DNA from: a virus
DNA: 32,042 nucleotides
Direction: 5' to 3' (one strand)
Virus record (IMG/VR): IMGVR_UViG_3300025127_000134
Location: 1 to 32,042 of that record
Made by a program: the position numbers and the translations under genes. Of this stretch, positions 1 through 32,042 are shown piece by piece; position 1 is the first letter of the stretch, and every line of letters begins with the position of its first letter. The notes beneath the pieces are model-generated. The model did not search any database and was not told the DNA's origin. It saw only the letters and a list, made by a program, of their open reading frames with translations.

Positions 1-55
1 AAAAAAGATTATTTGGTAAACTTTGCCAATGTAATGATTAATAGGAGAATAAAAT

Positions 56-976
56 ATGGCATCAACATTTACAAGTAGCTTACGATTAACAAAACAGGGT
101 GATGGAGATAATCCTAACTCATGGGGTATTGTATTAAATGATGGTGTTATTAGTTTAGTAGATGATGCTATTGCAGGTTATACAACAGTAGAAATAGGAG
201 CAGCAGCTACAGTTACACTATCTGCAGTAGATGGTTCAGGAGACGTACCACGTTCTGCATTTTTAGAAGTCAAAGGAAGTGTAGGTGGTAGTCATAATAC
301 TATTACTATGTTAATTCCTGCTCAATCTAAAAGCTATGTAATTAATAATAAAGTATCTGCTAATACAACTGCAAGTGATGTGGTTAAAATTAAAACAGCT
401 AGTGGTACAGGATATAATATACCTTTAGGTGCTATAGGTTTAGTAATATGTGATGGTACAAGTGTATTTGCTACTAATGCTAAAGGATTAGGTTTTGGTA
501 CAGCAGCTTCTGCAGATATAGGAACAGGTGCAGATAATGTAGCAGTAGTATCTGCAAATGATTTACGTTATCCTAGAGTATCAGTAACATCTAATGCTAC
601 ATTACGTGGTGATTTAAATATAGAAGCAGGTTCTTTAAAAGTAGGAACATCTGCTAGAGCATATAACCCAATAACTACATTAACAGATGCTGCAAGTATA
701 ACAGTAGATTTTGCATTAGGTAATAACTTTTTAGTTACTATAGGTGGTAATAGAACACTAGCAGCACCTACAAATGCAGTAGCAGGACAGACAGGACAAA
801 TATATATAATACAAGATAGTACAGGTTCAAGAACATTATCTTATAATTCAGTATATCAATTTGTATCTGGAGCAGCTCCTACATTAAGCACAGGTGCATC
901 AGATGTAGATATATTAGTATATAGTACAAGAAGTGCATCAACTATAGATGCAGCATTATTAAAAAACTTTGATTAG
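56..976 (+). CDS. Tail fibre / receptor-contact protein
   Basis: This 306-residue protein is rich in Gly, Ala, Ser and Thr with short alternating hydrophobic stretches, as expected for a beta-rich fibre. The region around residues 150-175 (ASADIGTGADNVAVVSANDL) resembles the repeat type found before distal fibre domains. The C-terminal third (NRTLAAPTNAVAGQTGQIYI, then a Y-S-T-R-S-A-S-T-I end) matches a C-terminal fibre domain I know from marine phages. I see no enzyme motif, signal or membrane segment. AGGAG lies 9 bases before the ATG. It sits directly before the tail nozzle gene. Function is inferred from composition and context; a structural baseplate or head-decoration role is possible. 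Confidence 0.6.
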   Translation: MASTFTSSLRLTKQGDGDNPNSWGIVLNDGVISLVDDAIAGYTTVEIGAAATVTLSAVDGSGDVPRSAFLEVKGSVGGSHNTITMLIPAQSKSYVINNKVSANTTASDVVKIKTASGTGYNIPLGAIGLVICDGTSVFATNAKGLGFGTAASADIGTGADNVAVVSANDLRYPRVSVTSNATLRGDLNIEAGSLKVGTSARAYNPITTLTDAASITVDFALGNNFLVTIGGNRTLAAPTNAVAGQTGQIYIIQDSTGSRTLSYNSVYQFVSGAAPTLSTGASDVDILVYSTRSASTIDAALLKNFD

Positions 977-983
977 GATTTAA

Positions 984-2852
984 ATGTCTTCAACAAGTTC
1001 AAAATTAATACAACTTAATTTTAAACCTGGAATCTTTAGAGAGTCAACAGAATATGCAGAAAAAGGAGCATGGTATGATGTTGATAAAGTTAGATTTAGA
1101 GCAGGTAAACCAGAAAATATTGGTGGATATGAAACAAGAATATCTGATACATTTGATGGTGCTGCAAGAGATATAAGAACTTGGGTTGATAATAGTCAAT
1201 TTAAAAGAGCTATCTTTGGAACAACTCAAAAATTAATTGAACATGATGGTAACAGATTAGTAGATGTAACACCAGTATCCTCAAGTGTAACAATAACAAA
1301 TGCTTTTTCTGTAGCTCTTAGTGCTAATACAGTTACAGTATCTGCAGCAGGACATGGTAGAAAAACTGGTGATTTTATTTTTTTTACAAGCTCTACTACT
1401 ATTGGTGGTAATATATTATTAGGTACAACTACCTATGCAGTAAGTGTAATTAATTCTAATACATTTGCTATTGATGTTTCTACCACAGCAAGTGCAGCAC
1501 AGTCATCTAGTGGTGGTGGCACGTTACATGCTTTAATAGCAACAGGTGTATCAAACGCTGTAGCAGGATTAGGCTATGGAGCAGGTTCTTATACAGCAGG
1601 TGTATGTGCAGCAGGTGGTAGAGGTTGGAATCAACCAACATCAACAGGTGCTAGTGATTTTGCAAGTAGAATAACAACATGGAGTTTAGATAATTTTGGT
1701 GAAGATATTATAGCAGTTAGAAGAGGTGGTACTATTTATCATTTTGATACTGATGCTTCTGTAATTCCTGTAAGAGCAACTAAAGTATCTGGTGCTACTA
1801 ACTCAACACCAACAACTGTAAATTCTATTATTGTATCACCTAATGATAGACATTTAATTTGTTTAGGTGGTAATGAGTTTGGAACAACAGCATCTCCATC
1901 AGGAACTTTTAATCCTATGGTTGTTCGTTGGTCTAATCAAAATGATTTTACTAATTGGGTTCCTAGCGTAAATTCAACATCAGGTGAAGTTATCATAGCT
2001 GATGGTACAGGAATAGTAGGAGGGGTTAGAAGTAGAAATGCTATTAATATATGGACTGATAATGCATTATGGAATATGACTTTTGTTGGTCCTCCTTTTA
2101 CATTTAAATTTTCTCAACTAGGAACTAACTGTGGATTAATAGCACCACATGCAGCAGTAGATTATGATGGTAGAACAGTTTGGATGGGAGAAGATAATTT
2201 TTATGCTTTTGATGGACAGGTTAGAAATTTAAATTGTACTGTTAGAAGATTTATTTTTGACAGAGTAAATAAAGACCAAAAAGATAAAATATTTGCAGGT
2301 ATTAATTCAGAGTTTAAAGAAGTTATTTGGTTATATCCTTCAACAGATTCTAATGAATGTGATAGTTATGTTATTTGGTCTCCTGATGAAAACTATTGGA
2401 CATATGGTTCTGGTATATTTACAACCTTTGCAGATAAAACTGTATTTGGAAATACTATAACAACAGGTGTAACTGCAGCAGGTAATAATTTATATAATAA
2501 TGAACCTGATGGTGTATTTACAGAAAGTGGTCAACCACAATCTTCATTTATAGAATCAGCAGCTTTTGATATGGCAGATGGTAATGAGATTATGTTTTTA
2601 TCTAGAGTAATACCAGACTTTACATTAAATGATGGTGCACTAACTTTTTCTATAAAAACAAAAGATTTTCCTGAAAGTAATAATGAAAGAGAAAAACCTG
2701 CACCACCACACTCGGTAACAAACGCAACAACAAAAATTGATATGAGAGCAAGAGGAAGACAGGGGAGAGTAAGAGTATCATGTAACTCAGCAAATACAAG
2801 TTGGAGATGGGGTAACATAAGATTAGCCATACAACCAGATGGTAAGAGATAA
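984..2852 (+). CDS. Tail nozzle-like protein (P22 gp10 / T7 gp12 type)
   Basis: The 622-residue product opens with a motif I associate with podovirus tail proteins: FKPGIFRE, then YAEKGAWYDVDKVRFRAGKP and ENIGGY (residues 13-49). The middle (about 330-470) holds repeated blade-like segments such as NIWTDNALWNM, VWMGEDNFYAFDG and VIWSPDENYWTYGSG, which suggest a beta-propeller. The end, with RGRQGRVRVS and W-R-W-G, resembles the C-terminus of P22 gp10, the packaged-DNA stabilisation/nozzle protein. Residues about 99-185 look like an inserted Ser/Thr-rich domain. A TAATG joins it to the next gene. The P22 gp10 comparison is from memory of its architecture and was not aligned. Confidence 0.6.
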   Translation: MSSTSSKLIQLNFKPGIFRESTEYAEKGAWYDVDKVRFRAGKPENIGGYETRISDTFDGAARDIRTWVDNSQFKRAIFGTTQKLIEHDGNRLVDVTPVSSSVTITNAFSVALSANTVTVSAAGHGRKTGDFIFFTSSTTIGGNILLGTTTYAVSVINSNTFAIDVSTTASAAQSSSGGGTLHALIATGVSNAVAGLGYGAGSYTAGVCAAGGRGWNQPTSTGASDFASRITTWSLDNFGEDIIAVRRGGTIYHFDTDASVIPVRATKVSGATNSTPTTVNSIIVSPNDRHLICLGGNEFGTTASPSGTFNPMVVRWSNQNDFTNWVPSVNSTSGEVIIADGTGIVGGVRSRNAINIWTDNALWNMTFVGPPFTFKFSQLGTNCGLIAPHAAVDYDGRTVWMGEDNFYAFDGQVRNLNCTVRRFIFDRVNKDQKDKIFAGINSEFKEVIWLYPSTDSNECDSYVIWSPDENYWTYGSGIFTTFADKTVFGNTITTGVTAAGNNLYNNEPDGVFTESGQPQSSFIESAAFDMADGNEIMFLSRVIPDFTLNDGALTFSIKTKDFPESNNEREKPAPPHSVTNATTKIDMRARGRQGRVRVSCNSANTSWRWGNIRLAIQPDGKR

Positions 2853-3130
2853 TGGCACGTTACCCAGAGTTACCAAAGTTTATTAATACTGAAGCAGAAG
2901 CTAAAGAGTTTTATGAGTTTATACAGCAATGGGGTGCAGCTTTAATTAATGAACTAGATACAAGAGATTTAGAAGTTAATGCAGCACCTGCTACTAATAT
3001 ATTTGCTGTAGTAACTGTAACTGAAATAGGTAACCCTAGAAGAGGTGATATAGCTTATGCAGCATCAGCAGGTAAGTTTAGAGGATATGTAAGTACAACA
3101 GCAACACAAGGATGGGAGAACTTAAACTAA
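2852..3130 (+). CDS. Small tail-associated protein
   Basis: This 92-residue protein starts inside the stop of the nozzle gene (TAATG), so the two are probably translationally coupled. The N-terminus is acidic and probably helical (EAEAKEFYEFIQQWGAALIN). The C-terminus, GDIAYAASAGKFRGYVS ending in W-E-N-L-N, resembles the terminal plug of phage fibre proteins, where a GDI-(A/V)-Y then KF-(K/R)-GY pattern precedes a Trp. A small fibre tip or adaptor is likely, but the exact role is unknown. Confidence 0.6.
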   Translation: MARYPELPKFINTEAEAKEFYEFIQQWGAALINELDTRDLEVNAAPATNIFAVVTVTEIGNPRRGDIAYAASAGKFRGYVSTTATQGWENLN

Positions 3131-3348
3131 TGAATACAAAAGATTACTTTAATTTTATAAATGATAGCACTTTTATTGGTAATGTTAACACAGGACAAGT
3201 TATACCTCCTAATGTATTTACACTACAAAAACCTGTTCAACCTATGGTGAAATCAGACAAAATGGTGTATAATACGATTAATAGTAATTTTATTGCTGAC
3301 AATACTAAACCCCAATCAAATGTTTATAATCCAAGAGGTATACTATGA
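3130..3348 (+). CDS. Hypothetical small protein of the tail operon
   Basis: A 72-residue protein rich in Asn, Pro and Val (MNTKDYFNFINDSTFIGNVN at the start). I choose the ATG at 3130, which overlaps the previous stop as TAATG with GGAG eleven bases upstream. An in-frame ATG at 3112 has its only purine-rich stretch directly against it, so it is less likely. The gene ends in an ATGA overlap with the next gene. No family is recognised; position suggests a virion-assembly or minor structural role. Confidence 0.5.
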   Translation: MNTKDYFNFINDSTFIGNVNTGQVIPPNVFTLQKPVQPMVKSDKMVYNTINSNFIADNTKPQSNVYNPRGIL

Positions 3349-4970
3349 AGCCCTCTTCAATGACAAGAATAGAACAAATGAATAATCAAATAGATATGTT
3401 AAATAGTGAAGATGGTCTTAAAAAACTAAGAGGTTTTCAAAATATGCGTATGCTACCTCAAATATATAGACAAGAAGGTGGTATGACAGATGTACCTATG
3501 ACACAAGAACAACCACCTATGGCAGAAGAAGATGTATCAAGATTACAACAAGCTGCAAAACAATTAGCATCATTAGGTAGAGGTGGTGATACAGAACTTG
3601 TACATATGACACCTGATGAACTACAAGGTCTTATGTCTTTAGGAGAACTAACTTATAATCCAATAACAGGATTACCAGAAGCTTTTAAGATTGGTAAAAT
3701 ATTTAGTTCTATAACTAAGCCTATTAGAAATATAGTTAAGTCAGATGCTTTTAAAGTTCTTGCTCCTATTGTTTTAGGTGTTGCAGCTCCATATGCTTTA
3801 GGTGCAGGAGGATTATTTGGTAGTGCAGGTTTATTAGGTTTACCTGCTGCAGGTTCTATGACAGCTTTACAGTTTGGTGCAACTACAGCATTAGGCACAG
3901 GATTAGGAAGTTTATTAGCAGGACAAAAACCAAAAGATGCATTAAAGTCTGCTTTAGTTAGTGGTGCTCTTGCAGGAGGTGGTAGAGCATTAGGTAATTA
4001 TTTAAGTAAAACTCCAACAGATACAGTAGGAAAAGTTGGTGGTAATTTAGGAACAGAACCACAGGTAATAAAAGGAACACCTACTTCTATGACTGGTGTT
4101 GCAAAAGGTGGTTCAGGAACATTTGATAGTAAAGCATTATTTGCAGGAGACCCTAATACAGTTCTTGCACCAGGTGTTACTCAAAGTGGTACAACTAGCA
4201 CAGGTAATTTATTATTAGATGAAGCTATAAAAACAAGTGGTGTTACATTTCCAATACCTGAACAAGATATAGCAAGAATAGTAGGTAAAGAAACAATAAA
4301 ACCAATACCAAAAGAAGCTATTACAAAATCATTTACAGAAAGATTAAAAGATGTTGGTAAAGGTATTGCAGATGATATGATTGTAAGAAAACCTGAAGGT
4401 GGATTAAATTTATTAAAAACAGCAGCTAATATTGGTAAAGCAGTAGGACCAATAACTGCAGGTGAAACAGTTGCTGATATGTCTGCAATGCAAGATAGAA
4501 TGTTAACAGAAGAAGAATATTTAGCAGACCCAGAGTTTCAAGAAAGATTTCCAAACTATCAAGCATATGTAACTTCTTATATGTCAAAAAGAAGAGCACC
4601 ACAGATAGCAACAGAACAAGAAGCAGTACAAAGATTTGTAGCTAGTAAAGAAGGTGGATTAATAAATTTAGCTGAAGGTGGTGAGTTCTCAGGTATGGTT
4701 CCAGGACAAGGTGGAGGAATGGATGATAATGTTTTTATGCCTATTAAAGAAGGTAAAAAAAGAGTAGGAACATTAGCTGTAAGTCCAACTGAATATGTTG
4801 TAGATAGTTATACAATGGCAGCATTAGGTGATGGTAATCCTGATGAAGGAGCAAAGGTTATGGATAAAGCAATTAAACAAATTAGAAAAAAAGCATACGG
4901 AACAACAGAGCAACCAAATGAAATAGATGGTTTGCGAACATTAGTTCCTTTAGTTAGGAGTGTGGGATAA
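3345..4970 (+). CDS. Virion structural protein with Gly/Ala-rich hydrophobic core
   Basis: The 541-residue protein has a Met/Gln-rich N-terminus, a Gly/Ala-rich hydrophobic region at about 136-212 (LAPIVLGVAAPYALGAGGLF and following) and a conserved-looking C-terminus from about 434. That C-terminus has EGGLINLAEGGEFSG, DDNVFMPIKEGKKRVGTLAV and YVVDSYTMAALGDGNPDEGA, a pattern I have seen in marine podovirus structural proteins. The hydrophobic core suits a protein that inserts into membrane during DNA ejection. It is coupled to its neighbours by ATGA at the start and TAATG at the end. I recognise no catalytic motif. A tail or internal-core protein is the best guess. Confidence 0.55.
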   Translation: MKPSSMTRIEQMNNQIDMLNSEDGLKKLRGFQNMRMLPQIYRQEGGMTDVPMTQEQPPMAEEDVSRLQQAAKQLASLGRGGDTELVHMTPDELQGLMSLGELTYNPITGLPEAFKIGKIFSSITKPIRNIVKSDAFKVLAPIVLGVAAPYALGAGGLFGSAGLLGLPAAGSMTALQFGATTALGTGLGSLLAGQKPKDALKSALVSGALAGGGRALGNYLSKTPTDTVGKVGGNLGTEPQVIKGTPTSMTGVAKGGSGTFDSKALFAGDPNTVLAPGVTQSGTTSTGNLLLDEAIKTSGVTFPIPEQDIARIVGKETIKPIPKEAITKSFTERLKDVGKGIADDMIVRKPEGGLNLLKTAANIGKAVGPITAGETVADMSAMQDRMLTEEEYLADPEFQERFPNYQAYVTSYMSKRRAPQIATEQEAVQRFVASKEGGLINLAEGGEFSGMVPGQGGGMDDNVFMPIKEGKKRVGTLAVSPTEYVVDSYTMAALGDGNPDEGAKVMDKAIKQIRKKAYGTTEQPNEIDGLRTLVPLVRSVG

Positions 4971-7267
4971 TGGCAAGTATATTATCATCTTTATTTGGAG
5001 TAGGTCAACAGCAACAACAGCAACCTGCTGCACAAGTAATACAACAACAGTTACCAAAAGAAGTAGCACCATTTTATGAGAAGTTGTTAAAAGAGTCAGA
5101 AGCTTTATATAAACAACAAATGGAAGAAGGTGCACCTATTTATGAAGGTAAAACTATAGCAGGTTTTACACCAGAACAAGAACAATTATTTTCAGGACTA
5201 CAAGGATTAGTAGGTCAACAAGCTCCTAAGTTTGCCGAAGCAGAAGCTTTAACTAGAGGTACTGCTGCTAAGATTACACCTGATGAAGTACAAGAGTTTA
5301 TGAATCCTTATCAGCAAGCTGTTGTTGATATAGAAAAAAGAGAAGCACAAAAACAATTTGAGTCAACTGTATTACCTCAGTTAGCTGCTCAAGCTGTAGC
5401 ATCACAAGGTTTTGGTGGTAGTAGACAAGCTATCTTAGAAGGTATGGCAGCAGATACTCAACAAAGATTATTAGCTGATATTCAAGCTAAAGGTAGTGCA
5501 CAAGCTTATAAAGATGCTATGGACCAAATAGCTGCACAAAGACAAAGAGAAGGAGCAGCAGGACAACAGTTAGCACAATTAGCACCTGCAGGTTTTCAAG
5601 CACAAGCTCAAGAGTTAGGAGCTATAGGTAAAGTTGGTGATGTAAAACAACAACAAGCACAACTTGCCCTTGATGAAGCTTACAAACAATTCTTACAAGA
5701 AAGACAGTTTCCTGCTGATGCATTAAAACAATTTCAATCTGTAGTACAACAGTTTCCAAATATACCTACACAGATAACTAGAACACCTCCACCTGCACAA
5801 CCTGGACTTGCACAAACATTATTAGGTGGATTAGGAACTGCTGTTGGTACCTATGGTGCCTTTGGTGGTTTTAGTCCTGGTGGATTTATGGGTATGAAAC
5901 AAGCAGAAACTGGTGGTGGTATTGCAGATTTACCTGTTGTATATAGACAAAGACCAGGTAGAGTAAGAGGACCTGGAGATATGTTAGGAGATAGAAAAAA
6001 ATTACGTGAAAAATTACAAGAGTTAGCTCCAGAAAATATAGTTCCTACTGGTAGAGGAAAAAGAGGAGCTACATTAAGAGAAGAAGCTGAAGATGAAAAA
6101 GGTTTAACAAGTTTAAATGTAAAATTTGACCCAAATAAATTAGCTTTTATAGGACCAGGTTTAACTGATGAAGGAGAAACAGTAGGAGTTACAACTGAAC
6201 TTGATGACACTGGTAAAGAAGATATGTCAAAAACTAGAGTTGATACTTTTGGACAACCTTCAGAAGAATTTACAAGACGATTAGGTTTTGAACCTTTACC
6301 TGAAGAACCACAAGCTAATCAACCTGGTTCTAACATAGATGCAGCTAAGAATGTAAGAACAGGTATTTTAGGACAATTAGATAAACAAAGAGGTGAACTA
6401 GATAAATTAAAAGTTCCTGGTGCTCCTGATACTACAGAGCTAGATAGATTACAAGCTGAAAGAAGAAAAGCAAAAGAAGCTAAAATAAAAGATATAGATA
6501 AAAGATTAGCAGATATACCTGAAGAAAGAAAAAAAGATTTATTTGCTTTACTTGCACAACAAAGTGCTCAATATGCAACTACTCCAGATGCTACATTAGC
6601 AGGTACAGTTGGAGGTTTTACTAAAGAAGGTAGAAAGATATTTAAAGCATCTGAAGAAGAAAAGAAAAGATTAAAAGAACAACAAACTAATATTAATATA
6701 GGTTTATTTGATGATGATGTTGCTCAAGAAACAGCAAGAATAAACTTAAAAACAAAAGCTGAACAAAATAAATTTGATAATATAATAAAGAAAAGAGCTG
6801 AAGGAACAAAACTAACTAATGCAGAAATTAATTTTGAAAACGCATTAGCAAATAAAGTTAGAGCTAAAGCTGCTTTAAATAGTTCTGAAGCTGCTCTTAT
6901 AAAAGCAGGAAAATCAACATATACACCTTTTGGTAAAAGTGACCAATTATCTATTGCTAAATTAACTGTTGGAAGAATTGATAAGATATTAGACCCAGAA
7001 TCAGGTTCTGCTAGAGAGGAAAGAGCAGTTATTAAAAGTTCTGTAGATGCTGAAAGAGAAAAAAATAATTTACCTAAATTAACAGATAAACAATTTGATA
7101 AAATATTAAAAGAATTAAAAGGTGAGTTAAGAACAACTAAAGATAAAATAAATGAAGGAATTGCTACATTAGGAGAGTATGCTGCTAAATCAAAAGCTGC
7201 TAATCCAGGTTATACTAATGATTTTGGTTCAGCAACATATATAGTAAACTTTGCATCAGGTGTATAA
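4970..7267 (+). CDS. Internal virion / ejection-type protein, Gln- and Ala-rich
   Basis: A 765-residue protein. The N-terminal third has a polyQ stretch (residues 13-18) and long Ala/Gln-rich amphipathic helices. These include FMNPYQQAVVDIEKREAQKQ and a following Q-G-F-G-G-S-R element, both of which I know from podovirus internal proteins. A Pro-rich hinge and a short Gly-rich hydrophobic patch (about 265-310) precede a highly charged C-terminal half, likely coiled coil (DKQRGELDKLKVPGAPDTTE, then LQAERRKAKEAKIKDIDKRL). There is no signal peptide or lysozyme/transglycosylase motif. The gene order before the 1224-residue protein matches T7-like gp14/gp15/gp16 core gene order, but homology cannot be shown here. 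Confidence 0.55.
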   Translation: MASILSSLFGVGQQQQQQPAAQVIQQQLPKEVAPFYEKLLKESEALYKQQMEEGAPIYEGKTIAGFTPEQEQLFSGLQGLVGQQAPKFAEAEALTRGTAAKITPDEVQEFMNPYQQAVVDIEKREAQKQFESTVLPQLAAQAVASQGFGGSRQAILEGMAADTQQRLLADIQAKGSAQAYKDAMDQIAAQRQREGAAGQQLAQLAPAGFQAQAQELGAIGKVGDVKQQQAQLALDEAYKQFLQERQFPADALKQFQSVVQQFPNIPTQITRTPPPAQPGLAQTLLGGLGTAVGTYGAFGGFSPGGFMGMKQAETGGGIADLPVVYRQRPGRVRGPGDMLGDRKKLREKLQELAPENIVPTGRGKRGATLREEAEDEKGLTSLNVKFDPNKLAFIGPGLTDEGETVGVTTELDDTGKEDMSKTRVDTFGQPSEEFTRRLGFEPLPEEPQANQPGSNIDAAKNVRTGILGQLDKQRGELDKLKVPGAPDTTELDRLQAERRKAKEAKIKDIDKRLADIPEERKKDLFALLAQQSAQYATTPDATLAGTVGGFTKEGRKIFKASEEEKKRLKEQQTNINIGLFDDDVAQETARINLKTKAEQNKFDNIIKKRAEGTKLTNAEINFENALANKVRAKAALNSSEAALIKAGKSTYTPFGKSDQLSIAKLTVGRIDKILDPESGSAREERAVIKSSVDAEREKNNLPKLTDKQFDKILKELKGELRTTKDKINEGIATLGEYAAKSKAANPGYTNDFGSATYIVNFASGV

Positions 7268-10200
7268 ATGAGTCAGTTATTAGAACAGTTTTATGGAATA
7301 AATGTTACTCCTGAGAGTGATGTAACCTCTATTTTACCAGATATAGATAAAGAAGAGTTACAACAAGAATACAAAAAACAATATGAAAAAGAAGCTAATT
7401 CTTGGACTAATAGATTTGCTATTGGTATAGATAATACTCAAGCTTCTTTATTTAAAGGTTTAGATTTAATAGCAGATGTTACAAATAGTGAAGGTTTAAA
7501 ACAATATGCACAAGATGGTATTTTAAAAAATCAACAAGAAGCTGCAGCTAAACCACAACCAACAAGAACAGCTTCATTAACAGAAGCATCAAAAGAAATA
7601 GGAGAAGAAATAGCTGATGATGATTTTTTTGGTGCTGCTTATAGAAGTTTACAATTAATTAAAGATATGAGTGCTGAAGCATTACCTTCTATGTTACCTA
7701 CATTAGGAGCAGTAGGTGCAACTGCAATAGCTTCTCCAATAGTAGGAGCTGTACCTATAGTTGGTGGTGCTGCTGCTATAGCTACTAGATTAGTTGCTCC
7801 CCTTGTACCAGGATTTTTAATGGGTGGTGGTGAGACTTATGAAGAAGCTAAAAAATTAGGAGCTAAAGATAAAGATGCTCAAGTGTTTGGTGTAGCAGGT
7901 GGTGTAGGAATAGGTTTACTTGAGAAGATAGGTGCTGCTCATGCATTAAAAAATTTAATAAATACTGCAGGTAGAGATTATACTGTAAAAAAATTAGGTG
8001 AACAAGTTGGTAAAAAAACAGTAAAACAAGCTGAAGACTTAATGGATGAAATATTAAAAGATGAGAGTTTATTTATTAAAAAAAGTCTAGCTCTTGATGC
8101 AGGTAAAAATGCAGTTAAAGCAGGAGCTGTTGAAGGTGTAACAGAAGGTGCACAAGAAGCTTTACAATTAGGTGCAGCAAGTTTAGCTGCTGATAAAGGT
8201 ATTAATGCATATGATAATGCTGAAGCTGTAAATAGAATAATAGATGCAGCAGCTTTAGGTGTAGTAGGTGGTAAAGTAGCAGGAACAGGTGCAGGTGTAG
8301 TATCTAATTTACAACATAAAGATGTAGTTAATAGAGCTAAAGATAGATTAGAAAAATTAAATGAAATAGAAGAGCTTCGTAAACAAGAAGGAAATATGTC
8401 TGATGAAGAACTTTTAAATACTATTGATGTTAAAGATGAAAAATTTAAACCAAGTTTTATTGATAATTTATTTAGACAATCATTAACACCTCTTGCTCCG
8501 TTAGCAAAAAAAAGTAGTGCAGGTTATGAAATAGTAACTGCATTAAAAAATTATTATGATAATGTTAGTAAAGATGTTGGCACATATGCTAATCCTATGG
8601 ATGAAGCTTTATCTCAAGTAAGAAGAAGTATTAAAGCACCTTTAGTTCAAGGTAGTATTAGTAGTAAAAAAAATAGAGCTTTATATGATATGTTAATGTA
8701 TGGAACAGAATCTAAAGATGCTAAAGTTAGAGGAGCTGCAGAGAAGATTAGAGAACAAATATTAGGTAATCCTTTACAACCACAAATAAAATTAGATAAG
8801 CAGTCTTTATTTAGTTCTATTACAAAACAAAAAGATACTTTAGATAAATTAGAAAAAGCAAAAGCTTCTGGTAAATTAGATATTGCACAATCACAACAAA
8901 TAGAAAATACCTTTAATACATTAAAAAATAATCATATTAATACAGTAAACGATAATCTTAAAAAAGGAATGTCAGAAGAAAAAGCTACAAAAGAAGCTAA
9001 TCAACAGTTAAGACAAGATAAACAGTTTAAAGATTTACAAGATAAAGTTTTAGTAGAATATGAAGGCACAGGTTTATTTGGTAAACTAAATGAGTCTGAT
9101 ATTGATTTAGAATTTAGAAAAAATTATTTTCCTAGAGTATATAAGATAGGTTTACGTGATGTAGTTCTTGGACAATTTGGTATGGGTAAACTTAAAAAAG
9201 CTAGAAAAATATTAATGGAACAAGAAGTAACAGTTCAAAATCCAAGTAATCCTAAACAATCTATAAAAAGAAAAAGAACAAGAGAAGAAGCTGATGAAAT
9301 ATTAGATAATATTAGAGCTAATGATGGCATGTATGTTCCTGATACAGAGATTACAGATTTAGAAGCAAACTTAGATGCTCCTGATAATACAAAAGAAACA
9401 AAAGAAATAACTTCTAATTTAGAAAAACAAAGAGTTATAGATGAAAATACATTTAAAAAATTAGACCAAGCAGGTTTAGTAGAAACAGATGTAAAAAAAG
9501 TATTAGATAAATATATATTACAAGCTGTACAAAGAGATAATGTTAGAAAAATAAAAAAAGTATTAGACCCAAACATACAAAAACTTAGAGAAATAGATGG
9601 TTTAGACAAAATAGAATTAGATAAAATAAAAGAAATATATCAAGCTATACAAAATAGATTTAAACCTATACAAGATGAAAGACTTAAAAAAGCATCTAGA
9701 TTTTATTTAACATATCAATATATGCTAACCTTACCTCTTGCTGCATTAACTGCTTTATCAGAACCTATTATTGTTTTAACAAGAGTAAATCCTAAACATG
9801 CATTACCTGCTTTAGGTAAAGCAACTATAAATACTTTTAGACAAGCTGTTAGAAGTGTATTACCTAAATTTAAAAAGTCAGAACAAGAAAGAGCATTTAT
9901 GGATATACTACAAGGGTATGATGGTACTCTTGCAGAAAGATTAGGAGATATAGCAGGTATAGATGTTACTAGAAGAATAACAGATAGGTTTTTTAAATTT
10001 ACTTTATTAACACAAATAACACAGTTTAGTAGAGATATTAGTTTTCAAGCTGTTGAATCTCAAATGAAAGATGATATTAAATTATTAGCTAAAGCAAAAC
10101 TATTAAATAAAAATGACTTACAAAAATTATTAAAAGAAGAAGGTAAATTATTTGGTCCAAAAATAACTAAAGCAGGATTAATGGAACAACTTGCTAATGC

Positions 10201-10942
10201 TAAAAAAAGATTATCTGAACTAGGATTAACAGAAAAAAATTTAAATATTGATACAGGTAATTTAAATGACTCAGAAGTTTTAAAATGGGCAGAGGGTAAT
10301 TTAGAAGGAACTGCACCAGATATTGTTAGAGCTGCTTTATCTAGAGGAGTAGATGATGTTATCATGGCTCCTAATGTAGTTAATAGACCACTATGGATGT
10401 CTAATCCTCACTTTGCTTTATTTGCACAGTTAAAAGGTTTTATGTTTGCTTTTGGTAGTAAAGTAGGTGGTAGATTTTATAGAGAAGTTATACAACCTTT
10501 ATTTAAAGGTAGAATACCTGTTGAAGAAAGTATTAGATATGGAGTATCTGTTGGTTTAATTGTTGCTGCTAGTTTAGCTATTAAAGAATTAAAAGATGAA
10601 ATACGTTATGGAGATGAACCAAGTCCATTTAAAGATGCAGAGTTTGGAGATAAATTAGTACAAGCTTTAATATCTACTAATATAGCAGGTAGTGGTACTA
10701 TGTTATATGATGCGTTTAATGCACAACGATATGGTTTATCACCCTTAGAATCATTATTAGGACCAGGACCACAGCATGCAGCAAGACTTGTTAGTGCTAT
10801 AGGTTCAGCATCTAGTGGTAATCCAAGACCTTTATCAACACATGTAGCAAGGTCAATTCCTTTTGTAGCTGCTGTCTTTCCAACAAAGACTTCAGAGATA
10901 AGTGATAGTATAGAAGATTTTATGTTAAAATATTATAGTTAG
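7268..10942 (+). CDS. Large internal virion / DNA-ejection protein
   Basis: The largest gene in the window (1224 residues) starts directly after the previous stop (TAAATG). A long hydrophobic Gly/Ala-rich segment at about 136-188 could cross a membrane. It is followed by coiled-coil-like charged helices (about 350-790) and a C-terminal region with the motifs LPLAALTALSEPIIVL, FAQLKGFMFAFGSKVGGRFY and YGVSVGLIVAASLAIKELKD. Size, membrane-active segments and position fit the role of T7 gp16, which forms the ejection channel. I see no N-terminal transglycosylase Glu motif of T7 gp16. Marine podoviruses carry proteins with this kind of C-terminus; the name is by position and composition. Confidence 0.6.
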   Translation: MSQLLEQFYGINVTPESDVTSILPDIDKEELQQEYKKQYEKEANSWTNRFAIGIDNTQASLFKGLDLIADVTNSEGLKQYAQDGILKNQQEAAAKPQPTRTASLTEASKEIGEEIADDDFFGAAYRSLQLIKDMSAEALPSMLPTLGAVGATAIASPIVGAVPIVGGAAAIATRLVAPLVPGFLMGGGETYEEAKKLGAKDKDAQVFGVAGGVGIGLLEKIGAAHALKNLINTAGRDYTVKKLGEQVGKKTVKQAEDLMDEILKDESLFIKKSLALDAGKNAVKAGAVEGVTEGAQEALQLGAASLAADKGINAYDNAEAVNRIIDAAALGVVGGKVAGTGAGVVSNLQHKDVVNRAKDRLEKLNEIEELRKQEGNMSDEELLNTIDVKDEKFKPSFIDNLFRQSLTPLAPLAKKSSAGYEIVTALKNYYDNVSKDVGTYANPMDEALSQVRRSIKAPLVQGSISSKKNRALYDMLMYGTESKDAKVRGAAEKIREQILGNPLQPQIKLDKQSLFSSITKQKDTLDKLEKAKASGKLDIAQSQQIENTFNTLKNNHINTVNDNLKKGMSEEKATKEANQQLRQDKQFKDLQDKVLVEYEGTGLFGKLNESDIDLEFRKNYFPRVYKIGLRDVVLGQFGMGKLKKARKILMEQEVTVQNPSNPKQSIKRKRTREEADEILDNIRANDGMYVPDTEITDLEANLDAPDNTKETKEITSNLEKQRVIDENTFKKLDQAGLVETDVKKVLDKYILQAVQRDNVRKIKKVLDPNIQKLREIDGLDKIELDKIKEIYQAIQNRFKPIQDERLKKASRFYLTYQYMLTLPLAALTALSEPIIVLTRVNPKHALPALGKATINTFRQAVRSVLPKFKKSEQERAFMDILQGYDGTLAERLGDIAGIDVTRRITDRFFKFTLLTQITQFSRDISFQAVESQMKDDIKLLAKAKLLNKNDLQKLLKEEGKLFGPKITKAGLMEQLANAKKRLSELGLTEKNLNIDTGNLNDSEVLKWAEGNLEGTAPDIVRAALSRGVDDVIMAPNVVNRPLWMSNPHFALFAQLKGFMFAFGSKVGGRFYREVIQPLFKGRIPVEESIRYGVSVGLIVAASLAIKELKDEIRYGDEPSPFKDAEFGDKLVQALISTNIAGSGTMLYDAFNAQRYGLSPLESLLGPGPQHAARLVSAIGSASSGNPRPLSTHVARSIPFVAAVFPTKTSEISDSIEDFMLKYYS

Positions 10943-10951
10943 GAGTAAGTA

Positions 10952-11203
10952 ATGGCAGATATGACAATGATATGGAACGCAATATTAACAATGGCAATAG
11001 GTGGCTTTCTATGGTGGATACGTTCTACATCTGCTGCTATTAGTAAAGTAAAAGATGATGTTTCAAAAGCAAAAGAAAACATAGCTTTAACGTATGCCAC
11101 TAAAGAAGATGTCAAAGATGACATGACCCAATTAATGCAGAGATTCGATAGACTCGAAAGTAAAATAGATGATATGATAAGGAGACAAGCAAATGGTAAC
11201 TAG
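10952..11203 (+). CDS. Small one-TM coiled-coil protein (holin-like or hemolysin-XhlA-like)
   Basis: An 83-residue protein with one N-terminal membrane segment (about 7-23: WNAILTMAIGGFLWWIR), then a charged coiled coil (DDVSKAKENI; DRLESKIDDMIRR). The layout recalls XhlA-type lysis accessory proteins, but with the helix at the N-terminus instead of the C-terminus. GGAG is 6 bases before the ATG. The last 11 bases overlap the next gene. It lies two genes before the endolysin, so a lysis or membrane-tethering role is possible. No homology can be claimed. Confidence 0.6.
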   Translation: MADMTMIWNAILTMAIGGFLWWIRSTSAAISKVKDDVSKAKENIALTYATKEDVKDDMTQLMQRFDRLESKIDDMIRRQANGN

Positions 11204-12512
11204 AACCCCAAAACAAACACAAGCAGCATTAGCTAAAGCAGCTAGACTATCAGGTCTATCAAGAAATGTTATAGCTGCTCAAGATAGAAATATGAAAACT
11301 TTTTTAGATGAAGTTGAAGGTAAAGAGAAAGCTGCAGTCACTAGAGAAGATATGACTAAGGTAGGTCTTAATCCTAAACTAACAGCAGATTTAACAAAGT
11401 ATTTAAATATGCAAAATAAAAAAGGTAGAAAACCTATTGAAGATGATTTTAGAAAAACTATTAAGGCTCAAGATAAACCTGATGTACCTTTAGTTTCTCC
11501 TAGTGCTAAGAAAAATAAACCTAAAACATCAACTAGAGGTGGTAAAGTTATTTATAGAGGTGGTAGACCTGGAGGTAGAGAGGGTGCACCTAAAAAAACA
11601 TTTGATAAACTTTTACCAGATGCAATGGCAAAACAAAAACAAGATAAAAAATCTAAAAGTATTTTAGGAAAAGTAAAAGAAAGAGTAACTCAAAAGACTG
11701 ATGCTAAACCTTTAAGAGACCCTAAAGAATTATTAAATTTAGTAGGAGGAGCAACAGCTTTAACAAGAGCAGCTCCATCTATTATAGCTTATTTAGCTAG
11801 AAATAAAGGTAAAAAGGTATCTCAAAAGGTTGTTGATTATGTTAGAAAATTAAAAGATAAAAGAAAAGATACTAGCATTAGAACTCAATCAGGTAGTGGT
11901 AAAACTATACGATTAGGTGGTGCAAATTTAAGACAAGTGCAAGGTCCTCCAACTCCAGGAAAAACAACAGGTGCTGCAACTAGAAAAGCTACTCGAAAAA
12001 AAACAAAGGTAAATGAACAAATAGATGTAAATAAAAAAATAAAAGACCAAATTAGTAGAAGAGTAGAAGCTGCTACAAAAAGAAGAGATAAAGCTATTAT
12101 AAAAAATAAGGTAGAAAAGAAACCTGTAGTTAAACAACCTGTTAAAACAACAACTACAACCACTAGAACAGCTAGAGAATCTGCAACAGATAAAGCAGCA
12201 GAAAGAAAGAGACTTGAAGCTTTATTGCAAAATCCTTTAACAGGTAAAAAAAGAAAAGATGAAATTAGAGATGAATTAAAAAATCTTAAAAAAGGTGGGC
12301 TAATTAAAAGAAGTGTAGGTGGTGGACTAAGAGATATACCTGCAGGTAATAAAGGTTTACCTAACTTACCAACTGCTGTTAGAAACAAGATGGGTTTTAA
12401 AAAGAAGGGTGGTATAGTAAGAAGAAGTAAAGGTGGTTTCTTAGGAGCAGGTAAAGCTCTACGTGGACAGGGAGCTGTTATGAGAAAAAAAGGAGGAAAG
12501 ATTGCACTCTAG
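11193..12512 (+). CDS. Highly basic virion-associated protein
   Basis: A 439-residue protein dominated by Lys and Arg, with few aromatic residues. It has low-complexity basic segments (AATRKATRKKTKVNEQ; a run of seven Thr at about 319-325) and a C-terminal tail of repeated KKGG units: KKGGLIKRSVGGG at 366-378, KKGGIVRRSKGGF at 404-416 and RKKGGKIAL at the end. Such charge fits DNA binding or neutralisation inside the capsid, or a disordered scaffold. GGAG sits 8 bases before the ATG. The gene encloses the ribosome-binding site and first codons of the endolysin. The KKGG units resemble a motif in the 541-residue virion protein. Function is unknown. Confidence 0.55.
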   Translation: MVTRTPKQTQAALAKAARLSGLSRNVIAAQDRNMKTFLDEVEGKEKAAVTREDMTKVGLNPKLTADLTKYLNMQNKKGRKPIEDDFRKTIKAQDKPDVPLVSPSAKKNKPKTSTRGGKVIYRGGRPGGREGAPKKTFDKLLPDAMAKQKQDKKSKSILGKVKERVTQKTDAKPLRDPKELLNLVGGATALTRAAPSIIAYLARNKGKKVSQKVVDYVRKLKDKRKDTSIRTQSGSGKTIRLGGANLRQVQGPPTPGKTTGAATRKATRKKTKVNEQIDVNKKIKDQISRRVEAATKRRDKAIIKNKVEKKPVVKQPVKTTTTTTRTARESATDKAAERKRLEALLQNPLTGKKRKDEIRDELKNLKKGGLIKRSVGGGLRDIPAGNKGLPNLPTAVRNKMGFKKKGGIVRRSKGGFLGAGKALRGQGAVMRKKGGKIAL

Positions 12513-12891
12513 ATGGAAATACTTTTCTGAAGATGAGTTAAGATGTCAGGGTACAGGACAGATTAACATGAATGAAACCTTTATGGAAAGACTTATAGAA
12601 CTTAGAGAAAAACTAGATAAACCTATGGTAATTAGTTCTGGTTATAGAAGTGAAGCTCATAATATAGCTATAGGTGGTAGTAAAAATTCTGCTCATCTAA
12701 AAGGTTGTGCTGTAGATGTTGTATGTTCTGGACATCTAGCATATGAAATAGTTAAGTTAGCCATGGAATTAGAATTTAGTGGTATAGGTGTAAAACAAAA
12801 TGGTGTGCATGCAAAAAGATTTATACATATAGATACTATGCCTAGACATTCAATAACAAGCCCTAGACCTTGGATATGGTCTTACAAATAG
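12502..12891 (+). CDS. Endolysin, M15-family peptidase (D-Ala-D-Ala carboxypeptidase type)
   Basis: The 129-residue product is a single peptidase domain of the M15_3 type, which cuts peptidoglycan stem peptides. Visible signatures are VISSGYRSEAHN (about 43-54), the zinc-binding SAHLKGCAVDV (His and Asp) and the second His in FIHIDTM near the C-terminus. FSEDELRC near the start is also typical. The start codon is TTG, chosen because AGGAGG lies 5 bases upstream and the protein then begins right at the family N-terminus. No signal peptide or membrane segment is seen, so export probably depends on a holin. It overlaps the basic protein by 11 bases. Confidence 0.85.
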   Translation: MHSRWKYFSEDELRCQGTGQINMNETFMERLIELREKLDKPMVISSGYRSEAHNIAIGGSKNSAHLKGCAVDVVCSGHLAYEIVKLAMELEFSGIGVKQNGVHAKRFIHIDTMPRHSITSPRPWIWSYK

Positions 12892-12901
12892 AGGATAATA
12901 A

Positions 12902-13351
12902 ATGGACCCAGTTACTGCTATTGGTGTGGCTACAACTGCATTCAATGCTATTAAAAAAGGATTTCAGGTAGGTCGTGATGTAGAAAGTATGTCTAAAGAC
13001 CTAGGCAGATGGATGGGTGCTATACAAGATGTTAAAGATGGACATAGTAAAAAAAAGAATAGAGTATTTGGTTCTGTAGAGGAAGAAGCACTAGAAACTT
13101 TTGCTATAAAAAAGAAAGCTATAGCAATGGAAAATGATTTACGTAACTTTGTTAATTTATCTTATGGTCCTAATGCTTGGAATGAAGTTATAAGAATACA
13201 AGCAGATATACGAAAACAAAAAAAAGAAGCTATAGAAGAAGCAAAAAGAAAACAAGCACAGATGATAGAGAATATTATTCTTGGTGTTCTTGTTGTGTTT
13301 TTTCTTGGTGCTGTTGGTGCGATTCTTTATCTAATTCTATCTGTAAGTTAA
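12902..13351 (+). CDS. Tail-anchored small virion-operon protein
   Basis: A 149-residue protein, last in the rightward operon. The N-terminus (DPVTAIGVATTAFNAIKKGF) is mildly hydrophobic, the centre is a charged helix (IRKQKKEAIEEAKRKQAQ) and the C-terminus is one membrane helix (NIILGVLVVFFLGAVGAILY). A charged coiled coil ending in a C-terminal anchor would suit a tail, core or lysis-accessory protein. I recall this type from marine phages but not a function. GAGG precedes the ATG. Its final 77 bases overlap the small terminase on the other strand. Confidence 0.6.
   Translation: MDPVTAIGVATTAFNAIKKGFQVGRDVESMSKDLGRWMGAIQDVKDGHSKKKNRVFGSVEEEALETFAIKKKAIAMENDLRNFVNLSYGPNAWNEVIRIQADIRKQKKEAIEEAKRKQAQMIENIILGVLVVFFLGAVGAILYLILSVS
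13275..13351. other. Tail-to-tail coding overlap of 77 bp
   Basis: The last 25 codons plus stop of the plus-strand anchored protein and the last 25 codons of the minus-strand small terminase share this DNA. On the plus strand it encodes the hydrophobic helix; on the minus strand it encodes a Glu/Gln/His-rich tail (DKESHQQHQEKTQQEHQE). I see no GC-rich hairpin with a T-run in or near it, so transcripts from the two operons may run into each other. Confidence 0.8.
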
Positions 13352-13754
13352 AGTCACATCTGTCTACAAGCTCCATAACTTTTTTCTTACCTAATATTTG
13401 TAAGTTCTCAATAATATTAGTTTCCAAACCTTCAGGTGACATATCAATATCTTTTTCATTCTTGTTACCTCGCACCCTAGATAATAACTCCAAAGCTTTA
13501 ATAGCACTATTAGTATGACCATTTGCTTTTGCATACTCATATTGATTCTCTATTTCTGTTATAACATCTACATTAGTTTCAAGGTTCTGTTCTAACTCCA
13601 GAATTCTTTCTCTAACTTCTTCATTTTGTGATAATCTATAACCTTGATTGTACGCAGATTCTTTAGCATACCCTGCAGCTTTTGCAGCTTCTGTTGCATT
13701 TCTATGGAGGATGTAGTTCTGTGCAAATTTTTCTTGTTTTTCATTGAGTGCCAT
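13275..13754 (-). CDS. terS: Small terminase subunit
   Basis: The 159-residue protein opens with LNEKQEKFAQNYILHRNATE, then AAKAAGYAKESAYNQGYRLS and NEEVRERILELE. This is the classic Terminase_2/XtmA small-terminase pattern: a helix-turn-helix that recognises phage DNA at packaging, followed by an oligomerisation helix. The C-terminus is a Gln/His/Glu-rich tail formed where the gene overlaps the opposite operon. It starts directly after the stop of a 42-codon gene (TAGATG). It is the promoter-distal gene of the leftward strand and is not next to a large terminase gene, which is unusual. Confidence 0.8.
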   Translation of the reverse strand: MALNEKQEKFAQNYILHRNATEAAKAAGYAKESAYNQGYRLSQNEEVRERILELEQNLETNVDVITEIENQYEYAKANGHTNSAIKALELLSRVRGNKNEKDIDMSPEGLETNIIENLQILGKKKVMELVDRCDFNLQIELDKESHQQHQEKTQQEHQE

Positions 13755-13883
13755 CTAAAATAAACCTATTATCCAATGAAAACCACCACAAACTAAACCA
13801 GTTATTATAGCATAAGCTAATACTTCATAATACATAGAATCTATTTCTCTTAATTTATACCATATATATTCAAATATGTTCAT
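13755..13883 (-). CDS. 42-residue membrane miniprotein
   Basis: This short frame begins MNIFEYIWYKLREI and ends in one hydrophobic helix (YEVLAYAIITGLVCGGFHWI). Its ATG overlaps the previous stop as TAATG and its TAG abuts the small terminase ATG, so it exactly fills the space between two genes. That packing is the main evidence that it is real. No strong ribosome-binding site is seen, consistent with coupling. Being next to a holin, it could be a lysis accessory protein, but that is a guess. Confidence 0.55.
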   Translation of the reverse strand: MNIFEYIWYKLREIDSMYYEVLAYAIITGLVCGGFHWIIGLF

Positions 13884-14089
13884 TAAAATACTCTTAAATT
13901 AGGGTTATCTAAATTTACATTTACAGGTTTACATATAGCAGTATATCTTCTACCTGTAACAGGTTCTGGAGGTTGTCCCATAATTCTACTAGCAAAATAT
14001 TTACATCTATTAATATCATAGAATAATATTCTTTCTTGTTCTGGTACGTTTCCTAAATAAACCATTAACATAAAAACTATTGTTGTCAT
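13883..14089 (-). CDS. Small protein with hydrophobic N-terminus
   Basis: A 68-residue protein with a short hydrophobic start (TTIVFMLMVYLG), then a soluble part with FYDINRCKYFASRIMG and a second Cys (ICKP). It may be membrane-anchored or exported, with a possible disulphide. ATGA couples it to the holin gene upstream and TAATG to the next miniprotein. It has no lipobox, so it is not an obvious Rz1-type spanin, though its place after the holin makes a lysis role worth testing. Function unknown. Confidence 0.55.
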   Translation of the reverse strand: MTTIVFMLMVYLGNVPEQERILFYDINRCKYFASRIMGQPPEPVTGRRYTAICKPVNVNLDNPNLRVF

Positions 14090-14493
14090 TTTAAATTATC
14101 CCTCGCTACATTTTTTGATTTTTCAAAGCTACGCATAGCTCCTAATCCTAAAAGTGACATCACTAATGTAATTAATCCCTCTACTTCTAGCTGTGGAGGT
14201 ATTACATCAGGCATCCATATACCTGTAGCCCAAGTTAAAATTGGTCCCACAAAGAACTGCCATAGGAGCCCTAAGCAACAGACCCACATTATTGCAGGGC
14301 GAGCTCCAGAAACAAATAAACTAGGATGTTTAGCTTGTTCTTTGTTTACTTCTATCTGTCCTTTAGCTAGTTCTTGTGCATGTTTCTCTGCCATTGTAGC
14401 TAGGTCATGTGCAAGTTTATTTTTCTGGTCTTTATCTTCTATAAATTTACCTATGAGTTTAGTCGCAGGTGCTATCAGTGCTGTTAGTGCCAT
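14086..14493 (-). CDS. Holin, 3-TM gene-transfer-agent type
   Basis: The 135-residue protein has the layout of the 'holin of 3TMs' family (Pfam PF11351, known from gene transfer agents and alphaproteobacterial phages). It has an N-terminal segment (LTALIAPATKLIGKFI), a charged helix (KLAHDLATMAEKHAQELAKG), then ARPAIMWVCCLGLLWQFFVG and a last hydrophobic helix (VEGLITLVMSLLGLGAMRSF). Family role: it forms pores in the inner membrane that let the endolysin out. GGAG is 8 bases before the ATG. It starts 35 bases inside the methyltransferase gene and ends in an ATGA overlap. Confidence 0.8.
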   Translation of the reverse strand: MALTALIAPATKLIGKFIEDKDQKNKLAHDLATMAEKHAQELAKGQIEVNKEQAKHPSLFVSGARPAIMWVCCLGLLWQFFVGPILTWATGIWMPDVIPPQLEVEGLITLVMSLLGLGAMRSFEKSKNVARDNLK

Positions 14494-15112
14494 CTTTATC
14501 TCTCCTTTTTTTTAAACATATTGCAAAGTTGCCATCTTTACCAGAAAAATATAAGTAAACTTTTAGTGTTTTTTGTTTACCCCAAATTTTACTAAATTTA
14601 TCTAGCCACCATTCTTTTTCTTGTACAGTTACATGTACGTTCTTACCTTTAAATTTACCTTCTTGAAATGTTTTTAATGCTTCTATAGTACATATACTAA
14701 AAAATACTGCTTTATTAGCATAGTTAAATATCTTTTGTATTACCCAATCTAAGTCTTGTTCAGGTATATGTTCCATAACATCTGTACATAAAACAATATC
14801 ATGTTTACCTGTAGGTACTTTATCAAATTGTGGATATGCAGGGTCATATAAAGTATGTGAATCTATACCCCATAAATTTTGTACTGTATCTGCTAGACCT
14901 AATTCTCTATGTCTTTCATCATAAGCACAACCTTTACCACATCCATAATCTAATAATGTTTTACAGTTATTACTTTTTATTATCTTATGTAAAGTAGGAA
15001 CTAAAGGTCTTAAACTTATACCTTTAAATGCTCCCTCATGCTTATGTAATTCTTTATATGAAGTAATTAAATCTTTATAATCCTGTGATGGATTAGCTTT
15101 ATCTATTATCAT
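14459..15112 (-). CDS. Class I SAM-dependent methyltransferase
   Basis: A 217-residue Rossmann-type methyltransferase. Motif I is LLDYGCGKG (about 53-61), the acidic end of strand 2 is WGIDSH (81-86) and motif IV-like IVLCTDVMEHI lies at 106-116. That DVMEH form is typical of Methyltransf_11/23-type enzymes acting on small molecules, sugars or lipids. It lacks the NPPY/DPPY signature of adenine-N6 DNA methylases and the PC motif of cytosine methylases, so DNA modification is unlikely. ATGA links it to the 780-residue sugar-transferase/methyltransferase protein, suggesting one modification pathway. Substrate unknown. Confidence 0.75.
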   Translation of the reverse strand: MIIDKANPSQDYKDLITSYKELHKHEGAFKGISLRPLVPTLHKIIKSNNCKTLLDYGCGKGCAYDERHRELGLADTVQNLWGIDSHTLYDPAYPQFDKVPTGKHDIVLCTDVMEHIPEQDLDWVIQKIFNYANKAVFFSICTIEALKTFQEGKFKGKNVHVTVQEKEWWLDKFSKIWGKQKTLKVYLYFSGKDGNFAICLKKRRDKDGTNSTDSTCD

Positions 15113-17451
15113 GCAAAATCTCTTTCAAAGTTTGGTTGTTTGCTTTTAATATTTTGTGATATATCCCATAGTGCAGATACTAATGTATCTTTACCATGAA
15201 AAGTAATGTCCATCTCCATAACATTTTCATTAAATATTTTTTCACAATCTTGTGCCATAGCAAGAAGCTCACCAGTAGTCCAAAACTTTTTATCTTTAAC
15301 TCCAACTTCAAAATACTTTGGTCTTGGCTCTTCATCTTCAGCACCTGTTGTTTCTTTCTTTTGTTCTGCTGTAGGTTCTTCCATACAAGAGTCATATCCA
15401 AATAAATCAAAGTATCTAAAACCCATAGTATGCATAATACCTATAGCTCTCATAGCTGCACAAGTACCACCAGTAATAAGTGTAGCACCTTTTGGTATAC
15501 CTATATCCTCTCTAAGTGTTACTTGATTATTTGTTATACCTCTTTTTCTTTCTTCTTCATCTCGTAGTGATTCTGTAAATGCATGCCAACCATGTATATC
15601 TGCACCTTTTTCTCTTAAATATTCTGTTACAGATGGGTCAGTCATAGAAGCAACAAAAAATTTAGTAGAAGGTTCTATAGTTTTAAATAAATCTTTTCTA
15701 ACTATACCATGTGTGCTAGTTCCTGTAATAGGTCTAGGGTCTAATACAATACAAGCCCAAGGTTTTATATTATGTTCTAGCAAGTTAGGATAAGAATGTT
15801 TTACAGCTATTACTTTAGTATGAGGATTATTTTTTATATGTGCATGTAAAGCTTTATAATCTGTATAAGGTCCACCAGATACTATAGTAGCACTTTGTTT
15901 ATGAAAAGGATATTTACCTAACCATTTATCATCTTTAATTAATTTTAAATTAGCTCTAATATTATTACGTATATAATCTTTAGGTACACAATCTCTAGGA
16001 TTAACTACAATCGGTACATTTAATAATTCTCTTGGTATTTTTGGTAGTTTATTATCATGCACAACACAAGCTAAATGTGTATGTCCACCACCTTTTACCT
16101 TGTCTGCAGATGGTAATATATTTCTTCTAGTTTTTTTATCTAATTTTTCTATAACTTTATTAACACCTTTAAATTTATCTTGAACATCATTGCCTTCTTT
16201 GTCTGCTAAAAAGTAATGGTCAAGAACTACTACAGGCACATGCTTAACTGCATTATAATCACTTTGTGCTGTCTTAATACTATTACCACCACCAACTAAT
16301 GCAAAATCAATTTCTAATAAAAAATCAAAAAGATTATCCACATACAAAGTTTCTTTTGTATTACCTTGATTTAGAACATATTGAAACTCTTTGTTTTTTT
16401 CTTTCATCTTTGCAGCAAAATCTGTTAGCCTTTTTTCTACTGCAGATAATTTATTATGTGCTTTTACATTAAATTCTTCTAAATCTGTTTCAGTGGTTGC
16501 TTCTTCAAACAAATCAAAACCATAATAAACAACTTTATCTGTATGTTCAAAAGCAGCTAGTGCCATTTCTATAGCACGACCACCATTCCATGTACCAGTT
16601 TCTAATATAGTTTTAGGTTTAAAGTGTCTTATAATATCAGCTAATTGTTTATATCTACCTGGTATAATATCAGGTGATGTTTCATCAGATAAATTAAATA
16701 TACGATTACCTTTACTATCTCTAAGTGGTAGCAAAGAAGGGTCTTGTACACCTTGTAAATGTAAGATATAATCTTTTACTTTTTCACCTATATCTAATAC
16801 TTTCATACCATGTGCTTTATAAATATTTAATAATCTTTCTGTTATAAAAGCATCATGCCATTCTCTATATTGAAATACTTCTCCAGATATGTAAGCACCT
16901 TGTAAATCTCCAAGTAAATCTAATGCAGGTTGTTTACTTAAATTAAATGCCATAAAAGAAGCATCAATATTACTTGTACCATCATCATATTTTCTTACAC
17001 CAGAATATGCAATATCTACATTGTCTGGTAACATTTTTAATACATCTTGTAATACAAATCTTTTTTGTGTGTAAGAGTCTGCATCAATCCATATTAACCA
17101 TCCTGCATCTGCATCTTTTTCTGCTAACTCAAATGCATGTTCTGTTAAAGCAAAAACTTTATGACACCATTTTAATGAGTCAAGTTTTATATTATAAGGT
17201 ATTTGATTACCTTCAGTTCCATCATGTTGAGAATTATTATCTTTAAAAGTATTATAATTTTTTAATGTAGATAAGTCTTTATAAGATATAGAATTATTAG
17301 GTAGTGAATAACTATCTATTTTACAATCATGATAATAACAAGTTAATGGTAATTTAGGTTCCCACTGCTCGTTAACTGAATTTAAAAAATGATGACCTAT
17401 ATTTTTTAATATAGTTTCATTAAAAGATGTTATGAAATTTACTTTTCTCAT
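15109..17451 (-). CDS. Three-domain protein: glycosyltransferase-like, methyltransferase-like and DUF115/MptE-like
   Basis: The 780-residue protein seems to join three enzymes. Residues about 1-235 look like a GT-A glycosyltransferase, with WLIWIDADSYTQKRF giving a D-x-D at 123-125 and WHDAFITERLL near 198-208. Residues about 262-415 resemble a class I methyltransferase or cephalosporin-hydroxylase-like fold, with ILETGTWNGGRAIEMA (282-297) and the strand-2 acid in YYGFDLFEE. Residues about 505-770 match the DUF115/MAF_flag10 (MptE-like) pattern, with SATIVSGGPYTDY (520-532), IVLDPRP (568-574) and LITGGTCAAMRAIGIMHTMG (658-677). ATGA overlaps bind it to both neighbours. Domain names rest on motifs; the substrate (virion, capsule or lipid) is unknown. 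Confidence 0.7.
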   Translation of the reverse strand: MRKVNFITSFNETILKNIGHHFLNSVNEQWEPKLPLTCYYHDCKIDSYSLPNNSISYKDLSTLKNYNTFKDNNSQHDGTEGNQIPYNIKLDSLKWCHKVFALTEHAFELAEKDADAGWLIWIDADSYTQKRFVLQDVLKMLPDNVDIAYSGVRKYDDGTSNIDASFMAFNLSKQPALDLLGDLQGAYISGEVFQYREWHDAFITERLLNIYKAHGMKVLDIGEKVKDYILHLQGVQDPSLLPLRDSKGNRIFNLSDETSPDIIPGRYKQLADIIRHFKPKTILETGTWNGGRAIEMALAAFEHTDKVVYYGFDLFEEATTETDLEEFNVKAHNKLSAVEKRLTDFAAKMKEKNKEFQYVLNQGNTKETLYVDNLFDFLLEIDFALVGGGNSIKTAQSDYNAVKHVPVVVLDHYFLADKEGNDVQDKFKGVNKVIEKLDKKTRRNILPSADKVKGGGHTHLACVVHDNKLPKIPRELLNVPIVVNPRDCVPKDYIRNNIRANLKLIKDDKWLGKYPFHKQSATIVSGGPYTDYKALHAHIKNNPHTKVIAVKHSYPNLLEHNIKPWACIVLDPRPITGTSTHGIVRKDLFKTIEPSTKFFVASMTDPSVTEYLREKGADIHGWHAFTESLRDEEERKRGITNNQVTLREDIGIPKGATLITGGTCAAMRAIGIMHTMGFRYFDLFGYDSCMEEPTAEQKKETTGAEDEEPRPKYFEVGVKDKKFWTTGELLAMAQDCEKIFNENVMEMDITFHGKDTLVSALWDISQNIKSKQPNFERDFA

Positions 17452-18242
17452 ATTAGATAATCCTCTTTATATGGCAGTAAATTATTATATTGTAACCATT
17501 TAGCATCATTGCACCACTCTACAGCATATTTATTATCTTGATTTCTTTTACCACCCCAAGACTTAAACCAAGGTCCACCTGTTGTAAAATGCACATTCTT
17601 AGCTTCTAAATCTTCTGGTGAATGCCCATCTAACCAGTTCCATTCTTCAGGTATAGTTCCTATATCTGCTTCTTTATCTGGTAACCATTGAAAAGTATGT
17701 AGCCATCTACCAGGTTTAGTATTTATTTCATCTATAGTTAGTTTTTCATTGTAATGATGCTCACAATTAAACATCATAAGACTAGACCAGTTCTTTCTTT
17801 TATAAGGTTCTTGTGCTTTACCATCCATTTTAACACCTTTTTCTGGTTCATACTTATGTTTAACACACCATAAAGGATAATAACTATCTCTACACATTTC
17901 AAATAGTTCTGATATGTCTGTTCTTATATACATATCACAATCCATATATAAGGCTAACCCTTCATACATATTTAAATGTGGTACTAAAAATCTTGTAAAA
18001 GAAAAATCTGTAGAAAAAGGTCTACCATCTATCTCATCATATTCTTGTCCATCTAATTTATTAGATTTTCTTCTGTATAATCCCATGCGTTCCATTACAT
18101 TTTTCTTTATAGGAACAACACGCACACCTTTTGTAGCTATTCTTTCTATTGAAAATTTAAGAACATGATAAGCAGTTTTTTCTCTTTCATCATATCCTAT
18201 ATAAACTGTATTAGTCATTTCATTCTTTACTTTTGTACTCAT
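17448..18242 (-). CDS. Glycosyltransferase, GT8-like GT-A fold
   Basis: A 264-residue enzyme starting with a strand typical of GT-A sugar transferases (VYIGYDEREKTAYHVLKFSI). The metal and nucleotide-sugar binding D-x-D is LYMDCDMYIRTDI (about 98-110, D101 and D103). VHFTTGGPWFKSW (about 216-228) resembles the conserved C-terminal His-Gly region of GT8-like enzymes. AAGGA lies 6 bases before the ATG at 18242; a second in-frame ATG (18218) also fits just before the fold. It is first in the modification cassette, just downstream of the hsp20 terminator, so its transcript must start or read through there. Confidence 0.75.
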   Translation of the reverse strand: MSTKVKNEMTNTVYIGYDEREKTAYHVLKFSIERIATKGVRVVPIKKNVMERMGLYRRKSNKLDGQEYDEIDGRPFSTDFSFTRFLVPHLNMYEGLALYMDCDMYIRTDISELFEMCRDSYYPLWCVKHKYEPEKGVKMDGKAQEPYKRKNWSSLMMFNCEHHYNEKLTIDEINTKPGRWLHTFQWLPDKEADIGTIPEEWNWLDGHSPEDLEAKNVHFTTGGPWFKSWGGKRNQDNKYAVEWCNDAKWLQYNNLLPYKEDYLI

Positions 18243-18252
18243 ATTTATCCTT

Positions 18253-18280
18253 AAAAAGGGGGAGTATATTTCAACTCCCC
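18253..18280 (-). terminator. Rho-independent terminator after hsp20
   Basis: Read on the minus strand, GGGGAGT (18280-18274) and ACTCCCC (18265-18259) form a perfect 7-bp stem with an 8-base loop. A C and then TTTTT (18257-18253) follow directly. It lies 8 bases past the hsp20 stop and 11 bases before the glycosyltransferase ATG. It is the clearest intrinsic terminator in the window and separates hsp20 from the sugar-modification cassette. Confidence 0.85.
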
Positions 18281-18287
18281 TGTTAAC

Positions 18288-18692
18288 TTAATTAATTTTA
18301 ATCTTCTTAGGTTTTTGTTCTTCAGGTACAATCTGTTTAAGAGTAACTCTTAATATACCTTCGCTGAATGTAACGTCTTCAACGTGTAACGTGTCTGCTA
18401 GAACAAAGTCCCTAGTAAAAGACCTTTTAGCGATACCTTTATGCAAATATTCATAATCTCCTGCTTTTGCATAATCACCTTCTATAGTTAAATGATTTTC
18501 TTTGACAGTAATATTTAAATCATCTTTGCTAAATCCTGATAAAGCAAATTCTATCAGAAAAGTTTCTTCATCTTGTTTTATAATATCATAGGGTGGATAG
18601 TTTACATCTTTCCCTCTTATATTATTCATTACATCAAACAATCTATCAAAACCAATAGCTTGTCTTGAAAAGTTATCTATTTCAAAGTTCAT
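18288..18692 (-). CDS. hsp20: Small heat shock protein (Hsp20/IbpA type)
   Basis: The 134-residue protein is a full alpha-crystallin-type chaperone. It has the entry YPPYDIIKQDEETFLIEFAL, then SGFSKDDLNITVKENHLTIE, the strand AKRSFTRDFVLAD, FSEGILRVTLK (the conserved G-[IV]-L) and a C-terminal I-K-I motif that docks between subunits. The closest type is bacterial class A (IbpA-like). It holds unfolding proteins for refolding; in phages it may help capsid assembly or protect the replisome. AAGGAG precedes the ATG at proper distance. It has its own strong promoter and terminator, so expression is likely independent of its neighbours. Hsp20 genes are known from cyanophages and pelagiphages. Confidence 0.9.
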   Translation of the reverse strand: MNFEIDNFSRQAIGFDRLFDVMNNIRGKDVNYPPYDIIKQDEETFLIEFALSGFSKDDLNITVKENHLTIEGDYAKAGDYEYLHKGIAKRSFTRDFVLADTLHVEDVTFSEGILRVTLKQIVPEEQKPKKIKIN

Positions 18693-18850
18693 AATTTATC
18701 TCCTTATTAAGCAAGTTAAAAAATTGAGTCTATTTCTAGCACTCATTGTGTAATTATAACAAATAATTATATAAAAGTCAAGAACTTTTTACATGTATAA
18801 TACATTTAATATTAATACAGTACATATTATTATAATAATGTAATCATATA
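18693..18850. other. A+T-rich intergenic region between nrdJ and hsp20
   Basis: The longest non-coding stretch inside the window. It holds the hsp20 promoter plus several short A+T inverted repeats: ATTATTATAATAAT (18826-18839), TTAATATTAA (18806-18815) and GTATTAATAC. Just past the nrdJ stop is a short ATCATAT repeat. No GC-rich hairpin with a T-run ends the nrdJ transcript, so read-through into hsp20 is possible. The nested palindromes could be protein-binding or weak cruciform sites, but A+T-rich DNA makes them by chance. No tRNA or short gene was found. Confidence 0.6.
18753..18781 (-). promoter_or_regulatory. Sigma70-type promoter of hsp20
   Basis: On the minus strand, -35 TTGACT (18781-18776) and -10 TATAAT (18758-18753) are 17 bases apart, 11 of 12 consensus positions. 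Start of transcription would be near 18746, giving a leader of about 54 bases with AAGGAG before the hsp20 ATG. The boxes are vegetative type and not a heat-shock sigma32 pattern (CTTGAA / CCCCAT). Confidence 0.8.
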
Positions 18851-20776
18851 TCATATATCTACTAACTCACAAGAACCTGCTTTACATGCTAACTCTTGTG
18901 AACCTCTTGTATTATCTTCTGTTTCATAATCTTGCAGCTTATTCCAATCAATATTCTTTGGCATCTTAGACTGTAAGTCATTATATTGCACTTCATCTAT
19001 ATCTTGATAAGGTGCTTGCTGATATGTGTGGTCTGAGAAAGGTAAGAATGATATACCAGATAGTGTATCAAAGTTATCCCAACACCAGTTACCTACATTA
19101 ATCCATTCATGTTCTTTAACAGATATAGTTACTGATGGTTTATGTTCACACCAATGTTGTGCGTAGCATTTCCATATCTCTAACTGTTCAATAGCAGTCA
19201 TGGTATATCTAAATATAGCACTAGGGTCTGCTTTCATAGGAAAAGAAAAGACAGAGTTATTAGGTTGCATTACATCATCTTCACAAGGTATGCCCTGGTC
19301 TGCCATAAACTGTGTTAATGGGTCTTTTTTATCTCCTCTTACTGTTCTAATATAATATGGATTATGTCTAGCATGAATACCACTAGCACTATCAACTAAT
19401 TGACTAACTGTACCAGAAGGTTTAACACATGTAATAGCTGTTGATTGTGGTATACCTAACTTCTTTGACCACTCTTCATTCGTTAACACAGCTTTGTGTC
19501 TCATCTTTGCTAACACATCTGGTAACTGAGTTCTCATTCTAGATAGTAAACTATTATCCATAATACCTGTAAGAGATACACCTAGTAATCTTTCTTCTTC
19601 TGTATTAGTTTGCCATCTCTTACGTAGATAACCAAAGTCTGTAAGTGTAGCTTGTATTGTACCTAGTATTGTAGCCACTTCTATTTTACTATGTAATGTT
19701 TCTTCTGTATCTGTAGGTCTTACAACCACTTCTGTAAGATTACAAAACTGATTAGGTCTTAATATAATTTCACTACAAGGATTAGTACCAAAGTCCCAAT
19801 CAGCATTACGTCTACCATTTTCTCTAGCTTTTTCTTGAGCAGACTTTCTATTAAAGATACCACGTTCACCAGATTTACTTTCATATAATGCTAACCATTC
19901 TTTCATAAAAATACCTGCATCTGGTTTCTCTGTGTATGCTACAGAGTTATTAGCTAATGCTCTTTCTGGATTAGTTTCCCACCATGCACCAGACTTAGCA
20001 ACTCTTAATCTCTGGTCAGATAAATTAGACAGAGATATAAGAGCTGACCTACGCACACCACCTACTACCACCACTTCTCCTGTTTTACAAACAATATCAT
20101 GACATTCCATAGAAGATAATTTTCTACCTTTAGCATTCTTAAACTTGTCAATAGTAAAATCAAACAAGTTAACTAGAGGTTGAGGACCACTTGCTCTACC
20201 ACCAAATGTTTTTAATCTAGCACCTGCAGGTCTAACTTTGCTTATATTTATCTTAGGTATTCTACACGTATATAAATAAGATATTAAATCTTTAAATGCT
20301 CTTGCCCAACCTTCTTTTGAATCATTAACAGAAACAACATCATCTGTCTTTTCAAACTCTTTATCTGGTATAGTAGGTAATTTATCTATGTATTGTCTTT
20401 CAACAGAAAAACCTACACCTGTACCATTCATAAGTATATATAATACTTCATCAAATGCTTTTGGATTATCAATAGGTATATAAGAACAATTATATCCTGC
20501 TATATTTTCTCTTTCTAATGCAGGTCCTGCAGTCATCAATGCTCTCATAGATGGCATAACAGATAACCCTATAATACTATCTTCTATTCTTCTCCATACT
20601 TCACTATCTAATACTACACCTAAGTTTTTATCTAAATGACCTTGCATAAAATTACTAAACCTAGATACTGTTTCTATCCATGTCTCTCTTCTACCCTCAT
20701 CAGGCAACCAACGTGCATATCTAGATGCATGAATAAATGTCTGATATTCTGTTGGTAAATAGTTATTCCCTGCCAT
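18851..20776 (-). CDS. nrdJ: Adenosylcobalamin-dependent (class II) ribonucleotide reductase
   Basis: The 641-residue enzyme reduces ribonucleotides to deoxyribonucleotides with a B12-derived radical and needs no oxygen or second subunit. Its motifs match the monomeric Lactobacillus leichmannii type (RTPR). They are YNCSYIPID with C97, NPCSEIIL with C334 and E336, and FCNLTEV with C345. The 11-residue gap between C334 and C345 equals that of the known C408/C419 pair. The C-terminus CKAGSC (C631, C636) has the C-x4-C spacing of the re-reducing pair. It is about 100 residues shorter than RTPR (739). GGAG lies 7 bases before the ATG, and the start overlaps the DUF3310 gene by 14 bases. The phage glutaredoxin near 28.4 kb is a plausible reductant. 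Confidence 0.9.
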   Translation of the reverse strand: MAGNNYLPTEYQTFIHASRYARWLPDEGRRETWIETVSRFSNFMQGHLDKNLGVVLDSEVWRRIEDSIIGLSVMPSMRALMTAGPALERENIAGYNCSYIPIDNPKAFDEVLYILMNGTGVGFSVERQYIDKLPTIPDKEFEKTDDVVSVNDSKEGWARAFKDLISYLYTCRIPKINISKVRPAGARLKTFGGRASGPQPLVNLFDFTIDKFKNAKGRKLSSMECHDIVCKTGEVVVVGGVRRSALISLSNLSDQRLRVAKSGAWWETNPERALANNSVAYTEKPDAGIFMKEWLALYESKSGERGIFNRKSAQEKARENGRRNADWDFGTNPCSEIILRPNQFCNLTEVVVRPTDTEETLHSKIEVATILGTIQATLTDFGYLRKRWQTNTEEERLLGVSLTGIMDNSLLSRMRTQLPDVLAKMRHKAVLTNEEWSKKLGIPQSTAITCVKPSGTVSQLVDSASGIHARHNPYYIRTVRGDKKDPLTQFMADQGIPCEDDVMQPNNSVFSFPMKADPSAIFRYTMTAIEQLEIWKCYAQHWCEHKPSVTISVKEHEWINVGNWCWDNFDTLSGISFLPFSDHTYQQAPYQDIDEVQYNDLQSKMPKNIDWNKLQDYETEDNTRGSQELACKAGSCELVDI

Positions 20777-21059
20777 AATCTTTCTCCAATATTAATTCAC
20801 AATAATGTATTACTTTCTCAATATCTCTTGCACCTTCACCTTTTCTTCTATGTCTTGTAATATACTTTACTACATTACCCTCAAGAAAGGTAAGATTATT
20901 TTCTACAATATAATCAACAGGTTGTATCTTACATGTCTTGTAATGGTCACCACCTACCTGTCTATCAGTAGCAATCCTAGCTTCTTTTTCTATGTTTGTT
21001 TTCTTAAAACCTTTTACACTTTTTACTGTATCTGCAATAGCTTTATCCATTAATCCCAT
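20763..21059 (-). CDS. DUF3310 protein (SaV-like)
   Basis: A 98-residue protein with the conserved DUF3310 block: DRQVGGDHYKTCKIQPVDYI, then LTFLEGNVVKYITRHRRKGE and IEKVIHYCELILE. The family is common in phages next to nucleotide and replication genes. It has been called a nucleotide kinase-like protein, but its activity is not established. The N-terminal 30 residues are basic and probably flexible. GGGGA lies just before the ATG. It overlaps nrdJ, so both are probably co-expressed for nucleotide supply. Confidence 0.85.
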   Translation of the reverse strand: MGLMDKAIADTVKSVKGFKKTNIEKEARIATDRQVGGDHYKTCKIQPVDYIVENNLTFLEGNVVKYITRHRRKGEGARDIEKVIHYCELILEKDYGRE

Positions 21060-21068
21060 TTTATTCCC

Positions 21069-21407
21069 CTATTTACTGTTTAATACTGCATTAATTTTTT
21101 GTCTAACAAATTTAATTTCTTTAGAGTGTATCACTTTATAAGCAAATTGTCTAGTATAATTTGAACTTAATCCTGCTTGTTCACAAACAAATTCAAAGTT
21201 ATCACATGTAACTCCTACACTACAAAAAAACCAAGCCACTGCTCTGTTCCTATTTAAAATAGAAATAGATGATTCTTTTTTTTCTTTAGGTTTTGTTGCA
21301 TCTAATAAAGCTTGAAATATAACAGCAAGAAATAATTTTCTTTCTGGTGACTCACTTTTCTTTACAGTTGCTAAAACTGAAACCTCTAAATCAATTGTCC
21401 TTTTCAT
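21069..21407 (-). CDS. Conserved small protein, possible DNA-binding
   Basis: A 112-residue basic protein. The central block NRNRAVAWFFCSVG, then FEFVCEQAGLSSNYTRQFAY, resembles alphaproteobacterial phage proteins with an A-x-x-W-[FL] helix followed by F-x-x-[VI]-C-x-x-x-G-[LI]-x-x-x-x-[VT]-R. That second part looks like a helix-turn-helix. A regulatory or replication-accessory role is possible. The start overlaps the 73-residue gene by 17 bases. The match is to a pattern I recall, not to a named family. Confidence 0.55.
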   Translation of the reverse strand: MKRTIDLEVSVLATVKKSESPERKLFLAVIFQALLDATKPKEKKESSISILNRNRAVAWFFCSVGVTCDNFEFVCEQAGLSSNYTRQFAYKVIHSKEIKFVRQKINAVLNSK

Positions 21408-21612
21408 TATTTACTATAGTATGTAACATCTCTATTGCATCTGTAGCTTCAGATGCTTTGTGTACTAATTCAATTACATCTTCTACAATCTTAGGATGTT
21501 CTCCTACACCTACAGGATTGTTAAGATGTATCTTAATATTTGCTAAAGCTTTATCTCTCTCTGCTGTATAGTGAGACATAACTGCTTCTAATATATGTGC
21601 TTTTATTGCCAT
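21391..21612 (-). CDS. Conserved phage protein with GVGEHP motif
   Basis: A 73-residue, probably all-helical protein: YTAERDKALANIKIHLNNPV, then GVGEHPKIVEDVIELVHKAS. The pattern (A-x-x-x-A-x-x-N-x-x-x-Y/H-L-N-x-P-V-G-V-G-E-H-P) recurs in marine phages of several types, where I know of no assigned function. AAGGAA lies before the ATG. It sits between the exonuclease and the DUF3310/reductase pair. Confidence 0.6.
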   Translation of the reverse strand: MAIKAHILEAVMSHYTAERDKALANIKIHLNNPVGVGEHPKIVEDVIELVHKASEATDAIEMLHTIVNNEKDN

Positions 21613-21622
21613 TTTATTTCCT

Positions 21623-22483
21623 TTACCAATTTGTTACTTCTTCTACATCAGGTGTTCTATTTACCTGCGTAAGAAACCTTTTACCTTTTGCATAACTAAA
21701 TACACGAAGTCCTTTACCTTCATTAACATCAGACCAACATAGTCTTTTATGAGAGCAATAAACACAACCAATAGCAAGCTTCCTATTGCCACTGCTTCCA
21801 TCAGGAACATCAGAATAGCATCTATCAGGTGGTCTATTTTCATCCAAAGTTTGTTTAAGATATTTAACCCTATCTTTCGCATTTATCATCTCCACAGAAT
21901 GTACTTTTGTTAAACATATATCTCCATTTTGTTTATCTATAGCTAAAAAAGCTGCTTCATCTACACCATTACCTTCTGCATAAGCAGATATTTGAGGTAT
22001 ATAACCAAAAGGGTCATCCATAGATAGTGTATTATTTTTAAATTTAAGAAAACTTTTACCAGATGCACTCTTACAATCAACAAGAACTCCATCTATAAAA
22101 CAATCTTGATGTCCTTTTACTCCTTCTATTTCTACTTCCTTTTGTTGAGCACTAACTGTATGCCCTGCTAATTTTGTAAATAATATTAAGACTTCTTCTA
22201 GTAAGTGTCCATAGAAAAATTTTATTCTTAATGAAGGATTTAATTTTTTATCTTCGTGTTCTGTATGTTTATCATACCATAGTTGCCTAGCAGGTTTACC
22301 TATAGCTGATAACCTTAAATTTCTTTTAGGTGTGTGTTTTTCATCTAATAATATCTTTATAGTATTAGCTACACCATCTGTAAAATCTTTTAGATGTTTA
22401 TCTAAATCTTTTATATTATTTTTTTTATCTAAATCAAATAGAGAATATATATCTTCTACTAAAGTATCTATATTTTTTTTCAT
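21623..22483 (-). CDS. PD-(D/E)XK exonuclease, Cas4/RecB-like, with Cys cluster
   Basis: The 286-residue nuclease shows the full RecB-type active site. It has GHLLEEVL (E96/E97), GHQDCFIDG (D127), VDCKSAS (D136 and K138) and YIPQISAYA with the Q-x-x-x-Y motif (Q164, Y168). Four Cys in the C-terminus (C222, C240, C243, C249; GCVYCSHKRLCW) could bind a metal or an iron-sulphur cluster as in Cas4 and AddB, though those place one Cys before the nuclease core. A role in degrading host DNA or trimming ends, like T7 gp6, is likely. The ATG has no nearby ribosome-binding site and follows a hairpin directly, which is odd. Confidence 0.75.
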   Translation of the reverse strand: MKKNIDTLVEDIYSLFDLDKKNNIKDLDKHLKDFTDGVANTIKILLDEKHTPKRNLRLSAIGKPARQLWYDKHTEHEDKKLNPSLRIKFFYGHLLEEVLILFTKLAGHTVSAQQKEVEIEGVKGHQDCFIDGVLVDCKSASGKSFLKFKNNTLSMDDPFGYIPQISAYAEGNGVDEAAFLAIDKQNGDICLTKVHSVEMINAKDRVKYLKQTLDENRPPDRCYSDVPDGSSGNRKLAIGCVYCSHKRLCWSDVNEGKGLRVFSYAKGKRFLTQVNRTPDVEEVTNW

Positions 22484-22491
22484 AAAATAAG

Positions 22492-22520
22492 TATGGGGAT
22501 ACCTTTATGATACCCCCATA
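22492..22520 (-). terminator. Hairpin after the ssDNA-binding protein gene (attenuator or terminator)
   Basis: On the minus strand, TATGGGG (22520-22514) pairs with CCCCATA (22498-22492) in a perfect 7-bp stem with a 15-base loop. A T-rich but broken run (CTTATTTTATG) follows. It ends 9 bases before the exonuclease ATG and starts 14 bases after the ssDNA-binding protein stop. It probably ends or weakens the highly transcribed upstream gene. The loop holds AAAGG, the only purine-rich stretch before the next gene. Confidence 0.55.
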
Positions 22521-22533
22521 GTCCTTTCTTTAA

Positions 22534-23001
22534 TTAAGAAGCAAAAGATACTTCAGCATCTTCCTTTGCTACAAATCCATCTGGTACAACATCAAACGCA
22601 TCTTCCATATCATTTTGATAAGGAATAAGATTTGTAACTTGCACTGCACGTAAGTCTGCATTAGTTCCAGACCTACCTTTGTACTCCCAAGTATATGTAG
22701 AATACAACACACTTACTTCAGAGCCATTACCAATTAAGGTATCTTTCATAGCTCTCTTTTGAGAATCCATTAGAGTTGGAGCTTTATTATAATCTCCATT
22801 CTTTCTCCTAACATTTCTCTTTATGCTAACAAAGTCTCCTCTGTCATCATTCTTATTCTTGATTGTAAGACCATCAGCTTCAGCAATCTTCTTGTTCTTC
22901 TCATCTAAGCTAACGTCTATACTCCAAGTACCATCACTATCAAATGTAGTGTTTGGATTTATTAATGAAGCCCAATAGGCTTTTCCCTGTATTACGGACA
23001 T
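22534..23001 (-). CDS. Single-stranded DNA-binding protein
   Basis: A 155-residue OB-fold type protein. KAYWASLINPNTTFDSDGTW and WSIDVSLDEKNKK, then DDRGDFVSIKRNVRRKNGDY, and DLRAVQVTNLIPY late in the protein match the phage ssDNA-binding proteins seen beside T7-like polymerases. It coats and protects single strands and works with polymerase and primase-helicase. The C-terminus is acidic (NDMEDAFDVVPDG, then EDAEVSF) as expected for partner binding. GGAG lies 8 bases before the ATG. It has its own consensus promoter and a following hairpin, implying high expression. Confidence 0.75.
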   Translation of the reverse strand: MSVIQGKAYWASLINPNTTFDSDGTWSIDVSLDEKNKKIAEADGLTIKNKNDDRGDFVSIKRNVRRKNGDYNKAPTLMDSQKRAMKDTLIGNGSEVSVLYSTYTWEYKGRSGTNADLRAVQVTNLIPYQNDMEDAFDVVPDGFVAKEDAEVSFAS

Positions 23002-23032
23002 TTATTTGTCTCCTTTCATAGTTAAAAATATA

Positions 23033-23061
23033 ATTATAGCAAAACATATACAATATGTCAA
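23033..23061 (-). promoter_or_regulatory. Consensus sigma70 promoter of the ssDNA-binding protein gene
   Basis: On the minus strand, TTGACA (23061-23056) and TATAAT (23038-23033) are separated by exactly 17 bases, a 12/12 match. The TGA stop of the upstream endonuclease gene lies within the -35 box. Transcription would start near 23026, about 25 bases before the ATG. Confidence 0.85.
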
Positions 23062-23480
23062 GCACTTTCTTTAAAAGCTTTTATTACATCAGAAGAAAAA
23101 AGCTTTTGTATATTTAACAAATACATACGAGATGCATTGTTATCTCCCCCTGATACTGATTTTTTATTATCTAAGTTTTTAATTATCTTTCTTAGACTAT
23201 CTGTTTTAAAAACCAAAGTAGCAAAAGTTTCTTCACCAATACAAAGATTGTGAAACCAATAGTCAGATGTGGTAGCATTAATACCACTAGGTTTACCATA
23301 GCATTGATACTCTATTGCAATATTACCTGTTCGCTGCCACATATCTCTTTCAGATTTAACTTCAATCTTTTTATCTTGTAACATAGATGCTACATTTTTC
23401 TCTCTTACTTTTCCGTATTGTAAATCTATATCAAACTTTTTACGATTTTCAATACTTGGTTCTAATGAGTTTCTGCCCAT
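23058..23480 (-). CDS. PD-(D/E)XK-type endonuclease
   Basis: A 140-residue protein with KKIEVKSERDMWQRTGNIAI followed by EYQCYGKPSGINATTSDYWF. E-V-K then G-N-x-x-x-E is a nuclease core (D/E-x-K plus a following Glu), and the W-x-x-T-G-N and SGI-x-x-T-x-[SA]-D-[YF]-W pattern recurs in small phage resolvase-like nucleases. It likely plays the part of T7 gp3, cutting junctions or host DNA. The first 18 bases lie within the polymerase 3' end. Its stop is inside the next promoter. Confidence 0.7.
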   Translation of the reverse strand: MGRNSLEPSIENRKKFDIDLQYGKVREKNVASMLQDKKIEVKSERDMWQRTGNIAIEYQCYGKPSGINATTSDYWFHNLCIGEETFATLVFKTDSLRKIIKNLDNKKSVSGGDNNASRMYLLNIQKLFSSDVIKAFKESA

Positions 23481-25099
23481 GTTTTTCCTACCTTATATTC
23501 GTTATCTAATGGACAACGCATTTGTAATTGTTTCTCAGTATCTTTCATAGCATACTTAGTTATCTTACAAAATGCCTGCACATCTTTGTTTACAACCTCA
23601 AACTGATACTCATCATGAACACTAGCAACTAACTTTACATCCAGGTTAGAAGACGTAGTTCTTTTCATAATGTTTACCAACCACAACTTACACACAACTG
23701 CTCCTGCACCTTGTATTAAAGTATTAAGAGCAGAGTGTGGACTACGTGTACGCAACAACCTACCATCTATGCCTTTTATAACACCATGTTTTTGGGCAGT
23801 ATTAGTTACAATGTCACGTACACGTTTAAGGGATGGCATACTTTTTAAGAATCTATCTATCAACACCTTTCCCTCTTTTGAACCTCCTCCTACTATCTGA
23901 CCTATCTTAGCAGGACCTGCACCATACATGAATGCATAGATAAAAGTCTTTGCTTGGTCTCTATCTGTAAGACCTGCCATATTCATATTATGAGTATGTA
24001 TGTCTCCAGTTAGTAGGGTATCAGTAAACTGTTTATCATTCATTAAGTGAGCCAAACATCTAAGTTCTAATCCACTAGCATCTGTACCTACTATTGAATG
24101 AGTATGTATGTTACCTACTGTCCAACACTCTCTACATTCTTTACCATAGGGAGACCGAACAGCAGGTATCTGAGCCATATTAGGACTATTGTGTGCCATT
24201 CTACCTGTTATAGTTTTTAATGTCATTACTTTACCATGCACTCTACCAGTTTTATCGTTAAATGATTCAATCCATGACTTGATTTGTGCAACACGTTTTT
24301 GTAATAAAAAGAACCTTGAAAACTTTTTAGCTTCAGGCATATCAATAGTGTCTAATACTTCTTCGTTAATAATTACATTACCTTTATCTGTAAACTTCTT
24401 TGGTTTCCAACCTATAGCCATAAGTCTATCAGCTATCTGCTGTCTAGAACCAATATTAAAAGGTATGTACTTGGTCTTTGTTTTTAGTTCTACTTTTGTA
24501 GGTTCAAACCTTTCTATTGCCCACTTTTCTAACTGACTAGCTTCATCTGACAGTTGTCCAAGTAACAACATTGCTTTCTTTATATCTAAAGCAAATCCAT
24601 TTTTTTCTTGTTGGTCAAGTATAACTCTTACTTGATGCTCTAAGTCAATACATGACTTTGAGAAACCTCTACCTTCTTTCTTTAGGTATTCATATAACTT
24701 GTGTGTTATCTCTACATCTTGTATACAATACTTTTTTAACTCATCTGTATACTTTGAAAAGTTTTCTATAGAACCTTTTGGAAATTTAAATCTATCACCC
24801 CATGCTTTTAATCCATTACCACCTTCTCTCATTGGATTAAATAGCTGTGATAATATTAATGTATCTAATACTTGTGATGGTTTAATGCTTGTGCCTAACA
24901 ATCTATTAAGAACAGGAGCATCAAAAGATAAACCATTATGCATAATATACTGTTCAATATTTTTTGACCAGTTTTTAAATACATGCATGTTATCAGGGTC
25001 AAATACTGTTACTAAATTTGTATCTATATTCTTAGCTACAATACAATTAACAACACTAGCATCTAGTTGGTCTGTTTCTATATCAAGAACAACTTTCAC
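23462..25099 (-). CDS. Family A DNA polymerase with 3'-5' exonuclease (T7 gp5-like)
   Basis: The replicative polymerase. The exonuclease domain opens with VVLDIETD (exo I D and E), then HNGLSFDAPVLNRLLGT (exo II) and YCIQDVEITHKLYEYL (exo III). The polymerase core has motif A DASGLELRCLAHL, motif B KTFIYAFMYGAG and motif C VASVHDEYQFEV, all close to T7 gp5. I place the start at GTG 25099, because GGAGG lies 7 bases upstream and the protein then begins right at the exo I strand (545 residues). An upstream ATG (25138) adds 13 residues inside the preceding gene with no good ribosome-binding site. At 545 residues it is well short of T7 gp5 (704). The processivity partner is unknown. Confidence 0.9.
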   Translation of the reverse strand: MKVVLDIETDQLDASVVNCIVAKNIDTNLVTVFDPDNMHVFKNWSKNIEQYIMHNGLSFDAPVLNRLLGTSIKPSQVLDTLILSQLFNPMREGGNGLKAWGDRFKFPKGSIENFSKYTDELKKYCIQDVEITHKLYEYLKKEGRGFSKSCIDLEHQVRVILDQQEKNGFALDIKKAMLLLGQLSDEASQLEKWAIERFEPTKVELKTKTKYIPFNIGSRQQIADRLMAIGWKPKKFTDKGNVIINEEVLDTIDMPEAKKFSRFFLLQKRVAQIKSWIESFNDKTGRVHGKVMTLKTITGRMAHNSPNMAQIPAVRSPYGKECRECWTVGNIHTHSIVGTDASGLELRCLAHLMNDKQFTDTLLTGDIHTHNMNMAGLTDRDQAKTFIYAFMYGAGPAKIGQIVGGGSKEGKVLIDRFLKSMPSLKRVRDIVTNTAQKHGVIKGIDGRLLRTRSPHSALNTLIQGAGAVVCKLWLVNIMKRTTSSNLDVKLVASVHDEYQFEVVNKDVQAFCKITKYAMKDTEKQLQMRCPLDNEYKVGKTWAETH

Positions 25100-25298
25100 A
25101 ATCTTCCTCCTTTTTTCCACACCAGTTACAAGGCTCATCTTTACCTACTTCCATTTCAGTTTCTTCTTCTTCACAATAATGCTTCCACATTTTAGGTTCT
25201 TTATCATCATTAAATAAAATTTTGTGTGCTTTCACTATCATTCTCTTTTGTTTAAATGTTAACTTTCTTGGTTCATAAACTATTTTGTTTTTTGCCAT
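25083..25298 (-). CDS. Small acidic protein with Cys-rich C-terminus
   Basis: A 71-residue protein with a basic start (YEPRKLTFKQKRMIVKAHKI) and an acidic, Cys-rich end (EPCNWCGKKEEDCESCS). The C-x2-C and C-x2-C pairs could bind zinc. It starts 19 bases inside the preceding zinc-ribbon gene and ends 17 bases inside the polymerase gene. Two successive Cys-pair proteins between helicase and polymerase hint at replisome accessory roles, but no family is recognised. Confidence 0.6.
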   Translation of the reverse strand: MAKNKIVYEPRKLTFKQKRMIVKAHKILFNDDKEPKMWKHYCEEEETEMEVGKDEPCNWCGKKEEDCESCS

Positions 25299-25477
25299 TT
25301 TTCATAACCTTCTATCCACATTTGTTTATTGTCTTCTTCTTTGTGACCCCAATATACTAAATGAAAAGCATCACATTTTGGACAAGATAAGTTTGTTACA
25401 ATAGCATGTTCCTCATTATCCTCACAATCGTGGTCTCCACCCCATATTAATTCTGTTCCACAGTTATAACACCTCAT
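25280..25477 (-). CDS. Zinc-ribbon protein
   Basis: A 65-residue protein with two C-x2-C knuckles, RCYNCGTELIW at the start and LSCPKCDAFHLVYW in the middle, the typical four-Cys zinc ribbon. The spacer is acidic and His-rich (GGDHDCEDNEEHA). It begins in a TAATG with the primase-helicase stop, and a perfect promoter lies just upstream within that gene. It may bind nucleic acid or a replication protein. Confidence 0.7.
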   Translation of the reverse strand: MRCYNCGTELIWGGDHDCEDNEEHAIVTNLSCPKCDAFHLVYWGHKEEDNKQMWIEGYEKWQKTK

Positions 25478-27123
25478 TAGAAAGGAACCTCTTCTTTATT
25501 TTCTACATTATACTCTGCTTCGTAAGGATTGTCAACCTCTGTTAATCTACCTGTATCTCTATTATAATATAAATGTGTAGCTATACCTGTCTCTCCTGTA
25601 TATCTGTTCTTTAAAATACGAATGGTTGTAGTATTAGCTTCATCTCCCTCTGCCTGTTGATTTCTTTCTAAACCTATCACACTATCTGATAAGTGTGCGA
25701 TAGATGCAGAACCTCTGAGATGTGATAGTGTTATCTCCTTACCATTCTCATGACCAGAGTCACCTGCAGGTCTACGTAGGTGTGATACAAGTAACATACC
25801 CACACCTGTTTGTTCTACAAGAGAACGTAGCTTTGTCATAAGTACATCAATAGACTTTCTTTCATCTCCTTCTTCTTGTCCAGAAACAAGAATGGATAAG
25901 TGGTCTATGAATATCCATTTACAATCTAACGCTTGTGCCATATATCTAACCCTAGCAAGTATCTCGTCATTACTGATAGAACCAAAATGGTCAAAGGCAA
26001 AGAACCTACCAGAACCTATAGTATCTTCTTGCCATTTATCTAATTGGTCTTGAGTAAACTGTTTACGTATTTCTTTTATATACAATCTAGCATCAGCTTC
26101 TACTGACATAATATTAAATGCTGTGTTCTTAACACTCTCTTCTAATGCTAGTATACCTATATTATCTTTTGTGTTTCTAAACAAATGATGCATTAGTTCT
26201 CTCATGATTGAGGACTTGCCCATACCTGCACCACTTGTAAATGTTATTAGTTCTCCTGTTCTCATTCCATAAGTTTTATCATTCATCTTACTCCAAGGAA
26301 ACAAACATGTTTCACAATACTCTTCCGTAAATAATGAAGAGCCTAGTTGTTGTAAGTTCATAATGCCTGCAGGAGTATAAGGTTGTGCTGACCACCAAGC
26401 TTGGTTGAAGGCTTGGCTTTTACCCATCTTAAGATACTCGTTAGCATCCTTATACTCCATAGACATTATTTTGCACTTGTTCGGAGAAAACAATTGAGCA
26501 ACTTTGTTGGCAGCTTTCCTGCCTTGTTCATCCATATCGAAACATATAACTATATTCTCAAAACTATCTAGGTATTCAAAAGCTGACTTACAATCTCTCA
26601 AAGCACCACCTGCTCCTGTCTTAACAGATACAGATGCCCACTTGCTACCCATCAATTGATAGGCAGACATAGCATCTACTTCTCCCTCTGTTATAGTTAC
26701 ATATTTACCACCAGAACTAAAAAGATTCTGTCCAAATAATATTGCATCTTGAATAGAACCTTCAGTCCACATCTGTTTGTTAGATGTATTTCTAATCTTA
26801 TTAGCTACATGACCACCATTTACATCATAGTATTTATAAATGTGTTTGGTAGTTACTGTACCATCTTTTGTAATCTTTGTACAAAACTTTTCTGCTGTGT
26901 CTTTACTTATCTTTCTTTCTACTATGTCTGCATACAAACCATCACTTGTCAAAGGTCTAGCTTCTACAACAGGCATAGGTGTTACATTATTCATATCTTC
27001 ACCCTCTCCAAATCTAGTTTCACAAGAGAAACAATAACTATATCCTTCTGCATGTTTAACATTGGCATCACTAGACCCACACTTAGGACAAGGACCTCTG
27101 TCTAACCATTTACTTGAATACAT
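25477..27123 (-). CDS. Primase-helicase (T7 gp4-like)
   Basis: A 548-residue fusion that unwinds DNA at the fork and makes RNA primers. Zinc motif: C12, C15, C31 and C34, the same 3-16-3 spacing as T7 gp4. TOPRIM primase core: ITEGEVDAMS (144-153) and ICFDMDEQG (193-201, D196/D198). RecA-type hexameric helicase: Walker A FTSGAGMGKSS (295-305), Walker B WIFIDHLSIL (403-412) and VSHLRRP. The protein ends in an acidic tail closing on Phe (NKEEVPF), like the T7 gp4 tail that contacts polymerase. A perfect sigma70 promoter is embedded in the last 20 codons. Confidence 0.92.
   Translation of the reverse strand: MYSSKWLDRGPCPKCGSSDANVKHAEGYSYCFSCETRFGEGEDMNNVTPMPVVEARPLTSDGLYADIVERKISKDTAEKFCTKITKDGTVTTKHIYKYYDVNGGHVANKIRNTSNKQMWTEGSIQDAILFGQNLFSSGGKYVTITEGEVDAMSAYQLMGSKWASVSVKTGAGGALRDCKSAFEYLDSFENIVICFDMDEQGRKAANKVAQLFSPNKCKIMSMEYKDANEYLKMGKSQAFNQAWWSAQPYTPAGIMNLQQLGSSLFTEEYCETCLFPWSKMNDKTYGMRTGELITFTSGAGMGKSSIMRELMHHLFRNTKDNIGILALEESVKNTAFNIMSVEADARLYIKEIRKQFTQDQLDKWQEDTIGSGRFFAFDHFGSISNDEILARVRYMAQALDCKWIFIDHLSILVSGQEEGDERKSIDVLMTKLRSLVEQTGVGMLLVSHLRRPAGDSGHENGKEITLSHLRGSASIAHLSDSVIGLERNQQAEGDEANTTTIRILKNRYTGETGIATHLYYNRDTGRLTEVDNPYEAEYNVENKEEVPF
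25507..25535 (-). promoter_or_regulatory. Consensus sigma70 promoter inside the primase-helicase gene
   Basis: On the minus strand, TTGACA (25535-25530) and TATAAT (25512-25507) are 17 bases apart, a 12/12 match, inside the codons for VDNPYEAEYN of the helicase. Start of transcription would be near 25500, about 23 bases before the zinc-ribbon gene. It would drive the zinc-ribbon, Cys-rich, polymerase and endonuclease genes. Confidence 0.7.
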
Positions 27124-27132
27124 ATTACCTCT

Positions 27133-27321
27133 CTAATTATAATCATTTAATTTATCTTTATATAATAATTCAGCAAAGTCAATTCTTTCTCCTAGCACAA
27201 CATTAACATCTTGTTTAGCTAATCTTTTTGACTCTTTGTCATCATACCCTTCACTTTTATATTCTCTGTAATACTTTCTAAATAAAGTTTTACTTTCTTT
27301 ATCCCATAAATTTTTAGTCAA
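27133..27321 (-). CDS. 62-residue charged protein, TTG start
   Basis: A small helical protein rich in Lys, Glu and Tyr (KESKTLFRKYYREYKSEGYD). The start is TTG, supported by GGAG 6 bases upstream; there is no ATG near the N-terminus. It lies 9 bases before the primase-helicase. No family is recognised. Confidence 0.55.
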   Translation of the reverse strand: MTKNLWDKESKTLFRKYYREYKSEGYDDKESKRLAKQDVNVVLGERIDFAELLYKDKLNDYN

Positions 27322-27330
27322 CGTTATCTC

Positions 27331-27468
27331 CTACAGATTAATAATATAAAAAATAAATCCTACTATTAATAGTACAGGAAAAATATGATTTGTCAATAAG
27401 TTTTTTTGTTCTGTCTTTTTAAACCATTTACCTGTAGCTTTTAATCTTCTATCTCTATCTTTACTCAT
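27331..27468 (-). CDS. 45-residue one-TM miniprotein
   Basis: A basic N-terminal half (KDRDRRLKATGKWFKK) is followed by one membrane helix at the C-terminus (IFPVLLIVGFIFYIINL), a tail-anchored layout with a positive cytoplasmic side. It overlaps the preceding 58-residue gene by 8 bases (ATGAGTAA). A promoter-like TTGACA lies within codons 25-26. It may be real, or its frame may partly be leader for the replication operon. Confidence 0.5.
   Translation of the reverse strand: MSKDRDRRLKATGKWFKKTEQKNLLTNHIFPVLLIVGFIFYIINL
27369..27396 (-). promoter_or_regulatory. Possible promoter before the primase-helicase operon
   Basis: On the minus strand, TTGACA (27396-27391) and TACTAT (27374-27369) are 16 bases apart; the -35 is perfect and the -10 matches at 4 of 6. 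It would feed the 62-residue gene and primase-helicase. It lies within a 45-codon frame, so chance is possible. Confidence 0.4.
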
Positions 27469-27637
27469 CTTTAATATGAGTAGCATCTGGATTTTCTACC
27501 CACCCTTTATATTTCTTATTTGTTTTTAATTCAAACAATTCATCATTTAATTGTTTAACTCTTACCATTAGATTTCTATTTTGTTCTTGTAAATCTCTAA
27601 CATTTTTTTTTAGCATTTCTTCTATATTTGTTTTCAT
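27461..27637 (-). CDS. 58-residue coiled-coil protein
   Basis: A short protein with a clear heptad-like coiled coil (KKNVRDLQEQNRNLMVRVKQ, then LNDELFELKTN), ending in KKYKGWVENPDATHIKDE. GAGG lies 6 bases before the ATG, and the ATG abuts the stop of the 30-residue gene upstream. Small coiled coils of this kind often act as inhibitors or adaptors of host proteins; none is identified. Confidence 0.6.
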   Translation of the reverse strand: MKTNIEEMLKKNVRDLQEQNRNLMVRVKQLNDELFELKTNKKYKGWVENPDATHIKDE

Positions 27638-27730
27638 TTATAACCTCGTTAAAAAATACGCAAGTAAAATAATAAACATACCTACTATTAAACCAACGAC
27701 AAAAGCATTTATTAGTGTAGGTTCTATCAT
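27638..27730 (-). CDS. 30-residue membrane miniprotein
   Basis: Almost the whole frame is one hydrophobic helix (INAFVVGLIVGMFIILLAYF) with a C-terminal TRL. It starts in an ATGA overlap with the gene upstream and ends directly against the next ATG. Exact packing and strong hydrophobicity are the only evidence. Confidence 0.5.
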   Translation of the reverse strand: MIEPTLINAFVVGLIVGMFIILLAYFLTRL

Positions 27731-27918
27731 TGAACACCCATTAATATCATATGGTCATCTAATAAAGGTCTAATTAATATATTATTTTTAATATATAAAC
27801 TATATAAAAAATCTTCTGCTTCTATATCAGATTTAAAATATCTTACTTTACCATCTTCTTCATATACATCTGGTAATTCATCTATCTCTGGATTATATAA
27901 AGCTATTACATACATCAT
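27727..27918 (-). CDS. 63-residue hypothetical protein
   Basis: An acidic protein (YNPEIDELPDVYEEDGKVRY, then FKSDIEAEDFLYSLYIKNNI) that looks like a small alpha/beta fold. ATGA overlaps join it to the genes on both sides. No family is recognised. Confidence 0.6.
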   Translation of the reverse strand: MMYVIALYNPEIDELPDVYEEDGKVRYFKSDIEAEDFLYSLYIKNNILIRPLLDDHMILMGVQ

Positions 27919-28079
27919 TTATTATCCCAATATTTCTCTATAAAGTATACGTTGTATGCCCAAGATACATCTTTATTTTCATTACACATCTTATCATATA
28001 TTTCATAGTTAGTTAAATTATAATTATTATTTATATAATTATATTTTATAATACTATAGTTATATTCTTTTGTCAACAT
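27915..28079 (-). CDS. 54-residue Tyr/Asn-rich protein
   Basis: A short frame with unusual composition (EYNYSIIKYNYINNNYNLTN), ending in WAYNVYFIEKYWDNK. It ends in an ATGA overlap with the next gene. No ribosome-binding site is clear at the first ATG, and the TTGACA of a promoter-like pair spans codons 2-3. The real start could therefore be later, for example the internal ATG at codon 31. Confidence 0.45.
   Translation of the reverse strand: MLTKEYNYSIIKYNYINNNYNLTNYEIYDKMCNENKDVSWAYNVYFIEKYWDNK
28048..28076 (-). promoter_or_regulatory. Possible promoter of the tiny-gene chain
   Basis: On the minus strand, TTGACA (28076-28071) and TATTAT (28053-28048) are 17 bases apart, an 11/12 match. 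It would start transcription near 28041, serving the tiny genes and primase-helicase. It overlaps the start of a 54-codon frame whose first codons are therefore doubtful. Confidence 0.5.
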
Positions 28080-28083
28080 GTTA

Positions 28084-28176
28084 TTATACCACAATTAATG
28101 GTAATGTAAAACATAGTAAGTACCAAACAATACATGCAAGAAACATCTTAATTAAATATCTAGTTATGTCTATCAT
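28084..28176 (-). CDS. 30-residue membrane miniprotein
   Basis: A frame starting MIDITRYLIKMF followed by one hydrophobic helix (LACIVWYLLCFTLPLIVV), with two TAA codons in tandem at the end. GGAG lies 8 bases before the ATG. Its first 17 bases overlap the 58-residue gene. Supported only by signal, overlap and hydrophobicity. Confidence 0.45.
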   Translation of the reverse strand: MIDITRYLIKMFLACIVWYLLCFTLPLIVV

Positions 28177-28336
28177 TCTTAATACTCCTCTCAATTCTTT
28201 TGTATAAACTATTGTTATATTTATGTAATTTATAATTAACTTTATTATCTCTTAACATATCAAATAGTTTGTCTAATACATTTTTTTTACTCGGTCTTTT
28301 ATTAAAATCTAATTCTATTTCTACTTTGTATTTCAT
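28160..28336 (-). CDS. 58-residue basic protein
   Basis: A short Lys/Asn-rich protein (KYKVEIELDFNKRPSKKNVL, then DKLFDMLRDNKVNYKLHKYN). AGGAGG lies 4 bases before the ATG, a strong ribosome-binding site, and the ATG overlaps the glutaredoxin stop as ATGA. An N-terminal beta strand followed by a helix could form a small alpha/beta unit. No family is recognised. Confidence 0.6.
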   Translation of the reverse strand: MKYKVEIELDFNKRPSKKNVLDKLFDMLRDNKVNYKLHKYNNSLYKRIERSIKNDRHN

Positions 28337-28659
28337 TCTTCCTCCTTGTCTCCAGAGATAGCACCTATCTTTCCTTTGAAAGGTATAACCTTTGCAGTAG
28401 GTTTTGTTTCTTTTACAAGATGTAAGTCTGGGTCAAACTCTATCTCTGGTGGAAACATAAACTCTTCTAGTTCTGTAAACCCACCTATGTGTAGAAAGAT
28501 TTGTGGTACAGTTTTGTGTCCTGCTTCTCTAAATCTTTTTATCTTAGGTAAATTATCTAATAATCTTTCTTCATATACTTCTCCTGCTTCATCTAGTAAT
28601 GACTTTGCTCTAACACAATACTCGCAGTTTTTTTGTGTATATATAATATATTTAATCAT
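28333..28659 (-). CDS. Glutaredoxin with C-terminal extension
   Basis: The first 75 or so residues form a glutaredoxin: YIIYTQKNCEYCVRAKSLLD has the C-E-Y-C active site, KTVPQIFLHIGGFTELEEF has the conserved cis-Pro (TVPQIF) and the G-G that binds glutathione. Thirty extra residues, Pro/Lys-rich, follow. It likely re-reduces the phage class II ribonucleotide reductase. GGAGG lies about 10 bases before the ATG. It overlaps both neighbours. It is separated from nrdJ by the replication block. Confidence 0.88.
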   Translation of the reverse strand: MIKYIIYTQKNCEYCVRAKSLLDEAGEVYEERLLDNLPKIKRFREAGHKTVPQIFLHIGGFTELEEFMFPPEIEFDPDLHLVKETKPTAKVIPFKGKIGAISGDKEEE

Positions 28660-28903
28660 CTACCAAGTCCTCCTTTTCTTCTTCCATTTCCATTCTAAGT
28701 TTCATATTAATAACTTCTAGCAGCATACTTGTAGCTACAGTATTACTAGGTGCAGTATCATATGCAAGGTCTGCTGTTTGCATCTGCATAGCCATTATCA
28801 TGTTAGGTACAGATACTCTTTCTTGTAACTCTTCAAACATATCAATAATATATTCTCTTGCTAAATCTATCTGCCCTTCGTCATTAAGTTTTCTTACTGT
28901 CAT
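28652..28903 (-). CDS. Small acidic protein, unknown function
   Basis: An 83-residue protein with Met-rich helices (NMIMAMQMQTADLAYDTAP) and a strongly acidic end (MEMEEEKEDLVDD). GGAG lies 7 bases before the ATG. The last 8 bases overlap the glutaredoxin. No family is recognised. Confidence 0.6.
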   Translation of the reverse strand: MTVRKLNDEGQIDLAREYIIDMFEELQERVSVPNMIMAMQMQTADLAYDTAPSNTVATSMLLEVINMKLRMEMEEEKEDLVDD

Positions 28904-29030
28904 AATATTTCTCCTCTGTCTTTTTTAAATTAAAGACATATGAAATTATATCTTCATGACTATATCTTTCAGTAGCATCTACACCTACTAACGCTTCACA
29001 TAGTTGTTTATATTTTTTTTCATAGTCCAT
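28884..29030 (-). CDS. 48-residue protein, unknown function
   Basis: A short frame (MDYEKKYKQLCEALVGVDAT, then ERYSHEDIISYVFNLKK) preceded by GGAGG and joined to the previous gene by TAATG. Its last 20 bases overlap the next gene. The good ribosome-binding site and overlaps support it. Confidence 0.6.
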   Translation of the reverse strand: MDYEKKYKQLCEALVGVDATERYSHEDIISYVFNLKKTEEKYYDSKKT

Positions 29031-29227
29031 TATTCTTCCTCCATTTCTTCTATGTCACTAATGTAAAACTCCTCATGTACTTTTTCAAAAGTATCTGGAG
29101 TTTGTAATGCTTCCATACGTCTACGTACTTCCTCTGCATCTACACTAGGTGGATACTCTACATACCTTTTGTAGTGTATGATTGCTTGTCCTCTTACTTC
29201 GTAATATCTTTTCTTTTGTTTAGCCAC
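29030..29227 (-). CDS. 65-residue hypothetical protein
   Basis: Basic N-terminus (AKQKKRYYEVRGQAIIHYKR) and acidic C-terminus (EEFYISDIEEMEEE), possibly a beta-hairpin followed by a helix (DAEEVRRRMEALQ). GGAG sits before the ATG, close to the 57-residue gene. No family is recognised. Confidence 0.6.
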   Translation of the reverse strand: MAKQKKRYYEVRGQAIIHYKRYVEYPPSVDAEEVRRRMEALQTPDTFEKVHEEFYISDIEEMEEE

Positions 29228-29238
29228 GTTGCATCTCC

Positions 29239-29412
29239 TTACTTTCTATAAAAATCTCTTGATTCAAATCTAACAAACTTTAATACAATCCTATCATCAT
29301 CATCTCTTACAGTCATATTAAAGTGTTCCCATACTTCATTCATCTCATCTCCATAGATATAAATTAATTTATCTTTTGGTTTCTTTTTTATTTTAATTGG
29401 TTTTGTTGGCAT
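29239..29412 (-). CDS. 57-residue hypothetical protein
   Basis: Lys-rich start (PTKPIKIKKKPKDKLIYIYG) then an acidic centre (MTVRDDDDRIVLKFVRFESR). GGAG lies 7 bases before the ATG, and the first 20 bases overlap the upstream 73-residue gene. It fills what would otherwise be a gap of about 165 bases. Confidence 0.6.
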   Translation of the reverse strand: MPTKPIKIKKKPKDKLIYIYGDEMNEVWEHFNMTVRDDDDRIVLKFVRFESRDFYRK

Positions 29413-29614
29413 CTTTTTTCTCCTCTCTAGGTATTACAAACCATTTTATAAAACCTTTTGTTGAATATGTATACTTTAATTTTGCTTTGTTGTCAACATA
29501 TATCGCAGTAGTTTTATCTTTATACTTGAGTTGCATATCACAACCTAGCATATGCCATAGTCCTTGATGCAGTTCCCAATGCTGTGTTGGTGTTAGATTA
29601 CGTTCTTGTCCCAT
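29393..29614 (-). CDS. 73-residue hypothetical protein
   Basis: A small protein with many aromatic residues (PTQHWELHQGLWHMLGCDMQ, then KLKYTYSTKGFIKWFVIPRE). AAGGA lies upstream of the ATG. It overlaps both neighbours by about 20 bases. No family is recognised; early position suggests a host-interaction role. Confidence 0.6.
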   Translation of the reverse strand: MGQERNLTPTQHWELHQGLWHMLGCDMQLKYKDKTTAIYVDNKAKLKYTYSTKGFIKWFVIPREEKKDANKTN

Positions 29615-29865
29615 ATGACTTGTCCTTTCTTGATTAGTTCCATAACTTCTTCCTTAGTTGCAGAAGGTTTATGCACTTTCCAATTACCTTTCTCATTAGG
29701 TAATGTTTCTACAACAAAGTCCCCACTTGTATTGTGTCTGAATATACTCATATATAGTTCTTCTACAATCTCTACATATTCTTTCTGAGAATACTTGGAT
29801 ACATCTATCTCTTGCACAAGTGTAGCAAAGTGTTGTACGTTTACTTGTTTAAATCTTTTGCTCAT
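29593..29865 (-). CDS. 90-residue early protein, unknown
   Basis: I use the ATG at 29865 because GGAG lies 7 bases upstream; a TTG two codons earlier has no such site. Sequence: SKRFKQVNVQHFATLVQEID at the start, a helix with EYVEIVEELYMSIF, then FVVETLPNEKGNWKVHKPSA and a C-terminal helix. No family is recognised. Confidence 0.6.
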   Translation of the reverse strand: MSKRFKQVNVQHFATLVQEIDVSKYSQKEYVEIVEELYMSIFRHNTSGDFVVETLPNEKGNWKVHKPSATKEEVMELIKKGQVIWDKNVI

Positions 29866-30067
29866 TCTCAATCTCCTTTCTAAACATTTTTGATAATCTA
29901 GTAAAAGGTATTTCTTTTACATTATTTATATCAGTATCATTAAGATGAATACCAAACTCTTCAAGAAAGCCTTGCTTTAATTGTTCAATATATTCTTCCA
30001 TATTTTCTGCATCAAGCATATTACCTTCCCAAGTTACAGTTATTGTTGACGTATATCTTTTACTCAT
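29849..30067 (-). CDS. 72-residue early protein, unknown
   Basis: Starts at ATG 30067, two bases after the previous stop, with GGTGG about 6 bases upstream. MSKRYTSTITVTWEGNMLDA, then EYIEQLKQGFLEEFGIHLND look like a beta strand followed by helices. The start resembles the 90-residue neighbour (both begin MSKR), but the rest differs. Acidic overall. Unknown function. Confidence 0.6.
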   Translation of the reverse strand: MSKRYTSTITVTWEGNMLDAENMEEYIEQLKQGFLEEFGIHLNDTDINNVKEIPFTRLSKMFRKEIENEQKI

Positions 30068-30069
30068 TG

Positions 30070-30363
30070 TTACCACCAATCATGTCCTTTCTCTATAGCT
30101 TCACGCACATAGCTTTTATTATCTCTATTTCTACTAACAAAGTCTGGTATAGTTATAACCTCTGCATCTGTTTCTATCCATACTTTAGCACCACAAGACA
30201 GAGGTTTGTCTGGACTATACACAACCTTACACTCTCCAAGAATATGCACTTGATGTCCATAGGTATTACTATTGTACGTCTTAACAGTAATCACAGGTTC
30301 TCGTTTATTATTCTTGCGATTAGATTTAATAACGTGTTGATTTATGTGTATATATTTTTTCAT
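30070..30363 (-). CDS. Conserved marine-phage protein (VYSPDKPLSCGAKVW motif)
   Basis: A 97-residue protein: MKKYIHINQHVIKSNRKNNK, then REPVITVKTYNSNTYGHQVH, ILGECKVVYSPDKPLSCGAK and VWIETDAEV. I recall this pattern, the N-Q-H start and V-Y-S-P-x-K-P-L-S-C-G-A-x-V-W-I-E-T block, from many marine phages of unrelated types, where no function is assigned. Likely a small beta-rich protein. ATGA joins it to the gene upstream. Confidence 0.65.
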   Translation of the reverse strand: MKKYIHINQHVIKSNRKNNKREPVITVKTYNSNTYGHQVHILGECKVVYSPDKPLSCGAKVWIETDAEVITIPDFVSRNRDNKSYVREAIEKGHDWW

Positions 30364-30707
30364 AATGCTTCTACCTCAAACTGTTCATAGTTAGGAATGA
30401 TAACTGCAACACTACCATTGATAGTATCATTAACTATTTTTTTCTTTTTATACCAATAATGTTGATAAGCCCATGTTGCTTGTTTATTAATAGGTTTACC
30501 TGTAAGTTTAGCTTCTTCATCTATCCACATCTCTACAGTTTTTTTCTTGATACCTTGATTAGTATCTATCTCAATAATACCTTTTACTATTTGAATAGTA
30601 TCTGCATCTATCTTAGGATAGATTTCTTTAAATGTAGGTTTCTTTTTAAATATCTCATCTAACATTTTGCCAGATGGTTCTTGTAATGTTATTACTCTAG
30701 TTGCCAT
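30360..30707 (-). CDS. DUF3846-like protein
   Basis: A 115-residue protein whose centre (TVEMWIDEEAKLTGKPINKQ, then a late GSVAVIIPN) matches the layout of DUF3846: a W/Y-[VI]-D-E-E-[GA] strand, a P-[IV]-N turn and a hydrophobic G-x-[AV]-[VL]-[IV] end. The family is common in phages and plasmids with unknown function. I choose the ATG at 30707, with GGAG 8 bases upstream; an earlier ATG at 30725 has no ribosome-binding site. It starts 11 bases inside the previous gene. Confidence 0.6.
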   Translation of the reverse strand: MATRVITLQEPSGKMLDEIFKKKPTFKEIYPKIDADTIQIVKGIIEIDTNQGIKKKTVEMWIDEEAKLTGKPINKQATWAYQHYWYKKKKIVNDTINGSVAVIIPNYEQFEVEAL

Positions 30708-30966
30708 AAGTTTTTCTCCATTCATCAGTTGCTTGTACTAATTCTGGATTGTGTTCCAGAATATCATTAATATAAGTATCACCCATATCCCAACCACCAT
30801 AAGTCATAGGTGTTCTAACTGCAACAAACCACCTAGAGTATTGGTTGGTATCTTCCTTATCTTTTCTTTGATAAGTTTTTAATACTCTCCATTCCCAACT
30901 GCCTAGCTTATAGGTAGCATAAGGATTTTCTTTTGGTCTTGATTTTCCAAATAAGTTTTTAGTCAT
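30697..30966 (-). CDS. Conserved phage protein (WEWRVLKTYQ motif)
   Basis: An 89-residue protein with NPYATYKLGSWEWRVLKTYQ, then YSRWFVAVRTPMTYGGWDMG and DTYINDI. Many Trp and Tyr and the pattern W-x-W-[RK]-V-L-K-x-Y-[QR] with R-W-x-x-A-V are shared with marine phage and plasmid proteins I recall, without assigned function. AAAGGAG precedes the ATG. Possibly an inhibitor or small-molecule-binding fold. Confidence 0.6.
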   Translation of the reverse strand: MTKNLFGKSRPKENPYATYKLGSWEWRVLKTYQRKDKEDTNQYSRWFVAVRTPMTYGGWDMGDTYINDILEHNPELVQATDEWRKTYGN

Positions 30967-30984
30967 ATGTTTTCTCCTTTGTTA

Positions 30985-31173
30985 TTAATCATATCTGCGT
31001 TTTACAAAATCTATATAGTCGTATGCTTCGTCTTCAGTCCAACCTAGTTTCTTGATAACAGAATACACTTCATTAGCTATCTCTTCTGGTGTTCGTATTG
31101 TACCTACAGAAACACTATATTCGTATTCATCATCAAGGTCAACTAACTTTTCTTGTAGTTCTTGTTCTGTCAT
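30985..31173 (-). CDS. 62-residue acidic early protein
   Basis: I start it at ATG 31173 (MTEQELQEKLVDLDDEYEYS), with GGAGG upstream at good distance and one base after the previous stop. A longer frame to 31275 has no ribosome-binding site and lies wholly inside the upstream gene. The C-terminus (GWTEDEAYDYIDFVKRRYD) is a helix. Acidic, unknown function. Confidence 0.6.
   Translation of the reverse strand: MTEQELQEKLVDLDDEYEYSVSVGTIRTPEEIANEVYSVIKKLGWTEDEAYDYIDFVKRRYD
31114..31142 (-). promoter_or_regulatory. Possible promoter inside the 62-residue early gene
   Basis: On the minus strand, TTGACC (31142-31137) and TATAGT (31119-31114) are 17 bases apart, 10 of 12 matches. It lies in coding sequence and would serve the genes from 30966 leftward. 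Weaker than the consensus pairs at 23.0 and 25.5 kb. Confidence 0.35.
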
Positions 31174-31174
31174 A

Positions 31175-31483
31175 TTAAGACCTCCATTGTGCGTTGTAAT
31201 CATAAGGCTCTTCACCATGCCAATAGTCTGTATTCTCTTCACAAAAGTTATTTGCTTTTTCTTCAGCATAGTCATCTACTTCTTTAACTTTATCTCTTGT
31301 AATCTTATACATATACATAGCAAAAGACCTAACCATATCATCAGACTTTTCTGATTGTATCTCTTTATGTAATCTTGTCAATACAAACTCTATAATATTA
31401 GCTAAATCTTTTTTAGATATAAAGTCTTCTTTTATCTGCTCATACTTTTCTTCCATTAACATTTCGTTACCACTATGAGACAT
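31175..31483 (-). CDS. 102-residue early protein, helical
   Basis: A mostly helical charged protein (KKDLANIIEFVLTRLHKEIQ; VKEVDDYAEEKANNFCEENT) with AGGAGG about 7 bases before the ATG. No family is recognised. The final W-H-G-E-E-P-Y-D-Y-N region is acidic. Early position and small acidic nature fit a host-takeover factor, which is speculative. Confidence 0.6.
   Translation of the reverse strand: MSHSGNEMLMEEKYEQIKEDFISKKDLANIIEFVLTRLHKEIQSEKSDDMVRSFAMYMYKITRDKVKEVDDYAEEKANNFCEENTDYWHGEEPYDYNAQWRS
31354..31381 (-). promoter_or_regulatory. Possible promoter inside the 102-residue early gene
   Basis: On the minus strand, TTGACA (31381-31376) and TACAAT (31359-31354) are 16 bases apart, 11 of 12 matches. 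It lies within coding sequence and would add transcription to the early genes to the left. Confidence 0.4.
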
Positions 31484-31799
31484 TTAACACCTCCTTTTCT
31501 AAATATTCTACTTCTTCATCAACATAAGTGCATCTATCAAGTTCACTATCACTAACAGATATATCTTCTATCTCAGAGCCATCTGGTGTAGAATAACTTT
31601 CTGCTTTGTTTCTTGCTATATCTTCAGCTTCATCTTTAGTATATGCTTCAACTACAAACTCTTCAGTAATTGTTTTATCTACATAAACTCTAAAAGTTCT
31701 AGGATTATCTCTTAAGTATTCTTTATCTTCTTTTGTTAGATAATCTGAACCTGTCTCTATAGCACCTACAAATTTAACACTTCTTATTTCATCTCTCAT
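31473..31799 (-). CDS. 108-residue acidic early protein (DpnD/PcfM-like pattern)
   Basis: I choose the second ATG (31799), since GGAG is 7 bases upstream of it but only 1-2 bases from the first ATG (31805). The middle, FRVYVDKTITEEFVVEAYTK followed by DEAEDIARNKAES, matches the small beta-strand plus E-A-x-[DE]-x-x-x-A helix layout of DpnD/PcfM-type domains. Strongly acidic overall. Function unknown. Confidence 0.55.
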   Translation of the reverse strand: MRDEIRSVKFVGAIETGSDYLTKEDKEYLRDNPRTFRVYVDKTITEEFVVEAYTKDEAEDIARNKAESYSTPDGSEIEDISVSDSELDRCTYVDEEVEYLEKEVLNVS

Positions 31800-31801
31800 A
31801 C

Positions 31802-31963
31802 TCATTCTCCTTTTATTTTTTCTAATTCAATTTGTATTCTATCTTGTAAAGGGAAAGAATACTTGTGTTCGTCTAGTGGTATATTTACTTTACCATTCTT
31901 TTCAAACTCATTTAAGATAGCATCAGTTAGTAGCATAGCTATATCTAAATTGTTTCTTTTCAT
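31802..31963 (-). CDS. 53-residue first early protein
   Basis: A short frame (MKRNNLDIAMLLTDAILNEF, then EKNGKVNIPLDEHKYSFPLQ) with AGGAG 5 bases before the ATG and a GGAGAATGA end that also provides the next gene's ribosome-binding site. It is the first gene after the right-edge promoter. No family is recognised. Confidence 0.65.
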   Translation of the reverse strand: MKRNNLDIAMLLTDAILNEFEKNGKVNIPLDEHKYSFPLQDRIQIELEKIKGE

Positions 31964-31978
31964 AATAACTCCTTTCTA

Positions 31979-31995
31979 ATATATATATATATATA
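31979..31995. repeat. (AT)n dinucleotide run
   Basis: Seventeen alternating A/T bases, immediately downstream of the right-edge promoter -10 on the minus strand and 15 bases before the first early ATG. The expected transcription start falls within it. Confidence 0.9.
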
Positions 31996-31996
31996 A

Positions 31997-32025
31997 TATG
32001 TATCATACTATGTTATCTTTGTCAA
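31997..32025 (-). promoter_or_regulatory. Early promoter at the right edge
   Basis: On the minus strand, a perfect TTGACA (32025-32020) is followed after 17 bases by TACATA (32002-31997), preceded by TGA to give an extended -10 (TG-N-TACATA). Start of transcription would be near 31990, inside the (AT)n run. It likely opens expression of the whole leftward strand after infection by host RNA polymerase. Confidence 0.7.
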
Positions 32026-32042
32026 GGGTTCGATAGGGTGTC

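Follow-up and report, generated by a model that had tools for sequence, protein, structure and literature searches.

The stretch of DNA analyzed here, all 32,042 nucleotides of IMG/VR virus record IMGVR_UViG_3300025127_000134 (hereafter, the window), carries three adjoining genes on its minus strand, the central one of which encodes a fusion protein of three domains. These genes, and the features within the fusion, are as follows:

17448..18242, minus strand: GT8-like glycosyltransferase gene, 264 aa (Glyco_transf_8 at E 0.0028, sub-threshold), upstream of the fusion gene, with a 4-bp ATGA overlap
15109..17451, minus strand: three-domain fusion protein, 780 aa (open reading frame; 190 homologs with all three parts; AlphaFold2 pLDDT 86.9)
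16747..17451, minus strand: GT-A glycosyltransferase domain of GT6-like fold, residues 1-235 (Foldseek 5nre, E 3.1e-8; DxD at 17077-17085)
16057..16668, minus strand: class I methyltransferase-like domain, residues 262-465 (Foldseek 3tfw, E 1.1e-6; motif I ExGxWNGG at 16579-16602)
16216..16293, minus strand: position of the MycE/TylF-type catalytic site, residues 387-412 (GGGN...DH, not DGGH...DD, in an alignment of the 190 homologs)
15136..16014, minus strand: DUF115/MptE-like domain, Maf-like, residues 480-772 (PF01973 at E 2.5e-9; Foldseek Maf 5mu5, archaeal HPPK 8sd5)
14459..15112, minus strand: stand-alone methyltransferase gene, 217 aa (Methyltransf_23 at E 3.8e-8), downstream of the fusion gene, with a 4-bp overlap

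With 4-bp overlaps at both junctions of the fusion gene, the three-gene cassette is probably translationally coupled. A GT8-like gene adjoins the fusion gene upstream in nearly all relatives, the conserved order being RNR - (Hsp20) - GT8-like - fusion - methyltransferase - holin - terminase small subunit, and the relative of the GT8-like protein in phage Mosig matches Glyco_transf_8 at 2.7e-7. In part of the clade to which the window belongs (L004 at 7791-7988, L018, L101 and L017), a conserved open reading frame of ~65 aa separates the fusion from the GT8-like gene; the window has a relative of it, with 44% identity, at 21424-21594, within the open reading frame 21391-21612. The PolA of the window phage is nearest to those of Pelagibacter phages HTVC115P and HTVC103P/104P, and a head protein is like those of HTVC023P-type phages and others, and these two likenesses together suggest a podovirus-like phage of an uncultured marine group. 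From its gene content, the phage looks lytic.

The fusion reading frame starts with ATG and runs on the minus strand, a detail absent from the first-pass annotation of this DNA, which had proposed three folds in one protein. The motifs on which it relied are present: the GT-A D-x-D motif as D123-A-D125; the E-T-G-T-W-N-G-G motif at residues 284-291, one residue later than the 283-290 originally given; and DUF115-type motifs in the form of SGGP (525-528), VKH (550-552), LDPR (570-573) and TLITGGTCAAMR (657-668). In a Pfam scan of the protein, solely MptE-like/DUF115 (PF01973) passes its cutoff, with GT2, Methyltransf_24 and TylF as sub-threshold matches. When profiles built from the family or from its parts were searched against PDB sequences, only marginal matches came back, so that a fold search was needed. 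An AlphaFold2 model was built from 37 sequences; its pTM of 0.59 makes the arrangement of the domains relative to each other uncertain. Compared as a whole against the PDB with Foldseek, this model finds GT6 enzymes first, with Maf 5mu5 (5.7e-7) and the O-methyltransferase 3tfw (1.1e-6) among the best matches, and the three predicted folds, a GT6-like GT-A, a class I O-methyltransferase and a Maf/MptE (DUF115) fold, bear out the three-part make-up that had been proposed.

That the reading frame arose by chance is ruled out by its 190 homologs and by purifying selection, and the joining of two genes by misassembly is ruled out by the recurrence of the fusion on independent contigs. The sole split member (L087, 2610-4925) has one in-frame stop between its methyltransferase and DUF115 parts, which may be a sequencing error. 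The fusion is a genuine, widespread and well-conserved three-domain protein. In three overlapping scans of IMG/VR, the confirmed relatives numbered 44, at least 531 and 305, and the 190 homologous reading frames that were fetched match all three parts at full length and in the same order, the order for which a search of marine phage genomes had been suggested. No match to the fusion was found at E 1e-5 among GenBank phages (50,697 records), where at relaxed E-values the GT part alone weakly matches one podovirus and Pelagibacter phage Mosig; the DUF115 part of a relative matched nothing in the same phages, and apart from these results there was one chance-level match at E 7.

Among one-per-species genomes, there is one three-domain match (L119), on a 33-kb contig that belongs to a Sneathiella MAG and has the phage gene order, as well as a two-domain GT-MT protein in a Thalassobaculaceae MAG (L120), which, used as a query against viral contigs, finds two loci only. 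In 385 alphaproteobacterial genomes the pieces were found separately and the three-domain protein never. Two single DUF115 genes in such genomes lie, respectively, near a terminase gene (L213) and near probable phage structural genes (L218); the former, at L213 6485-9056, is a single-domain gene beside two sulfotransferase genes and the terminase, and constitutes another phage-like glycan island. In two alphaproteobacterial genomes of 1.2-1.3 Mb (L214 and L215), a stand-alone Methyltransf_24 relative sits beside ribonucleotide reductase genes; an RNR gene precedes the phage cassette as well.

The best match in the Foldseek viral library is UniProt A0A6J7X5Q0, a 714-aa protein of an uncultured Caudovirales phage, whose alignment spans the whole fusion, all three domains included, at 29% identity (E 1.4e-61). 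The domain order is thus not unique to this family, although A0A6J7X5Q0 is named merely 'Methyltransferase domain containing protein', with no functional description. A looser parallel is offered by the glycan island (127-131 kb) of Pelagibacter phage Mosig EXVC030M, in which a stand-alone GT-A homolog lies beside a GT8-like gene and methyltransferases. There, however, the genes are separate, as opposed to the single gene of the fusion, the methyltransferases are of FkbM type, and a sulfotransferase is present; PF01973 was not found in the eight proteins of the island that were scanned. Literature searches on DUF115 with phage, phage-encoded glycosyltransferases, pterin diphosphokinase with phage, and GT6 with phage found no description of the three-domain protein.

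For the N-terminal domain, the best PDB folds are those of GT6 enzymes (alpha-1,3-GalT and the ABO transferases), which also have the DxD motif in common with it; at ~12% identity, this likeness is one of fold only. Pfam GT6 is absent both among matches of the window protein to E 1 and from the 25 families most matched by 42 members. YREWHD is conserved in the fusion GT part, but, judged by sequence alone, the next residue is mostly G, A, Y or S and not a conserved Glu such as the catalytic one that follows W-H-D in GT6 enzymes. Loss of GT catalytic residues across homologs, which would have told against the first-pass annotation, is not seen: D123 and D125 are kept in 105 of 106 aligned sequences. 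In the Sneathiella protein (L119, 10001-12346), N-x-N replaces D-x-D, a change that would point to a glycosyltransferase that is inactive or works independently of metal.

For the C-terminal domain, the relation to Maf and MptE recognized at first pass is borne out by both family and fold. Its PF01973 match, above cutoff, covers residues 500-691, and the same family matches 40 of 42 family members, at best 7e-19. Modeled alone (residues 466-772; pLDDT 90.3, pTM 0.87), it finds Maf 5mu5 at 2.3e-7, followed by M. jannaschii HPPK 8sd5 at 8.6e-6 (TM-score 0.64 by target length for 8sd5_C), SteA and thiamin pyrophosphokinase, with a sialyltransferase lower. Residues S525, G527, V550-K551-H552, D571-P572-R573, S579-T580-H581, T657 and G661-G662-T663-C664 do not vary among the 106 aligned sequences. 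The window protein has no match to the NCBIfam PseD model; a relative from the sister clade (L033) does match it, at 1.8e-9 and 36.7 bits, far below the cutoff of 670.

Maf/PseD enzymes transfer CMP-nonulosonate to Ser/Thr residues of flagellin. They share the PF01973 fold with the fusion, and in Maf a Rossmann domain with weak methyltransferase motifs precedes the PF01973 domain (PMC11339370). Unlike Maf, the fusion adds an N-terminal GT-A domain, has a recognizable Methyltransf_24 domain where that of Maf is degenerate, and does without the C-terminal helical (FliS/flagellin-like) domain, its model ending instead in a short mixed strand/helix segment (713-771). The phage protein therefore resembles a Maf with a GT-A domain in front and without the helical C-terminal domain; no flagellar genes were found in the window. 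MptE, the 6-hydroxymethylpterin diphosphokinase represented by 8sd5, likewise has its Pfam family and fold in common with the DUF115 part, but is a single-domain archaeal enzyme, whereas the phage domain is fused to GT and MT parts with no pterin genes in view.

In the middle domain, Methyltransf_24 reaches E 9e-14 in family members, and fold and SAM motif are shared with the MycE/TylF sugar O-methyltransferases (Methyltransf_24, TylF). SAM motif I residues E284, G286, W288, N289 and G291 are invariant in 106 sequences, as is D313. The MycE/ThnM1 active site consists of D275, H278 and D304, of which the two Asp residues bind Mg (PMC9275233), and the D-x-x-H spacing of MycE agrees with the DGGH of the fusion family. 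Two clades part at this site. The sister clade keeps DGGH...DD intact in 82 of 82 sequences; in the window's clade (hereafter, the altered clade) the site reads G-G/S-G-N/D...D-H/N in 108 of 108, all three catalytic positions being replaced, with G387, N390 and H412 as the window's equivalents of D275, H278 and D304 (an equivalence drawn from motif and family matches rather than superposition). D411 is invariant within the altered clade. Both outgroups, L120 and L125, have DGGH, and in a tree rooted with them the change occurred once. Catalytic loss in the MT part, named at first pass as grounds for rejecting that reading, is thus found throughout the window's clade and not in its sister. Since a SAM-type Rossmann site is kept while the MycE/TylF catalytic residues are gone, the middle domain of the altered clade most likely has no catalytic role and acts as a scaffold or binds a ligand, although, given the conserved motif I, an altered yet active methyltransferase is possible.

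The same division is followed by a second character. A separate METHYLTRANSFERASE (14459-15112 in the window), the stand-alone methyltransferase, is present at 91 of the 91 altered-clade loci with room for it, where it abuts or overlaps the fusion gene, as opposed to 0 of 65 loci of the DGGH clade. Dereplication at 95% identity leaves the contrast as it was (50/50 versus 0/31), as does restriction to whole contigs (9/9 versus 0/11); at 31 of 31 dereplicated DGGH loci, less than 100 nt lies between the end of the fusion and the start of the terminase small subunit. The idea that sister-clade genomes carry the stand-alone gene elsewhere was unsupported in the 11 contigs checked. The encoded protein keeps the SAM motif DYGxGK and a DVxEH motif, and could act on another substrate. 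Replacement of the MT site and gain of the MT gene fall on one branch as one event, and may be unrelated; because the pattern, though strong, reflects a single event, causation is something we infer.

In the closest pairs of both clades, dN is well below dS in each of the three parts of the fusion; selection therefore maintains the altered MT domain, which is not decaying. Exchange is apparent as well. Over most of 12.4-15.7 kb, L003 and the window share 94-100% identity; over ~15.7-18.4 kb, where the GT8 gene and the half of the fusion with its MT and GT parts lie, identity drops to 77-90%; the Hsp20 gene was not found in L003 at this divergent block. The block looks like a recombination that swapped the GT/MT half between close phages, as would fit a variable-sugar role. 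A 439-aa open reading frame (11193-12512) precedes the M15 endolysin and shares 68% identity with its counterpart in L002, against ~97-100% between L002 and the window elsewhere; it is possibly a variable fiber or receptor-binding protein.

With domain order, folds, conservation, residue replacement, methyltransferase association and gene overlap as the observations, what we infer is the role of the cassette, its acceptor, its sugar and its activity. The best explanation, to which we give about an even chance, is a glycan-modification cassette made up of the GT8-like glycosyltransferase, the GT-A/MT-like/Maf-like fusion and a stand-alone methyltransferase doing methyl capping. The GT8-like enzyme and the GT-A domain would add sugars, presumably from nucleotide-sugar donors; the Maf-like DUF115 domain would attach a nucleotide-activated sugar to an acceptor, or extend a chain; and the stand-alone enzyme (14459-15112) would cap with methyl, a function putatively moved from the fused domain. 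Set against the holin control, none of the three proteins shows a comparable membrane-like segment, which makes a cytoplasmic acceptor probable. The first choice is a virion protein, in view of the apparent solubility of the enzymes and the action of Maf on protein; the other is a host glycolipid or LPS-core precursor. The glycan-modifying role proposed at first pass is accordingly supported by the fold and family matches. Its methylated sugar fares less simply, methylation by the fused domain being doubtful in the window's clade and the neighboring gene a likelier source of any such methyl group.

The main rival concerns the acceptor. The same enzymes might target the host envelope, modifying an LPS core or surface polysaccharide precursor, so that receptors are changed and other phages excluded. 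Glycosyltransferases are known to serve in phage serotype-conversion operons, the GT half is swapped between close phages, and GT, MT or sulfotransferase genes occur together in the island of Mosig and in proviral islands of alphaproteobacteria; on the other hand, proteins lacking membrane-like segments would not perform gtr-type membrane transfer, and a phage that looks lytic would have less time for conversion. On balance, we hold this reading to be rather doubtful. Less probable still, in our estimation, is that all three domains are active, the fused MT methylating the sugar without metal or through some altered mechanism while the stand-alone MT does something else. The invariance of motif I, D313 and D411 in the altered clade and the purifying selection on the MT part speak for this, but the MycE equivalents are replaced in every altered-clade sequence, and another methyltransferase is always next door.

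Quite improbable, finally, is a cassette that hypermodifies DNA, a pterin or a nucleotide compound rather than a glycan, with DUF115 as an MptE-like pyrophosphokinase acting on a hydroxymethyl group. Archaeal HPPK and thiamin pyrophosphokinase are indeed among the fold matches, and the cassette follows ribonucleotide reductase and replication genes. Against this, the best fold match is Maf, the sister-clade relative matches PseD, no pyrimidine hydroxymethylase or pterin gene occurs among the 20 window proteins scanned, and the two adjacent GT-like parts point to sugars. To return to the glycan cassette, its evolution may be put more pointedly, if only as an unlikely conjecture: the fusion would be a single-chain glycan assembly enzyme whose fused MT turned into a conserved non-catalytic SAM-fold domain when the separate MT joined the operon.

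Hundreds of marine phage contigs carry the fusion, while GenBank phages match nothing of it beyond its GT part, and that weakly, which points to a large uncultured group of phages that may modify their virions or their hosts with an uncharacterized sugar. The paired clades would amount to a natural experiment on the relocation of a catalytic step, out of a fused domain and into a gene of its own, and may as such help to account for the methyltransferase-like domain of Maf enzymes. If the conjecture of a fused MT turned non-catalytic is true, the fusion would be a living analog, or an intermediate, of how Maf gained its degenerate methyltransferase-like domain before the transferase domain.
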